This document shows, one piece after another, positions 1 to 64,000 of a stretch of 64,000 nucleotides of DNA. The notes under the pieces were generated by a model. That model did no database searches. It saw only the letters and a list, made by a program, of their open reading frames with translations, and was not told where the DNA came from. The DNA is from Candidatus Aminicenantota bacterium (GTDB taxonomy: Bacteria; Acidobacteriota; Aminicenantia; Aminicenantales; Aminicenantaceae), in the NCBI GenBank assembly GCA_014727835.1, contig WJMT01000046.1, positions 28,902 through 92,901 of the forward strand, given 5' to 3'. The first letter of the stretch is position 1, and the number at the start of each line of letters is the position of its first letter. Made by a program: the position numbers and the translations under genes.

Positions 1-81
1 CGGGAGGTCTGGCCGTTTCCAGCCAAGCCCTGTCGGTCAGGTCTCATGGCAGATGCTTTAGAGAACCTGACTCGGAGTTAA
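1..81 (+). CDS. 3' end of a CDS entering from the left edge (product unknown)
   Basis: Frame 1 is open from base 1 to TAA at 79-81: REVWPFPAKPCRSGLMADALENLTRS*. Protein-like composition, too short to identify. Confidence 0.45.
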   Translation, partial: REVWPFPAKPCRSGLMADALENLTRS

Positions 82-330
82 GAAAAATGATATCAAATTC
101 ACGTCCTTTTTCCAACAAAATAATGAACCTGGAGATTTCATAAAAAAAGGCGATTAAAATTGAAAACAAAAGCAAGGAAAATGTCCATATCATTGTTCAT
201 AAAAAATTCTTGTATATCGCAGAAATGAATTTAGTAATGAAAACATCGCCATTTTTTTGAATAGTACAGGTAAAATAATTCTTAAAATTTTTTCAAAAAA
301 ACATTATCCTATAGATTCGAAGGGTAAAGA

Positions 331-465
331 ATGAAACGCAAATTCTCTTATTTCCTTTTTATTCTGTCTGTTGTTTTCATTTTCATTGGTCTCAAGTCGG
401 GTGAATTTGCCGCGGTCTTGGAAAAAGCTGTGACCATCTGTTTGAGCTGCATAGGAATCGGATGA
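331..465 (+). CDS. CD1871A-family-like CXXC motif small membrane protein
   Basis: ATG 331 to TGA 463-465: MKRKFSYFLFILSVVFIFIGLKSGEFAAVLEKAVTICLSCIGIG. One TM helix then AVTICLSCIGIG, which resembles the CD1871A CXXC family. Lies directly before a polyferredoxin gene. Not in the ORF track. Confidence 0.75.
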   Translation: MKRKFSYFLFILSVVFIFIGLKSGEFAAVLEKAVTICLSCIGIG

Positions 466-472
466 TAATCCA

Positions 473-1357
473 ATGAATCTGTTAGGAAAACGCAAGTGGT
501 TTCAATCAGCGAGTGCTCTGTTTTTTAACCTGAATCTTCCTCTTTTTTTCACAGGCGCGATTCACAAAGGCCCTACCAAGGGAATCTGTGTGCCGGTTTT
601 CAACTGCTATTCCTGTCCGGCAGCTATGGGTGCCTGTCCTATCGGTTCTCTTCAGAATTCCCTGGCCAACCTCAGGTTTAATCTGTCGTTGGGCATTTAT
701 CAGTTTGGTCTTTATGTGATCGGTTCAATGGCTGTGGTGGGAAGCCTTATCGGACGAATTCCCTGTGGTTGGTTGTGTCCGTTTGGACTGATTCAGGAAC
801 TGTTCTATAAAATCCCTTCCCCCAAACTGAAAATCCCCGGATTCTTCAAATATTTCCGATACGTCTTTCTCATCGTGTTTGTGGTGCTGATGCCGCTTTT
901 GGTGGTTGATCCTTTAGGCCTGGGACAGACTTGGTTTTGCAAATTGATCTGTCCTGCCGGGACTCTGGAAGCCGGACTCCCTCTGCTAGCTGCCAATTCA
1001 GCTCTGCGTTCTCAGGTGGGATTTCTATTTGCCTGGAAATTTCTTCTTCTGATAGGTTTTTTGGTTTGGATGGTATTCACACTGCGGCCATTCTGCCGGA
1101 GCGTATGCCCTCTGGGAACCATCCTTGGATTTTTCAACAAAGCCAGCCTTTTCCAGATGCATGTGGATGATGAAAAATGCACTCAATGTGGCCAATGTGC
1201 CAGAGTTTGTCCAGTAGGATTGGATCCCAACTTGACCCCCAACTCACCTGAATGCATCAGGTGTTTGAAGTGTCTGGACACCTGTTCTTATGGAGCTGTC
1301 AATTATAATTTTTTAAAAAAACACAAACAAGAAAAATGTTCAAGTCATTGTTTTTGA
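473..1357 (+). CDS. 4Fe-4S binding membrane protein (NapH/polyferredoxin-like)
   Basis: Several TM segments, GRIPCGWLCPFGLIQE and RPFCRSVCPLGT motifs, C-terminal ferredoxin motifs CTQCGQCARVCP and CIRCLKCLDTC. Confidence 0.85.
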   Translation: MNLLGKRKWFQSASALFFNLNLPLFFTGAIHKGPTKGICVPVFNCYSCPAAMGACPIGSLQNSLANLRFNLSLGIYQFGLYVIGSMAVVGSLIGRIPCGWLCPFGLIQELFYKIPSPKLKIPGFFKYFRYVFLIVFVVLMPLLVVDPLGLGQTWFCKLICPAGTLEAGLPLLAANSALRSQVGFLFAWKFLLLIGFLVWMVFTLRPFCRSVCPLGTILGFFNKASLFQMHVDDEKCTQCGQCARVCPVGLDPNLTPNSPECIRCLKCLDTCSYGAVNYNFLKKHKQEKCSSHCF

Positions 1358-1442
1358 AAAAGGCTTGAATATCGATACATAGAAGATGATAATGAAAACA
1401 TCGGCTTTTTTTATGAATAGTCCAGGTTAAAGGATAAAACAA

Positions 1443-3230
1443 ATGAATTTATCGGATCGTGAAAGACGGGATTTGATTGCCCAGTGGGCTTTTGATACAA
1501 GGAGCATCCTGGGCCGCATGCACCTCTGGCTGGAAAATGTGGAAATGGAATGGTTCAGAGGAAAACAGCCCACCGAACTCCATCATATCGGGTTCATGGA
1601 TGGACGCATGGAGCGGCTGATGACCATGACCGCAGCTGTGACAGCACTGGGAACCCAACTTTTTGGCCGCTATGGAGAAGGGAAAGGAAAATCCAAAAAA
1701 GAGCTGAACCGTGTGAAAAAAGATGGGGATGCCATCTCTGCCTATGCCATGAGCGAAAGTCTGTGGTATGCCACACGCCAGCTCCCAGAAAATCATGCGG
1801 TTCTGGTGTGTATGGGAGAAGGATTGATGCCCAAAGTGGGAGAGACCAAGGAGATGGGCTCTAATCCACAGTTGGGATTCGGAAGAGTCTATGCGCGCCC
1901 CCAGGTGGCCAAATGGCTGGACAGCTGTGTGGCCCGATTGTTGAATGAAGAAAAGTACGGATGGGATGAATTCAGGCAAGATATCAAAATTTCCGGGGTC
2001 ACAGTCTGGGGAGCAGCCATTGATACTCTGGAAAACACATCCCGCTTTGCCAAGGGAAAACCCACTGGTCCTTTGACTGTCCTGCACCTCTTCAACCAGC
2101 CTCTTCACATCACCAAGCCCTATGAAGCATACATGGGGAATCTCTTTCTCCCTGTTGAAGTGGTCCGGAAAGCTGAAGAACATTCCGTGCTTCTGGATTT
2201 CATGACACCCCGAAAAAAAGTGGTGGAAGCATTGGAGGCCACATATCCCGGTATCCAGAGAAAACACATTCATGTTTGGACTTTAGGAGGAGAGAGCCGG
2301 ACCAAAAGGCTGGGCTGGCTGTGGAAACAGTGGGAAGATCTCGGAGTACATCTGGTGGAAGACGGGTGGACACTTCCCACCAAAGGAAAAGCGTTCAGCG
2401 ATTCCGGAACCTATGCTCCCACTTACTTGGTGGGAACATGGAAAGACAAAGACAATGAGACTCATATATTTTTATTAGATGGTTATGCCGCCTCTGCTGA
2501 AGCCATGCAAGCTGTCAGCCTCACTCCAGCCCTGGACTTGGACGGAACGCTGGTGACATTTACTTCAAAATTCGAACTCTCCATTGAAAAAGAGCAGCAT
2601 GTCATGCAGCTGGACCCGGACCATCCGGAATTCAAACAAAATCTGGAGAAACTGTTCCAAAAATCTGTAGACCAGGAAACAGCTGACACATACAGGGATA
2701 TGATCATGGAAGCCAGAGAAGCAGAAATGCCCTCTAATCCCCGGGTTATCCGAGCGGATGATTTTTTTCCTGAAAAAAAATGGGAAGTGATGGCCTTTTC
2801 AGGTTACATGTGCGATGATCCTTACACCGGAGCATCTGGGGTGGAACGCATCAATGAGAAAAGCTATAAGGTGACGACCCGTATATCCACTCCCCGTGCA
2901 GGAAAACGGATCACCTTCACTCTGCGCTTGATGGAAGAACCTGAAGAACAGCGGCTGGTGTTCAATCCGCTGCTTATCCGATTTATATACGGCGAAGATT
3001 TCCGGGCCCGGCCGGTCAAAATATCTGATTCAGGGCGGATAAGGAATGAACTCCAGACTCTTTGTTCCGAAGCACTGGAATATCAGGGCGGCGGAAAAAT
3101 CAGGGTTCATTTTGACAAAATTCCACCAGAAGTTATTTCACTCAAAGACCAGAAAGTCCTTCGTGAAGTTCTCCACTGGTACAAGAAACACCATCCCCTC
3201 TGGTTCCGCTGGCTGGAAATCCCCTCTTGA
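1443..3230 (+). CDS. Uncharacterised 595-aa soluble protein
   Basis: Long single ORF with typical codon usage and no signal peptide. No family recognised by eye. Confidence 0.7.
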   Translation: MNLSDRERRDLIAQWAFDTRSILGRMHLWLENVEMEWFRGKQPTELHHIGFMDGRMERLMTMTAAVTALGTQLFGRYGEGKGKSKKELNRVKKDGDAISAYAMSESLWYATRQLPENHAVLVCMGEGLMPKVGETKEMGSNPQLGFGRVYARPQVAKWLDSCVARLLNEEKYGWDEFRQDIKISGVTVWGAAIDTLENTSRFAKGKPTGPLTVLHLFNQPLHITKPYEAYMGNLFLPVEVVRKAEEHSVLLDFMTPRKKVVEALEATYPGIQRKHIHVWTLGGESRTKRLGWLWKQWEDLGVHLVEDGWTLPTKGKAFSDSGTYAPTYLVGTWKDKDNETHIFLLDGYAASAEAMQAVSLTPALDLDGTLVTFTSKFELSIEKEQHVMQLDPDHPEFKQNLEKLFQKSVDQETADTYRDMIMEAREAEMPSNPRVIRADDFFPEKKWEVMAFSGYMCDDPYTGASGVERINEKSYKVTTRISTPRAGKRITFTLRLMEEPEEQRLVFNPLLIRFIYGEDFRARPVKISDSGRIRNELQTLCSEALEYQGGGKIRVHFDKIPPEVISLKDQKVLREVLHWYKKHHPLWFRWLEIPS

Positions 3231-3338
3231 TATAAAATATAGCAAATTTTTTCAAACTGTTTACTTTACACGCATTATCAATTATGATAAACATTAAAAT
3301 ACAATAGAATTGGTTGTATATACATTTCTATTGGTACT

Positions 3339-3352
3339 AAAACATATGTTTT
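3339..3352. promoter_or_regulatory. Perfect 14-bp palindrome AAAACATATGTTTT upstream of wHTH gene; possible autoregulatory operator
   Basis: Seen directly; centred about 18 bp before ATG 3364 of the wHTH ORF. Confidence 0.35.
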
Positions 3353-3363
3353 GGGTGATCAAA

Positions 3364-3692
3364 TGTTAGAACCGCTGTTGGAGTCAGAAAAAAAGGAGAA
3401 GATCCTTCTCTATATTTATACCCATGGTGAATCCTATCCCAGCGAAATTTCTAAATGCTTTAATTTTTATATCAACACGGTCCAAAACCAACTGCTGAAT
3501 TTAGAAAAAGGAGGCGTTCTCTACAGCAAACTTAAGGGAAAGGTCAGACTCTTTGGATTCAATCCCCGCTATGCTTTTAAAAAAGAATTGGAAGGATTGT
3601 TGGAGAAAACACTAAAGTTTATTCCTTTAAAAGAAAAGCAAAAGTATTACAGACCCAGACTGAGGCCGCGGCGGACCGGAAAAGCTTTCTGA
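3364..3692 (+). CDS. Small winged helix-turn-helix protein (AbiEi-like antitoxin/regulator candidate)
   Basis: Compact wHTH pattern (KILLYIYTHGESYPSEISKCFNFYINTVQNQLLNLEKGGVLYSKLKGKVRLFGFNPRY) with basic tail RPRLRPRRTGKAF. Immediately followed by a nucleotidyltransferase ORF. ORF track uses TTG at 3351; ATG 3364 preferred. Confidence 0.6.
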
Positions 3693-3693
3693 T

Positions 3694-4230
3694 ATGAAAA
3701 AACACCTCTCTCTGAAACAATTGGCAGTTACGATCTCTGACCTCTTGAACAAAAATGGAATCGATGCGGTTCTTTCAGGAGGAGCTTGTGTTACGATTTA
3801 CACCCATAACAAATATATGTCTTATGATTTGGATTTTGTTCTTCTCTCACCCACAGCTTTTGAAAAAATCAATAAAGTGATGAAACAGATCGGATTCAAA
3901 CCGGAAGGTAAGTATTTCAAACATGATAAAAGTCCCTATCTGGTGGACTTTCTCTCTCCTCCTTTATCCGTAGGTGAAGAACCAGTTAAAAAAATTGAGG
4001 AATTAAAAGAAGGCGAAAAGATATTGAGACTCCTCTCCCCTACAGACTGTGTCAAAGACAGGCTGGCTGCTTTTTATCACTGGAATGACCAACAATGCCT
4101 GGAACAAGCTGTGCTGGTTTGTGAGAACCAAAAAGTGAACCTAAAAGAAGTTCAGCGATGGTCAAAGAAGGAAGGCATGAGCCAAAAGTTTGAAGTGTTT
4201 AAAAGTAACTTAAAAGCTTCCGGATCATGA
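3694..4230 (+). CDS. AbiEii-like nucleotidyltransferase
   Basis: GIDAVLSGGACVTIYTHNKYMSYDLDFVL matches the NTase GG...D-x-D pattern; LLSPTDCVKDRLAAFYHWNDQQCLEQA resembles the AbiEii-like C-terminal region. Starts 1 nt after the wHTH gene. Confidence 0.7.
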   Translation: MKKHLSLKQLAVTISDLLNKNGIDAVLSGGACVTIYTHNKYMSYDLDFVLLSPTAFEKINKVMKQIGFKPEGKYFKHDKSPYLVDFLSPPLSVGEEPVKKIEELKEGEKILRLLSPTDCVKDRLAAFYHWNDQQCLEQAVLVCENQKVNLKEVQRWSKKEGMSQKFEVFKSNLKASGS

Positions 4231-4425
4231 TTCTGGTCAGTTTGGGAAAAATATTTCAGTCGTTATCTCGTTTTTGGACCGGTAGGATTTCTTAGCCGTT
4301 CTTGGCAGAATCACTTTTATTATGACCTTTTGAAAAAGGATAAAATAAAAGACCGAGAGTGCTATGTGGTCCAAGATGTCTCCATCAAATTTGAGAAAAA
4401 AACTGCAATCAAGGTGAAATCTGGG
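4231..4425 (+). pseudogene. Gene remnant (start-less coding-like fragment)
   Basis: Open frame with no start: FWSVWEKYFSRYLVFGPVGFLSRSWQNHFYYDLLKKDKIKDRECYVVQDVSIKFEKKTAIKVKSGW. Strongly protein-like, no upstream coding continuation. Confidence 0.4.
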
Positions 4426-4432
4426 TGGACTG

Positions 4433-5866
4433 TTATGCTTTTTTCTTCCGCTTTTCCAATTGATCCTCCGCAGGTCTGACGGTTTTTCTATGCTCTTCCA
4501 CCACCTGATTGATCTCTTGGATCACTTCAGGATGCTGATCTGCTATGTTGTATTTTTCACTAGGATCGTGCCCCAGGTGAAAAAGTAAAGGGATTTTATG
4601 TTCTGTGCGCTCTCCGCCCATTCCATAGGAACCTTGGGTGATGTAATGGGCTTTAAAGGGCCCTTTACGGGCTGCATACACCTGCTCCCCGCGATAATAG
4701 ATCATGGTTTCTCTGGGACTGGCCAGTCCATTGAAAATCACGGCTGACAAGTCGTATCCATCCATTTCTCTATCCTTTGGAACCTCAGCTCCGCTCAGAG
4801 CACACACAGTGGGAAACAGGTCCAGAGTGGAGCCCATATCCATAATAGTGCTAGGTTTGATCCGGCCGGGCCAGTAAAAAATAGTGGGCTCCCGCATCCC
4901 CCCTTCCCAAGTGGTTCCTTTGCCCATCCGGAGCAGTCCAGCAGATCCTCCTGCCTGCAGCATGGAAAGCCAGGGTCCATTATCTGAAGAAAACACTATC
5001 AGAGTGTTTTGAGCGAGATTTTCTTGTTCCAGAGTTTGGAGAATTGTTCCCACACTCCAATCCACCTCTGCCATGACATCTCCGAACAGACCGCGGCGGC
5101 TGACACCGTCAAATTCACTGGACGCAAACAAGGGGGTATGAACCATGCTGTGGGGAAAATAAATAAAAAACGGCTGATTTTTATTCTGTTTGATGAATTG
5201 GACAGCTTCTTGGGTGTATCGCTGTGTGATGGTGTTTTGATCCGCAGGACGTTCGATCACCTCTTCATTCCGCATCAACGGAACATTCCAGTAGTGGCTT
5301 TTGGGTCTGTACCGCAATTTCTCAAATGCGTTTTCACCGCCCACATAATCCATGTCATTGGAGTAAGGGATGCCAAAATAATAATCAAAGCCGTGTTCTG
5401 TGGGAAGGTAAGGAGGCAGATGTCCCAGGTGCCACTTACCGATACAAGCTGTGGCATAACCCCCTTTTTTAAGGGCCTCGGCTAAGGTGATTTCTGTTTC
5501 CGGTATCCCGCCTGTAGAATCCGGGAACAGGACCCGTCTCTCATCACTGCACAGACCGCTGCGAATGGGATAGCGTCCGGTTATTAGGGCAGCCCGGCTG
5601 GGCGTGCACACACTGGCTGCCACATAAAAACTGTTCCACTTCTGTCCTTGAGCTGCCATCCGGTCCAGATTGGGAGTGGACATGGTGGGATGCCCGAAAG
5701 CCCCCAGGTCCCCATAACCCAGGTCATCACAGAAAATAACAATGATATTGGGCTTTGCCTGTGATTTTCTGGTATCGCAGCCTAAAACACCCAGTAAGGA
5801 CAACGAAGCCGCCCCCATTCCCGAAACCTTTATGAATTCTCTTCGGGTGTATTTTTTGTCACTCAT
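4433..5866 (-). CDS. Sulfatase (arylsulfatase), Tat signal plus lipobox
   Basis: RREFIKVSGMGAASLSLLGVLGCD; IIVIFCDDLGYGDLG; VCTPSRAALITGRYPIRSG (C-x-P-S-R formylglycine motif); GKWHLG. Confidence 0.93.
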   Translation of the reverse strand: MSDKKYTRREFIKVSGMGAASLSLLGVLGCDTRKSQAKPNIIVIFCDDLGYGDLGAFGHPTMSTPNLDRMAAQGQKWNSFYVAASVCTPSRAALITGRYPIRSGLCSDERRVLFPDSTGGIPETEITLAEALKKGGYATACIGKWHLGHLPPYLPTEHGFDYYFGIPYSNDMDYVGGENAFEKLRYRPKSHYWNVPLMRNEEVIERPADQNTITQRYTQEAVQFIKQNKNQPFFIYFPHSMVHTPLFASSEFDGVSRRGLFGDVMAEVDWSVGTILQTLEQENLAQNTLIVFSSDNGPWLSMLQAGGSAGLLRMGKGTTWEGGMREPTIFYWPGRIKPSTIMDMGSTLDLFPTVCALSGAEVPKDREMDGYDLSAVIFNGLASPRETMIYYRGEQVYAARKGPFKAHYITQGSYGMGGERTEHKIPLLFHLGHDPSEKYNIADQHPEVIQEINQVVEEHRKTVRPAEDQLEKRKKKA

Positions 5867-5952
5867 AACTGCCTCCTTTCAAAATCAGGGACACAATACC
5901 TAACATTTTTCTCGCTCCTCTTTTTTAATCTTAATTGCCATTTTTTTGCCAT

Positions 5953-6000
5953 TGAGGCGAGCCGATCTTACCGCATCTGCAGCAATCTCGACTCGTGAAT
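5953..6000 (-). repeat. Deletion derivative of the ~108-bp interspersed repeat (copy C)
   Basis: Reverse complement attcacgagtcgagattgctgcagatgcggtaagatcggctcgcctca joins the left and right ends of copy A at a single gcagatgcg. Confidence 0.8.
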
Positions 6001-6060
6001 AAGGCTATTGACCTTATTTTTTCTCTTAAAAATGAGGTAAATGAGTCAACTGTCCCTCAA

Positions 6061-7530
6061 TTATCTGGCATTGGGATTGGGAGTGGGCTTCAATGCTCCC
6101 ACTTTCTCCCTCCACAGATGCAGCTTGTCTTTGAGTTCTGATGCTGTATCCGGAAGTTGCTGTGAGAGGTCGTTTTGTTCGCTAAGGTCCTGGCTTAAAT
6201 CATAGAGTTCAATGTGGTGGTCTTCGAAAAATTCAATCAATTTATACTTCCCGCACCGAATGGCAGAACTCGGGCTCCCTCCCTGGTTTCCATAATGAGG
6301 ATAGTGCCAAAAAAGACACCGGTCCTCTATCTGATTTTTCCCTTTGAGCAGAGGCACCAGACTTTTCCCGTCCAAGTGCTGGCTGGGCAGTGCTGGACTT
6401 CCGGTCATTTCCAGGAGAGTGGGATAAAAATCAGTGCTGATAGCCGGCTCTGAACACTGGACTCCGGCCTGGGTCACACCAGGCCATCGGATGATCAGAG
6501 GCTCTCTGATCCCTCCTTCATAAAGCCACCCTTTCCCGGCTCTCAGGGGAAGATTGGAAGTGGGATGTCCTTCGGAGGTGGAAAGGCCTCCGTTGTCAGA
6601 CATAAAGATGATGACAGTGTTGTCATAAAGCCCAAGACTTTTCAACCGATTGATGATTTTCCCTACAGCCAGATCCATGGCTTCCACCATACCCCCGTAC
6701 ACAGCATGGTTCTGAATAAGCCGGACTTTTCTCTCTCCTTCTCTGCCCCAGATCTGTCTTTCATTCTCTATGCTTTTTTTCTTTTCTCTGTATTTTTCCT
6801 CCAGGTCCTTTCTGGCCATCAGCGGGGTGTGTACTGAATAGAAAGAAAGAAAAGCGAGGAAATTTTGATCCTTTTTCTTTTCAATAAACCGGCAGGTCTC
6901 AGAAGCCAGCCGGTCCGGAAGGTGCTCTCCTTCTGGCCCATCCTCTAGTTTGGGATTTCCATAAGGCGAAAAATACTTGTTCCCTCCATAGGGACCTCCC
7001 CTCTCCCAGCCGCCTTTATTGACATCAAAACCCTGGTCTTCAGGATAATACCCTTTGCCTCCCATATGCCACTTGCCCGCAAAAAAGGTGGCGTATCCTG
7101 CCTTTTTCAATGCTTCAGCCAGAGTGACTTCTTGAAGGGGCATGTGGGCCTTATAAGGAGCCGGGACAAGGGATTTGTGTCTGGTCCAGTGTTCAGACAC
7201 CGACTCTGGTTGAGGCGCGCCAAAATAATCTGTGGTTTGGAGCCGGGCCGGATATTTTCCGGTCATGATGCTCACTCTGGTTGGGCTGCAGACCGGACAT
7301 GCGGCATACGCATCTGTGAACCGTACCCCCTCGGCTGCCAAACAATCCACATGAGGAGTCTCATAAAAAGGGCTCCCATAACAACTCAAATCTTTCCACC
7401 CCAAATCATCCACCAGCACAAACAAAAAATTAGGCTTCTGCTTCACTGGGCTGCAGAAAAACGCACCGGAGGACAAACTCAAGGCCGCACTTCCCCATAA
7501 ACATTTTTTGATAAAATGCCGCCGGTCCAT
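6061..7530 (-). CDS. Sulfatase, Tat/lipobox-like signal
   Basis: DRRHFIKKCLWGSAALSLSSGAFFC; FLFVLVDDLGWKDLSCYG; VCSPTRVSIMTGKYPARL (C-x-P-T-R); GKWHMGG; SDNGG. Confidence 0.93.
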   Translation of the reverse strand: MDRRHFIKKCLWGSAALSLSSGAFFCSPVKQKPNFLFVLVDDLGWKDLSCYGSPFYETPHVDCLAAEGVRFTDAYAACPVCSPTRVSIMTGKYPARLQTTDYFGAPQPESVSEHWTRHKSLVPAPYKAHMPLQEVTLAEALKKAGYATFFAGKWHMGGKGYYPEDQGFDVNKGGWERGGPYGGNKYFSPYGNPKLEDGPEGEHLPDRLASETCRFIEKKKDQNFLAFLSFYSVHTPLMARKDLEEKYREKKKSIENERQIWGREGERKVRLIQNHAVYGGMVEAMDLAVGKIINRLKSLGLYDNTVIIFMSDNGGLSTSEGHPTSNLPLRAGKGWLYEGGIREPLIIRWPGVTQAGVQCSEPAISTDFYPTLLEMTGSPALPSQHLDGKSLVPLLKGKNQIEDRCLFWHYPHYGNQGGSPSSAIRCGKYKLIEFFEDHHIELYDLSQDLSEQNDLSQQLPDTASELKDKLHLWREKVGALKPTPNPNAR

Positions 7531-7613
7531 GAATCATCCTACTCAACAGAGTCCTCCCCACTATATAACAAATGGGATTGCAATAAAACATTATAAAAGA
7601 TATCATTTTCAGC

Positions 7614-7982
7614 ATGAACAAATACATTTTCTGGAACTTAGTCCATAAACACACCTGTATTGCGCTGAATGAGGACCTCTCCAAATACGCTCAGGGTGAG
7701 ACGTTCTGGAAAGCTCTGTTCAATCTGGGCGAGACCACCAACAAATTTGTTCCTTCTGTCAATCCTGATCTCACTCCTCTAAACAAGCGGATCCAAATGT
7801 ATTATGAGACCGGATTGAACAAAGTGGAGATTTTGGTGGAACAGAAAAAAAAACAATTTTCCATTCAATGTTCAAACAGCAGGTCTTTTCTCAATGACCA
7901 AGACGAACAAAAAGCACTTCTGAAATACATCCGGTCCAGAGCTGAAAAATCAATCATTGATCCCGGCCTGAAAAAACTCTAA
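7614..7982 (+). CDS. Hypothetical protein (122 aa)
   Basis: ORF between minus-strand genes, with no stronger ORF opposite. Start near the divergent sulfatase start. Confidence 0.45.
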   Translation: MNKYIFWNLVHKHTCIALNEDLSKYAQGETFWKALFNLGETTNKFVPSVNPDLTPLNKRIQMYYETGLNKVEILVEQKKKQFSIQCSNSRSFLNDQDEQKALLKYIRSRAEKSIIDPGLKKL

Positions 7983-7987
7983 TGGCT

Positions 7988-8809
7988 TTAATAGAGAAAT
8001 TTGTCTTCGCCCACTTCCTTGATCATGTCTTTGATTTCTTTTAAGAGCAGTTCTTTTCGCTTGAGCACAGCTTGGATCTCTTTATCAGTGAGATAAGGAC
8101 CTACGGCTTCTTTGATGCTCTCAAAATTCAGGGATTTGATTTTTTCATTAAACTCTCTGGGCAGCATGCGGATCAGTTTTTTTTCCTTGATCCCGTTTTT
8201 TCCATATAAAAGATTCCGGGTGTATCTTCTTTTTGCCCGGAAACTGCGGGAATGATCGATGAGCAGGGTTCTCCAGTCCTTTGTGTATCGGATGTTCTGC
8301 TGGGTCCGGTCTTCATTGGCAATCAGACAATCAAAAGCCCTGGTCAAATATTTTCTGCGGTTCCACTTGACCACATAAGTCTTTGGAATGCCCATTCCTT
8401 TCTCCATCCGGTCCAGATCGCTCATCTCACTGGTGACCCATAACTGAAGAGAACCTTTCTTGCCGTTGAACTCCCTTTCTACAGTAGGAGGAACCATATG
8501 AAGACCTAACAGTTTATCCATTTCATAAGCAGCGATCTCATACTGCCATCCCTCAAGATAACCTTTCTGCATTCCAGAGGGATTTTTCCAGCATCCTGAA
8601 TGTTCGATATCTCCTTCTTTCATATACAGCCGGTAGGGTTTGGTCACTCCTTCTCCGATATCCTCTGACTTTATGATTTCAGCGGTCTGGAGAAACTCCT
8701 CCCATTTGGCCTGTTGGGCGATCTCTTCAGAAGTGAATTGAGAAAACAATCCATGCTCACTGCTGATAAGAAGGAGACCCACAATCACAACAGAGATGTT
8801 TTTCTTCAT
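7988..8809 (-). CDS. Exported kinase-like protein (PI3/4K/HipA/Fam20C-type fold candidate)
   Basis: Signal peptide from Met at 8809 (MKKNISVVIVGLLLISSEHGLFSQ); KPYRLYMKEG; GWQYEIAAYEMDKLLGLHMVPPTVE; GSLQLWV; FDCLIANEDRTQQNI; TLLIDHSRSFR. Confidence 0.6.
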   Translation of the reverse strand: MKKNISVVIVGLLLISSEHGLFSQFTSEEIAQQAKWEEFLQTAEIIKSEDIGEGVTKPYRLYMKEGDIEHSGCWKNPSGMQKGYLEGWQYEIAAYEMDKLLGLHMVPPTVEREFNGKKGSLQLWVTSEMSDLDRMEKGMGIPKTYVVKWNRRKYLTRAFDCLIANEDRTQQNIRYTKDWRTLLIDHSRSFRAKRRYTRNLLYGKNGIKEKKLIRMLPREFNEKIKSLNFESIKEAVGPYLTDKEIQAVLKRKELLLKEIKDMIKEVGEDKFLY

Positions 8810-9030
8810 TTCTATCCCCCTCTTCATTCCTGTGAATTTGTCTGCCATTGATTGAAAACCAATCCATCTCATTATAGGATCCCAGCTCAAAACTCACAAC
8901 CTTTTTTTGTATGAGTTTTCCACTATTTCTGTGAATAAATTTGTTAAAAACCCCTTTGAATTTTCTTTAATTGATTGATTTTCTATCAATTAGTTTAAAC
9001 TGCACAACATTTGGGCATTTGCCTTTAACA

Positions 9031-9912
9031 TCAATGAGAGGATTTGTCGATAGGCTGTTTGGTGTCCGGATTACGGAGAGCTTTCCAGGAAGTTTTTTTC
9101 TGAGAGGCTGTGCTTTGAACATCTCCGCTCATCACATCTTCATTGACCCGGCCGGTGAATGTCCAGACTTTATCCGGAGATTTGATCTTGAAGCCTATTT
9201 CGCTGCCTGAAAGCTGTTCTTCAGTTACTTTCCATGTCTCTGTTTCAGGGATGACACTCCCCTGGGCATACTGAAAGACTTGAGTGAAACGAATAATGGT
9301 TTCCAGAGAATCGTCAGCCAAAACGACTTTCCAATCCCCGCTGACATTGGCAGGGACCATCCAGTAATAGACAAAATGGGCTTCCTCATCCAAAATCACC
9401 ATGGATTCCTCATCAGGAGTCCAGCTGTTCATATCAAAGTCATGAGAAAGGACCCGGGTCCCTGGTTTCACTTCATCAAAAATTCTGGGGCGCAGCTTCA
9501 AATTGACTGAAGGCAAAAGATACAGAGTGATCACTGTAGCCTCACTCAAATCTGTTTCGTACAGGTTCTGATTGTGAAACTCCACCAAATTTTCCACTCC
9601 GGCAATGCGGGCGTTCTGTCGGCTCTCCTCGACTCGTTCTGAATTTAAGTCCACACCGGAACCTCGGACTGTGTACTGGACCGCAGCCTGAATCACGATC
9701 CGGCCGTCCCCGCATCCCAAATCCAGCAGAACATCCCCTTGTTCAAGGTCTGCCAGCTCCAGCATCTCATCCACCACTTTCATTGGTGTGGGGACATAGG
9801 GAACATCTAATCCGATTCCCTCATCCGAGGTTGTTTTCTGCTGACAAAGTGATAAACAAAATACACTCAAAAAGACCATGGAAATCATAGCGCTTGTTTT
9901 TCTTTTCATCAT
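9031..9912 (-). CDS. SAM-dependent methyltransferase-like protein with signal sequence
   Basis: N-terminal hydrophobic signal ISMVFLSVFCLSLCQQ; PYVPTPMKVVDEMLELADLEQGDVLLDLGCGDGRIVIQAA (class I SAM motif). Confidence 0.8.
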   Translation of the reverse strand: MMKRKTSAMISMVFLSVFCLSLCQQKTTSDEGIGLDVPYVPTPMKVVDEMLELADLEQGDVLLDLGCGDGRIVIQAAVQYTVRGSGVDLNSERVEESRQNARIAGVENLVEFHNQNLYETDLSEATVITLYLLPSVNLKLRPRIFDEVKPGTRVLSHDFDMNSWTPDEESMVILDEEAHFVYYWMVPANVSGDWKVVLADDSLETIIRFTQVFQYAQGSVIPETETWKVTEEQLSGSEIGFKIKSPDKVWTFTGRVNEDVMSGDVQSTASQKKTSWKALRNPDTKQPIDKSSH

Positions 9913-9930
9913 AGAATGAGATTCCCCTTT

Positions 9931-10797
9931 TTAGGATGAACCACTCCCAGACAAAGGATTGAACTCATATTTCTTCTTTGTCTTGGATATGGTGCCGAAA
10001 TAATGCTGCGGATCATGATTCAAAGCAAGGATCCACTGGTTTTGGAGAGCTTTCTGCAGAAATTTTTCTTTGTTCTTCAGAGTCTTGACCGGATACAGGT
10101 CATAGCTCATCACATATGGAAGATGGACATGGGAAGCCGTGGGGATCATGTCTCCCATAAAATAAAGAGTCTTTGCTCCGGATTTCACTCTCACTAGTTG
10201 ATGGGATGAGGTATGGCCCTCAGCCAATTCGACCTGAACTCCTGGAGTGACTTCAGTATCCCCTTCTACCAGATTTAGCTGCCCGTGTAGGTCAAGAGGT
10301 AAAAATGAGTTTTTATCATAACTGGGTTTGTCTCTGGGACCGGGATCCAGAGCATTGTTCCACTCTCCCTTTTGAATGATGTATCGGGCGTTGGGAAACG
10401 CAGGAATGAATTCTCCTTCGTTGTTTTGAGTCGTATTCCCTCCGCAGTGGTCAAAATGCAGATGAGTGTTGATAACAAAATCGACATCTTGGGATGCATA
10501 TCCGATCTGTTCAAGAGCTCCCTTTAAACCGGGTTCCTGTTCCACAGAATAGTATTCATAAATCTTTTTTCTGAGGTTTTTTCCGATCCCGGTGTCCACT
10601 AGAATGGTCTTTTCTCCGGTGTCAACCAGTATGGAATTCAGTCCCAGTTTGATGCGGTTCAAAGAATCAGCTTCAAATGTTTTTTCCCATAACACTTTGG
10701 GAACCACACCAAACATGGCCCCACCGTCCAAATGGAAAAATCCGTCTCTCAGGCCGTGAACTTCAAATGTTCCCAAAGACAGTTTATTTAGGCTCAT
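9931..10797 (-). CDS. MBL-fold metallo-hydrolase
   Basis: INTHLHFDHCGGN (HxHxDH), EGHTSSHQLV, YFMGDMIPT. Confidence 0.9.
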   Translation of the reverse strand: MSLNKLSLGTFEVHGLRDGFFHLDGGAMFGVVPKVLWEKTFEADSLNRIKLGLNSILVDTGEKTILVDTGIGKNLRKKIYEYYSVEQEPGLKGALEQIGYASQDVDFVINTHLHFDHCGGNTTQNNEGEFIPAFPNARYIIQKGEWNNALDPGPRDKPSYDKNSFLPLDLHGQLNLVEGDTEVTPGVQVELAEGHTSSHQLVRVKSGAKTLYFMGDMIPTASHVHLPYVMSYDLYPVKTLKNKEKFLQKALQNQWILALNHDPQHYFGTISKTKKKYEFNPLSGSGSS

Positions 10798-11266
10798 TTA
10801 AGAGAGATTCCAAATCGAGCACCATATCTTTTCTGTTGTATTGGGCAAATTCCACTTCTCCAGTGTCCATGCGGATGGCATCTTCAGGACAGGCTTCCAC
10901 ACAAAAACCGCAGAAACAGCAGCGGGAAAGGTCGATGATAAAGGTTGAAGGATATTTCTGTATCTCCGGGTCCGGATCTTCAGTGGCCTCAATATAGATG
11001 CACTCAGACGGACAAACCGTTTCACAGAGCATGCAGGCCACGCATCTGGGTTTTCCGTCTTCTCTTTTCATGAGCCGGTGAAGACTCCGGTGTCTTTCCG
11101 CGATCTCTGTTTTCTGTTCCGGATATTGAATGGTGAAAGCGCCTTTTCTTTTGGTCTTAATCCCGAACAGATTCAAGATGTGGAAAACCATATTCACAAT
11201 AAAATGGCGCGCAGTGATAAGGATTCCTCTGATGATCTCAATAAAGTATCCGAATAATCTAAACAT
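10784..11266 (-). CDS. nuoI: NADH-quinone oxidoreductase subunit I
   Basis: Two 4Fe-4S motifs CVACMLCETVCP and CCFCGFCVEACPEDAI; operon position. Confidence 0.93.
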   Translation of the reverse strand: MFRLFGYFIEIIRGILITARHFIVNMVFHILNLFGIKTKRKGAFTIQYPEQKTEIAERHRSLHRLMKREDGKPRCVACMLCETVCPSECIYIEATEDPDPEIQKYPSTFIIDLSRCCFCGFCVEACPEDAIRMDTGEVEFAQYNRKDMVLDLESLLNEPK

Positions 11267-11267
11267 T

Positions 11268-12353
11268 TTATAAACTCATAAAAAACGCAGTGGCTGCAAT
11301 ATTGAAGAGACTCAGGGGGATTAAGAATTTCCATCCGAAGTCCATGAGCTGGTCATACCTGAAACGGGGATAAGTCCACCGGACCAGGATCTGAAGCCAG
11401 CAAAAAAAGAACACCTTTAGGTTAAACATGATGACCTGAAACACCACCACCAACCAGTAAGGAAGAAGCCATTCTCCTCCCCAAGGGAAATGGAAGCCTT
11501 CTGCACTCAGCCAGGGCACATGGTATCCTCCGAAAAACAGAGTGGTCAAAAGACAGGAAATGATCAGGACCTTCATAAAATCCGTAAACATGTAAAGACC
11601 GTATTTCAATCCTCCGTATTCGGTGAAAAAGCCCACAATCTCTGATTCCCCTTCCGGAAGGTCAAAAGGGACTCTTTCCGATTCAGCCATAGCTGCCATT
11701 AGAAAAATGATAAAGCCCAGAGGCTGGAGAAAAATCCCCCACTTGGGAAGCCAGCCAAACAAAACCTCACTCTGGAATCCCACAATTTCAGAAAACTGAA
11801 GTGATGGAAAGACCATTACAATGCCGATTAAAGACAATCCCAGGGCCACTTCATAGGAGATGAGCTGGGCCGATCCTCTCAGTCCTCCCAGCAGAGTCCA
11901 CCTGTTATTGGAGACCCACCCACTGAGGATCACTCCGTAAATGCTGAGAGCCAGAAAGGCCAGTACAAAAAGGATCCCCACATTCAGGTCCACCACCTGC
12001 AGCGGAATCTCTTTGCCGCTGATCTGAATAGGACTTCCAAAAGGGATGGTGGCGATAGTCACTGCTACAAAAAAGAAAGACAGAAACGGAGCCAGATTGT
12101 GCAGGAATTTTTTTGAAAACTCGGGAGTGAAATCTTCTTTGGTCATCATCTTAATGGCATCAGCAAACGGCTGAAAAAGGCCTAGAACGCGGATTCCGAA
12201 AAAATTTGCACGGTTTGCTCCCACTCTGTCCTGCATCACAGCGCTTTCTTTTCGTTCTGCCCAGGTCAAATACAGAGACAGCACAAGAAACCAAACAATG
12301 GCACCCACAAATTTCACCAGAATAATCAATACATCAATCACGTTATTTTCCAA
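11268..12353 (-). CDS. nuoH: NADH-quinone oxidoreductase subunit H
   Basis: Multi-TM; WAERKESAVMQDRVGANRAN, MAESERVPFDLPEGESEIVGFFTEYGG. Confidence 0.97.
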   Translation of the reverse strand: MENNVIDVLIILVKFVGAIVWFLVLSLYLTWAERKESAVMQDRVGANRANFFGIRVLGLFQPFADAIKMMTKEDFTPEFSKKFLHNLAPFLSFFFVAVTIATIPFGSPIQISGKEIPLQVVDLNVGILFVLAFLALSIYGVILSGWVSNNRWTLLGGLRGSAQLISYEVALGLSLIGIVMVFPSLQFSEIVGFQSEVLFGWLPKWGIFLQPLGFIIFLMAAMAESERVPFDLPEGESEIVGFFTEYGGLKYGLYMFTDFMKVLIISCLLTTLFFGGYHVPWLSAEGFHFPWGGEWLLPYWLVVVFQVIMFNLKVFFFCWLQILVRWTYPRFRYDQLMDFGWKFLIPLSLFNIAATAFFMSL

Positions 12354-13902
12354 AAAATTTTATTTTTTTCTTCATCATTTGAAACACATCAAAAGGAGAG
12401 GATAACCGGGCATAGGATTTGAAATCAACTTTGATCTCTTTTCCCAAAGACACCAGCCACTCCCATTCAGCCCGGGCTTGTCCGGGAGAATAGAGAACAG
12501 GGCCAAAATGCTGGATCCTTTCATCCTCATTAGTGAACGAACCGGCTTTTTCAGCCGGTACAGCTGTAGGTATGACCAGATCAAAATCCTTGTTCCATTC
12601 TCTTTCAAACGGGGTGAACAGGATTTTGGTTTGGACTTCCTTTATTTTTGACATGAGTCCAGTCAATTGATCCAAATCAAAAGGGGACGCCCAGAATACA
12701 AATAAAAGTTCTGTACCATCAAACACCTGGCCCTCGCTGATGGCCTCCAATGAAAATCCGATCTCTTGAGCTCCTTTTTTATTAGGGGTGCGGTCTGAGG
12801 TTAAAAGCAGGTCATCTGCTTCGCGCTGAGCTGTTGTGGGAAAAAAGACTTTTTGGGACTCCAGGTTCTCAGTAAAGATCTTTTTGACCAAAAACAGTTC
12901 TTCATTGGTCAGCCAGGTGTTTGATATCACACCCAGGCGGTTGAGTTTGTTTTTGTAAATGAGCTTTTTGACCTGGTCTGCAGCATAGGTCACAGCTTTT
13001 TTTGGGTCTAAAGCTGAGTCTCCCTGCTTGAGAACGATTTTTTCTGCTCTGTCTTGGTCCATATAAGAATAGCCATAGCGGCCGATATCGCAAATCCAGT
13101 ATCCTTTCTCTTTTTGATCCTTTTCTCTGGAGGTCACACGGGATGTAATTCTGTAAACTCTCTTGGGAACATCAAAACGCGCAAATCCGGGATGGTGCTC
13201 GATAAAAATGTTGCATCCCCTAGAACACAGAGGGCAGATAGAAGCACCTTTTTCCAGAAACCAGTTTCTGGTTTTGAACCGAAAATCCTTATCTGTGATG
13301 GCACCCACCGGGCACAACTCGGTTAGGTTTCCGGCATAATTGTTGTCAATGAGCCGCTGGTCAAAAATCCCGATCTCGGAATAAACACCGCGTTCAAACA
13401 CACCCAGCTCCTCTGTCTGGGTGATGTCTCTCAAAAAACGCACGCAACGAGTGCAGAGCACACACCGCTCTCTGTCCAGGATCAGTCCTTTCCCTAGGGG
13501 AACATTCTTGTCTTTTCTTTCTTTTTGTTCCATAAAAGTGCTTTCAAAAAGACCGTACTGTTCATAGTAATCCTGAAGAGTACACTCCCCTGCTTTATCA
13601 CAGATAGGACAATCCATAGGATGTTCTGCCAGCAGAAACTCAAGCACTCCTTGTCTTGCTTGCCGAACATTTTCAGTCTCTGTAAAGACCTTCATCCCTT
13701 CCTTGACCTGAGTGGCACAGGCCAACTCCAAACAGAGATGACCTTCGATCTCCACCAGACACATCCGGCAGCTTCCCTCCGGAGCAAAGGCTTCGTGATA
13801 ACATATATGGGGAATATGGATGCCAGCTCTTTCCGCAGCTTTGAGCACAGTGATCCCTTCTGGGACCTTGATGGAACGGTCATTGATGAATATCTCTACC
13901 AT
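12343..13902 (-). CDS. nuoG: NADH-quinone oxidoreductase subunit G (short form)
   Basis: N-terminal 2Fe-2S; HPMDCPICDKAGECTLQD; CVLCTRCVRF; CPLCSRGCN; shortened molybdopterin-oxidoreductase region. Confidence 0.93.
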   Translation of the reverse strand: MVEIFINDRSIKVPEGITVLKAAERAGIHIPHICYHEAFAPEGSCRMCLVEIEGHLCLELACATQVKEGMKVFTETENVRQARQGVLEFLLAEHPMDCPICDKAGECTLQDYYEQYGLFESTFMEQKERKDKNVPLGKGLILDRERCVLCTRCVRFLRDITQTEELGVFERGVYSEIGIFDQRLIDNNYAGNLTELCPVGAITDKDFRFKTRNWFLEKGASICPLCSRGCNIFIEHHPGFARFDVPKRVYRITSRVTSREKDQKEKGYWICDIGRYGYSYMDQDRAEKIVLKQGDSALDPKKAVTYAADQVKKLIYKNKLNRLGVISNTWLTNEELFLVKKIFTENLESQKVFFPTTAQREADDLLLTSDRTPNKKGAQEIGFSLEAISEGQVFDGTELLFVFWASPFDLDQLTGLMSKIKEVQTKILFTPFEREWNKDFDLVIPTAVPAEKAGSFTNEDERIQHFGPVLYSPGQARAEWEWLVSLGKEIKVDFKSYARLSSPFDVFQMMKKKIKFFGK

Positions 13903-13921
13903 CTCTGTCTTTTCCTCACGT

Positions 13922-15187
13922 TCATTTAATTGTTCCTTGGATAAAGGACTCCAATTCCTTTCTAAATTTTTTCACTATAGCCAAAATGGGCATGGCTGCT
14001 GCATCTCCCAGCGGGCAAAGGGTTTTTGCCAGCATATTGGAAGCCAATCTCTGGATGGTATCCAAATCCTGTTTTTTGCCTTTGCCTTGATAAATCCTCT
14101 GCACTGTTTTGTGGATCCATGAATTTCCGATTCTGCAGGGAGTGCATTGGCCGCAGGACTCATGGGAGTAGAACTGAGTGACCTTCCTCAACACATCAAT
14201 GATGGCCACTCCCTCATCCAATACGATCACAGCTCCTGAGCCCAGCATGGAATCTGCTTTCATAAGCGACTCACAATCCATAGGAATATCGATCTCATCA
14301 GGTTTGAGTATGGGAGATGACAGGCCTCCGGGAATCACTGCTTTGAGTTTTTTATTTGATTTCATTCCTCCGGCATGCTTGAAAATCAATTCCTTTAAAG
14401 AACTGCCTACCGGAAGCTCGTAGATCCCCGGATTTTTGACTTTCCCGCTGACTCCGAAAATACGGGTTCCGCCATCCTCGGGAATCCCCTGCTGGATGAA
14501 CCAATCCGCTCCTTTTTCCAAAATATACGGCACATTGGACAGGGTCTCTACATTGTTGATCACTGTGGGACACTGAAAAAGACCAACAGCTGCTGGGAAG
14601 GGAGGTTTCAAGCGGGGATGTCCCCGTTTCCCTTCCAACGATTCCAAAAGTGCGGTCTCTTCTCCGCAAATATAAGCTCCGGCTCCCCTGTGAACAGTGA
14701 TCTGGAGGTCAAATCCGGAATTGAGGAGGTTTTTGCCGACAAATCCTTTCTTTTCAGCTTCTAAAATGGCTCTTTCCAGGCGGCGGGCAATGTTTTCGTA
14801 TTCTCCCCGGATGTAGATGAAGGCATGGTGGATACCCACAGCATAGCTGGTCAGCACGATTCCCTCCAGAAGCATATGAGGATTGTGAGACATGATGTAT
14901 CTGTCTTTAAATGTACCAGGTTCTCCTTCGTCTGCATTCACGCACAGATACTTGGGCTTGTCTGCATCCTGGGGAACAAAGCTCCATTTCACTCCAGCCG
15001 GAAAACCTGCTCCTCCTCTTCCCCTCAGATGAGCGGCTTTGACCTCATTGAGCACTTCTTCGGGCTTGAGCTCTTTGATCACTTTTTTCAGTGTTTTGTA
15101 TCCGCCTTTTTTCATGTACACATCGATCTTAAAGAGATGTTCCACTCCAAAATTTTGAGTGAGTACTTTTTCCGGCACTTTATTCAT
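13922..15187 (-). CDS. nuoF: NADH-quinone oxidoreductase subunit F
   Basis: GRGGAGFPAGVKWSFVP; CVNADEGEPGTFKDR; SCGQCTPCRIG. Confidence 0.97.
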   Translation of the reverse strand: MNKVPEKVLTQNFGVEHLFKIDVYMKKGGYKTLKKVIKELKPEEVLNEVKAAHLRGRGGAGFPAGVKWSFVPQDADKPKYLCVNADEGEPGTFKDRYIMSHNPHMLLEGIVLTSYAVGIHHAFIYIRGEYENIARRLERAILEAEKKGFVGKNLLNSGFDLQITVHRGAGAYICGEETALLESLEGKRGHPRLKPPFPAAVGLFQCPTVINNVETLSNVPYILEKGADWFIQQGIPEDGGTRIFGVSGKVKNPGIYELPVGSSLKELIFKHAGGMKSNKKLKAVIPGGLSSPILKPDEIDIPMDCESLMKADSMLGSGAVIVLDEGVAIIDVLRKVTQFYSHESCGQCTPCRIGNSWIHKTVQRIYQGKGKKQDLDTIQRLASNMLAKTLCPLGDAAAMPILAIVKKFRKELESFIQGTIK

Positions 15188-15656
15188 CCAGTTCGCTTAA
15201 TATTTGATCGACCTTCTCTTTATCCACATGGCCGTAATAATCATAATTGACCATGATATTGGGTGCCTGTTCGCATGCACCCAGACATTCCACAGTGGTG
15301 AGAGTGAATTTTCCATCTTCGCTGGTCTCCCCTGGTTTGATGCCCAGCTTATGACTCAGATGTTCGATCAGTTTTTCAGCTCCAAGTATGGAACAGCTCA
15401 GGTTGGTGCACACCTGGATGTGATATTTTCCCAGAGGCTTTTGGCTCAACATGGAGTAAAAGGTCACCACTTCCCTAACTCTTACCGGACTGATCTCCAG
15501 TAAATCCGCCACCCATTGTTCGCTGTCTTCTGAAATATGTCCCAGCTCCCTTTGGACCAGGTGGATCACAGGAAGAATGGCGGCCTGTTTTTTGGGATAT
15601 CTGGAGATAAGCTCCTTTATCTTTTTTTGGACGCTGTTTGAGATTTCAGGGCTCAT
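15180..15656 (-). CDS. nuoE: NADH-quinone oxidoreductase subunit E
   Basis: Thioredoxin-like 2Fe-2S: VCTNLSCSILGAEKLIEHL...VECLGACEQAPNIMVN. Confidence 0.95.
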   Translation of the reverse strand: MSPEISNSVQKKIKELISRYPKKQAAILPVIHLVQRELGHISEDSEQWVADLLEISPVRVREVVTFYSMLSQKPLGKYHIQVCTNLSCSILGAEKLIEHLSHKLGIKPGETSEDGKFTLTTVECLGACEQAPNIMVNYDYYGHVDKEKVDQILSELDE

Positions 15657-16975
15657 CTGTCCAATTCTCCTCCGATCATATTGGTGGAGCCAAAAGTGGG
15701 GATGACATCTGCAATGTAATGACCTTTGATCATCTCTTCCAGAGCAGAAACAATATGAAAACAGGGACCTCTCAGGTGAAGCCGGTAGGGCCGATCGCTT
15801 CCGTCTGAAACAATGTAATAACCCAGTTCACCGCTTCCGCCTTCAACAGAAAAATACACCTCTCCTTTGGGCGGTCTGATCCCGTGGCCTTTCATGAAAA
15901 ATTTGAAATGCTGGATCAATCCTTCCATGGTGGTGTAGGTGTCTTCTTTAGGAGGGACCTTAACTCCATATTTATCAGATAAAATTGTTGGGTACTTCTC
16001 TTTTTCTGATCCTTTGAGATTGGGCGAAAGTCTGATCTCCTCATCCGGTTTCTGGGTCCTGGCGGCTTTGATCGCTTCATGAGGATTGATTTCTCCTTTG
16101 GCTTCAGGCACAGCCTCTGGAATCTGTTCAATGCACTGCTCCACCATCCTCAGGCTCTGTTCCATCTCTTTCATGCGCACCATGTACCGGTCAAAATTGT
16201 CGCCGTTTTCCCCAAGAGGGACCACCCAATCCAGTTTGTCATAAATCAGATAGGGACGGGCCTTACGAACATCATACTTGACTCCTGATGCTCTCAAACA
16301 AGGACCTGTAAAGCCGTAATTGACCGCCATATCCGGTGAGACCACAGCTACATCTCGAGTTCTGTCTATCCAGATCTTGTTTTTATCCAGAAGACCTTTC
16401 ACATCTTTCAGCACATCCCGGGTTACCTTCATGGCTCTGTCCACATCTTTTTTGAAATCAGGATGAAGGTCACAACGGACCCCGCCTATCCGGATATAAG
16501 AAGTGGTCATCCGGGCTCCGGTGGTCTTTTCGATGACCTTCCAGATCTCTTCACGCGCCTTGATATAGTAGAGAAAAACAGTGAACGCACCGCACTCCAT
16601 GGTCATGGCTGCCAGAGCCGTGAGGTGATCGCTGATGCGGGACAGCTCGCTCATGATGACGCGGATGTACTGGGCTCTTTCGGGCACTGTGACATCCATG
16701 AGTTTCTCCAGAGTCATCACATATCCCACATTGTTGATAAGAGGCGAGACATAATTCAATCGGTCTGTGTAAGGGAGCAGGTTGAAATATGTCTTGTTCT
16801 CACAGGTCTTTTCAAATCCCCTGTGCAGATACCCCACTTCCACTTCTGAGTTGCGCACCTTTTCTCCGTCCAGTTCCAGCATGATCCTGATGGTGCCGTG
16901 CATGGCTGGATGCGAAGGCCCCATGTTGATCATAAGGCTTTCTTTACGGGCTTCTTTTTGCAGACGTGTGGTCAT
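15653..16975 (-). CDS. nuoD: NADH-quinone oxidoreductase subunit D
   Basis: NMGPSHPAMHG; EVGYLHRGFEK; SVEGGSGELGYYIVSDGSDRPYRLHLRGPCF. Confidence 0.97.
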   Translation of the reverse strand: MTTRLQKEARKESLMINMGPSHPAMHGTIRIMLELDGEKVRNSEVEVGYLHRGFEKTCENKTYFNLLPYTDRLNYVSPLINNVGYVMTLEKLMDVTVPERAQYIRVIMSELSRISDHLTALAAMTMECGAFTVFLYYIKAREEIWKVIEKTTGARMTTSYIRIGGVRCDLHPDFKKDVDRAMKVTRDVLKDVKGLLDKNKIWIDRTRDVAVVSPDMAVNYGFTGPCLRASGVKYDVRKARPYLIYDKLDWVVPLGENGDNFDRYMVRMKEMEQSLRMVEQCIEQIPEAVPEAKGEINPHEAIKAARTQKPDEEIRLSPNLKGSEKEKYPTILSDKYGVKVPPKEDTYTTMEGLIQHFKFFMKGHGIRPPKGEVYFSVEGGSGELGYYIVSDGSDRPYRLHLRGPCFHIVSALEEMIKGHYIADVIPTFGSTNMIGGELDR

Positions 16976-16976
16976 C

Positions 16977-17459
16977 TTATTTTCTCAATCGGATTTTAGG
17001 CTGCCTTTTTCTTAAAGGATAATCTTTTCTTAAGGGATATCCCTCAAAACCATGGTACATAAACAAGCGCCTCAGGTCCGGATGTCCGGAAAACTGAATG
17101 CCGAACATATCATAGACTTCTCTCTCCAGCCAGTTGGCGTTTTTCCATAAAGAGCAGAGAGATTCCACTTTCAGGTCCTGCTCAGGAACCCGGCATTTGA
17201 TCCTCAACCTGTGATTTTTGGAAAGGGAAAAAATGTGATAGACCATTTCAAACCTGGGTTTTTTTCCTTTGTTGTCCACACAGGTCAAATCCAGAAGCAT
17301 GGAATAATCCTGGGGTTTATGCTTCAAAAACCCAAGCACCTCAGCCACAGATTCCTTTTGGACCTGAATGACAATGTCTCCAAGGTCAGTGGTCACACTC
17401 CGGATTTTTTCATCAAACTGTTTTTTAAGCTGTTCTTCTATTCTTTGACGATGTTCCAT
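16977..17459 (-). CDS. nuoC: NADH-quinone oxidoreductase subunit C
   Basis: WLEREVYDMFGIQFSGHPDLRRLFMYHGFEGYPLRKDYPL. Confidence 0.95.
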   Translation of the reverse strand: MEHRQRIEEQLKKQFDEKIRSVTTDLGDIVIQVQKESVAEVLGFLKHKPQDYSMLLDLTCVDNKGKKPRFEMVYHIFSLSKNHRLRIKCRVPEQDLKVESLCSLWKNANWLEREVYDMFGIQFSGHPDLRRLFMYHGFEGYPLRKDYPLRKRQPKIRLRK

Positions 17460-17962
17460 CTTAAATCCTGTTTCTGCTTTTGAATTTTATCCTGCAGTTT
17501 GAGTAAAGCATTCAATATGGTCTCAGGACGGGGCGGACATCCCGGGATATACACATCCACAGGGATGATTCGATCAATCCCCTGGACAACAGCATAATTG
17601 TCATAGATGCCGCCGCTCACAGCACAAGCTCCGCAGGCAATGACCCAATTGGGTTCCACCATCTGATCATAAACTGTTTTTAGAACCGGTGCTTCTTTAT
17701 GACTGATGGTCCCGACCACAAACAAGAGGTCTGACTGCCTGGGAGAAAAAGTGGTCATTCCCACTCCGAACCGGTCAAAGTCCCAATGAGCGCAGGCTGC
17801 AGACATATATTCCATGCCGCAGCAGGCGGTGATAAAAGGATAATGAAATATAGAAAATTTCCGTCCCCATCCAATGGCATAATTCAGCTTGGTGGCAATG
17901 AAACCGCCGTGAGCCGTCTTCTGATAGTAGCTGTACTTTTGGATCGGCCTTATTTTTCCCAT
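17438..17962 (-). CDS. nuoB: NADH-quinone oxidoreductase subunit B
   Basis: ITACCGMEYM; IACGACAVSGG; YIPGCPPRPE. Start set at ATG 17962 because AAAGGAG lies about 7 nt upstream. Confidence 0.95.
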   Translation of the reverse strand: MGKIRPIQKYSYYQKTAHGGFIATKLNYAIGWGRKFSIFHYPFITACCGMEYMSAACAHWDFDRFGVGMTTFSPRQSDLLFVVGTISHKEAPVLKTVYDQMVEPNWVIACGACAVSGGIYDNYAVVQGIDRIIPVDVYIPGCPPRPETILNALLKLQDKIQKQKQDLRWNIVKE

Positions 17963-18297
17963 GCAAATGCTCCTTTTCCCCATGCATAAGCAAAACCGAC
18001 AATCAGAATCAGAATGTAGACAGACATAGAGATCAAAGCCAGGCTGCCGATCTCTTTAAAGATCAAAGCCCATGGAAAGAAAAACACCACTTCCACATCA
18101 AAGAGAAGAAAAAGAAACGCTACCAGATAAAATTTGATGGGTACTGGAGGAATCCCCTTTTGGAGATAGGGACTGCCGCATTCAAAGGGGGTCTGCTTGA
18201 TTGGATTGGACTTTTTTGGTCCGATGATTTTATTGACCATGACCAGAATAAAGCCCAACACTCCGGTTACCAGAAAAACTATTAATAGTTCAATCAT
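17950..18297 (-). CDS. nuoA: NADH-quinone oxidoreductase subunit A
   Basis: FECGSPYLQKGIPPVPIKFYLVAFLFLLFDVEVVFFFPWAL. Confidence 0.95.
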   Translation of the reverse strand: MIELLIVFLVTGVLGFILVMVNKIIGPKKSNPIKQTPFECGSPYLQKGIPPVPIKFYLVAFLFLLFDVEVVFFFPWALIFKEIGSLALISMSVYILILIVGFAYAWGKGAFAWEK

Positions 18298-18349
18298 GGA
18301 TTTTGAGGCAGTATTTTATACAATACAAATCAAAGATGCAACCATTTAA

Positions 18350-19762
18350 TTATTTTTTTTTTTCATAAATATGAATAGCCCTATTTTGGGCATGAAACGC
18401 AGCTTCTATAATGGATTCAGACAAGGTGGGATGCACGTGCACTACAGATGAAAGCTCTCTGAGCTTGATTTGATTTTGGACAGCACAAACCAACTCCGGA
18501 ATCAATTCGCTGGCATGCGGAGAAAGGATGTGAGCGCCGACAATGGTTTCTTTTTGATCTGCAATGATCTTCACAAAACCTTTCAGCTTTCCCACCGTCA
18601 CAGCCCTGCTGTTGGCTCTGAGAGGAAATTTTCCTATGCGAATTCCATCTCCGTACTGGTCTCTGGCCTGTTCTTCGGTCAGCCCTACGGAAGAAAACTC
18701 AGGTTCTGTGAACACAGCTGAAGGCACTGTTTTGTGGTCCATCTTCATCTGAACACCTGCGGCATTCTCCGCAGCAGTGATCCCTTCATGAGAGGCCTTG
18801 TGCGCCAGGAGCTGTCCCCCGGTTAAATCACCGATGGCATAGATGTTTTCAATGCTTGTTTCCAAAAATTCATTAACCTTCACAAAACCTGCTTTATCCA
18901 GCTCCAGCTTCGGCAGGGTGTTTCTGAATTGTTGGGAGTTGGGTTTTCGCCCCACAGCCATTAGCACTTTATCAGCTTCATATTCAAAAGGAGAGTCCTT
19001 TTTTATGGAAACGCCTTTGAGAGTGACAGTCCCGTTTTTGATATGGCTTTCCTGGATTTTCATTTCTGTCAGGATCTCTATTCCCTGTTTTTTAAGCTCT
19101 CTCTCCAAGCTTCGGGCAGTTTTCTCATCGCTGCCCGGGAGGATCTGAGGCATGATCTCCAGTATGGTAACTCGGGATCCCAACCGTTGGAATAATGATC
19201 CCATTTCCAGTCCGACTGCCCCGGCTCCGACCACCAAAAAGCGGGAAGGGATTTCTGTGAATTCCAGTGCCTGTTGGGATATGACCACTTCCTTGTTGTT
19301 TGCTTTTAGAAAAGGAAGGCTCCCTGGGCTGCTTCCAGTGGCTAGGATAACTTTATCTGCTCTGACTTCTTTATCTTCATTTTGACCTGAAATGATTAGT
19401 TCTTGACTATTTTTAAAGCTGGCTTCCCCATTCATCACTGTGACTTTGTTCTTGTTTAAAAGAAATTCAATACCCTTGACCAGACGGTCCACAGATTTTC
19501 TTTTGTGTTCCTGGATTTTGTTGAGATTCAGCGTGATCTCATCCACAGGTCCATCCCAGATTGGATTGTCTTTCATCTCTCTGAACAATTGAGACTGATA
19601 GAGGAGGGCTTTGGTGGGGATGCATCCCCAGTTGATGCACACACCCCCAAGTTTTTCTTTTTCCACCAGCAGGACGTTTTTACCCAGCTGAGCGCCCCTT
19701 ATAGCAGCTACATAACCTCCAGGCCCGGCTCCGATCACAGCGATGTCATATTTGCGGTTCAT
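18350..19762 (-). CDS. lpdA: Dihydrolipoyl dehydrogenase
   Basis: DIAVIGAGPGGYVAAIRGAQLG; GGVCINWGCIPTKALL; C-terminal HVHPTLSE. Confidence 0.93.
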   Translation of the reverse strand: MNRKYDIAVIGAGPGGYVAAIRGAQLGKNVLLVEKEKLGGVCINWGCIPTKALLYQSQLFREMKDNPIWDGPVDEITLNLNKIQEHKRKSVDRLVKGIEFLLNKNKVTVMNGEASFKNSQELIISGQNEDKEVRADKVILATGSSPGSLPFLKANNKEVVISQQALEFTEIPSRFLVVGAGAVGLEMGSLFQRLGSRVTILEIMPQILPGSDEKTARSLERELKKQGIEILTEMKIQESHIKNGTVTLKGVSIKKDSPFEYEADKVLMAVGRKPNSQQFRNTLPKLELDKAGFVKVNEFLETSIENIYAIGDLTGGQLLAHKASHEGITAAENAAGVQMKMDHKTVPSAVFTEPEFSSVGLTEEQARDQYGDGIRIGKFPLRANSRAVTVGKLKGFVKIIADQKETIVGAHILSPHASELIPELVCAVQNQIKLRELSSVVHVHPTLSESIIEAAFHAQNRAIHIYEKKK

Positions 19763-20058
19763 GATGACCTTCCTTCTGGAATCCATTTTCAGTCAAACAG
19801 AAAATCTGCAGACCGTCACATCATTATATATATCATTTGGTTTATCGGTTCAATGAAAATCAACAAACCATTTATTTACAAACTAAAAGTGGACAAACAC
19901 AAGTCCCTTTATACCTCCCAAGGTACAAGCTGCGATGATAAGAAAAGCAACTCAAGACCCAAGGGACAGGAGGACACTGCTTTGTTAATCAGAAAATCCC
20001 TTGACAGGGGAAAGGAAAAACTCAAAAATATTGAAAGCTCACTAAAAGAAAGGAAACC

Positions 20059-22827
20059 GTGCGAAAAGGACGTTTGAGGTCATCCCTGATGGCAGTCTTG
20101 GGGCTTATTTTTTGCTCTCATCTCTTTGGAGCATCAGAGAGCATCCAGTTCTGGGGCCAGGTCCTTGATTTTCAACAAAAACCTCTAAAAGGAATTAAAG
20201 CCACCCTTTGCTTTGATGAGAACTCTTCTGTTTATGAATTCATCACTGATCAAAACGGGTTATTTAGAGCCCTGGGACTGAGTCCAGGAAAATATACGCT
20301 CATCCTTTCTCCCCCTGAATACAAAAGTCTAAACAAAAGCATACATCTTGATCCGGAAGAATTTCTTTTTTTACAAATCACTTTACAGAAAGCAAATCAA
20401 GATGGACCTTCCAAAAGCCGGGCCGTACAAATAAATTTTTCCAGCGCTTCTCAGCATACACAGATCAGCAGACGGCAGATCCGGGAAATGCCTTCAGGTC
20501 ACAACATCTGGTCATTGATTGAAAACCAGGACCTCTCTGCAGTCACAGACCGGATTGATGTAGGGGGTTTGTGGAGCGGCATCCCCGCTCTATTCAGTGC
20601 CAGAGGGGCCAGCTCCTGGACCCAAAACCGGTTTTTGTTCAACGGCATGGACATCACAGATCCTTTTGAGGGAGGAACTCCTCTTCTGTATCCGGATGTC
20701 TTTTCTCTGGACCGCACCAATCTGACCAATGCTGCACATCCTCCGGAATTCATTTATCCAGGAGGTTATCTGGATCTTGTCACAGGAACAGAAACCGATG
20801 ACTATCACGGTTCTCTCTCCGGTTATTACACCCAACACTCTCTCCAGGGATCCAACATCACAGAATCGCTTCAGCAGGAAGGCCTTTTCGAAAATCACAC
20901 CTTTGATTACTTGACTGAAGGCAACTTCCGGTTTTCAGGGCCTTTGGGCCGGGAGAAGCTGTCTTTTTTCACCTCAGTGACTGGATCCGACCTTTCCCGC
21001 GATGTGGCAGAGTTTGACGGAGAAAACAAAACCTCTTTTCTCTCAGGACTTTTCAGTCTCAAATACAATGTTTCTTCAAAAAGTTCCCTCCATTTGCTCT
21101 GGACCAGTCAGTTCCTGAATCACTCTTCTCTTGGAGCGGCCAGAGAGGTCCCTTTTTCATCCACCAATAAAGCTTCTGACCGCTTCCACATCATCCAGGC
21201 TTTCTGGGATGGTCATATCAACAGCCAGCATCATTTAAAGGCAGGTCTGGGCTTTGTCCAGGCCAGCCGAGAAACCGACTTTCAGGACAATACCACTCTC
21301 CCCCATTCCCAGGAAATCCTCAGAAATGATTTTCTTAGAGGAGCGGCTCCCTTTGCTGAGAAGAACCAGAGTCAAAAATGGGTGTTCTGGCTTAAGGGAA
21401 CATCGATTTTTCATGATTTTCTCGGACTGCACCATACTTTTCGATACGGCGGAAACGGACAGATTTCATCCTCATCCCAAAATATTGATGTACTGGATGC
21501 TGTCCATCTTCTTTTTTTTAAAGAAAAGCCCCTCCAGATCGCCCGATACAACACCCCTACAGTTCAGAGACAAAAAGGGACTGATCTGAGTTTTTTTATT
21601 CAGGATACTTTGACTTTCTCCAATCTTTTCTCCATTTATATAGGGGCTCATCTTTCCAATGAAACGGCCTGGGTTCCGAATTTCCAGACAACAAATGAAA
21701 TCAACTGGCTGAATATCTCACCCCGGATCGGATTGATCATCCCCTTATCCCAAGCCAAAACCTCGGTCTTAAAGCTCTCCTATGCTAGGTATTTCAACAC
21801 CCTTCCCCTGAAATATGCCTCCTACGGCAGTCCGGATTCTCTGGGCTTTTTGACTTATTGGTGGGAAGATTCAAACCAGGACAAACTGTTTCAAGACTAT
21901 GAACAGGGTGACCTATTAAGGCGCGGAGGTCCTTTTTACGCCTCCATAGACCCTGAAATCAAGAGGCCGTATGCGGATGAGGTTGTCATCTCCTATCAGA
22001 ACAATTTCAAACCGGAATGGCTTTTTTTTGTGTCCGGTTTTTACAGAGTTTACAAGAGCGCTGTCAATACCCTGAATACAGGGGTTCCTTTTTCCCAATA
22101 TGTACCTGTTTATCACATTGACTCCGGTGATGACCGGATCCCGCACAACTATGATGACCTCCTTTTTACAGTGTTCAATCAAACAAAACAAAGTCTGGGG
22201 CAGGATTTTTATCTCCTCTCCAACATAGAGAAAGACACCAGAGCCACTTACTACTACGGACTGGATTTCAGCCTGATCAAGCGTTTCAATGATGCGTTTG
22301 CAATGTTTTTTTCCTTCACAGCTGTCAATGCTGTGGGCACCACCAATCCGGGAAACACTGTACTGGAAAATGATATCGGAGTGATCGGATCCCTGTTTGA
22401 CCATCCCAATGCCCTGATCAACACGGAGGGAAGACCGGCCTTTGATAGAGGCTACACAGCACGGCTGGGGTTTAAGTATTCGGCTCCTTTTGGTTTTCTG
22501 TTTTCCGGAATCGCTAAATACTATGATGGGCAGCCGTTTTCACGAAAGATCATCATCGAGGGCCTCAACCAGGGGCCTTTTTATATCCAGGCCCATCCCA
22601 GTGGCAAGGCCCGTTATGAATTCAACAGCACTCTGGATCTGAGGGTGGAGAAAAGATTTTTGATCAGCGGTTCTATTCTGAGATTCATACTGGATGGATT
22701 CAATGTGTTGAATTTGGGACTGGCTACAGAGGAGAACGAATGGACCAGACCGGAATTCCCGCTCCGGTATGCCACTGAGATCCAGTCTCCCCGGGTGTTC
22801 AGGCTGGGTATATCCTATTCATTTTAA
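20059..22827 (+). CDS. TonB-dependent receptor with carboxypeptidase regulatory-like N-terminal domain
   Basis: GTG start and signal peptide; GQVLDFQQKPLKGIKATL...TDQNGLFRALGLSPGKYTLILSPP; plug and beta-barrel; aromatic C-terminus FRLGISYSF. Confidence 0.88.
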   Translation: MRKGRLRSSLMAVLGLIFCSHLFGASESIQFWGQVLDFQQKPLKGIKATLCFDENSSVYEFITDQNGLFRALGLSPGKYTLILSPPEYKSLNKSIHLDPEEFLFLQITLQKANQDGPSKSRAVQINFSSASQHTQISRRQIREMPSGHNIWSLIENQDLSAVTDRIDVGGLWSGIPALFSARGASSWTQNRFLFNGMDITDPFEGGTPLLYPDVFSLDRTNLTNAAHPPEFIYPGGYLDLVTGTETDDYHGSLSGYYTQHSLQGSNITESLQQEGLFENHTFDYLTEGNFRFSGPLGREKLSFFTSVTGSDLSRDVAEFDGENKTSFLSGLFSLKYNVSSKSSLHLLWTSQFLNHSSLGAAREVPFSSTNKASDRFHIIQAFWDGHINSQHHLKAGLGFVQASRETDFQDNTTLPHSQEILRNDFLRGAAPFAEKNQSQKWVFWLKGTSIFHDFLGLHHTFRYGGNGQISSSSQNIDVLDAVHLLFFKEKPLQIARYNTPTVQRQKGTDLSFFIQDTLTFSNLFSIYIGAHLSNETAWVPNFQTTNEINWLNISPRIGLIIPLSQAKTSVLKLSYARYFNTLPLKYASYGSPDSLGFLTYWWEDSNQDKLFQDYEQGDLLRRGGPFYASIDPEIKRPYADEVVISYQNNFKPEWLFFVSGFYRVYKSAVNTLNTGVPFSQYVPVYHIDSGDDRIPHNYDDLLFTVFNQTKQSLGQDFYLLSNIEKDTRATYYYGLDFSLIKRFNDAFAMFFSFTAVNAVGTTNPGNTVLENDIGVIGSLFDHPNALINTEGRPAFDRGYTARLGFKYSAPFGFLFSGIAKYYDGQPFSRKIIIEGLNQGPFYIQAHPSGKARYEFNSTLDLRVEKRFLISGSILRFILDGFNVLNLGLATEENEWTRPEFPLRYATEIQSPRVFRLGISYSF

Positions 22828-22911
22828 AAAATGTTTGGAGAATCACAAAAAATACAATAATATAAAACAAATCAAATGAATCAGTAAGGATAAAAAGGAG
22901 GACTTCAAAAC

Positions 22912-24924
22912 ATGCTTTCCACAGCAGGTCAAATCATCTTCAGTTTGGTCATTTGTGCCACTTTTTTGGCGTTCATGATTCCGGTCATCCACCGGATCCG
23001 GATCATCCTTAAAGGAAAAAAAGACCAACGGTTCGATCACATCATCAAAAGAGCCTGGGATGCTTTCATTAAGGTCTTTTTCCAAAGGTGCACACTCCGC
23101 AGAGATCGGGTGTGGACTGGATTCATCCATCTGTTCATTTTCTATGGAGCTTTGACTTTTGACACCATGTCCGTGAATCACGTCTTAGAGGGGTATCTCC
23201 CTGGATTTTATCTGTTTGGTGGAGGAAACTTCGGGCTTTTCTTTTCTTTTATTGTGGACCTGTTTGCTGTTCTGGTCCTAGTGGCCGTGGTCTTTATGGC
23301 CTTTAGGAGATACATCATCCGCCCGGAAGCTTACAAAACCACTCTCCTTGACTCTGGGATCATCTACATGCTTTTGACCATTGTCACTCTCAGCTATCTC
23401 TACTTCGAGACCTTTTCCATTGCCCATCATCCAGGTACAGAAAGACTGTCTTTTATCGGAGCACCTCTCGCCCAATGGGTGAATCAAGCCGGTCTGTCCG
23501 CCTCTGCTGTGTCTTTACATTTCAATGTTTCCTGGTGGCTGCATGTGCTGATCGTGTTCGGATTCATTGCGTATGTTCCCTATTCCAAATACTTTCACAT
23601 GTTTGCCGGCTCTTTCAATGTACTGGTCAGAAATGAGAAACCTTTGGGTGCCCTGGATTCCATGGATATCGAACATTCCGAGGTGTTTGGAGTGGAAAAA
23701 GCTTCGGATTATACCTGGAAAGACCTGCTGGACACTTTTGCCTGTATGGAATGCGGCCGGTGCCAGGATGTGTGTCCTGCTTTTGAAACTGAAAAACCTC
23801 TTTCTCCTAAGATGATCATCTTTAATCTGAAAAGACATCTGTTGGATAACGGCAAAAAATACATCGCTGAAAAAAGGGATGATATCGATCCTTTGATAAA
23901 AGAGACTGTGACAGAAGGGGAGATCTGGACCTGCACCACCTGCGGCGCCTGCATGTACGTATGTCCTGTGGAAATCGAACATATCCCCAAGATCGTGGGC
24001 CTGAGACAGGGCCAGGTGCTGATGGAAAGCAAATTCCCCTCAGAGCTCAATCAATTCTTCAAAAGTATGGAGACCAACAGCAATCCCTGGGGCATTGGTT
24101 TTTCAGAACGAGCAGACTGGGCTGAAGGTCTGGATGTCAAGCAGATCAAAGATCATCCGGATACAGAATTCCTCTTGTGGGTGGGATGCGCGGGTTCTTT
24201 TGATGAGAGAGGCAAAAAGATCACCCAGGCCCTGGTCAAAATCCTGAACAATGCTGGTGTTGACTTTGCCATTTTAGGCACAGAAGAGAAATGCTGCGGT
24301 GATTCCTCAAAACGTTTGGGAAACGAATATCTTTTCCAGATGCAGGCTGCAGAAGTCATCAACCAGTTTGAACAGTATAACGTCAAAAAAATCATCACTT
24401 TATGCCCTCATGGATTCAATACCTTTCAAAACGACTATCCCAGACTTTTGGATAAGGTACCGGAGATTAAAAAAGAGGCAGCCGAGCACTTCAAAGCCAT
24501 CCAGATTTTCCATCATGTCCCCATGATATTGGAGTTGATCAAAGAAAACCGCCTGCCTCTGATCAATAAAACCGACCAGCCCCTCACCTATCATGACTCC
24601 TGTTATCTGGGACGCCATAACAAAATCATCAAACAACCCAGGGAAGTCCTCAACCTGATCAGCCAAAACAAGGTGAAAGAACTGGAAAACAATAAAGAGC
24701 ACAGCTTCTGCTGCGGTGCGGGCGGCGGGCTGATGTGGACAGAAGAGTCGCTCGGCAGCCGAATCAATCATAAAAGAACCCAGGAAGTCATTAACTCTAA
24801 GGTTTCCACTGCAGCCACTTCCTGTCCCTTCTGTCTCACTATGATCCAGGATGCCCTGGAAGATAAAGAGGTCACAGACATTTCAGCCAAGGACATTGCC
24901 CAGCTTGTGGCTGAGTGTTTGTGA
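22912..24924 (+). CDS. Membrane-bound (Fe-S) oxidoreductase, HdrD/GlpC-type with NarI-like domain
   Basis: N-terminal TM helices; CMECGRCQDVCPA and CTTCGACMYVCPV; two CCG domains (EEKCCGDSSKR, HSFCCGAGGG). Confidence 0.9.
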   Translation: MLSTAGQIIFSLVICATFLAFMIPVIHRIRIILKGKKDQRFDHIIKRAWDAFIKVFFQRCTLRRDRVWTGFIHLFIFYGALTFDTMSVNHVLEGYLPGFYLFGGGNFGLFFSFIVDLFAVLVLVAVVFMAFRRYIIRPEAYKTTLLDSGIIYMLLTIVTLSYLYFETFSIAHHPGTERLSFIGAPLAQWVNQAGLSASAVSLHFNVSWWLHVLIVFGFIAYVPYSKYFHMFAGSFNVLVRNEKPLGALDSMDIEHSEVFGVEKASDYTWKDLLDTFACMECGRCQDVCPAFETEKPLSPKMIIFNLKRHLLDNGKKYIAEKRDDIDPLIKETVTEGEIWTCTTCGACMYVCPVEIEHIPKIVGLRQGQVLMESKFPSELNQFFKSMETNSNPWGIGFSERADWAEGLDVKQIKDHPDTEFLLWVGCAGSFDERGKKITQALVKILNNAGVDFAILGTEEKCCGDSSKRLGNEYLFQMQAAEVINQFEQYNVKKIITLCPHGFNTFQNDYPRLLDKVPEIKKEAAEHFKAIQIFHHVPMILELIKENRLPLINKTDQPLTYHDSCYLGRHNKIIKQPREVLNLISQNKVKELENNKEHSFCCGAGGGLMWTEESLGSRINHKRTQEVINSKVSTAATSCPFCLTMIQDALEDKEVTDISAKDIAQLVAECL

Positions 24925-24951
24925 AAATCAGATATCGATAGTCCTGGACCT

Positions 24952-25059
24952 TTCGCCAGTCGAGATTGCTGCAGATGCGAGGAACAAGACATGAAGTGTG
25001 GTCCTTCACCGCGAATGTCTCGTAACAAAGGAGGTGCGGTGAGACCTGCTCTCCTGCAA
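24952..25059 (+). repeat. Interspersed ~108-bp hairpin repeat (copy B)
   Basis: cgagattgctgcagatgcgagg...gacatgaagtgtggtccttcac...atgtctcgtaacaaag...gtgcggtgaga aligns to copy A at 63892-64000. Confidence 0.85.
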
Positions 25060-25128
25060 GGCAAAAGCTGCCCATTAAGATAAAAATAGAGATAACAGGT
25101 AAAATTGTAAATATTTTATCAGCGGCTT

Positions 25129-26163
25129 TTATGAATGGAGGATGTTGTTAAAAGCATTGATGGTCCGCTCAATATCATTATCATCGATTCCTCTGTTGGT
25201 GACCATGCGGACCCCCTGCGGAACGGAAAGAGCCAGGATTCCTTTCTGCTTCAAACGGTTCAATAGATCCGGGACTGCGAGGTCCGAATGCTCAAATCCG
25301 AAGATGATGATATCTGTCTCTACGAATTCCGGGTTGAGCTGAATTCCAGGCATCTTATGGATAGCAAGAGCGAGTTTCTTGGCTCGCATGTGGTCTTCTT
25401 TAAGCCTGGAGACCATGTTTTGAAGAGCCAGGATGCCCGGAGCTGCGATGACTCCCACCTGCCTCATACCGCCTCCCAGGGCTTTCCGGATCCTGCGACC
25501 GAGATCAATGAAATCTTGCGGGCCGGCCAGGATAGAGCCTATGGGAGCAGAGAGTCCTTTAGACAGACAAAACATCACAGAGTCTGACATCCTTGCATAT
25601 TCTTTCACCGGGACCCCTGATGCCACACTGGCATTGAATAAGCGGGCTCCGTCCAAATGGACATGGATCCCGTGCTTTTCTGCAATCGCTTTGATTGACC
25701 TCATATTTTCCAGAGGAATGACCGCTCCTCCCCAATTGTTGTGGGTGTTTTCAATGCAAATCAAAGATGTCCGGGGAAGATGGACAGATGGTTTTTTGAT
25801 ATTGTTCTCCACCTCTCCTGGATCCATAGCCCCTCTGTGTGATGTCAGCACTCTGGGAGATACCCGTGAAATAAAGGTCATATGAGTGGACTCCATGTTA
25901 TAGATATGAGAGCGGGCTTCAATGATCACCTCATCCAGCTCCCGGGTCCAGGCTTTGATGGCAATGGAATTGCCCATAGTCCCTGAAGGCACGTACAGGG
26001 CGGCTTTCTTTCCCAAGGTGTCTGCGGCTAGAGATTCCAGTTTCTGGACAGTGAGATCGTCTCCCAGCACATCGTCCCCGACTTCTGCCTCTGCCATGGC
26101 TCTTCGCATCTCAGAGGTGGGTTTGGTGACTGTATCCGAACGAAAATCCGATATAGGATTCAT
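25129..26163 (-). CDS. ltaE: Low-specificity L-threonine aldolase
   Basis: DFRSDTVTKPTSEMRRAMAEAEVGDDVLGDDLTVQKLE; HLDGARLFNA; CLSKGLSAPIGS. Confidence 0.93.
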   Translation of the reverse strand: MNPISDFRSDTVTKPTSEMRRAMAEAEVGDDVLGDDLTVQKLESLAADTLGKKAALYVPSGTMGNSIAIKAWTRELDEVIIEARSHIYNMESTHMTFISRVSPRVLTSHRGAMDPGEVENNIKKPSVHLPRTSLICIENTHNNWGGAVIPLENMRSIKAIAEKHGIHVHLDGARLFNASVASGVPVKEYARMSDSVMFCLSKGLSAPIGSILAGPQDFIDLGRRIRKALGGGMRQVGVIAAPGILALQNMVSRLKEDHMRAKKLALAIHKMPGIQLNPEFVETDIIIFGFEHSDLAVPDLLNRLKQKGILALSVPQGVRMVTNRGIDDNDIERTINAFNNILHS

Positions 26164-26275
26164 GATCTTTTCTCCTTTGGTCTCTACATACTTTAATGTT
26201 TCAATGATAAACTTTCAACTTCAAACTTTTTCTTTTTTTGTTCCGTTTTTTCTGCTGAAGGCAACGGTTTTGATG

Positions 26276-26304
26276 TTTACTTGGTTATGAAACTATGGTA
26301 TAGA
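26276..26304 (+). promoter_or_regulatory. Candidate sigma70-type promoter (TTTACT-17-TATAGA)
   Basis: -35 26276-26281 and -10 26299-26304 upstream of the PASTA gene. Confidence 0.4.
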
Positions 26305-26338
26305 TATCGTTGAATTCTGTTTGATCAAAAGTGTCAAA

Positions 26339-27052
26339 ATGACAAACAAATACTATAAAATCCTCGTGATTTCTCTGGTCTTTTTAAACTTGTTCTTTAT
26401 TTCCGCTTCATTAGCCTACAAAATCATGTTATCTGGAGAGATGTCAAATGTCCCTGATCTGACAGGCCTGACTCTTGAGGAAGGCAAAGAAATCCTTGAA
26501 CATAAAAAACTCACTATTGTGAAAAGCGGTGTGGAACTCAACAAAAACTACGAAAGAGGCAAGATCATATCTCAAGACCCCCCTCCCAAATCCAGAGTCA
26601 AGCTGAATAAAATGGTTCAAGTCACTCTCAGTGCCGGACTGGAAAAAGTGGTGGTGCCTGATCTCACAGGAAAAGACCTTCTCGCATTGGATGAAATTTT
26701 TCAAGAGTTCGGACTGGTCAAAGGAAACATATCCCACGTTCACACACCTGCCTTCCCTGCCGGAAGAGTGATCAGTCAATATCCGCCTGAACAAACAGAA
26801 GTTCCGGTCAACTCTCGCGTCAATCTGCTGGTGAGTCAGGGGAACCTGGAACAAAGGTATTTGATGCCCGACCTGCTGGGAAAAAATGCTTCCGCTGTGA
26901 TCCAGAGGCTCAAAGAACTCGGGTTCCGGATCGGAGATATCAGACGTTCTTATTATCCGGGACTCAGCAGCGGGGTCATTATCAATCAGAATCCAAGGCA
27001 GGGGACCCTGATCAAAAAAAGAAACATTATTTCATTGGAGGTTAGTAAATAA
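26339..27052 (+). CDS. Membrane-anchored protein with three PASTA domains, no kinase domain
   Basis: One N-terminal TM; repeats VPDLTGLTLEEGKEIL..., VPDLTGKDLLALDEIF..., MPDLLGKNASAVIQRL..., each ending in a xSQxPP / NQNP motif. TTG 26321 is an alternative start. Confidence 0.88.
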   Translation: MTNKYYKILVISLVFLNLFFISASLAYKIMLSGEMSNVPDLTGLTLEEGKEILEHKKLTIVKSGVELNKNYERGKIISQDPPPKSRVKLNKMVQVTLSAGLEKVVVPDLTGKDLLALDEIFQEFGLVKGNISHVHTPAFPAGRVISQYPPEQTEVPVNSRVNLLVSQGNLEQRYLMPDLLGKNASAVIQRLKELGFRIGDIRRSYYPGLSSGVIINQNPRQGTLIKKRNIISLEVSK

Positions 27053-27720
27053 TGGCCCAAATCGCCCCATCCATTCTTTCAACAGATTACTCTCAGTTAG
27101 AAAAATCCATAAAAACAGCAGAAAAAGGAGGAGCTGACCTTATCAATGTGGATATCATGGACGGCCATTTTGTGCCAAATCTGACCTTTGGCCCCAAACT
27201 GGTCTCAGATCTGAAAAAAATAACGGATCTGCCTCTGGATGCGCATCTGATGATAGACAATCCCAGGGAATTCATCCCTAAATTCAGTGAGGCCGGTGCA
27301 GACTGGATCTCCATCCAGATCGAAGCCACGGTCCATGCCCATAAAGACATCACAATGATCAAAGAGCTGGGAAAAAAAGCCGGTATAGTCCTTAACCCGG
27401 CCACTCCCATCCACATGCTCAATGAGATCATCAAAGAAGTGGATTATGTCCTTATCATGTCTGTCAATCCAGGATGGGGAGGACAAAAATTTATTGAGTC
27501 CAGCTTGAAAAAAATATCCAAGCTGAAAAATTGGATCACAGGGCAAAATCTTGATGTACGGATCCAGGTGGATGGCGGGGTGAATCAAGAGAATTTAGAG
27601 ACCATTATGGAGAGCGGTGCCGACATCCTTGTCATCGGTTCAGCGATCTACAATACTGAAAATCCAGTGGAAACCCTGCGCCAGATGAAAAAGATCTTAC
27701 AGAAAAATAATCAAAAATGA
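27052..27720 (+). CDS. rpe: Ribulose-phosphate 3-epimerase
   Basis: IAPSILSTDYSQLE; VDIMDGHFVPNLTFGP; MSVNPGWGGQKFI; VDGGVN; TAATG overlap with the PASTA gene. Confidence 0.97.
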   Translation: MAQIAPSILSTDYSQLEKSIKTAEKGGADLINVDIMDGHFVPNLTFGPKLVSDLKKITDLPLDAHLMIDNPREFIPKFSEAGADWISIQIEATVHAHKDITMIKELGKKAGIVLNPATPIHMLNEIIKEVDYVLIMSVNPGWGGQKFIESSLKKISKLKNWITGQNLDVRIQVDGGVNQENLETIMESGADILVIGSAIYNTENPVETLRQMKKILQKNNQK

Positions 27721-28664
27721 AATGTCTTGTCACAGGAGCCGCTGGATTCATCGGTTCCCATCTGTGCGAAAAACTTCTGGATTCCGGCTTTTTTGTCACA
27801 GGTATCGACTCTTTCACTGATTATTACTCCAAAGAACTGAAGAAAAAAAACCTGGAATTTTTAGTCAAAAACAAGAGTTTTGAATTGATCCAAGGCGATA
27901 TCAATATGATGGATATGACATCTCCCATAAAAAAGTGCGATTTCGTGTTTCATCTCGCTGCTCAGGCTGGAGTGAGAGCCAGTTGGGGAGATGATTTCTC
28001 CATCTACACAAAAAACAACATAGAATCCACTCAAAAGATTTTAGAGACCTGTAAAAAATATCCGGTTAAAAAAATCGTTTATGCCTCCTCTTCCTCAGTC
28101 TATGGGAACACCCCGGACCTTCCCATGAAGGAAAACAGCCAACTGATACCCTATTCTCCTTATGGAGTCACCAAACTGGCCGCAGAAAACCTCTGTTCTC
28201 TCTACCATGCCAATTACGGTCTTCCTGTGGTCTCTTTGAGGTATTTCACTGTTTATGGTCCTAGACAGAGACCTGATATGGCCTTTCATAAATTTCTCAA
28301 AGCCGTTGGAGAGAACAAACCCATTGAGATCTACGGGACCGGGGAACAGACCAGAGATTTCACCTATATTGATGATATTGTAACGGCCAATATCTCTGCT
28401 GCTGAACAGGGAAAAAAAGGAGAGATTTACAATCTCGGGGGCGGGAATCAACAGAAACTATCCCATATATTTCCTGTACTTGAGACCGTCTGCCAAAAAG
28501 AAATCCAAATAAATAAAATTGAGAAACAAAAAGGTGATGTCCAGCACACCTATGCCTCTATCTCCAAAGCTCAAAAAGACCTCTGTTACCAACCCCTTAT
28601 CAAAATCAAAGAAGGATTGGAACGAGAATGGCTTTGGATAAAAAACGTGTATTCATTTCAATGA
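27717..28664 (+). CDS. NAD-dependent epimerase/dehydratase (UDP-sugar 4-epimerase-like)
   Basis: CLVTGAAGFIGSHLCEKLL; SSSSVYG; YGVTKLAAE; RYFTVYGPRQRPDMA. Confidence 0.93.
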   Translation: MKCLVTGAAGFIGSHLCEKLLDSGFFVTGIDSFTDYYSKELKKKNLEFLVKNKSFELIQGDINMMDMTSPIKKCDFVFHLAAQAGVRASWGDDFSIYTKNNIESTQKILETCKKYPVKKIVYASSSSVYGNTPDLPMKENSQLIPYSPYGVTKLAAENLCSLYHANYGLPVVSLRYFTVYGPRQRPDMAFHKFLKAVGENKPIEIYGTGEQTRDFTYIDDIVTANISAAEQGKKGEIYNLGGGNQQKLSHIFPVLETVCQKEIQINKIEKQKGDVQHTYASISKAQKDLCYQPLIKIKEGLEREWLWIKNVYSFQ

Positions 28665-28698
28665 CAGATATGTTAAACTATATACAAAAGGAATTCTC

Positions 28699-29508
28699 AT
28701 GAGAAAAACTCTTTTGGTTTGTATCATTGCTGCATTCATGATGGGCGCCTCTTTTTGCGCCAAAGCACAGATGGAGATCGATCCTGAAATCGCTTCTAAC
28801 GAGCAAGCACTTTTTGAGATGGGACAGAAATTTATCAAAAAAAATCCTGAGAAAGGAAGACTCTATTTCAGACAGGTTATTGACGCTTTCCCTCAAAGTC
28901 TTTATGCCCAAAGAGCGATGCTGGCTATTGCAGACTCCTACTACAAAAAAGGGGATGAGAGCAACATGATCATCGCGGCCTCAGAATACAGAGAATTTGT
29001 ATCCCGCTTTCCCAATAGTCCCTCAGTCCCTTATGCCCAATACCGGATTGCCATGACCTACTTCACCAAATCAAAAAGACCGGGAAAAGATCAGACAAAG
29101 ACAAAAAGGGCCCTAGAGGAATTCAAAATATTGATAACCCGGTTTCCAACCACTGAAGAAGCCCAGCAGGCCCAGGAAAAAATAAAAGAATGCGAAGAAA
29201 AATTGGCCATGCATTCATTTAAGATCGCCAAACACTACAACAGAGTCAAGGCCTACAAAGCCACCATAGACCGCTTAAAGGAGATCTTGACCAAATATCC
29301 TAATTTTTCAAAAATGGATCAGCTGTATTATTATCTGGCCGATTCCTACTATAACAGCAAAAGGGAAGAACAGGCCATTCCCTATTTAAGGAAATTGATA
29401 ACCGATTATCCGGACAGTAAATTCGCTAAAAAAGCCATAAAAAAAATTGAGGAATATGAAGAGAAGCAAGAAGTCACAAAAAAATCCTCTCATCCAAAAC
29501 AAATTTAA
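28699..29508 (+). CDS. bamD: Outer-membrane assembly lipoprotein BamD-like TPR protein
   Basis: Signal MGASFCAKAQ; tandem TPR-like helices typical of BamD/YfiO (RLYFRQVIDAFPQSLYAQRAMLAIADSYYKKGD). Confidence 0.75.
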   Translation: MRKTLLVCIIAAFMMGASFCAKAQMEIDPEIASNEQALFEMGQKFIKKNPEKGRLYFRQVIDAFPQSLYAQRAMLAIADSYYKKGDESNMIIAASEYREFVSRFPNSPSVPYAQYRIAMTYFTKSKRPGKDQTKTKRALEEFKILITRFPTTEEAQQAQEKIKECEEKLAMHSFKIAKHYNRVKAYKATIDRLKEILTKYPNFSKMDQLYYYLADSYYNSKREEQAIPYLRKLITDYPDSKFAKKAIKKIEEYEEKQEVTKKSSHPKQI

Positions 29509-29522
29509 CTGGAGGTTAGAAT

Positions 29523-30302
29523 ATGACAAAAAAAACTTTTCTGCCAGTTATAATCATCCTATTGATCACCTCTCCGTCTCTTTCTGCAACACAATTTTAT
29601 CAGCAAGGGTTTTCTGTTGAGCAAATAAGATTGGGATTGGACGCAGAATTCTTTGATCGAATGATCACCTGGGACGAAGACCAAAGTGAAACATCTTCCT
29701 TAAGAAGCTATCTGTTTTCACTCAGCCTCGGTTACGAAATATTGGAGGGCACTTCAGTCACTGCTGTCTTGGGATACTCCCTCTCCAATTTTGATGACAT
29801 GATCTTCAACAAACTGCCTTTTTCTTTAGAACTCAATACCGGACACATTGACGGGATCGTATTTGGCGGGAAAGCTCTGATTGAAATCATAAACCTTGCT
29901 GACTTCACACTGAGCGCCAGAGGCCAGTTTATTTATTACCTTGGTTTTGAAGAACAATGGGACATTCCCGGTCTCAATGTTGAAGGAACTGCTAACGGAA
30001 ATCCTTCGTGGGCCCGATTGACAGCAGGACCCAAAATTTCTTTTCATGCCACACCTTATCTGAGACCCTATGTAACGGTGAATTATGATCGGCTTTGGGG
30101 AAAATTTAAGATGACAGAAACAATTGAAGAACTCACCGGAGAACAGGAGATAAAAATCGAATCCCAAAGCTACTTCAATTTTTCTATCGGAACCCTTTAT
30201 GAGATCATAGACCGACTTGACCTGAAAGCTGAAGCGACCTTACTTCCTTTAGAAGACCAGATCGGATTGGGCATTGCTGTCGGAGCCCTCTATTCATTTT
30301 AA
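29523..30302 (+). CDS. Outer-membrane beta-barrel protein
   Basis: Signal peptide, alternating amphipathic strands, C-terminal aromatic (ALYSF). Confidence 0.7.
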   Translation: MTKKTFLPVIIILLITSPSLSATQFYQQGFSVEQIRLGLDAEFFDRMITWDEDQSETSSLRSYLFSLSLGYEILEGTSVTAVLGYSLSNFDDMIFNKLPFSLELNTGHIDGIVFGGKALIEIINLADFTLSARGQFIYYLGFEEQWDIPGLNVEGTANGNPSWARLTAGPKISFHATPYLRPYVTVNYDRLWGKFKMTETIEELTGEQEIKIESQSYFNFSIGTLYEIIDRLDLKAEATLLPLEDQIGLGIAVGALYSF

Positions 30303-30318
30303 ATAAGAGGAGGACGCC

Positions 30319-31704
30319 ATGAATAAAAATAAAATGTTCGGTATTTTTTCCTTAATTGTTTTATTTATATTATCTTTCACAAATCTTTCCATTGCTCAAG
30401 ACATGCCCAAAAAACCGGCTATTCAATCTCAGAACAACCTCCGTCTATCTCAAACCATCGGTCAAAAACCCTTTGCCTCTGTGAATGAAATCTCTTATTC
30501 CGATGAACACATTCTAGTCAAATTCCGACCCACCATACCTGACGAATATGTGAAAGCCACCATCCATTCTTTTCAAATCAGCGAATACAAAGTGCTTCCA
30601 CGGATCAAAGTGTTCAAACTCAAGGTTCCGGAAACCTCCAATGTGGAAGACATGCTGTATGTGATGAAACAGCATCAATATGTGGAATACGCAGAGCCTG
30701 ATTACAAAGCGTATAAGGCCGTGACTCCTAATGATAATTTTTTCAACTATCAGTATGCTCTTTACAATTCTGGACAATACATCGGTCCTCCAGGAAGCCC
30801 TCAGGGACAGACCAGCGCGGACATCAAAGCCACTACAGCCTGGGAACAAACCAAAGGAACTGAGGATGTTATTATCGCCATTGTGGATACGGGAATCGAC
30901 CTGTATCACCCTGACCTCGCCAATAAAATCGAATCCAGCGGACGTGACTTTGTCAACAGTGATTTTGAAGCCCTTGATGACGATATCTATGGACATGGGA
31001 CCTTTGTGGCTGGCATTGCAGCGGCAGAGACCGATAATAATGAAGGAATCGCCGGAGTCGCTTGGAACTGTCAGCTGCTTCCAGTTAAGGTGCTGGATGA
31101 TACAGGAGTGGGCTATTACAGCTGGATCATTGAAGGCATCATCTGGGCTGTGGATAATGATGCGGCTGTCGTGAATCTAAGCCTGGGCGGTCCAGTGGAA
31201 GCAATTTCTTTACAGAATGCACTCCAATACGCCCATCAAAATGATGTGGTGGTGGTCGCTGCAGCCGGAAATGAAGGAGGCGCTGTGAGCTATCCGGCTG
31301 CTTATGATGATTTTTGCCTAGCAGTGGCTGCTACAGATTACAATGACCAGAGACTCAGCTGGTCGAATTATGGACCGGAGATCGATGTGGCGGCTCCGGG
31401 CAAGCGCATCATCAGCACAGTACCGACCTGGCTGCCCCCTCCAGGATATCTTCCATATGGATTTGGTGAAGGGACCTCTCTATCCACTCCTTATGTCGCC
31501 GGACTGGCCGCATTGATCAAAAGCCTTAAACCTTGGATCTCCGCAGATGAAGCCATGTATGTCATCAAATATTCTGCAGATGATGTCAATGAATCCAGCA
31601 ACCCAGGAAAAGATGTGTTTATCGGATACGGACGGATCAATATGGAGACTGCGCTGACTCCTATCATTTTGGGCCAGCAAGAGATGAATGATGCTTCTGA
31701 ATGA
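30319..31704 (+). CDS. Secreted S8 (subtilisin-like) serine protease
   Basis: Signal peptide, I9-like propeptide, catalytic triad motifs VIIAIVDTGIDLYHPDL, GHGTFVAGIAA, GTSLSTPYVAGLAAL. Confidence 0.93.
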   Translation: MNKNKMFGIFSLIVLFILSFTNLSIAQDMPKKPAIQSQNNLRLSQTIGQKPFASVNEISYSDEHILVKFRPTIPDEYVKATIHSFQISEYKVLPRIKVFKLKVPETSNVEDMLYVMKQHQYVEYAEPDYKAYKAVTPNDNFFNYQYALYNSGQYIGPPGSPQGQTSADIKATTAWEQTKGTEDVIIAIVDTGIDLYHPDLANKIESSGRDFVNSDFEALDDDIYGHGTFVAGIAAAETDNNEGIAGVAWNCQLLPVKVLDDTGVGYYSWIIEGIIWAVDNDAAVVNLSLGGPVEAISLQNALQYAHQNDVVVVAAAGNEGGAVSYPAAYDDFCLAVAATDYNDQRLSWSNYGPEIDVAAPGKRIISTVPTWLPPPGYLPYGFGEGTSLSTPYVAGLAALIKSLKPWISADEAMYVIKYSADDVNESSNPGKDVFIGYGRINMETALTPIILGQQEMNDASE

Positions 31705-31719
31705 GGACTGAGAAAACCA

Positions 31720-31747
31720 TTGAATTGAAACACTCTATCATTATAGA
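31720..31747 (+). promoter_or_regulatory. Candidate sigma70-type promoter upstream of recN (TTGAAT-16-TATAGA)
   Basis: -35 31720-31725, -10 31742-31747, about 30 bp before ATG 31778. Confidence 0.4.
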
Positions 31748-31777
31748 TTCCGCTTGTAAAAAGGGGTTGATGCATCA

Positions 31778-33457
31778 ATGATCAAGTCTCTCCGGATCAA
31801 AAATCTAGCCACCATTGAAGATTTGGAAGTGGACCTCAAGAAAGGTTTTTCCATCCTCACCGGAGAGACCGGAGCCGGAAAATCCATCATCATTGACAGT
31901 ATCCGCTTGGTCCTGGGAGACAAAGCCACCACAGATATCATCCGGACCGGAAAAAATGAAACATCTATTGAGACCATTTTTGATGTTCCTCAAAAGTCCG
32001 ACCTGCTCAAAGGCCTGGAGAATGATGAAACAGGAGAGGTCTTTCTCCACCGGAAAGTGTTTAAAAAAGGGACAGGAAGAGGATACATCAACGGAACACT
32101 GGTGCCCTTAAAAAGGTTCAGACAATTCAGAGAAAACATGGTGGACATATTGGGGCAGAATGACCATATATTTTTGAGGAGAAATGAATTCCAGCTGGAC
32201 TATCTGGATCATTATTCAGAGACTCTGGATTTGAGGAAAAAGGTCGCCCACCTTGCCCGCCGCATAAGAAAACTGCAGAATGAAATCAATGATATCGAAC
32301 AGCGAAAAAAACAGAGAGAAGAGAGGTCAGATTACCTTGCTTTTCAGATCAATGAAATCGAAAAAGCCCAATTAAAGCCCGATGAAGAAAAACAACTCCA
32401 TAAAGAAAGAGACCTTCTTAAAAATGCTGAAAAAATTAATTCCTGTATCAAGGATGCTCTGGATATCACTTATGAAAGAGAGGACTCTCTGTCAAGCCTG
32501 CTTTCAAAGTTAGAAAAGAATGTTCAGATTCTCTCTGATTTTCATCCTGACTTCAAACCAATCCTAGAGAACATGGATCAATTTTCCATCTCTATGAAGG
32601 AATTCACCAACGATTTATTGCAATTTGAAGAAAACTACACCGACGCACCTGAAAAACTGGAGAAAATCGAAGAAAGACTCAGCCTCATAGAAAACCTTAA
32701 AAGAAAATATGGAAAAACCCTCCAAGATGTGTTTGATTCGCTCAACAAAGCAAAGAAGGAATTGTCAGGACTCAGTTCAGATCATGAAAAAATATCCCAG
32801 CTCCGCAAACAACTGGACAGTGATTATAAAGACTATCAGAACACCTCGTCCCGACTTTCTGAGATGAGGCAAAAAGGAGCCAAAAAGCTGGAAAAACAGG
32901 TCGAAGAGGAGATCCAATCCTTGGGCATGAAAAAAGCCACATTTCAAATCAAATTCACAACACACCCTTTTCCATCTGAAAACCTGGATGATTTGAGAGA
33001 CCTGGGTTCCGATGAAATTGAGTTCATGATCAGTCCGAATCCCGGAGAAAATATTCGGCCGCTCAGAAAGATCGCATCCGGGGGGGAACTCTCTCGACTT
33101 ATGCTGACTCTAAAGACCATCAGCAAGGACCCGGAAAAATTCAAAACTCTCATTTTTGATGAAATCGATTCTGGAATCGGCGGTAAAACCGCTGAATTGG
33201 TGGGCCAGAAATTGAAAAACCTGGCCGCTCAAAATCAAGTGGTGTGCATCACTCATCTTCCTCAGATCGCCTCATTTGCAGACCATCATTATCAGATTGA
33301 AAAAAAAGTGAAAAAAAACAGGACATATACCCTAATCAGAAAACTGAGCAAAAAAGACAGGACCCATGAAATCGCACGGCTTTTAGCAGGTTCTCATATC
33401 ACAGAGGCCTCTCTACAAAGTGCCCGGGAAATGCTGGAGAAGAATCTATCAGGATAA
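31778..33457 (+). CDS. recN: DNA repair protein RecN
   Basis: LRIKNLATIEDLEVDLKKGFSILTGETGAGKSIIIDSI; IASGGELSRLMLTLK; LIFDEIDSGIGGKTAELVG. Confidence 0.96.
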   Translation: MIKSLRIKNLATIEDLEVDLKKGFSILTGETGAGKSIIIDSIRLVLGDKATTDIIRTGKNETSIETIFDVPQKSDLLKGLENDETGEVFLHRKVFKKGTGRGYINGTLVPLKRFRQFRENMVDILGQNDHIFLRRNEFQLDYLDHYSETLDLRKKVAHLARRIRKLQNEINDIEQRKKQREERSDYLAFQINEIEKAQLKPDEEKQLHKERDLLKNAEKINSCIKDALDITYEREDSLSSLLSKLEKNVQILSDFHPDFKPILENMDQFSISMKEFTNDLLQFEENYTDAPEKLEKIEERLSLIENLKRKYGKTLQDVFDSLNKAKKELSGLSSDHEKISQLRKQLDSDYKDYQNTSSRLSEMRQKGAKKLEKQVEEEIQSLGMKKATFQIKFTTHPFPSENLDDLRDLGSDEIEFMISPNPGENIRPLRKIASGGELSRLMLTLKTISKDPEKFKTLIFDEIDSGIGGKTAELVGQKLKNLAAQNQVVCITHLPQIASFADHHYQIEKKVKKNRTYTLIRKLSKKDRTHEIARLLAGSHITEASLQSAREMLEKNLSG

Positions 33458-33505
33458 AACCAGCTGTTTTCAATTTCAAAAATCACAAGCTATAATATCA
33501 TTGAT

Positions 33506-34828
33506 ATGAAAGAGCCTCTATCTTTACAAAACAAAAAATTTTATATAAAAACATTCGGCTGCCAGATGAATGAAAATGAATCCGAACAAACAGCCGGAAT
33601 CCTCAGGTCTCAGGGAGCTCAGCCATGCAGCCATGCCGAAGACAGCGATATCATCATCATCAACACCTGCGCCGTAAGAGAAAAACCTGTTGAAAAGCTG
33701 TTCTCTCTTTTGGGCCGTCTCCAGCACATCAAAAAGAAAAACAATGCCTGTATCGGAGTCACCGGATGTGTGGCCCAGCTGTTTAAAAACGAGATTTCCC
33801 AACGAAATCAATCTGTTGATTTCGTGGTGGGTCCGGATAATTTATGGAAGATCCCAGAAATCATCTCCTCTCTTTCCCAGTCCAGTTCATGCATCATACA
33901 CACTCCCAGAAACAGGCAATGGAGAGAAATCGAACCTATCGCACGGAAGAACCACATCAGCGGCTATGTGAGTGTCATGAAAGGATGCAATCATTTCTGC
34001 ACATACTGCGTGGTGCCCTTTGCCAAAGGAAGGGAAAAATACAGGCCGCTTCCTTATATCAAAGCTGAAATCAAAGACCTTGCTGAAAAGGGATTTAAGG
34101 AAATCCATCTTCTCGGTCAAAACGTCAACTCTTATCAGGACCCAGAATCCGGAAAGGATTTTGTTTCTCTGCTCAAAGAAATAAGTCCCATCAAGGGAAT
34201 CGAATGGATCCGGTTCATCACGTCTCATCCTAAAAATTTCACTTCTGATATCATCAAAACCATGGCTGAGACAGAAAAAATCTGTCATCAACTGCATCTT
34301 CCCATCCAATCCGGTTCAGACGCCATACTCCGGTACATGGGCCGGGGCTATACGCGCCAACAGTATCTTGAAAAGATCGGCCTTTTGAAAGAAAACATGC
34401 CAGACATCAGTTTGAGCACTGATATTATCGTGGGTTTTCCCAAAGAAACAGAGAAAGACTTCTCAGAGACATTGAGTGTTCTCAAACAGGTTCAATACAC
34501 CAATATTTTTTCTTTCCGCTATTCAAAAAGACCCCACACTGCAGCCTTAAAATACACGGAGGAAGTCCCGTTCGAAATCAAAAAACAGAGGTTGATCCAG
34601 CTTCAAGAGCTTCAAAGACGCATCCAACTGAAAGCCAATCAATCTTTAATCGGAACCCAAATGAAGGTTTTATGCATGGGGAAAAGCACCAAAAATCAGA
34701 ACTCCTATTTTGGTAGAAATGAAGGGTTTCAAGTGGTCAACTTTGAATCTGCTTCCGATGTCACAGGAAAATTTGTGACTCTGGAAATCACAGACTGCGG
34801 CCCTTACAGTCTGATAGGAAGAACCTAA
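33506..34828 (+). CDS. miaB: tRNA-2-methylthio-N6-dimethylallyladenosine synthase MiaB
   Basis: TFGCQMNENESE; INTCAVREKPVEK; MKGCNHFCTYCVVPFAKGRE; C-terminal TRAM-like region. Confidence 0.96.
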   Translation: MKEPLSLQNKKFYIKTFGCQMNENESEQTAGILRSQGAQPCSHAEDSDIIIINTCAVREKPVEKLFSLLGRLQHIKKKNNACIGVTGCVAQLFKNEISQRNQSVDFVVGPDNLWKIPEIISSLSQSSSCIIHTPRNRQWREIEPIARKNHISGYVSVMKGCNHFCTYCVVPFAKGREKYRPLPYIKAEIKDLAEKGFKEIHLLGQNVNSYQDPESGKDFVSLLKEISPIKGIEWIRFITSHPKNFTSDIIKTMAETEKICHQLHLPIQSGSDAILRYMGRGYTRQQYLEKIGLLKENMPDISLSTDIIVGFPKETEKDFSETLSVLKQVQYTNIFSFRYSKRPHTAALKYTEEVPFEIKKQRLIQLQELQRRIQLKANQSLIGTQMKVLCMGKSTKNQNSYFGRNEGFQVVNFESASDVTGKFVTLEITDCGPYSLIGRT

Positions 34829-34931
34829 ACCACAACGGGATTGATTTTGTTTTCAGTTTTCATTTGAAAATCGAGTTGAATTATGCTATATGCTATAGTT
34901 CTTAAGCACAATCTATTAAAAGAGGTTATAT

Positions 34932-36896
34932 ATGATCCTTGTTGATATCACTCCTTATGTCTTTATTTTAGGTATCATCTCCTTATTGATGGCTCTGGGC
35001 CTTTATTTTTTACTGAAAAGGCTTCCCCAGGGAACAGATCTTATGAAAGAGATCGCAGAATCCATCCATTCCGGCGCCATGACCTTTATCAAGCGCGAAT
35101 ACACTTCTATTCTGATTTTCATTACAGCGGTATTTATCCTGCTCTGGCAGCTTTTCAATATCTACACAGGATTGTCATTCATCACCGGAGCCTTCTGCTC
35201 TATGCTGGCTGGATTCATCGGGATGAAGGCATCAACCCGTTCCTCGGTGCGGGCTACTCAGGGAGCCATTGAGGGAGGAATGCCCAAAGCTTTATCTGTG
35301 GCTTTTCAGGGGGGTTCAGTGATGGGGATCTCTGTGGCTGCACTCGGGTTGACCGGAATCGGAGTGATTTATTTTTTTACAAAAAATCCGGTGATCATCA
35401 ATGGATTTGCCATGGGTGCCAGCTCCGTCGCCCTGTTTGCCAGAGTCGGAGGGGGGATCTTCACCAAGAGCGCTGATGTGGGAGCGGATTTAGTGGGAAA
35501 AGTGGAAGCAGGCATCCCTGAAGACGACCCGAGAAATCCCGGAGTCATCGCTGATAACGTGGGTGACAATGTGGGTGATACAGCAGGGATGGGGGCTGAC
35601 CTTTTCGAATCCTATGCCGGATCTGTGATCGCCTCCATTGCTATCGGCGCCACCATGACTCCGGTTCTCAGCCACATATCCCTTCCCGTGATCCTGATCG
35701 CTATAGGGCTGGTCAGCTCCTGGGTCGGGGTTCTGTCCATAAATGTTCTCAAAAATTTCAATCCCCAATCCGCACTGAGAAATTCGACCTATATCAGTGC
35801 ACTGGTTTTTCTAATCGGAGCCTTCATTGCAGTCAGATTAATTTTGTCAGACCTCAACGTGTTTTGGGTTGTGCTGTGCGGAATGATCAGCGGAATTCTC
35901 ATCGGGCTGGAAAGCGAATACTTTACAGCAGGTCCTCCTATACGAACCCTTGCCAAGACCGCAAAAACCGGAAGCGCTACAGTGGTGATCACCGGCCTGG
36001 CTATTGGATTTCAAAGTGTGATCCTGCCTCTTCTCACCATTGCCTTGACCATCTACGTATCCTTCTCCCTGGCAGGTCTTTACGGCATCGCTTTATCAGC
36101 CGTGGGCATGCTGGCCACCACCGGAATCGTGATGTCCACAGATTCTTATGGCCCGATTGCAGACAATGCAGGAGGAATCAGCGAGATGTCCAATTCAGGG
36201 TCATCCATAAGAAAAATAACCGACAAGCTGGATGCCTGCGGCAACACCACTGCAGCCATAGGAAAAGGTTTTGCCATTGGTTCCGCAGCCCTGACCGCAC
36301 TCGCCTTGTTTTCCGCTTTCCAAAAGACAACCGGCCTAGAAACCATTAGTTTGACAAACGTCAATACAGTGATCGGTTTGCTTTTGGGAGCTCTGATGCC
36401 ATTTGTCATTGCCTCCATGACACTCAAAGCTGTGGGCCGGGCCGCAAACAAAATGGTCCTGGAAATCAGAAACCAGTTTAAAGAAATCAAGGGACTCATG
36501 AAAGGCGAAGCAAAGCCTGACTCAGACCGCTGTGTAGATATTGTGACCAAAAGTGCTCTGGTCGAAATGATTCTTCCGGGAATGCTGGCAGTGGCCTCCC
36601 CTCTTGCTGTAGGTTTCCTCATCGGACCGGAATCTTTAGGCGGATTCCTGGCCGGTGCGACAGCCACAGGAGTTCTGCTGGGAATTTTTATGGCCAATGC
36701 CGGGGCTTCCTGGGACAATGCCAAAAAGTGGATCGAGGAAGGTCATTTAGGGGGCAAAGGCACAGAGATCCATTCTGCATCCATTATCGGGGACACTATC
36801 GGAGACCCTCTCAAAGACACGGCAGGGCCTTCTATGAATATTTTGATCAAGCTCATGGCTGTGGTCAGTCTTGTTTTTGCACCACTCATCATCTAG
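34932..36896 (+). CDS. hppA: Membrane-bound ion-translocating pyrophosphatase
   Basis: Multi-[78 protein letters not shown]. Confidence 0.97.
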
Positions 36897-36951
36897 CCCT
36901 GGATTATTTATAACTTCATTTTCATTTCGCCTGTAAATTTGATTTTGTCAT

Positions 36952-36980
36952 TTGATAATTCAAATCATTTCAGTTATAAT
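36952..36980 (+). promoter_or_regulatory. Strong candidate sigma70 promoter for the nusA operon (TTGATA-17-TATAAT)
   Basis: -35 36952-36957, 17-nt spacer, -10 36975-36980; nusA ATG at 37029. Confidence 0.65.
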
Positions 36981-37028
36981 TTTGCAATCCACGGATTTCT
37001 TAATTTTTATTAATCTGGATCAAACACA

Positions 37029-38057
37029 ATGAAAGTAAACGTATGGAACACCATCCAGCAGCTCAGTAAAGAACGAGATGTGGATAAACAAGTCATTATT
37101 GATGCCATTGAAGAGTCTTTAAGAGTCGCTGCCGCCAATCATTTCAATGAAAATGAAAATGCACAGATCAAATTCGATCCAGAAAAGGGAGAGCTGAGAG
37201 TCTATGCCGTAAAGAAAATCACCAAAAAAGTGACAGATCCCGCTACAGAAATCACCTTGGACCAAGCAAAAAAAATCGATGTCTCGGCAAAACAGGGAAA
37301 CTACATCGAGATCGATCTTCCATCCGAAACACTGGGCCGGATCGCAGCGCAAGCAGCCAAACAAGTGATCTTCCAAAAAGTCAGAGATGCGGAACAGGAA
37401 AAAATCTACAACACTTTTGCCCCTCATATAGGGAATATCATCACAGGTGTTCTGAGACGCTTTGATTCCAATCAAAACATGATCCTGGAAGTTAAAAAAA
37501 CAGAAGTGCTGCTTCCTGATAGAGAAAAAATCCCAAATGAAAAATTCAGAAGAGGAGACCGGGTCAAAGGGATCATCATCCAGGTGCTCAAAGACACCAA
37601 AGGACCTCAAGTGATCATTTCAAGAACAGAAAAAAGATTTCTGGCTAAACTGCTTGAAAACGAAGTTCCTGAGATCGCCAACGGAAACATTGAGATCCGG
37701 GAGATGGTCCGAAGACCCGGAGAGCGTTCCAAAGTATCTGTGAACACTGATGAAAAAGACATCGATCCCATAGGAGCCTGCATCGGTGTCAAAGGAAACC
37801 GGATCCTCTCTATAAGCAAGGAACTCAACGGAGAAAAGATCGATGTGATCCGATGGTCTGAAAATCCAGAAGAATATGCCATGTCTGCCCTCAGTCCGGC
37901 AAAAGTGGAAGGCATGAAGATTACCAGTCAAAAGGACAAGGTATTGAAGGCGATTGTGCCTGAGGACCAACTTTCTTTGGCTATCGGAAAAAAAGGATTG
38001 AACGTCAGACTGGCATCAAAGCTTGTGGGCTGGAAAATAGATATCAAAAACGATTAA
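37029..38057 (+). CDS. nusA: Transcription termination/antitermination protein NusA
   Basis: KERDVDKQVIIDAIEESLRVAA; S1 and KH regions (IGACIGVKGNRI, SLAIGKKGLNVRLASKLVGWKIDIK). Confidence 0.96.
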   Translation: MKVNVWNTIQQLSKERDVDKQVIIDAIEESLRVAAANHFNENENAQIKFDPEKGELRVYAVKKITKKVTDPATEITLDQAKKIDVSAKQGNYIEIDLPSETLGRIAAQAAKQVIFQKVRDAEQEKIYNTFAPHIGNIITGVLRRFDSNQNMILEVKKTEVLLPDREKIPNEKFRRGDRVKGIIIQVLKDTKGPQVIISRTEKRFLAKLLENEVPEIANGNIEIREMVRRPGERSKVSVNTDEKDIDPIGACIGVKGNRILSISKELNGEKIDVIRWSENPEEYAMSALSPAKVEGMKITSQKDKVLKAIVPEDQLSLAIGKKGLNVRLASKLVGWKIDIKND

Positions 38058-38090
38058 TTCAACACACAAAATAGGAAGTTAAGGTAAATT

Positions 38091-39863
38091 ATGAGCGAAA
38101 AAGGCAAATCAAAAGAGAAAAAAGAAAAAAAGACTATCCAGGAAGGGATGAACCTGAAAGAGCTCACTGATCTTTTAGACATCAAAGCAAAGGGCCTGAT
38201 CGAAAAACTGAGTGAAAAAGGTTTGAACATCGGAGTCAATGACGAAATTACAGGTTCTCTAGCCCAAGACCTTTCCGACATCCTCAACATGGAACTTGAA
38301 ATCGTTCCTGTGGATAAAATGGTGCGCCTGAAAGCTAAGGAACAAACCAAAGAACTGAAACCCAAACCTCCGGTCGTGTCCATCATGGGTCATGTGGACC
38401 ACGGCAAAACCACTCTTTTGGATGCCATCAGGGAATCAAATCTCGTGAACAAAGAATCCGGAGGAATCACTCAACACATCGGCGCTTACAGGATCTCCTA
38501 CAAAAACAAACACATCACTTTTGTAGACACACCCGGCCATGAGGCGTTCACTCAGCTCAGATCCAGAGGAGCAAAAGTCACAGATATCGTGGTCTTGGTC
38601 GTGGCTGCTGATGACGGAGTCATGCCCCAGACAAAAGAAGCGATCGATCATGCCAGAGCAGCTGATGTCCCTATCATTGTGGCCATCAACAAAATCGACA
38701 GGACCCAAGCAGATATAGACGCCACCAAACAACAGCTCTCCAAACAAGATTTATTGGTCGAAGATTGGGGAGGAGATACCATTTGCGTTGAGATTTCTGC
38801 AAAAGAAAAAAAGAACCTTGAAGACCTTCTGGATATGATCCTTCTTCTCAGTGAGATGCTGGAGATCACAGCTAATCCCAAAGTGTCTGCCCAGGGAATT
38901 GTCCTTGAAGCCAGTTTGGATACATCCAAAGGCCCTGTGGCCACTGTGATCATTCAACAGGGAAAACTAACCCGAGGAGAAGCCTTTGTGTGCGGGACGA
39001 CCTATGGAAAAGCTCGTGCCATGTTTGATGAAAAGGGTCATTCGGTCAAAGAAGCTGAAATTTCCATGCCCGTGGAAATATTGGGTTTTTGCGATGTTCC
39101 TGTTGCCGGAGATTTTTTCCAGGTTCTTCCGGATTTGGATAAAGCCAAACGGATCGCCAACTTTCGGCTCTTGAAAACAAAAAAGACCAAGGGTGAGGAC
39201 AAAGATCGGCCCACTCTGGATCAGCTTTTTAAAGACATGGAGAATGAAGAGAAAAAGACCTTACCCCTCATCCTTAAAACAGATGTCCAGGGTTCTGTTG
39301 AAGTCTTAAATCACATTCTTCCCAATCTAAGCACAGATAAAGTGAACATAGACATCCTTCACTCGTCCACCGGCAAAATCAGTGAGTCAGATGTAAGCCT
39401 CGCCTCTACTGCAAATGCCATTATCATTGGTTACAACACCAAACCCAACAAAAAAACCCAAGAGACCGCCAATGCTGAAAATGTGGAAATCAGAACTTAT
39501 AAAGTCATATACGAACTCACAGATGATATCAAAAAAGCCCTGCAAGGCATGCTCGAACCCGTAAAAAAAGAGGTCTATCAGGGAAGGGCCGAAGTCAAAC
39601 GCACTTTTAAGATCAAGGGAGCTGGGATCATTGCTGGCTGCCTGGTTCAAGATGGAGTCATCCACCGAAATTCAAAAATCAAGCTCCTGAGAAATGATGA
39701 AATCATACATGAAGGGACCATCGCTTCACTCAAACACCTTAAAAAAGATGTCACTGAAATCAAAAAAGGATATGAATGCGGAATCAATATTCAGAATTTC
39801 AAGGACATCAAGGAAGGAGATACGATCGAAGCCTATACAGTTGAAGAAGCTCCTCCCAAATAA
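38091..39863 (+). CDS. infB: Translation initiation factor IF-2 (short N-terminus)
   Basis: PPVVSIMGHVDHGKTTLLDAIRESN; DTPGHEAFTQLRSRGA; VAINKIDR. Confidence 0.97.
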   Translation: MSEKGKSKEKKEKKTIQEGMNLKELTDLLDIKAKGLIEKLSEKGLNIGVNDEITGSLAQDLSDILNMELEIVPVDKMVRLKAKEQTKELKPKPPVVSIMGHVDHGKTTLLDAIRESNLVNKESGGITQHIGAYRISYKNKHITFVDTPGHEAFTQLRSRGAKVTDIVVLVVAADDGVMPQTKEAIDHARAADVPIIVAINKIDRTQADIDATKQQLSKQDLLVEDWGGDTICVEISAKEKKNLEDLLDMILLLSEMLEITANPKVSAQGIVLEASLDTSKGPVATVIIQQGKLTRGEAFVCGTTYGKARAMFDEKGHSVKEAEISMPVEILGFCDVPVAGDFFQVLPDLDKAKRIANFRLLKTKKTKGEDKDRPTLDQLFKDMENEEKKTLPLILKTDVQGSVEVLNHILPNLSTDKVNIDILHSSTGKISESDVSLASTANAIIIGYNTKPNKKTQETANAENVEIRTYKVIYELTDDIKKALQGMLEPVKKEVYQGRAEVKRTFKIKGAGIIAGCLVQDGVIHRNSKIKLLRNDEIIHEGTIASLKHLKKDVTEIKKGYECGINIQNFKDIKEGDTIEAYTVEEAPPK

Positions 39864-39870
39864 ATTTTAA

Positions 39871-40158
39871 TTGGTCATGATTATTGGTTATCTCTGCATA
39901 GAAATTTACCTCCCTTATTCCCATTCTCTCAAAGAAAAGAGAAAGAGACTCAAGAGCTATCAGGATCGATTGAAAAAAAGGTTCAATGTGTCTTTTGCTG
40001 AGCTGGATTATCAAAACAAATGGCAAAGAGCTAAAATCGGAATGGTTGCCATCAACAGCCGAAAAGCGGTTATTGAAAAAGCATTCAATCAGCTTTTAAG
40101 GGAAGCCGAACAGATTATAGAGGGCGAGGTCATATCAAAAGAGATCGATTTTTTTTAA
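39871..40158 (+). CDS. DUF503 (YlxP-like) protein
   Basis: YLCIEIYLPYSHSLKEKRKRLKSYQDRLKKRFNVSFAELDYQNKWQRAKIGMVAI; infB-rbfA context. Confidence 0.93.
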   Translation: MVMIIGYLCIEIYLPYSHSLKEKRKRLKSYQDRLKKRFNVSFAELDYQNKWQRAKIGMVAINSRKAVIEKAFNQLLREAEQIIEGEVISKEIDFF

Positions 40159-40168
40159 CAGATTCTAT

Positions 40169-40531
40169 TTGAACACAATGAAGACCCAAAAATCGAGAAG
40201 ACAAAAAAAAGTGGAAAGTTTGCTCAAGGACATTTTGAGTGGATTGATCTTGGAAGCTGTTCAGGATTCTCATTCCAGTTTGATCAGCATCACCAGAATC
40301 GAGATTGGCAAAGATCTTCTGACAGCACATATTTATGTGAGTGTGTTTGACAAGTCCAAACAAAAAGAAATCATAGAGTTTCTCAATTCCAAACAAAATT
40401 TTTTCAGGAAAGCGGTTGCTTCCCGAACAAAATTGAAGTATAATCCCATGCTCATTTTTAAGGTGGACCCCTTACAGGAATACGATGACAGAGTCCAAAA
40501 AATACTCAATAAACTAGACAGCAATGAATGA
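40169..40531 (+). CDS. rbfA: 30S ribosome-binding factor RbfA
   Basis: Small KH-like protein (LLKDILSGLILEAVQDSHSSLISITRIEIGKDLLTAHIYVSVF); context. Confidence 0.9.
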   Translation: MNTMKTQKSRRQKKVESLLKDILSGLILEAVQDSHSSLISITRIEIGKDLLTAHIYVSVFDKSKQKEIIEFLNSKQNFFRKAVASRTKLKYNPMLIFKVDPLQEYDDRVQKILNKLDSNE

Positions 40532-41516
40532 GGACTTGATACTTCAAATATGCGAAAAAATCAAACAGAGCAAAAACATTGCTGTCACTTCTCATTTGAG
40601 ACCTGACGGGGATTCTGTATGTACCAGTCTTGCCCTTCATCTCATGGGGCAACAGCTGGAAAAAAACATCTCTGTTTTCATCAAAGATAAAGTCCCTTTC
40701 CCGTTTGATCATTTTCCAGGAATTGATATCGCAAACAGAGGCCAGATCAATGGCAAAGAGTTTGACATGGTAATTCTTTTGGAATGCGCAAATGTGGCCC
40801 GTTCAGGGCAAAACCATATTCAGGATTGTTATAAGATCAACATCGACCACCATCATTCAAACGACTATTATGCGGACATCAATTGGGTCGATCCAGAAGC
40901 CGCTGCTGTGGCCTGCATGGTGTATGAACTGGGGAAGAAACTCAACATACAGTTTGATTCACACATCGCCACTCCGCTTTACAGCGCCATCGTCTCTGAT
41001 ACAGGTTCTTTTCAGTTTTCCAACACCAAGGCCAAGGCATTCAAGACCTGCTATGAACTCGTAAATCACGGAGCTGTCCCTCATGAAGTCACTGACATGC
41101 TGTTCAATAACAACCCACCAGAAAAAATTAAGCTCTTAGGTGAGGTTTTATCCACCCTTAAAATGACAAAAAACGGACAGATCGCCATCATCTCCATGTT
41201 TTCCAAGGTGCTGCATTCCCTCAACATCAAACAAATCGACACCGAAGATATCACCACCTGTGCCCGGTCTATCAAAGGTGTCAAGGTGGTTCTTTTTTTC
41301 AAGGAAATCAAAAATGATTTGTATCGAGTCAGCATCCGGACGAAAGGAGATGCCAACGCCATGGAAATTGCTGAAATGTTTTCCGGTGGAGGCCACATGC
41401 ATGCAGCCGGATTCACAGTCCAAGGCAAGTATGAAGAATTAGTCAAAGAAATCCCTTTGACTGTGAGCAAGGTCCTCAATGACAAAGACCATCAAAGCGG
41501 TTTGACTTCATCATAA
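40524..41516 (+). CDS. nrnA: DHH-family oligoribonuclease/pAp phosphatase NrnA
   Basis: TSHLRPDGDSVCTSLAL; NIDHHHSNDYYADINWVD; FSGGGHMHAAGF. Confidence 0.93.
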   Translation: MNEDLILQICEKIKQSKNIAVTSHLRPDGDSVCTSLALHLMGQQLEKNISVFIKDKVPFPFDHFPGIDIANRGQINGKEFDMVILLECANVARSGQNHIQDCYKINIDHHHSNDYYADINWVDPEAAAVACMVYELGKKLNIQFDSHIATPLYSAIVSDTGSFQFSNTKAKAFKTCYELVNHGAVPHEVTDMLFNNNPPEKIKLLGEVLSTLKMTKNGQIAIISMFSKVLHSLNIKQIDTEDITTCARSIKGVKVVLFFKEIKNDLYRVSIRTKGDANAMEIAEMFSGGGHMHAAGFTVQGKYEELVKEIPLTVSKVLNDKDHQSGLTSS

Positions 41517-41530
41517 ATTTTAAAGGACTC

Positions 41531-42502
41531 ATGGACGGCATTCTTCTGGTCAACAAACCAAAAAAAAAGACCTCGCATGATATCGTAAACAGCATCAGAA
41601 ATGCTCTCAACCAAAAAAAAGTGGGGCATTTCGGAACTCTGGATCCGATGGCGACCGGTCTCATGATCATAGGAGTCGGCAGAGCAACCAAACTGTTCCC
41701 TTTTTATGCAAAAATGACCAAAGTCTATAATGGACAAATGGAATTGGGATATTCCACAGACACCTATGATGCAGAGGGAAATCCCACTTCTGAAAAAAGC
41801 AAAGCGTTTCCCTCTGAACAAAGAGTGAGAGAGATCATAAAAACATTCGAAGGGGATGTGAATCAAATCCCTCCACCCTACTCTGCAAAAAAATTCAAAG
41901 GCAAGCCCCTGTACAAACATGCCAGAGAAAACAATCCCATCCAACTCCCGCCCCAAAAAGTTAAAATCTTTTATTTGAAGCTGAGGAACTATCATCCCCC
42001 ATTTATTGAGTTTGTAACAAAGTGTTCTTCTGGAACTTATATCAGAAGCCTGGCTCATGAAATCGGAAAAAAAGCAGGATGCGGGGGGCATTTGTCTGCT
42101 CTGGAAAGAACAGAAATCGCCTCTTTCCGAATCAAAGACAGCTTTTCTCTTGAAGAGATCTCTTCCTTAGCCCAACAAAACAGAACCCAAGATTTTCTGC
42201 TTCCACTTGAAAAATTGCTTCCTCAATTTCCCAAAATCGTTCTTTCAGAGACAGGGGCTCTGAGAGCCAGAAACGGAGCCAGCATCAAACCGGATGATAT
42301 CGCCAATATTTTTTTTGACACATCTCGCAGCAAAACAGATAATGCTCTTAAAATGAAACCCGTCTTCCGCCTTTTTGATCCCCAGGGAAAACTCATTGCT
42401 TTAGCCCGGAGAAGAGAGGAACAAGGAAGGCTGTTTCCGTTTACTGTCATTGATACCCGCTCCCACCATACAGGACGCAAAGGAGATCATCATGCAAAAT
42501 AG
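41531..42502 (+). CDS. truB: tRNA pseudouridine(55) synthase
   Basis: MDGILLVNKPKKKTSHDIVNSIRNALNQKKVGHFGTLDPMATGLMIIGVGRATKL. Confidence 0.96.
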   Translation: MDGILLVNKPKKKTSHDIVNSIRNALNQKKVGHFGTLDPMATGLMIIGVGRATKLFPFYAKMTKVYNGQMELGYSTDTYDAEGNPTSEKSKAFPSEQRVREIIKTFEGDVNQIPPPYSAKKFKGKPLYKHARENNPIQLPPQKVKIFYLKLRNYHPPFIEFVTKCSSGTYIRSLAHEIGKKAGCGGHLSALERTEIASFRIKDSFSLEEISSLAQQNRTQDFLLPLEKLLPQFPKIVLSETGALRARNGASIKPDDIANIFFDTSRSKTDNALKMKPVFRLFDPQGKLIALARRREEQGRLFPFTVIDTRSHHTGRKGDHHAK

Positions 42503-43958
42503 AGAATCCTTTTCCCGATGGGGAATCATATTCGCGGGCTTAGGAATGGCAGTGGGAACCGGCAATTTGTGGCGTTTTCCACGTATAGCCTCTCAGTATG
42601 CAGGGGGTGCTTTTATGCTGGTCTGGATCCTGTTCCTTTTGATCTGGTCCATGCCGCTGTTGATCATTGAACTTTCCATCGGGAAAAAAACAAGAAGAGG
42701 CGTGATCGGTTCTTTCATGGATATGATCGGCAAAAATTTTGCCTGGATGGGAACATGGATCGCATTCGTCACTGCTGCCATCACATTTTATTACACTGTT
42801 GTCACCGGATGGTGTATAAAATATTTTTATGCAACCTGCTTTCAGGATTTGATTCACAAAAAACCCGATCAGTTCTGGCAGGTTTTCAACTCCTCTTGGG
42901 AGCCGGTCGGATTTCACTTTCTAGCCATATTCATTGGATGTGCCATTATCTTTTTCGGAGTTGCCAAAGGAATCGAAAGAGCCAACAAAATCCTTATCCC
43001 CTCTCTATTGATTCTTCTCATCATTGCCGTTGTCCGCTCTCTCACCCTGCCAGGTGCCATCCAGGGCTTGAACTTTCTTTTTTTTCCAGATCTGGCGCAG
43101 TTTAAAGATCCTGAAATGTGGATCAATGCGTTAAGCCAAGCGGCCTGGTCAACAGGAGCTGGCTGGGGACTCATGCTGACCTATGCTGTCTACTCCAGGA
43201 AAAGAGAAAATCCTGTCCTGACATCAGCCACTCTAGGATTCGGAGACTATGTCGCATCTTTAATGGCTGCCATTGTTGTGATTCCCGCAGTGTTTTCGTT
43301 CTTTTACGGACAGAGTTCTTCCCACCAAAAAGTACTTGGGGTCATGCAAAAGGGAGATGTGGGGCTCACATTCAAATGGATCCCCACTCTATTTGCCAAA
43401 ATTCCTTCTGGTTCCATATTCTTGGCATTGTTTTTCCTGTCATTGTGCTTTGCTGCTTTTTCATCCCTCATTGCTCAGCTTGAGCTTATATCACGTATTT
43501 TCATGGATTCCGGGCTCAGCAGAAAAAAATCTGTTATCATCGTTGGTCTTTCCTGCTTTTTTTTGGGTCTTCCTTCCGCTTTGTACATCGGATTTTTCCA
43601 TAATCAGGATTGGGTCTGGGGAATGGGACTTATTGTCAGCGGAGCTTTCTTTATCTTTCTGGTTCTGAAAACAGGTCCCAAAAAGTTCCGAGAGGAAATC
43701 ATCGGCCCCACCACCAGCCGGTTCAAACTGGGAAAAGGATTTGATTTTCTGGTCAAATTCATCCTCCCTATTCAGCTGATCGCCATGCTTGGTTGGTGGT
43801 TTTGGGACAGCTATTCCAGTGATCCCAAGAAATGGCACCAAGTGTTTTCCCAAAGCTCATTGGGAACTGTTTTGTTTCAATGGGCTGTAGCCATCATTGT
43901 TTTTATCGCCTTTAACAAGATCATTTCGAGAAAACTAACTAAAAAAGATGAAAATTGA
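42492..43958 (+). CDS. Sodium-dependent transporter, NSS/SNF family
   Basis: SRWGIIFAGLGMAVGTGNLWRFPRIASQYAGGAFMLVWILFLLIWSMPLLIIELSIGKKTRRG. ATG 42492 preferred over 42450. Confidence 0.93.
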   Translation: MQNRESFSRWGIIFAGLGMAVGTGNLWRFPRIASQYAGGAFMLVWILFLLIWSMPLLIIELSIGKKTRRGVIGSFMDMIGKNFAWMGTWIAFVTAAITFYYTVVTGWCIKYFYATCFQDLIHKKPDQFWQVFNSSWEPVGFHFLAIFIGCAIIFFGVAKGIERANKILIPSLLILLIIAVVRSLTLPGAIQGLNFLFFPDLAQFKDPEMWINALSQAAWSTGAGWGLMLTYAVYSRKRENPVLTSATLGFGDYVASLMAAIVVIPAVFSFFYGQSSSHQKVLGVMQKGDVGLTFKWIPTLFAKIPSGSIFLALFFLSLCFAAFSSLIAQLELISRIFMDSGLSRKKSVIIVGLSCFFLGLPSALYIGFFHNQDWVWGMGLIVSGAFFIFLVLKTGPKKFREEIIGPTTSRFKLGKGFDFLVKFILPIQLIAMLGWWFWDSYSSDPKKWHQVFSQSSLGTVLFQWAVAIIVFIAFNKIISRKLTKKDEN

Positions 43959-44067
43959 AGCATTGATTTTTATGATCATTATTATTGGAGTTTGCTTGGG
44001 TGGATTTATTTTTTCACTGTATTTTTCAGCCAGAGAAAACAGTCCATCCAAAAAACAGCGCAAATAA
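43948..44067 (+). CDS. MetS-like small subunit of NSS transporter (39 aa)
   Basis: ATG 43948 overlaps the transporter 3' end by 11 nt: MKIEALIFMIIIIGVCLGGFIFSLYFSARENSPSKKQRK*. Single TM with basic tail. Not in the ORF track. Confidence 0.75.
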   Translation: MKIEALIFMIIIIGVCLGGFIFSLYFSARENSPSKKQRK

Positions 44068-44175
44068 AATATTTGTCCCTCCAAAAACGGGATCAGTCAA
44101 TAAATCCAACTTTTTGAATTTTATCAGCAATCTTATCTTGAATTTTAACCCAATATATTGTATTTTAGTTGAGTT

Positions 44176-44454
44176 ATGAGATTAAGCAGAGATGAAATCG
44201 AACACATGGGATTTTCCATTGTGAAAAACCTGATCAAAGATAACAAAATCAAAACAAAAGACAAAAACTCCTTAGTGGAATATGTACAGGAGTTGATATA
44301 CCAAGAATTCCAGACCGAAGAAAAATTAGACCAGGAAGTCAGGCAGATTCTCAACCAACACAGAGATCAAATCCGAAGTGAAAACATTGAATATCAAACC
44401 ATGTTTCGTATGATCAAAAGCAAATTAGCAAAGGAAAAGAATATAGTCCTGTGA
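44176..44454 (+). CDS. DUF507 family protein (copy 1)
   Basis: MRLSRDEIEHMGFSIVKNLIKDNKI...LVEYVQELIYQEFQTEEKLDQEVRQIL...YQTMFRMIKSKLAKEK. Confidence 0.85.
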   Translation: MRLSRDEIEHMGFSIVKNLIKDNKIKTKDKNSLVEYVQELIYQEFQTEEKLDQEVRQILNQHRDQIRSENIEYQTMFRMIKSKLAKEKNIVL

Positions 44455-44738
44455 GCGTCAAACTATCAAGAGAGAAAATTAATTATCTATCACGCATCAT
44501 AATGGAATCTATTTTCGAAGACGAACAAGTGGAATTTCAAGAAGAGCCCAATGAAATCCGTCTTTCTATTGTCAAGAGCATAGAAAATGAATTGAAACTG
44601 TATGAACTTCTCGAACAAAAATCAATTGATAAGATCGATTCTCAAAAAAAGACCATCAAAGAAGGAAGCAGGGAATGGGAAATATTGTTCCGGAAGTATT
44701 ACAAAGATGAAGTCTCCAAACTCGGAAAATCTTTCTAA
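44451..44738 (+). CDS. DUF507 family protein (copy 2)
   Basis: KLSREKINYLSRIIMESIFEDEQVEF...IRLSIVKSIENELKLYELLEQKSIDKI...WEILFRKYYKDEVSKLGK; overlaps copy 1 by 4 nt. Confidence 0.85.
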   Translation: MSVKLSREKINYLSRIIMESIFEDEQVEFQEEPNEIRLSIVKSIENELKLYELLEQKSIDKIDSQKKTIKEGSREWEILFRKYYKDEVSKLGKSF

Positions 44739-45165
44739 GGCTGAATCCAGCCCTTCTAAAAAAACCTCTTATGTAGAGACCAGAGAACGAGTGCGTTATT
44801 CTGAGACAGACCAGATGGGAGTGGCCCATAACAAGCACTACTTTGAGTGGTTTGAGCTGGGAAGGACTGAATTCTGCAGAAAAAAAGGGATTTCTTACAA
44901 AGAAATTGAGAAAAAAGGTTTTTTTTTGGTGGTTGCTGAATCCTTCTGCAAATACAAGAAACCCCTAAGATATGATGACGAGATCTCAATCCAGGTCTTC
45001 CTCAGAGAAGCCACCCCTAAAAAATTTATCTTTGAATACAAAATAATCTCTCTGCCAAAAAATCAGGTGGCAGCTCAGGGATATACCGTGCATGTCCCCA
45101 CAGACAAAAAAGCCTGTGTGACTGCCCTTCCCAAAGAGATATTCAATAAGATCAAAAACCTCTGA
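44707..45165 (+). CDS. Acyl-CoA thioesterase (4-hydroxybenzoyl-CoA thioesterase/YbgC-like hotdog)
   Basis: RVRYSETDQMGVAHNKHYFEWFELGRTEFCRKKGISYKEIE; start corrected from 44602. Confidence 0.9.
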   Translation: MKSPNSENLSKAESSPSKKTSYVETRERVRYSETDQMGVAHNKHYFEWFELGRTEFCRKKGISYKEIEKKGFFLVVAESFCKYKKPLRYDDEISIQVFLREATPKKFIFEYKIISLPKNQVAAQGYTVHVPTDKKACVTALPKEIFNKIKNL

Positions 45166-45209
45166 ACTGATTTTATCGGATCGATCCCCCTTCAACAAAA
45201 ATCCAAAAA

Positions 45210-45240
45210 AAAAGGCCGAGAATCAAATCCTCGGCCTTTT
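45210..45240. terminator. Bidirectional intrinsic terminator
   Basis: AAAAGGCCGAG-AATCAAATC-CTCGGCCTTTT between convergent genes. Confidence 0.93.
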
Positions 45241-45267
45241 TGAAATCCTAAAATATATGGACTGGGG

Positions 45268-46710
45268 TTAGAATGTCAATCTGAATCCAAGAAGGAGTTT
45301 GTGAGTTTCCGAAATTTCTCTGTTTTCGCCGCCTAAGGGAAGTCTGCCTTCAAAAAAGATCGAACCATTGGAAAACACATCCAGCCCGAAGTTTCCAACC
45401 AAGTCAAGTCCGGATCCTCTAACATCCTGTTCTTTTGTGCTGTAACCCAATCCAGCGCCGATAAAAGCAGGAGAGAAATGAGCATTCACCACAGCATTGG
45501 CCATAAAGAACGGTTTCCACAAGTCACCGCTCACTAAAGGATAAGCTCCGCCTCCGGACAGCACAAAGCTGAACTGTTCAGGAACAAACTGATACATGAA
45601 TCCAAGCCGTCCAAAAGCATATCCGGTATAAGTTCCTCTGGCAATAAGTCCTCCGGCTTCAACTAAGAAAAAGAACTGCTGTTTTTTGACTTCAAACTGA
45701 GCATCGCAAGGACCAGACACAGCGCCAAAGTCATCATAAACAGCCACAGTTGCAGAATACATCCCTGCTTCTTCCACTGTGTATTCCCAAATATAGGGTT
45801 TGGTGGTCATGGTTTTCTCAGCAATGACATTTCCCACTTCGTCAGAAATTTCAAAGACAGCTTTCTCTAAGGTTCCGTCTGGATCCTGGGAACCTGAAGC
45901 ATCCAGAGTGATCATCTCTCCTTCTTTGATCATATCCGGCATCACAGTCAGCATACAGGTGGGCGGATTATTGATATACACAGAGGCTTCACAGGGATTG
46001 GAAGAAGCTTCATCATAGTAATTGTAAACCACAGGTTTGAAGTCATATTTTCCAGGTTCACTGAATTTGGTCTGCCATTTGGGATTATCCATGGTAAGGG
46101 TTTGAGTGCTGAGTTTCCTTCCCTCTTCATTATAGACCTCAATGACCATCTTTTCGGCATTCTTCGAACCGCTCATATCAACGGTTATGGGATCATTGAT
46201 ATTGGCTTTTTCCGGGTCAACCACGATATCACAAATGGGGACTTCTCTAGCTCTTTCCACACTCACTAACGAAATATTTCCACACGGTTTGGGCATAATG
46301 AACATGTAATTCTTATGGTCTTTGACTACATTAAAAACAAAAACGGGAAGAGGTTCTTTTCCTGCCCATTCCAGGTCTTCTACGATTTTGACTTTGCCGT
46401 GAGACCGAAACAGCATCCACATAAATTTTTGTCCTATGGGGAGCTCGGCTTCTTCAAAAGATTGATTTTCTATTTGATCCAAAAATGCGAAATAAAGATC
46501 ACCATATCCAGCTAAGTCAAATCCATACTTGATATCTCCTTTGTATTTCTCTAGCAGTATCTTCATGACCTCTTGGGTTGGAACTTCTCCTTTGATCCGT
46601 ACAAATGTATAGCGTCCGATTTGTTCCAGTTTTTTTGTTTCCGCCATAGTTAATGATGATATGAGAAACAGCATCAGGGTGAATAAAATTAATACTCTTT
46701 TAGCCTTCAT
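45268..46710 (-). CDS. Exported PKD-domain protein with C-terminal outer-membrane beta-barrel
   Basis: Signal peptide from Met 46710; PKD-like ITLDASGSQDPDGTLEKAVFEISDE...AGMYSATVAVYDDFGAVSGPC; barrel-like C-terminus ending LLLGFRLTF. Confidence 0.75.
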   Translation of the reverse strand: MKAKRVLILFTLMLFLISSLTMAETKKLEQIGRYTFVRIKGEVPTQEVMKILLEKYKGDIKYGFDLAGYGDLYFAFLDQIENQSFEEAELPIGQKFMWMLFRSHGKVKIVEDLEWAGKEPLPVFVFNVVKDHKNYMFIMPKPCGNISLVSVERAREVPICDIVVDPEKANINDPITVDMSGSKNAEKMVIEVYNEEGRKLSTQTLTMDNPKWQTKFSEPGKYDFKPVVYNYYDEASSNPCEASVYINNPPTCMLTVMPDMIKEGEMITLDASGSQDPDGTLEKAVFEISDEVGNVIAEKTMTTKPYIWEYTVEEAGMYSATVAVYDDFGAVSGPCDAQFEVKKQQFFFLVEAGGLIARGTYTGYAFGRLGFMYQFVPEQFSFVLSGGGAYPLVSGDLWKPFFMANAVVNAHFSPAFIGAGLGYSTKEQDVRGSGLDLVGNFGLDVFSNGSIFFEGRLPLGGENREISETHKLLLGFRLTF

Positions 46711-46821
46711 TCTTTCCTCCTTAAATGGGATCAATTTTACCTTTACATCCCGTCAAGATAATTTTTAACGATTCCACTGCTTTTTGTCAAGGGAAAAACA
46801 ATAAATTATGAAATGATTATA

Positions 46822-47514
46822 TCAATATTTGAAAAATGTATCAATGACAGACTCAATAATGCCGGAATCTCTGGGAGCGGAATGAAGCGCTTCCTTGTAA
46901 AAAGACACTGGTCCTATGCCCTGCTGATATAGTTTTTTTAGCAAACGCTTTCCCTCCTCCGGGTTGATTTCCGGATGAGATTGGATCCCCCATACAGAAG
47001 CTTGTTTTTTTCGGAAAGCATGCACAGGACACAAATCAGTTTCTGCTAAGATGACAAAGTCATCCCCCAATCCAGTGACTTCATCAAAATGAATAGTGAA
47101 AGAATATAAACAGTCCTGAGTGCCGAACATGACATCTTTTTTCAAGTTATGAATCGGAATCCAGCCGATTTCAGGAGAAAACGATCTCCTTACACACTTA
47201 GGTCCTTTCAGGGCCAAGGCAATCATCTGGTGTCCGTAGCAACTTCCCAGAACAGAAATTTTTTGAGCCACAGCCTGTTTGACAAATTCCACTTCCTTTA
47301 ACACCCAATCCGGTCTGTCCATAATGGAGGCTTCAGAACCTGTGAGAATAATGTGAGTGAAATCCTTGGCCCCATTCTGTGGAAAATCACTGTTTTTCGC
47401 TTGAAAAGAATCCCATTCAACATCCAGGAATCGGCTCCAGTGTTGAACCGGATCATAGATGTTTCTGTCAATGGAATTGTCTATGATCGCAACTCGAATA
47501 TTTTTCTTTTTCAT
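46822..47514 (-). CDS. Class I glutamine amidotransferase
   Basis: ISVLGSCYGHQMIALALKG (nucleophile Cys), VWGIQSHPEINPEEG. Confidence 0.85.
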   Translation of the reverse strand: MKKKNIRVAIIDNSIDRNIYDPVQHWSRFLDVEWDSFQAKNSDFPQNGAKDFTHIILTGSEASIMDRPDWVLKEVEFVKQAVAQKISVLGSCYGHQMIALALKGPKCVRRSFSPEIGWIPIHNLKKDVMFGTQDCLYSFTIHFDEVTGLGDDFVILAETDLCPVHAFRKKQASVWGIQSHPEINPEEGKRLLKKLYQQGIGPVSFYKEALHSAPRDSGIIESVIDTFFKY

Positions 47515-47716
47515 TTTTTTCTGTCTGTCAAAAGGTCAATCTTGAAGATTATATAGACAAAGAAACCGAAATTCAACTTGTGGCCACTGTCAGCTATCCT
47601 GACCGGAGCACAAACCATAACCAAATTTCCCCATAATTTCAGCCCTTATGAAATCTGGATGTGGCTGGAGCAACATTGAAGATTCAGCCATATTTTTTAG
47701 GAATATATAAGGAGAG

Positions 47717-47746
47717 TTGTTTTCAATGCTCATAATTTGGTATAAT
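47717..47746 (+). promoter_or_regulatory. Candidate sigma70-type promoter (TTGTTT-18-TATAAT)
   Basis: -35 47717-47722, -10 47741-47746, upstream of the ACT-domain gene. Confidence 0.4.
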
Positions 47747-47771
47747 CTTCGTTCTTAGAGGAGAAATCAAA

Positions 47772-48167
47772 GTGCATAATGTGAAATTGGAAAAAGAACT
47801 CACGGTGACCACTGCAAATGAACCTGGAGTCCTAGGACGCGTACTTGGAACTTTGGCTAATGCGGGGGTAAACCTCAAAGCTTTGTGTGCTTATTCTGAA
47901 AAGGATAGGGGAACTTTCCTTCTCGTGACTTCCAATGCCGAGAAAGCAAAAAAATCGCTCCAGGCAATAGGGTATGATGTGACAGCCAATGATGTAGTGA
48001 CCGTGCTTATCGATGACCGGATCGGAGCAGGAGCTGAAATCGGGGCTCTTCTAGGAAATGCCATTATAGACATCAATTACTGCTACGGCTCCTCTGCGGA
48101 GCTGGGAAAAGCGCTGCTTGTATTTCAGACCACTGATAATAAAAAAGCTCTGGAAACTTTAGAATAA
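47772..48167 (+). CDS. ACT-domain protein
   Basis: KELTVTTANEPGVLGRVLGTLANAGVNLKALCAYSEKDRGTFLLVTSNAEKAKKSLQAIGYDV. Confidence 0.85.
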   Translation: MHNVKLEKELTVTTANEPGVLGRVLGTLANAGVNLKALCAYSEKDRGTFLLVTSNAEKAKKSLQAIGYDVTANDVVTVLIDDRIGAGAEIGALLGNAIIDINYCYGSSAELGKALLVFQTTDNKKALETLE

Positions 48168-48173
48168 GTCATT

Positions 48174-49475
48174 TTATACAGAACCATACTCCTTCAATAT
48201 TTGATCAAAATGCGTTGTCACTTTATGCTGGAAGTGTTGTTTTGTATAGGATTTTGACTCTTCAAACGCTGTTTGGGCTAATGTCTCCAAACGGGAAGGA
48301 GAACCCATCAGTTCATGAGTCCTGTCCATCAGTTCTTCTTTGGTATCAAAGAACAAACCGCTCTTTTGATCTTTGATGATCTCTTTTTGTCCCCCTCCCC
48401 TATACACCACCGGAACACATTTGTTCTGCATGGCTTCAACCGTGGTCATTCCAAAATGCTCGGCTCTTTCCGGATCTATCTGTTCCAACCCTGCCAAGTG
48501 CCAGAAAATTCGGGCTCTTTGATACAATTCTTTAATCTCTTCCAAAGAGAGATTAACCTTCAATTCAATTTTTTTTGCAGGAAGTGCTTTGGAAGCCATC
48601 CTGACTCTTTCCAAATAAGGATTGTCATCCACACTGCCGCCTGCGATAACCAAATGCCATCCTTTTGTTTGTTGAGGATATTTTTTCAACATCTTCTCAA
48701 ATATTCGGACCATTTCCAGCTGCTGTTTTTTCCCGCTCAGCTCAAAACGGGAAACAGATAGCACCATCTTCTCTTTGTTCACTTCATCAGTGGAAGGCAT
48801 CATCTCCACAGGAGGATAAAACACCTCATCCGGTTCTAAATCCCATTTTCTCTTTATCCATTCCCCAGTGTACTGACTGTTGCAAATGATATGGGTGTAT
48901 TGATCCACATGGAAAAAACGGGATCTTTCTCTCTCAGGAAAATGGCAAACAAATTCAGATACATTGGATAAAGGATACACCATCTCCAGCATGCAGTTGT
49001 TTATAAAAATATCATGTTCCCCGCTTTCTTTGCTCACCGCGTGAAAAGGATTTTCCCCTTTAAGGTCAGCTTCCCCCGCATCAAAAGTATCTGTTCTCTC
49101 TGTCCTTTCCTCAAAAAAAGGAATTTCAATCACCTTTATCTGACACGGACTCAGGTCCATCCCATACCAATCCTTAAGCTGTTCGAGAGATATTTTTCTA
49201 TGAGATATCAGGGTCACATCACATACGTCTTTCAGGGCGTTCGCTATGGTGCAGCCGTATTTCTGTGCTCCGCCTATAAAATGAAGAGCATTATCATACA
49301 GGGCAACCCTGGGTTTTCTCAATCCCAAAACCACCTCCAGCTTTAACAAAATGTTATAGGAATGCTGAACTCCCTTATTTTTTGTTATTTTTTCCAGATG
49401 GGAAGAAATCTGATTCAGGCTTTGTTCTGGATGATCGGAATTAATAAGGTTCCATATATTTTTAAAATCATTCAT
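48174..49475 (-). CDS. Glycosyltransferase (GT4-like)
   Basis: IGGAQKYGCTIANAL; VLSVSRFELSGKKQQLEMVRIFE; EHFGMTTVEAMQNKCVPVVYRGGGQKEII. Confidence 0.9.
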   Translation of the reverse strand: MNDFKNIWNLINSDHPEQSLNQISSHLEKITKNKGVQHSYNILLKLEVVLGLRKPRVALYDNALHFIGGAQKYGCTIANALKDVCDVTLISHRKISLEQLKDWYGMDLSPCQIKVIEIPFFEERTERTDTFDAGEADLKGENPFHAVSKESGEHDIFINNCMLEMVYPLSNVSEFVCHFPERERSRFFHVDQYTHIICNSQYTGEWIKRKWDLEPDEVFYPPVEMMPSTDEVNKEKMVLSVSRFELSGKKQQLEMVRIFEKMLKKYPQQTKGWHLVIAGGSVDDNPYLERVRMASKALPAKKIELKVNLSLEEIKELYQRARIFWHLAGLEQIDPERAEHFGMTTVEAMQNKCVPVVYRGGGQKEIIKDQKSGLFFDTKEELMDRTHELMGSPSRLETLAQTAFEESKSYTKQHFQHKVTTHFDQILKEYGSV

Positions 49476-49951
49476 TATTGTTCTTTTTCTTGTTTCATTA
49501 ACTGTAATTTGAGCTCCTGTATCTCAATCATCAGCTCTTCTTTTTCTCTGTTGATTTGATCCACTCTGAACTCAAGTGAGTTAAGCCGGTCCTTTATTTT
49601 TTGAAGTGTCAATATCACGGCCAGATAAAATGAAATGATCTCCTGGTTGATCACATTTTGCCTTATGAAATTTCCCCTTAACTGTTTATAAAACCGATAG
49701 ATGTCCCGGGGGCTTTTTCCTGAGCATTCAGAGATCTGTTCGGACAGATCCTTGATTTTGTCTTGGATACGGGAATGTTTGTTCCAGATTTCCTGTTCCA
49801 GTTCATCAAAATCATACTCCCATATGCCTGGTTCTCTTTCGATCTCTTTTTTGACCAGTTCTGAAATGCGCCGGATCTGCTGTCTCTGTTCCTGTGTTTT
49901 TCTTTTCAACTCTTTGACCTGGTCACTGATTTCTTTTGGAATTTTTTTCAT
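49475..49951 (-). CDS. Coiled-coil protein embedded in glycosyltransferase operon
   Basis: Heptad-rich ends (EISDQVKELKRKTQEQRQQIRRISELV; INREKEELMIEIQELKLQLMKQEKEQ); TAATG coupling with the next gene. Confidence 0.75.
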   Translation of the reverse strand: MKKIPKEISDQVKELKRKTQEQRQQIRRISELVKKEIEREPGIWEYDFDELEQEIWNKHSRIQDKIKDLSEQISECSGKSPRDIYRFYKQLRGNFIRQNVINQEIISFYLAVILTLQKIKDRLNSLEFRVDQINREKEELMIEIQELKLQLMKQEKEQ

Positions 49952-49956
49952 TCAGC

Positions 49957-51141
49957 TCAATCCTTTTGGTTGGGAAAAGACTTAATAAATTCAGCATATT
50001 CCTGAGCGCATTTTTTTATATCACAATTTTCATCAATATAGGTTTGCGCCTCTCTTCCTACAGACAGACGAAAATCCGGGTCCAGCGCCAGTGCGGTCAA
50101 AGATCTTTTGATCATCTCTTTTTCATCAATATCCGGAGAGACCTTGATGGCACAATAATCAGGAAATTCCGCATAAGAGCCGTTATCTGAGACTAAAGTA
50201 GGCTTCCCATATCCCATCATCCTTATCAATGAACCCGAACTCTCTCCCATGGTGGGATGCCTGAGATTGATGCATATATCCGCAGCAGATATGACTTCTT
50301 CCAGTCTTTCTATAGGCAGATGTCCCAATATCATGATATCAGCTTCACTCCCTTTGAAATAATGGTCCAACAGATGTCCTCTGTCTTCACCGGCAATGAC
50401 ATATTTGAACCCGAACTCCCTGATCTCTAAAAGAGCGGATAAAATGCTGTCATATCGTTTGTTTTTATTGATAAAGCCCGCAGAACAGAGAAGAATCTCA
50501 TCCTCTCTGACACCGAGTTGGCGGCGTGTTTTTCGGACATCAAACTGTTTTCTGATATGCCCGTGATGGTTGATTGTTATGATGGGCTTGCGGACCTCCT
50601 CGCTCACTTTTTTTTTCACAAAATCAGAGTGCACAATCACAGCTTTTGCTGAGTTCAGGACCTCCTCATTCAGAGGATAATGGATGGCTTTTTCAGATTC
50701 CCATATATGTTCCGGAAGTTTGAGTCTGATCTGTTCAGCGATCTGTTGTCCAGTGTCTTTGTAATAGTGGACCAGCAAATCTCTGTACGATTCAAAATCA
50801 TTGGTCTCGTCATATCTTTCTGCATAAAAACCCTGGAGGGCAAAGTCATGCAAGACCACCACACCTGGGTTTTGAAGCAAGCTCTCATAGATATATTTAT
50901 GAGCATGATAGTCATTTCCCATATGATAGACGATTTCATCATATTGAGAGGGATCAAAGCTCTGGGAGTCATAGGGAATGATGGGGAAATGGTCCTTGAT
51001 TTGTTTGTTCTCAGGTTTCCAATGTTTATCAATATAAATGTCGATCTCAAAATAAGAGGCCAGAAAAGGAAGCATTTCCTCGGAATAATCAGAGATTCCG
51101 GATTTCACTGGATTCAATGGACTGAAATAAGCGATCTTCAT
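49957..51141 (-). CDS. Glycosyltransferase (GT4-like)
   Basis: MKIAYFSPLNPVKSGISDYSEEMLPFL; LCSAGFINKNKRYDSILSAL; LRHPTMGESSGSLIRMMGYGKPTLVSDNGSYAEFP. Confidence 0.92.
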   Translation of the reverse strand: MKIAYFSPLNPVKSGISDYSEEMLPFLASYFEIDIYIDKHWKPENKQIKDHFPIIPYDSQSFDPSQYDEIVYHMGNDYHAHKYIYESLLQNPGVVVLHDFALQGFYAERYDETNDFESYRDLLVHYYKDTGQQIAEQIRLKLPEHIWESEKAIHYPLNEEVLNSAKAVIVHSDFVKKKVSEEVRKPIITINHHGHIRKQFDVRKTRRQLGVREDEILLCSAGFINKNKRYDSILSALLEIREFGFKYVIAGEDRGHLLDHYFKGSEADIMILGHLPIERLEEVISAADICINLRHPTMGESSGSLIRMMGYGKPTLVSDNGSYAEFPDYCAIKVSPDIDEKEMIKRSLTALALDPDFRLSVGREAQTYIDENCDIKKCAQEYAEFIKSFPNQKD

Positions 51142-51142
51142 T

Positions 51143-52291
51143 TCATTCTCCCGGAATCAAAGTCTTGATCACATGATCCCAACTGATGTGCTTGACTTTC
51201 TGATACCCGTATTCTCCCATCACCCGACATTTGGATTCATCAAAAAACAGTTTTTGAATACTCTGCGCAAGCTCTTTTTCATCAGGCATTTGAAGAATGA
51301 TCCCGTTTTTCTGATTTTCGACAAATTCCAAGGGGCCTCCTGAATCACTGGCTGTAATGACGGGCTTTTTGGAAAGGAAAGCCTCCAGGGTGATGTATCC
51401 GTAGTCTTCGTCCCTGGGAGCAAAATAAACCATCCGGCACTCTGCATACAATTTCACAAGCTCCTCATCACTCACATATCCTAAAAATTTGATTCTCTCT
51501 GATATTCCCAGATCTCGGGCGCATTGTTTTAAGGGGATGAGCTCAGGACCTGTTCCTGCGATCTGACATTTTATTTCTGGATCACAATGCTTTATGGCCT
51601 TTAATAAAAGGTCCACTCTCTTGAGTTTATCCAACCGTCCTACTGAAAGAACATAATCTCCAAATGCGGAACAAAAATAACGGCCTGCCAAACGGGGCGG
51701 ATGATACAGAGGAATGGAATCAATCTTATTGAATTTTTTCAGTCGTTTCCCCGTGTTTTTGGCATTGGTGTAGATCCGCTCATAAGATTTTAAAACCTCA
51801 GTATCCATTTCAATGAACTGATCTCTAAACTCTCTGTCTTTCTTTTTTTGAGGATCGAACTCAGAGAACGGTGTCCCAACCAAATCATAAGCCTGCCTGT
51901 ATTGATGGATCAGCCACAAAATCCTGCGGGGATGGCTGACAAAATAGGATGGGAATTTGGTTGATATCACCATATCGATCTTTTTGCCATTGGATTCGGT
52001 CAAATCCAGCATCTTCCATATCTGGATGCTTTTCAGCAGCTGCTCTCGAGGATACCATTTATACGGTATGTTGATCAGCTCGGTTTCATATCCTCTTTGC
52101 TTGAGGTTCTCCACCAGCCCTTTTACATGCGCTTCAGCTCCTCCTTTAAAAAAAGGGACTTGAGCCGCACACACAGCAATTGTTTTCCCTTCTTCTTTTC
52201 TCTTGGACCCACTCAATTTGGTTTTCAATCCTTTGAGAATATTATTGAACCTTTTTTTCATGACCGGCGGCTGCTTTGTTTTCAGAGTCAA
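51143..52291 (-). CDS. Glycosyltransferase (GT4-like)
   Basis: CAAQVPFFKGGAEAHVKGLVENLKQRGYE; VLSVGRLDKLKRVDLLLKAI; DYGYITLEAFLSKKPVITASDSGGPLEFV. Start may be 52261. Confidence 0.92.
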   Translation of the reverse strand: MTLKTKQPPVMKKRFNNILKGLKTKLSGSKRKEEGKTIAVCAAQVPFFKGGAEAHVKGLVENLKQRGYETELINIPYKWYPREQLLKSIQIWKMLDLTESNGKKIDMVISTKFPSYFVSHPRRILWLIHQYRQAYDLVGTPFSEFDPQKKKDREFRDQFIEMDTEVLKSYERIYTNAKNTGKRLKKFNKIDSIPLYHPPRLAGRYFCSAFGDYVLSVGRLDKLKRVDLLLKAIKHCDPEIKCQIAGTGPELIPLKQCARDLGISERIKFLGYVSDEELVKLYAECRMVYFAPRDEDYGYITLEAFLSKKPVITASDSGGPLEFVENQKNGIILQMPDEKELAQSIQKLFFDESKCRVMGEYGYQKVKHISWDHVIKTLIPGE

Positions 52292-52556
52292 GGTGCTGTT
52301 TTATTTTTTTTATCTCTTTGAGAAATCTGAGATTGATTTCCTTTTGCTTGTTGAGTTCAGGTTCCAAAATCAATTCGATTTCATTCATCAACCGGATTCT
52401 CAGGCTTTCTATCAATTTTTTCATGATGATATTCCGGTTGGAGCGGTGGAAATGGAACCTTCTTTCCATGATTTTTTCAGTCAGGATTTCAAACTGGTCT
52501 TGTTCCAGACTTTGTCGAATGGATTCGATTTTCTGGATGATTTCTTCCCTGTTCAT
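52242..52556 (-). CDS. Small coiled-coil protein at head of glycosyltransferase operon
   Basis: 104-aa helical, charged ORF (QRHF-like core RRFHFHRSNRNIIMKKLIESLRIRLMNEIELILEPELNKQKEINLRFLKEI); overlaps the next glycosyltransferase start. Confidence 0.65.
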   Translation of the reverse strand: MNREEIIQKIESIRQSLEQDQFEILTEKIMERRFHFHRSNRNIIMKKLIESLRIRLMNEIELILEPELNKQKEINLRFLKEIKKIKQHLDSENKAAAGHEKKVQ

Positions 52557-52711
52557 TGATTCATAATATACCTTTTTCTTAAAAATCCTGTCAATCCCTA
52601 TTTAATCTGGATTCATTTGTAAGCTCAAATGCAGTGTATGGCAAATTGCTAAAAAATTGTTTGCGCTTTTATGAAATTAAGTGTGGTTGAATGTCTTTTT
52701 TTGGTTACACG

Positions 52712-52741
52712 TTGACAAACATCCAGCAATTATCATAGAAT
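52712..52741 (+). promoter_or_regulatory. Candidate sigma70 promoter (TTGACA-18-TAGAAT)
   Basis: Consensus -35 52712-52717 and -10 52736-52741, about 32 bp before exbD ATG. Confidence 0.6.
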
Positions 52742-52773
52742 ATCTTCTTAACAATGTTGACTAGGAGGTTTTT

Positions 52774-53169
52774 ATGTCTGTAAAAGCAGAACCGAATGTT
52801 GTTCCATTATGTGACGTCCTGTTGGTCCTTCTCATCATATTTATCGTTCTCACTCCTTCTCTTCAGAAAGGAATAGACGTCAAACTTCCAGAAACCACCC
52901 AGGATACCAGTTCCACGCCAAAAGGCCTGATCGTTCTCACTCTTCAAAAAGATGGAACAATCCTCATTAACAAAGACGCTGTCCAGCTCAATATGCTTAG
53001 AGCCGAATTAAGACGAATCTATGAGTCACGGCAAAACAAAACCATATTTATCAGAGCCAATGCCACCCTTCCCTACAGCAAAGTCGTTGAAGTCATTGAT
53101 ATCGCTAAAGGTGTGGGAGTTGAGGAAACAGGTATCATTCCTGAATATTTCGAAGAAGACACCAATTAA
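52774..53169 (+). CDS. exbD: ExbD/TolR biopolymer transport protein (orphan)
   Basis: EPNVVPLCDVLLVLLIIFIVLTPSLQKGIDVKLPE; IFIRANATLPYSKVVEVIDIAKGVGV. Confidence 0.9.
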   Translation: MSVKAEPNVVPLCDVLLVLLIIFIVLTPSLQKGIDVKLPETTQDTSSTPKGLIVLTLQKDGTILINKDAVQLNMLRAELRRIYESRQNKTIFIRANATLPYSKVVEVIDIAKGVGVEETGIIPEYFEEDTN

Positions 53170-53217
53170 ATTTTATTCTTATTAAATTTTCTGTATCAAA
53201 TATATTAGATTGTTTTA

Positions 53218-54366
53218 TTATTTTATAGGTCCGATCACTTCCCGGCCTATGATCAACCGCTGAATGTCATTGGTTCCTTCGTAGATCTGCAGAAGTTTGG
53301 CATCCCTCATCAACTTTTCCATAGGATAATCTTTCATATATCCATAACCACCCAGTATATCCAAAGACTGGCTGGTGACACTCATGGCCACATCTGATCC
53401 ATAGAACTTGGCCATGGCGGATTCCTTTCCTAAAGGAAGTCCTTTATCCAGCCTCCAAGCCGCATTCCAGACCAAAAACCGGGCTGCATTGATCTCTGTA
53501 GCCATTTGAGCGATTTTAAACGAGATGCTTTGAAAAAGAGCAATGGGTTTCCCAAACTGTTCTCTGGTCTTGGAATAGTCCACAGCATGTTCCAAAGCGG
53601 CCCGGGCTACACCCACTCCTCCGGCTCCGACCGGAGGCCGGCTGCTTTCAAACGTCTTCATAGCCACGATAAAGCCTCTTCCTTCTTTTCCCAATAGGTT
53701 TTTAGAGGGAACCCTGACATCTTCAAAAAATATTTCTGTGGTATTGGAAGCCCTGTGGCCCATTTTGTCCTCTACTTTCCCTATGGTGATTCCTTCAGTC
53801 TCCCTTGAGACAATAAAAGCACTGATTCCGCGGGCTCCTTTTCCAGGATCAGTGGATGCAAAAACAACATACAGGTCAGCGACACCGCCGTTGGTGATGA
53901 AACATTTGGATCCGTTCAAAATGTACTCATCTCCTTTTTTTTCAGCTTTGGTCTTGACAGCTCCGGCATCTGAACCGGCTTCTCTTTCAGTGAGACAAAA
54001 AGAGGCCAGAGTTACCTCTTTGGTAAAAGGAGTGAGAAACTCCTTTTTTTGTTCGTCGGTCCCAGCAATGATAATGGGAGTCAAGGCCAAGGCATTGGCC
54101 ATAATGGTGGTGTACATTCCCGCACATCCCCATGCCAGCTCTTCACACACAATAGCAGTGTCAATATGAGACAATCCTCCTCCGCCGTATTCTTCAGGTA
54201 TCTCAGAAGATATGAATCCGACTTCAAAAGCCTTTTTGATCACGTCTTCCGGGAATTCCTCGCCCTCATCAAACTGAGCTGCCTGAGGTCTCATTTCTTT
54301 TTCCGCAAATTCTCTAGCCATCTCCTTCAAGGCTTTTTGTTCATCGGTCAAACTGAAATCAATCAC
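53218..54366 (-). CDS. Acyl-CoA dehydrogenase
   Basis: ASFCLTEREAGSDAGAVKTKAEKKGDEYILNGSKCFITNGGVADLYVVFA; QSLDILGGYGYMKDYPMEKLMRDAKLLQIYEGTNDIQRLII. Confidence 0.96.
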   Translation of the reverse strand: MIDFSLTDEQKALKEMAREFAEKEMRPQAAQFDEGEEFPEDVIKKAFEVGFISSEIPEEYGGGGLSHIDTAIVCEELAWGCAGMYTTIMANALALTPIIIAGTDEQKKEFLTPFTKEVTLASFCLTEREAGSDAGAVKTKAEKKGDEYILNGSKCFITNGGVADLYVVFASTDPGKGARGISAFIVSRETEGITIGKVEDKMGHRASNTTEIFFEDVRVPSKNLLGKEGRGFIVAMKTFESSRPPVGAGGVGVARAALEHAVDYSKTREQFGKPIALFQSISFKIAQMATEINAARFLVWNAAWRLDKGLPLGKESAMAKFYGSDVAMSVTSQSLDILGGYGYMKDYPMEKLMRDAKLLQIYEGTNDIQRLIIGREVIGPIK

Positions 54367-54453
54367 TTTTTCCTCCTTGGGACAAATAATTTCTCTTCCG
54401 ATAATATTATGGAGGCTTTTTTAGGTCAAGCTTTTAATCATAAATTCGGATTA

Positions 54454-56970
54454 TCAGGACTTAAAAATGAATTTTTCTCTGGTCAAGGCAAAATTCGGAT
54501 ATTCGATCCCCAATAATGTCTTGAACATAGGCTTGAGCCCGATGCCTCTGCTGGGAGAAAATAAAAACTCAAACCATATTTTTTGTTTTTTCTCATCCAA
54601 TTCCATCGCTTTCAGATGTTCTTGGCCATTTTGATTGATGACCTTTTTTAAAAATTCCAAGGCTTCACCGGGAGCAACCTTTTTGAGATGTGTCTTTTTT
54701 TTGAAAGCGGCTTGAACGCTTTCCTTATTTAAATCCAGTGAATAGCACACACCGTTAATGTCTTTGCTTAAAGAAGGCCTGTCAGCACTTATCTTTTCAA
54801 TCCTCAAAGCCCTGATTCCTTTTGGAAAAAAATGATTGGCCTGTTTGACGAATCTTTTATTGGGAAACTGATAATGGGAGCGAAATTCAAGAACTTCCTC
54901 TCTGCCCTCCATTCCCAGGCCCAGAGCCGGAGGAAAAGAAAGATGCATTTTGGGATGGAATCCCTGAGAATACCGGACCTGAATGCCGGCTCGACGAAAG
55001 CTTCTTGGTATGATTTGGCTCAAGTCTTTATGAGACAAGTATTTAGCAGGCCCTTGTTTGGAGTAAAAAAAACGATATCGGTTCTCTTTATCTGCTTTTT
55101 GAAAACAGCGGTTCTCAGATAAAGAAACCGGGGGGATTCTAGAGAGACCGATCCTGTTTTGATTTCCTGGAAATGAACACCCGCGGCAACTTTGGCAATC
55201 CCGGCTTTCGCAACTCTCAGTCCATTTCTCTTTAAAAGCTTCTTTCAATTCTTTTTTGAGATAAGATTTTTTGACCCCAATATCAATATGGTCCCAAGGA
55301 AGGACGGAACTCTGGGAAAGACTGGAGAGGTAGTCCTGTGGATCCAGGTTTTCCTTATCAAAGGATTTTTTCCATATGGAAAAGTCAAACTGATCTGTCC
55401 ACCCGTCAAAACGAGCTCCCTCTGTCCATGCTCTCAGGAGAACAGGATTCAATCTTTGATCTCCTCTGGAGAAGATCCCTTCAAGGACGGCATTTTCAAC
55501 AGAATGCTCTTTTAACCAGACAAATCCATATTTATTCATTTTTTTTCTGAGAAACTCATGTTTGTATTTCAACTCTTTCATTGTGTTCATCTTCACCCAC
55601 TGAAAAGGAGTGTGGGGTTTGGGAATAAAAGAGGAAACGCTCAAGTTGATTTGAGGAGGTTTGTTCATGATCTGATATCCCAGACGGATGATGCGTTCGA
55701 TCAAATCAACGATCCCCTGAAGGTCTTCTTCTCTTTCCGTAGGAAGTCCGACCATGAAATACATTTTTATTTTTCTCCATCCTTTGGAAAAAGCGGCAGA
55801 CATCGCATCAAAAATTTCTTGTTCTTTTAACTTCTTATTGATGACTTTTCTGAGTCTCTCGGTTCCTGCCTCCGGTACAATGGTCAATCCGGTTTTTTTG
55901 ACCTTAGTGATGTTCTCTGCCATTTCATCGGTTAGAAATTTAGGTCTTAAAGCCGAGAGAGAGAGAGAAATGTTCTTTGTGCTCAATTTAGTCATAAGAA
56001 AGTCAATGGTGGCTTCCAAATCCGGATAATCCCCTACTGAAAGAGCAGACAGAGAGGCCTCTTCATATCCAGTAGAATTCAAATTGCCGATCATTTCTTC
56101 CATCACCATTCCCGGATCTTTATTCCTGACCGGAAAATAAATGTTCCTCGCCTGACAAAACCGGCAGTTCTGAGCACATCCCCGAGTGGTCTCCACACTG
56201 ATCCGGTCAAATATGGGACTTATGTTCGGAACAATGGGCTCAGAAGGGAGGTGCTTGCTGTCAAATTCAAGAAGAACATTTTTTTTGACTTTTGAAGGAA
56301 CGTTTCCGGCCGGTTCTCTGACTAATAGTTTTGATCCCGGCAGCTGATGTGTTCGATAAAAGACAGGAACATACACCCCTTTTATTTGAGCCAGTGCCTT
56401 GAGTATCGAGGATTTGCTTTGAGATTCTTTTTTCCGCTGCAAATAATTCTCTGCAAGCTTGATAAAAACCTGTTCTCCGTCCCCGATCACAAACAGGTCA
56501 AAAAAATCAGACACGGGTTCGGGATTGGATGCTGCCGGCCCTCCGGCGATGATAAGAGGACTTCTGGAATCCCTTTGTCCGGACAGCAGTGGAATATGTC
56601 CCAGATCAAGGATGGTGAGAATATTGGAATAGTTAAGCTCATAAAGAAGTGAAAATCCAAGAATATCAAAATCATACAAAGGAATCTTACTCTCCAGAGA
56701 ATAGAGCGGGATCCTCTCCTTCCTGAGGGCAGATTCAAAATCAGGCCAAGGCGCGTAAACCCTCTCGGCCAGAATATCTGGATGCTTGTTCAGTACCCAA
56801 TACAAAATCTTTTGTCCCAGATAAGACATGCCCACTTCATAGGTATCTGGAAACACGAGCGCGATCTTGAGTTTGACTTCTTCAGGATCCTTTTTTATTA
56901 CATTCCACTCTTCTCCTAAATATCGGCCTGGTTTCTGGACCGATTTGAAAAGTTTTTCCAGCTTAGACAT
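54454..56970 (-). CDS. B12-binding-type radical SAM protein fused to DUF2344 (TIGR03960-like)
   Basis: CAQNCRFCQARNIYFPVR radical SAM motif; C-terminal KYLSHKDLSQIIPRSFRRAGIQVRYSQGFHPKMHLSFPPALGLGMEG. Confidence 0.9.
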   Translation of the reverse strand: MSKLEKLFKSVQKPGRYLGEEWNVIKKDPEEVKLKIALVFPDTYEVGMSYLGQKILYWVLNKHPDILAERVYAPWPDFESALRKERIPLYSLESKIPLYDFDILGFSLLYELNYSNILTILDLGHIPLLSGQRDSRSPLIIAGGPAASNPEPVSDFFDLFVIGDGEQVFIKLAENYLQRKKESQSKSSILKALAQIKGVYVPVFYRTHQLPGSKLLVREPAGNVPSKVKKNVLLEFDSKHLPSEPIVPNISPIFDRISVETTRGCAQNCRFCQARNIYFPVRNKDPGMVMEEMIGNLNSTGYEEASLSALSVGDYPDLEATIDFLMTKLSTKNISLSLSALRPKFLTDEMAENITKVKKTGLTIVPEAGTERLRKVINKKLKEQEIFDAMSAAFSKGWRKIKMYFMVGLPTEREEDLQGIVDLIERIIRLGYQIMNKPPQINLSVSSFIPKPHTPFQWVKMNTMKELKYKHEFLRKKMNKYGFVWLKEHSVENAVLEGIFSRGDQRLNPVLLRAWTEGARFDGWTDQFDFSIWKKSFDKENLDPQDYLSSLSQSSVLPWDHIDIGVKKSYLKKELKEAFKEKWTESCESRDCQSCRGCSFPGNQNRIGLSRIPPVSLSENRCFQKADKENRYRFFYSKQGPAKYLSHKDLSQIIPRSFRRAGIQVRYSQGFHPKMHLSFPPALGLGMEGREEVLEFRSHYQFPNKRFVKQANHFFPKGIRALRIEKISADRPSLSKDINGVCYSLDLNKESVQAAFKKKTHLKKVAPGEALEFLKKVINQNGQEHLKAMELDEKKQKIWFEFLFSPSRGIGLKPMFKTLLGIEYPNFALTREKFIFKS

Positions 56971-58054
56971 TCACAAATCTTCTCATTTTCACATTTATTA
57001 CCAGCCCCACAGCAATGTAATTTGTGATCAATGAGGAACCTCCGTAACTGTAAAAAGGAAGAGGAATCCCTGCCACAGGAAACAGTCCCACTGTCATCAA
57101 AACATTGATCAAAAATTGACAGCTAAACATCAGAAAGACCAAGAAGACCATATAGACTCCCGCTCTGTCCCTGGATACAAAAAGGCTGCGGAACAGCCTG
57201 GAAATGAACAAAAAATACAAAACCATCACTGTTAAAACACCGGCAAAGCCAAATTCTTCTCCAATGACAGAAAAAATGAAATCCGTATGCCTGGCAGGGA
57301 GAAACCTCAGCTGACTTTGGGTTCCCTTTTTATAGCCCTTTCCAAAAATACCTCCGGAACCCACAGCAATTTTTGACTGCATGATATGATAGCCAGCCCC
57401 AAGAGGATCCTCTTGAGGAAAGATCAAAGTGCGCACCCGGTCTTTTTGATAGTCTTTAAGAAAAAAATTCCATCCCAACAATCCGGCAATGAGACCAAAG
57501 ATAATGAACAAAACCACAATCTTTTTGTTCAAACCAGCCAGCAGCAGCGCTCCCAGCAAAAGAGGGACATAGGTCAGAGCAGTCCCTAAATCAGGCTGTA
57601 AAGCAATTAAAAACACAGGAATCAAAACCAATCCTGAAGACCACAGACTCATTCTCAAAGAGATGAAATGGCTTTTAAATTCTTTAAATAAATACGCTAA
57701 CGCCAGGACTACAAAGACCTTTGTGAGCTCTGAAGGTTGAATTTGAAAAAATGGAAGCTTAATCCAACTTTTTGTGCCGGCAGTCAAAGAGCCAAACAGC
57801 AAAATTCCTGCAAGTACCAGAACAGCTGCCACATATATGAAAGGAGAATATTCAAGAAAAAAATTGTAATCCACCGAAACACTCAGAAACATAAACAACA
57901 CACCCACCAAAATCCAGAACATCTGTTTCTGAGCCTGGCTTCCCGGAATGTAGTGAGAGCTGCTGTGGATCATCAGCACACCGATGATCGAATTTATAAA
58001 AACCAGTATGACCAACCACCAGTCAACAGTCTTGAAATGACTTCTATCGAGCAT
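56963..58054 (-). CDS. rodA: Rod shape-determining protein RodA
   Basis: SEDS topology; QPDLGTALTYVPLLLGALLLAG; GKGYKKGTQSQLRFLPARHTDFIFSVIGEEFGFAG. Start corrected from 58354. Confidence 0.95.
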   Translation of the reverse strand: MLDRSHFKTVDWWLVILVFINSIIGVLMIHSSSHYIPGSQAQKQMFWILVGVLFMFLSVSVDYNFFLEYSPFIYVAAVLVLAGILLFGSLTAGTKSWIKLPFFQIQPSELTKVFVVLALAYLFKEFKSHFISLRMSLWSSGLVLIPVFLIALQPDLGTALTYVPLLLGALLLAGLNKKIVVLFIIFGLIAGLLGWNFFLKDYQKDRVRTLIFPQEDPLGAGYHIMQSKIAVGSGGIFGKGYKKGTQSQLRFLPARHTDFIFSVIGEEFGFAGVLTVMVLYFLFISRLFRSLFVSRDRAGVYMVFLVFLMFSCQFLINVLMTVGLFPVAGIPLPFYSYGGSSLITNYIAVGLVINVKMRRFVNV

Positions 58055-59864
58055 ATTTGTCCTTGTAAAGAGCGAATAATTTTTTGGCCTGGGGTGCTGC
58101 GGTGCTCCCTCCCATTCCTCCGTATTCAATGATGATGGCCACAATGACCTCTGGATCATTTCTGGGGGCAAAGCCTGTAAACCAGGAATGAGTCTCGATC
58201 TTTTTCCCCCTCTCTTCCATTTTTCTTTCTGTCTCACTGCTGACGACTTGAGTGGATCCTGTTTTGCCGCACACATCAAATTCTTTGACTTGTGCTGCCC
58301 TGGCTGTTCCCTGTTCATTAACAGCCATCCACATCCCTGTGATGACTTTCTCAAAATCAGAATGCCTGAAATCTCTGGGAATATCCGTTAATACAGATTT
58401 TTCCTCTCGAGGGCCGCTTTCCTCAGAAAAAGACCCGGATAGAAAAAGATGCGGGATGACTTTTTTTCCTCTGTTGGCAATAACAGAAATATACACAGCT
58501 ACTTGAAGAGGAGTGACCAGTAGAGGTCCCTGTCCGATGGAAACAGGGATGGTCTCTCCCGGATACCACGGCTCTCCTCTTGCAGTCTGCTTCCACTCCG
58601 GATCAGGCACCAGACCTCTTTTCTCCCCCGGAAGATCGATTTCCGTGGGAGAACCAAAACCAAACACCCGGGCTGTATCCGCAATTCGGCGAATACCTAA
58701 ATTTTTTCCAACATTGTAGAAATAAATATTACAGGAATTTTTAATGCCTGTATAAAGATTGACTCTTCCATGGCCCGGTTCATACCAGCAAGAAAAAGGA
58801 TGTCTGTAGATATAAGTGGTGCCCTGACAAACAAACGAGCTCCGGTCAGAAATGATATTGGAATCCAGAGCTCCCATGGCCACCAAAGGCTTGAACAGAG
58901 AACCCGGTGAATAGAGTCCTCTAATGGCTCTGTTTTCCAAAGGAAAATCCGGATCTTGTATCAGCTCCATCCACTGCTCAGGAGTGAACCGAGTTATGAA
59001 TTTATTGGGATCAAAATTGGGATAACTGGCCATAGCCAGGACTTCACCGGTTTTGGCATTCAAGACCACACCAGCCCCTTCTCGCCCTTCCAGAATGATC
59101 TCCATTTGTTTTTGCATGTCCAAGTCTAAAGTGAGTCGGATGTTCTCTCCGTTTTTAGATTGTTTCTGATTGAATTGTCTGATGACCCGGCCTTCACTGT
59201 CCACAACCTCTAGGGCCATTCCTTTCTCTCCCGAGAGCAAGTCTTCATACTCTTTCTCAATCCCCTTCTTTCCAATAAGATCTCCGATTTCATAACCCTT
59301 TTGCTTTTCAGACTTCAATTCGCTGGGGGAGATCTCCTGCAGATATCCCAGCACATGAGCAGCAAGGGTTTCAAGAGGGTACATTCGTTTGGATTCTGTC
59401 TGAAGGAGGATTTCAGGAAAATCAGACTTTCTGGATTCGATCACAGCCACTTCCTTGTCGCTGAGGTTATCTTTGATCACAATGGGACGGAACAGCTGAA
59501 AAGACTTGAATTTTTCAATTCTCTTTTCGATTTTTTTAACATCCATATCAAGAAGTTGAGATATCCTTTGACAGGATTCCTGAAGATCTTCACATTTTTC
59601 TCTGATGATAGAGACTTTGAACGAAGCAATATTCTTTGCTAAAATATTTCCTTCCCTATCCAAAACAAGACCTCTTTGAGGAGAAATGGGTAGTCTTCGG
59701 ATCCGGTTTGCTTCAGATTTTTTCCAATATTTCTGATGGTCAATCACCTGCACTTTCCAAAAATACACCAGAAGTAAAAGAAAAATAATTTTAATCAGGG
59801 TGAAGACAAATTTAGACCGGCGGCGGATCAAAGACAAATCTTCATATATTCGAGGACTTTTCAT
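58044..59864 (-). CDS. mrdA: Penicillin-binding protein 2
   Basis: GLYSPGSLFKPLVAMGAL (SxxK), VCGKTGSTQV (KTG). Confidence 0.96.
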   Translation of the reverse strand: MKSPRIYEDLSLIRRRSKFVFTLIKIIFLLLLVYFWKVQVIDHQKYWKKSEANRIRRLPISPQRGLVLDREGNILAKNIASFKVSIIREKCEDLQESCQRISQLLDMDVKKIEKRIEKFKSFQLFRPIVIKDNLSDKEVAVIESRKSDFPEILLQTESKRMYPLETLAAHVLGYLQEISPSELKSEKQKGYEIGDLIGKKGIEKEYEDLLSGEKGMALEVVDSEGRVIRQFNQKQSKNGENIRLTLDLDMQKQMEIILEGREGAGVVLNAKTGEVLAMASYPNFDPNKFITRFTPEQWMELIQDPDFPLENRAIRGLYSPGSLFKPLVAMGALDSNIISDRSSFVCQGTTYIYRHPFSCWYEPGHGRVNLYTGIKNSCNIYFYNVGKNLGIRRIADTARVFGFGSPTEIDLPGEKRGLVPDPEWKQTARGEPWYPGETIPVSIGQGPLLVTPLQVAVYISVIANRGKKVIPHLFLSGSFSEESGPREEKSVLTDIPRDFRHSDFEKVITGMWMAVNEQGTARAAQVKEFDVCGKTGSTQVVSSETERKMEERGKKIETHSWFTGFAPRNDPEVIVAIIIEYGGMGGSTAAPQAKKLFALYKDKYAR

Positions 59865-60361
59865 AGACTATCCGAAGAAACAGACTGAAAAATCTTTCTA
59901 AAAAAAGGAAACAAGGCACTCCCCACCAATGCATTGAAAAAGGGTTGACTCAAAATCACATGGCTTTCCGAGAAGACCGGTTCTGAGAAAACAAAAGAGT
60001 GAATCAGCTTCCACACGATCAATTGGAAGGAAGACATGGTGAATATAAACAAAAATATCTTGAAAAACGAGATCACATAGATCTTTCTTGAAATGAATCC
60101 TGCCAGATAACCCATGAGAGTAGTGGCAATCCCAGCAACTCCAAACACTCCCAGTGAGAATGAATCTTGAATCAGACCACAAACAGCTCCGAAGACAGCC
60201 CCCATAACCTCCCCATCCAATACAGCAAGATAAACCACCATGATGGTGAATAAATTGAGGGCCACAGGGATTTCAGGTGAAATCCTTCCTAAAAAAGTGT
60301 AGACAATGAACACCACCAGAATGGTCAGTAAGATGTATATGTATTTCTTCATTTGAAACAC
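59861..60361 (-). CDS. mreD: Rod shape-determining protein MreD
   Basis: Small multi-TM protein between mreC and mrdA. Confidence 0.88.
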   Translation of the reverse strand: MFQMKKYIYILLTILVVFIVYTFLGRISPEIPVALNLFTIMVVYLAVLDGEVMGAVFGAVCGLIQDSFSLGVFGVAGIATTLMGYLAGFISRKIYVISFFKIFLFIFTMSSFQLIVWKLIHSFVFSEPVFSESHVILSQPFFNALVGSALFPFFRKIFQSVSSDSL

Positions 60362-60363
60362 AC

Positions 60364-61200
60364 TTAAAAAACAATATTCGCGTTGGTTTTGATCACAGCA
60401 AGCTGGTGGAGCTGATTTACCTGGAAATAGGGCCGGACTTTAATCTTTTTAAATAAGCCGGGAGTGGTTTGTACAGAGGAAACCATTCCCACTTTTAAAT
60501 GGGGAGGGAATATCCCATCATGTCCGGTTGTGACAATGACATCTCCGGTATGGACTTCCTCATCAGTGGATAAAATGTATTTCATTTCACACATTTGAGT
60601 GTTGTTTCCAGATAAGATCCCCACTGAATTTCCTCCTTGTTTGACCACACTGACTCCTGACTTGTGATCAGTGATCAGCTGAACAGTGGCCTGATAAAAG
60701 GTGATGGGATCGACCATCCGCCCTACCACATGGCCCTTTTCATCAAGGACCACCATGTTTTTTTTCAATCCATGATGGCTTCCTCTATTGATGACTACTG
60801 ATTTAAAGGCATTGGACATATCAAATCCGATGATGCGGCAGTGAACGAGGTCTTCTGAAATGTCACTTAAAAATTCCTGCACTTCATTTTGTTTTTCATA
60901 ATTCTTCAAAAGACTTTGCAGCAAGGTGTTTTCCTGTCTCAACTGAGTGACCTCTGTATTCAGTCTCCTGTTCTGCACCCTGACTTCTCTGAGATAAAAA
61001 TAATCATTCCAAATCCTGTTAACAGATTGGCACAAAGCAACCACTCCATTTTGAACAGGTGAGAACACAGCGAATATGAAAGATTCAAAATAAGTGCCTT
61101 CTTTTCCTCTGGGAACTTGAATGGATATCAAGATCATATGGAATAATAGCAATGAAAACAGAATAACAAGTTTTTTATTTTTTTTCAGAAAAGAAGGCAT
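60364..61200 (-). CDS. mreC: Rod shape-determining protein MreC
   Basis: N-terminal TM, coiled coil, VVINRGSHHGLKKNMVVLDEKGHVVGRM. Confidence 0.95.
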   Translation of the reverse strand: MPSFLKKNKKLVILFSLLLFHMILISIQVPRGKEGTYFESFIFAVFSPVQNGVVALCQSVNRIWNDYFYLREVRVQNRRLNTEVTQLRQENTLLQSLLKNYEKQNEVQEFLSDISEDLVHCRIIGFDMSNAFKSVVINRGSHHGLKKNMVVLDEKGHVVGRMVDPITFYQATVQLITDHKSGVSVVKQGGNSVGILSGNNTQMCEMKYILSTDEEVHTGDVIVTTGHDGIFPPHLKVGMVSSVQTTPGLFKKIKVRPYFQVNQLHQLAVIKTNANIVF

Positions 61201-61212
61201 ACAAACACGATC

Positions 61213-62244
61213 TTATATCAGTGAAATCTTTCTTAACAATTCCAAATCATCCAGCATCTTTCCCGCTCCAAGAACCACTGTGGTCAATGGATCCTCTGTA
61301 ACAAAAACCGGAAGCTGAGTTTCCTCTCTTATTCGCTTATCCAGATTCTTAAGCAAAGAGCCTCCCCCCGTAATCACGATTCCCCTATCAATGATATCCG
61401 CAGACAATTCCGGGGGAGTTTTCTCTAGGGATATTTTGATGGCTTCAATGATGGCTCCCACAACATCCTCGATCGCTTCTCTCATTTCTTGGTCATCCAC
61501 TACAATTGTCTTGGGGATGCCTTCTCTCAAGTCTCTCCCTTTGATCTCCAGTGTCATGGGTTCATCCAGAGGGAAGGCGGAACCAATCTGCATCTTAACT
61601 TGCTCAGCGGTTTTTTCTCCGATCAAGAGATTGTATTTCTTTTTAATATGCTGAATGATGGACTCATCCATTTCATTTCCAGCCACTCTTATGGAGTGAT
61701 TGTAAACGATACCGTTCAAAGAAATAACAGCGATATCTGTGGTCCCGCCTCCAATATCCACGATCATGTTTCCTGTGGGTTCTGAAATGGGAAGCTCTGC
61801 GCCAATGGAGGCAGACATGGGCTGTTCGATCAGATAAACCTCAGAGGCTTTGGCTCGCAAAGCCACATCCTTAACCGCACGCCTTTCAACCTGGGTGATC
61901 CCGGTTGGGATGCCGATCACGATACGGGGTCTGAGAAGAAAACTCCGGTTATTGGTTGATTTTTTGATGAAATAATCCAACATTTTTTCAGCGATCTCAA
62001 AATCAGCGATCACGCCGTCTCTCATGGGTTTTATGGTCAATACATTGCTGGGCGTTTTTCCCAGCATATCTTTAGCCTTTGTTCCCACAGCTTCCACATC
62101 CCCGGTTCTTTTGTTGACCACCACCAGAGAAGGCTCCTGAACAATGATGCCTTTGCCTCTCAAATACACTAAGGTGTTGGCTGTACCCAGGTCAATGGCC
62201 AGGTCACAAAACAATCTTTCTTTAAACCAATTGATTAAACTCAT
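61213..62244 (-). CDS. mreB: Rod shape-determining protein MreB
   Basis: DLAIDLGTANTLVYLRGKGIIVQEPSLVVV; VDIGGGTTDIAVISLNGIV. Confidence 0.97.
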   Translation of the reverse strand: MSLINWFKERLFCDLAIDLGTANTLVYLRGKGIIVQEPSLVVVNKRTGDVEAVGTKAKDMLGKTPSNVLTIKPMRDGVIADFEIAEKMLDYFIKKSTNNRSFLLRPRIVIGIPTGITQVERRAVKDVALRAKASEVYLIEQPMSASIGAELPISEPTGNMIVDIGGGTTDIAVISLNGIVYNHSIRVAGNEMDESIIQHIKKKYNLLIGEKTAEQVKMQIGSAFPLDEPMTLEIKGRDLREGIPKTIVVDDQEMREAIEDVVGAIIEAIKISLEKTPPELSADIIDRGIVITGGGSLLKNLDKRIREETQLPVFVTEDPLTTVVLGAGKMLDDLELLRKISLI

Positions 62245-62361
62245 TGCTTATCTACACTTTCAACATGAATTATTAGCATAAATTCGATTGACAAGCAAAC
62301 AAAAAAAGTCCTAAGAAGTTTATTGTTGCATTTTCTCATTAAAAACAAACGCGCTCTCATA

Positions 62362-62389
62362 TTGAATAAAATAAGGATTCTGATAAAAT
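62362..62389 (+). promoter_or_regulatory. Candidate sigma70-type promoter (TTGAAT-16-TAAAAT)
   Basis: -35 62362-62367, -10 62384-62389, just upstream of def. Confidence 0.35.
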
Positions 62390-62398
62390 AAATAGGTT

Positions 62399-62923
62399 AT
62401 GAGAAGCAATGAAGAGAAGACATCTGACCCTTCCCTGGAGATCATCACTTATGGAAATCCGATTCTGAGAAAAAGGGCGGCAGAAATCAAAAACATCACC
62501 CAAGACATCAAAGAAATTGCCAAAAAGATGATCCACACCATGCACACAGCTCCGGGCATCGGCCTGGCTGCTCCACAAATCAACCACAGCATTCGGCTCA
62601 TTACCGTAGACCTCTCTGCAGGAGAAAACAAAGAAGACCTGATCATTTTAGTCAATCCCAGAATCATCACTCAAGATGGAAACCATGAGGAAGCAGAGGA
62701 AGGATGTTTATCTGTCCCAGGAATCAATGAAAAAGTGGCCCGGTCATCTCATTTGCAGTGTGTGGGGTATGACTTGAATGAAAACGAAAAAAAGATCCAC
62801 GCTGAAGGACTCTTAGCCAGAGTCATCAGCCACGAACTGGACCATTTGAATGGAAAACTGTTTATCGACTATCTCTCTCCCCTCAAGAAAAGCATCATCA
62901 AAAAGAAACTGAAGAAAAAATGA
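62399..62923 (+). CDS. def: Peptide deformylase
   Basis: GIGLAAPQI; EEGCLSVPG; ISHELDHLNGKLF. Confidence 0.97.
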   Translation: MRSNEEKTSDPSLEIITYGNPILRKRAAEIKNITQDIKEIAKKMIHTMHTAPGIGLAAPQINHSIRLITVDLSAGENKEDLIILVNPRIITQDGNHEEAEEGCLSVPGINEKVARSSHLQCVGYDLNENEKKIHAEGLLARVISHELDHLNGKLFIDYLSPLKKSIIKKKLKKK

Positions 62924-63855
62924 GAATCGTATTTTTCGGAAGCCCGCAAACAGCGCTTCCTTCATTGAAAGCCTTGCTCAAAGCAGGCCATCCCATTCCT
63001 CTCATCATCACTCAACCGGACAGGCCCAGAGGAAGGGGGCAAAGCCTTCAGCCCTCTCCGGTCAAAAAATATGCTCTGCACAACAACATACCCGTGTATC
63101 AACCCCGAAAAATCAGAGAAGACTCAAAGTGTCTGGAGATATTAAAAGACATTCAGCCAGACATCCATGTGGTGGTGGCCTTTGGGCAGATCATGCCCAG
63201 CGAAATCATATACCTCCCTGATTATGACTCCATCAACCTTCATTTCTCTTTCCTCCCCAAATACCGGGGGGCATCTCCGGTCCAATGGGCTGTGTTAAAG
63301 GGAGAGACACAGACGGGCATCACTATTTTCCGTCTCAATGAAAAAATGGACCAGGGCGACATTTTGGCCCGAAAAAAGGTTCCCATTCAACCAGAAGAAA
63401 ACGCTGCACAGCTGGAAGAACGGCTGGCTGAAAAAGGAGCTGATTTTTTAGTCGAAACGCTGTCTCAAATCAAAACGATTCAACTCGCCCCTCAAGACCA
63501 TTCCCAGGCTACCTATGCTCCTCTTATAAAGAAAAAAGACGGGAAAATCGACTGGGAAAAAGACGCCCCATCCATTCACAACCAGGTGCGGGCTTTTTTT
63601 TCCTGGCCTTCCTCATTTTCTTTTTTTCATGAGAAGCGAATCAAAATCATTCAGACAAAAAACCTGAATCAAAAAACAGAAAAATCAGCCGCACCCGGAG
63701 AAATCACTCATATTGATGAGCGCGGCATCACAGTGTGCTGCGGCCAAAACACGCTGCTGTTGATCGAAAAGCTTCAGCCAGAAAATAAAAAAGTCATGAG
63801 TGCTTATTCGTTTTCGTTGGGGGCACGGATCAAAGCTGGAGACCGATTCCAATAA
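62920..63855 (+). CDS. fmt: Methionyl-tRNA formyltransferase
   Basis: MRIVFFGSPQTALPSLKALL; NLHFSFLPKYRGASPVQWAVLKGETQTGITIF. Confidence 0.97.
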   Translation: MRIVFFGSPQTALPSLKALLKAGHPIPLIITQPDRPRGRGQSLQPSPVKKYALHNNIPVYQPRKIREDSKCLEILKDIQPDIHVVVAFGQIMPSEIIYLPDYDSINLHFSFLPKYRGASPVQWAVLKGETQTGITIFRLNEKMDQGDILARKKVPIQPEENAAQLEERLAEKGADFLVETLSQIKTIQLAPQDHSQATYAPLIKKKDGKIDWEKDAPSIHNQVRAFFSWPSSFSFFHEKRIKIIQTKNLNQKTEKSAAPGEITHIDERGITVCCGQNTLLLIEKLQPENKKVMSAYSFSLGARIKAGDRFQ

Positions 63856-63891
63856 ATCCGATTTGATGAATGAACCAGCAAATCCTGGAAT

Positions 63892-64000
63892 ATTCACGAA
63901 CCGAGATTGCCGCAGATGCGAGGCACGAGACATGAAGACGTGGTCCTTCACTTCGAATGTCTCGTAACAAAGCAGATGCGGTGAGATCGGCTCGCCTGTA
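63892..64000 (+). repeat. Interspersed ~108-bp hairpin repeat (copy A, runs to the window edge)
   Basis: Stem CGAGACAT (63926-63933)/ATGTCTCG (63957-63964) with inner TGAAG/CTTCA; flanked by gcagatgcg direct repeats at 63912-63920 and 63972-63980. Confidence 0.85.

Follow-up and report, generated by a model that had tools for sequence, protein, structure and literature searches.

A Mini-Transposon Superfamily of Candidatus Aminicenantes With a Conserved Internal Hairpin and Ends Resembling Those of IS1380-Family Elements

In the current study, we characterized an interspersed hairpin repeat of Candidatus Aminicenantes. The repeat is a MITE, i.e., a non-autonomous DNA transposon of 252–256 bp that contains no transposase gene, and it has probably spread through Aminicenantes genomes as the passenger of a borrowed transposase. 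This classification follows from its terminal inverted repeats, a second hairpin and a 4-bp YTAR target duplication. On the best reading, the repeat constitutes a new superfamily of MITEs, itself of a known kind and marked by an unusual, conserved hairpin in its interior. The explanation that we prefer as a whole, at a probability of roughly 0.8, is that this MITE is moved in trans by an IS1380-family DDE transposase and that its internal hairpin (hairpin 1) has the role proposed for it below. MITEs are usually seen as the passive products of deletion, with nothing but their ends to unite them. In this element, conservation is strongest in an internal hairpin that covaries and tolerates G.U on one strand, which makes it testable whether the internal RNA structure of a MITE is selected, and whether for spread of the element or for harmless landing in operons. 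Our survey of the literature, which covered mostly non-subscription journals, found no description of MITEs or repeats in Aminicenantes.

Copies in the Window and Their Surroundings

The host genome (G000) is a 3.14-Mb assembly of a Candidatus Aminicenantes bacterium (Acidobacteriota) in 132 contigs, estimated as 92% complete. The window, meaning the whole 64,000-nucleotide stretch that was analyzed, corresponds to C7:28902-92901 of this assembly. The initial annotation had described two copies of a hairpin repeat of about 108 bp in the window and proposed that they belong to an interspersed family. Both copies were recovered by a covariance model (cores at 24956-25052 and 63897-63994), and the family is real, with 39 BLAST and 35 covariance model matches in G000; chance alone would produce a core pattern 0.01 times per window. 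The 108 bp, however, proved to be the left half of a larger unit. The features found in the window are as follows:

24943..25144, plus strand: copy A, whole decayed element, from the left terminal repeat CCTGGACCTTTCG to a degenerate right end TGAATGGAGGATG; ends approximate
24956..25052, plus strand: hairpin 1 of copy A, the covarying core and the feature initially annotated; covariance model 66.5 bits, E 7.8e-15
25063..25130, plus strand: hairpin 2 of copy A; arms 25063-25078 and 25115-25130, an inverted repeat 75% complementary
63884..64000, plus strand: copy B, with left terminal repeat CCTGGAATATTCAC, hairpin 1 and the start of the linker; right half absent
63897..63994, plus strand: hairpin 1 of copy B; covariance model 103.6 bits, E 1.3e-24
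5958..5995, minus strand: third, shortened copy of hairpin 1; covariance model 36.1 bits, E 7.7e-7, 60 model positions deleted
1320..1426, plus strand: right-end fragment of the element, hairpin-2 region included; inner limit approximate

The limits of copy A were set by comparing its sequence against two-ended copies, and on this reading it measures ~200 bp vs. the norm of 252–256 bp; its hairpin 2 is the counterpart of hairpin 2 in the remaining copies. The element is preceded by a gene for an iron-sulfur oxidoreductase (CCG and Fer4 domains), which ends at 24924, and on its other side the minus-strand gene at 25129-26163 is threonine-aldolase-like (Beta_elim_lyase); the last codons of this gene overlap the right end of the element. 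The terminal-repeat match of copy B lies at contig position 92785 (window position 63884), and its right half is missing because the window ends where contig C7 ends (contig position 92901, window position 64000). In the right-end fragment, the terminal repeat CCTGGACTATTCAT at 1413-1426 on the minus strand (contig positions 30314-30327, zero mismatches) is followed by AAAAAAGCCGATG and then by the hairpin-2 region. A hairpin had been noted in each of the two copies, and the hairpin is real. Copy B folds at -49.0 kcal/mol (z -5.3), while the decayed copy A, taken alone, folds no better than its own shuffles (z 0.12). As initially noted, no transposase lies nearby. The window also begins within a molybdenum/tungsten cofactor riboswitch (Rfam RF01055, positions 1-89, minus strand, 53.4 bits), which is cut by the window start.

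Architecture of the Whole Element

When copies were aligned with their flanks, the unit was found to be 252–256 bp long and bounded by the terminal inverted repeats CCTGGAYTATTCA...TGAATARTYCAGG. From the left, it consists of the terminal repeat CCTGGATTATTCA, hairpin 1 (~98 nt, CACGAGTC through GGCTCGCCT), a short linker, hairpin 2 and the right terminal repeat TGAATARTYCAGG. Hairpin 2 is formed by an A-rich left arm (AAAAAATGGCGAT in one group of copies and AAAAATGCCGAC, AAATCTGTATGCAC or AAAATCAGCCTGCA in others), a variable AT-rich loop of roughly 100 nt and a matching T-rich right arm; each arm fits its true partner better than it fits a swapped one (mean of 13.5 vs. 11.6 of 16 positions). 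The length of the element is constant even where its inner sequence has diverged beyond recognition, and 84 of 105 two-ended copies span 250–259 bp, well within the limit of ~500 bp used here for MITEs. A second type of element, about 245–372 bp long, has the same or related ends and a different interior (TGTGGCTGAAGCGACATTGAAG...; L041 1501-1745, L061 1501-1872 and L228), and may carry a structure of its own.

Evidence for Transposition

The terminal motif CCTGGAYTATTCAY occurs 90 times in G000 when up to one mismatch is allowed, as opposed to three times for the reversed control, and in two-ended copies the terminal repeats are paired. The target duplication is 4 bp long and of the form YTAR, mostly TTAA, and the left flank has the consensus TTAA or CTAG. 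When the identity of left and right flanks was compared for duplication lengths from 1 to 8, an excess peaked only at 4 bp (9.2 per position vs. at most 3.0 for any other length). Exact 4-bp duplications border eight of 33 copies in G000 (1.5 in shuffles) and 14 of 65 copies over all (4.4 in shuffles), counts that take in related copies, so that the shuffled controls overstate independence. Most copies have no perfect duplication and are therefore old.

Insertion is also apparent when the intergenic region between gcvT and gcvH is compared among relatives. G000 carries a 252-bp element there, its congener G001 shows, at a different point, a terminal-repeat remnant of 45 bp, and G004 (L228) has a different element of ~370 bp with related ends. 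Neither an element nor a remnant is present between these genes in G003, G017, G018, G020 or G021.

An IS1380-Family Transposase as the Likely Mobilizer

The IS1380 family, of which ISEcp1 is an example, shares with the MITE terminal repeats of the CCTGRATWATTCAT type and a TA-centered 4-bp duplication (TTAA, CTAG). IS1380 is the likely mobilizer, judging from sequence comparison, since the ends of the MITE resemble those of an intact IS1380 element in a relative, and since an IS1380 element in G157 is flanked by CTAG. The first of these (L088 in G034, of the same taxonomic family) encodes an intact transposase (PF13701, E 1.3e-156), and an unbiased inverted-repeat search identified its terminal repeats, TAAACCTGAATAATTCATAAAA, with 19 of 22 positions matched between both ends. 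Just before the start codon, its left end has a repeat, an A-run and a stem (GCTGTTTCC...GGAAACAGC), the same order as at the right end of the MITE; the two sets of ends are similar, not identical, and no clean 4-bp duplication was seen at L088. The second, in another Acidobacteriota family, has the ends CCCGGATATCTCATCG/CGTTGAGAAATGCGGA with CTAG on both sides. In addition, L101 (1369-1729) is a deletion derivative of IS1380 of roughly 350 bp that retains both ends along with a remnant of the transposase and has a left flank resembling TTAA; it is an intermediate between IS and MITE and shows how such MITEs arise. Most likely, an IS1380-family DDE transposase would recognize the ends and move the element in trans, and it would leave a 4-bp YTAR duplication, preferably TTAA. 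Among prokaryotes, IS1380 transposases have been described as distantly related to piggyBac (PMC10140906), the target duplication of which is TTAA (PMC10813416).

The MITE differs from IS1380 in having no transposase gene and in its hairpin 1, for which the covariance model found no match in the IS loci L088-L090 or L362. No genome was found to contain both the repeat and an IS1380 whose ends match it letter for letter. A PF13701 match was not obtained in G000, an absence that is not certain given an assembly of 132 contigs and 92% completeness, and PF01609 DDE transposases were likewise not found in that genome. PF13701 scores above the cut-off in only 12 of 38 genomes of the family, though most carry the repeat; these assemblies are incomplete and break at repeats.

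Covariation and Strand Asymmetry of Hairpin 1

The covariance model proposed by the initial annotation revealed strong covariation. The set comprised 21 sequences, of which 20 came from outside the window, mostly with <86% mutual identity. In the 35-pair structure, 96.6% of cells are paired (86.2% when shuffled), 20 of the 35 pairs have changed on both sides (11.3 when shuffled), and none of 500 shuffles reached any of the covariation measures. When the partner was slid by one to three columns, pairing fell to 29–41%; this control is biased in favor of the structure, which was derived from the tested sequences, a bias that weighs less on the shuffle control and on the G.U asymmetry. Double changes occur at all nine pairs of the inner stem and include swaps of G-C to C-G. 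The internal loop 'RAG / AACGMA' was also considered as a possible kink-turn, an idea abandoned because the G.A pairs that it requires are not conserved.

The tolerated mismatches depend on the strand. Among pairs with a Watson-Crick majority, read on the plus strand, 52 cells hold G.U and four hold A.C; 16 pairs show G.U only and a single pair A.C only (p 2.7e-4). Unpaired columns show no bias between changes of the G.U and A.C types. For a typical copy, the folding energy is -52.3 kcal/mol on the plus strand vs. -37.1 kcal/mol on the minus strand. This looks like the result of selection on a single-stranded plus-strand molecule, for which RNA is likelier than single-stranded DNA. The asymmetry is compatible with action as RNA, and hairpin 1 probably acts as such on the plus strand, as far as can be told from sequence. 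No gathering-level Rfam match was found over the repeat. In the role that we propose, which is the least certain step of our explanation, a stable and correctly placed leader hairpin would limit harm when the element lands before genes or inside operons; the AT-rich right end would face the gene, and the ribosome-binding site would stay clear of the strong hairpin.

Position Relative to Genes and Alternative Explanations

The location of the element was analyzed for 105 two-ended copies from many genomes, with plain open reading frames taken as genes. The neighbor at the right end points away from the element 75 times and toward it 19 times (p 5e-9), as opposed to 48 vs. 41 for the neighbor at the left end, although copies from a single genome are not wholly independent. 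Where both neighbors run in the same direction, the cleanest test of orientation, the arrangement (+,+) outnumbers (-,-) by 36 to 10 (p 1.6e-4). The median distance to a gene start, starts being approximate, is 29 bp for the right end vs. 120 bp for the left (p 1.3e-7). The simplest account of the bias is selection against a strong hairpin next to a ribosome-binding site.

A further possibility is that the MITE became, or carries, a mobile 5′-leader selected for its effect on the downstream gene through mRNA stability, attenuation or an outward promoter. The short distance from the right end to gene starts, the 75 vs. 19 excess of co-oriented neighbors, the presence of copies within operons such as gcvT-gcvH, the RNA-type covariation and the conserved internal loops would all suit such a leader. 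We nevertheless think it unlikely, as the same pattern of orientation is expected from selection against harmful insertions, and as relatives do not share the copy at a given gene and many copies are decayed, neither of which speaks for selection at individual loci. Nor did the right half contain an excess of outward sigma-70 promoter-like sites over shuffles (z 0.21 ± 0.32), in what is a weak test with 12 independent sequence groups.

The initial annotation had called the repeat REP- or MITE-like, and it is the second of these labels that stands. A palindrome of the REP/BIME type would be moved by RAYT, a Y1 tyrosine transposase, reading the hairpin as single-stranded DNA, and such a recognizer would also give a strong hairpin with strand-specific tolerance of mismatches. 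REP/BIME sequences are, like this MITE, abundant intergenic palindromes, and G000 has three RAYT-like Y1_Tnp genes of 241–270 codons (L359, L360 and L361 on contigs C105, C123 and C49). None of these prospective partners, however, has a hairpin copy or a good terminal repeat within ~1.5 kb. Moreover, transposition by Y1 enzymes, as in IS200/IS605, makes no target duplication, whereas the repeat has both terminal inverted repeats and a 4-bp duplication. This mechanism is therefore very improbable.

A still slimmer chance is given to rho-independent terminators or 3′-end processing signals, a function suggested initially from the location of the two copies at gene 3′ ends, one of them between convergent genes. 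Copy A does lie between converging genes, and hairpin 2 consists of a GC stem followed by a T-run. For the family, on the other hand, a convergent context is rare (seven of the 105 two-ended copies); most copies are located upstream of co-oriented starts and inside co-directional pairs such as gcvT-gcvH, 36 of them between same-direction genes, which argues against a terminator role. Furthermore, hairpin 1 has no T-run behind it and the loop of hairpin 2 is ~100 nt. Integron attC sites, which are also imperfect palindromes of ~100 nt beside genes, are extremely unlikely, given that the copies are scattered rather than in cassette arrays, lie inside conserved operons, and possess terminal repeats and a target duplication.

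Two described MITEs are instructive in comparison with the MITE characterized here. Chunjie, from Geobacter uraniireducens, is described as an element of 178–235 bp with 38 full and 57 partial copies (PMC10969869); by this description, it is of the same kind and size class and sits within an operon without breaking it, in a different phylum. Transcripts of QMITE of Coxiella form stable hairpins, and its truncated copies resemble REPs (PMC10969869). Like our element it is a MITE with stable hairpins, but its duplication is 7–9 bp and its stem is formed mainly by long terminal repeats, whereas the conserved part of the Aminicenantes MITE is an internal covarying hairpin.

The Hairpin Core in Other Acidobacteriota

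Weaker matches to the covariance model were obtained in other families of Acidobacteriota. The core pattern GCAGATGCRAGGC...CAACGMAGCAGATGC occurs 39 times in G306 and several times in G086, G157, G312, G239 and G375, whereas its reversed control has no match; five of these six genomes have no PF13701. Many of the core copies, as read by eye, lie inside mini-transposons with quite different long terminal repeats; examples with 4-bp duplications such as CTAG or TTAG are L333, L336, L337, L345 and L349. The hairpin core therefore outlasts the termini. Its ends may have drifted during common descent, different transposons may have captured it, or both may have happened. It is conceivable, albeit doubtful, that hairpin 1, as a portable module of structured RNA, has persisted across families of Acidobacteriota through changes of the transposon termini and works as a 5′ leader. 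If true, it would be a mobile RNA that makes insertions before genes or in operons tolerable or useful. The same five loci and L342 combine unrelated long terminal repeats, YTAR duplications and the hairpin core, and some have a second, inverted hairpin.

Copy Number and Distribution

A genome-wide search, likewise proposed at the outset, found many copies in G000. The 39 BLAST matches to copy A include 28 long ones and, apart from copy A itself, are 74–85% identical to it; the covariance model gives ~35 copies of hairpin 1. Copies occur at the ends of contigs C7, C8, C18 and C43, indicating that the assembly breaks at the repeat and that the true copy number is therefore uncertain. In genomes of Aminicenantes, the element accounts for many unannotated hairpins between genes as well as for contig breaks.

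Beyond G000, an exact 25-base match was found in 68 stretches of GTDB genomes, of which 65 are titled Candidatus Aminicenantes and three only 'Acidobacteriota bacterium.' With a 272-base query (E <= 1e-4), the element was detected in 33 of 36 further members of the family, one or two of these matches being weak, and in two of 23 genomes of the same order outside the family, both from one genus. A 400-kb stretch of G014, taken as an unbiased sample, yielded one hairpin match only and no two-ended copy, and the hairpin pattern was absent from IMG/VR viral contigs.

Some copies are closely associated with one another. In L031 (G000:C91), two near-identical copies of the same orientation (98-219 and 1545-1666) flank a GTPase gene and have matching flanks; they could be recombination partners or mark a duplicated insertion. 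Elsewhere in G000 (L013, L015, L017 and L003), some copies are arranged head to tail, with joints just a few bases long as in CCAGG-AAAA-CCTGG, the arrangement expected from repeated insertion at the same site.
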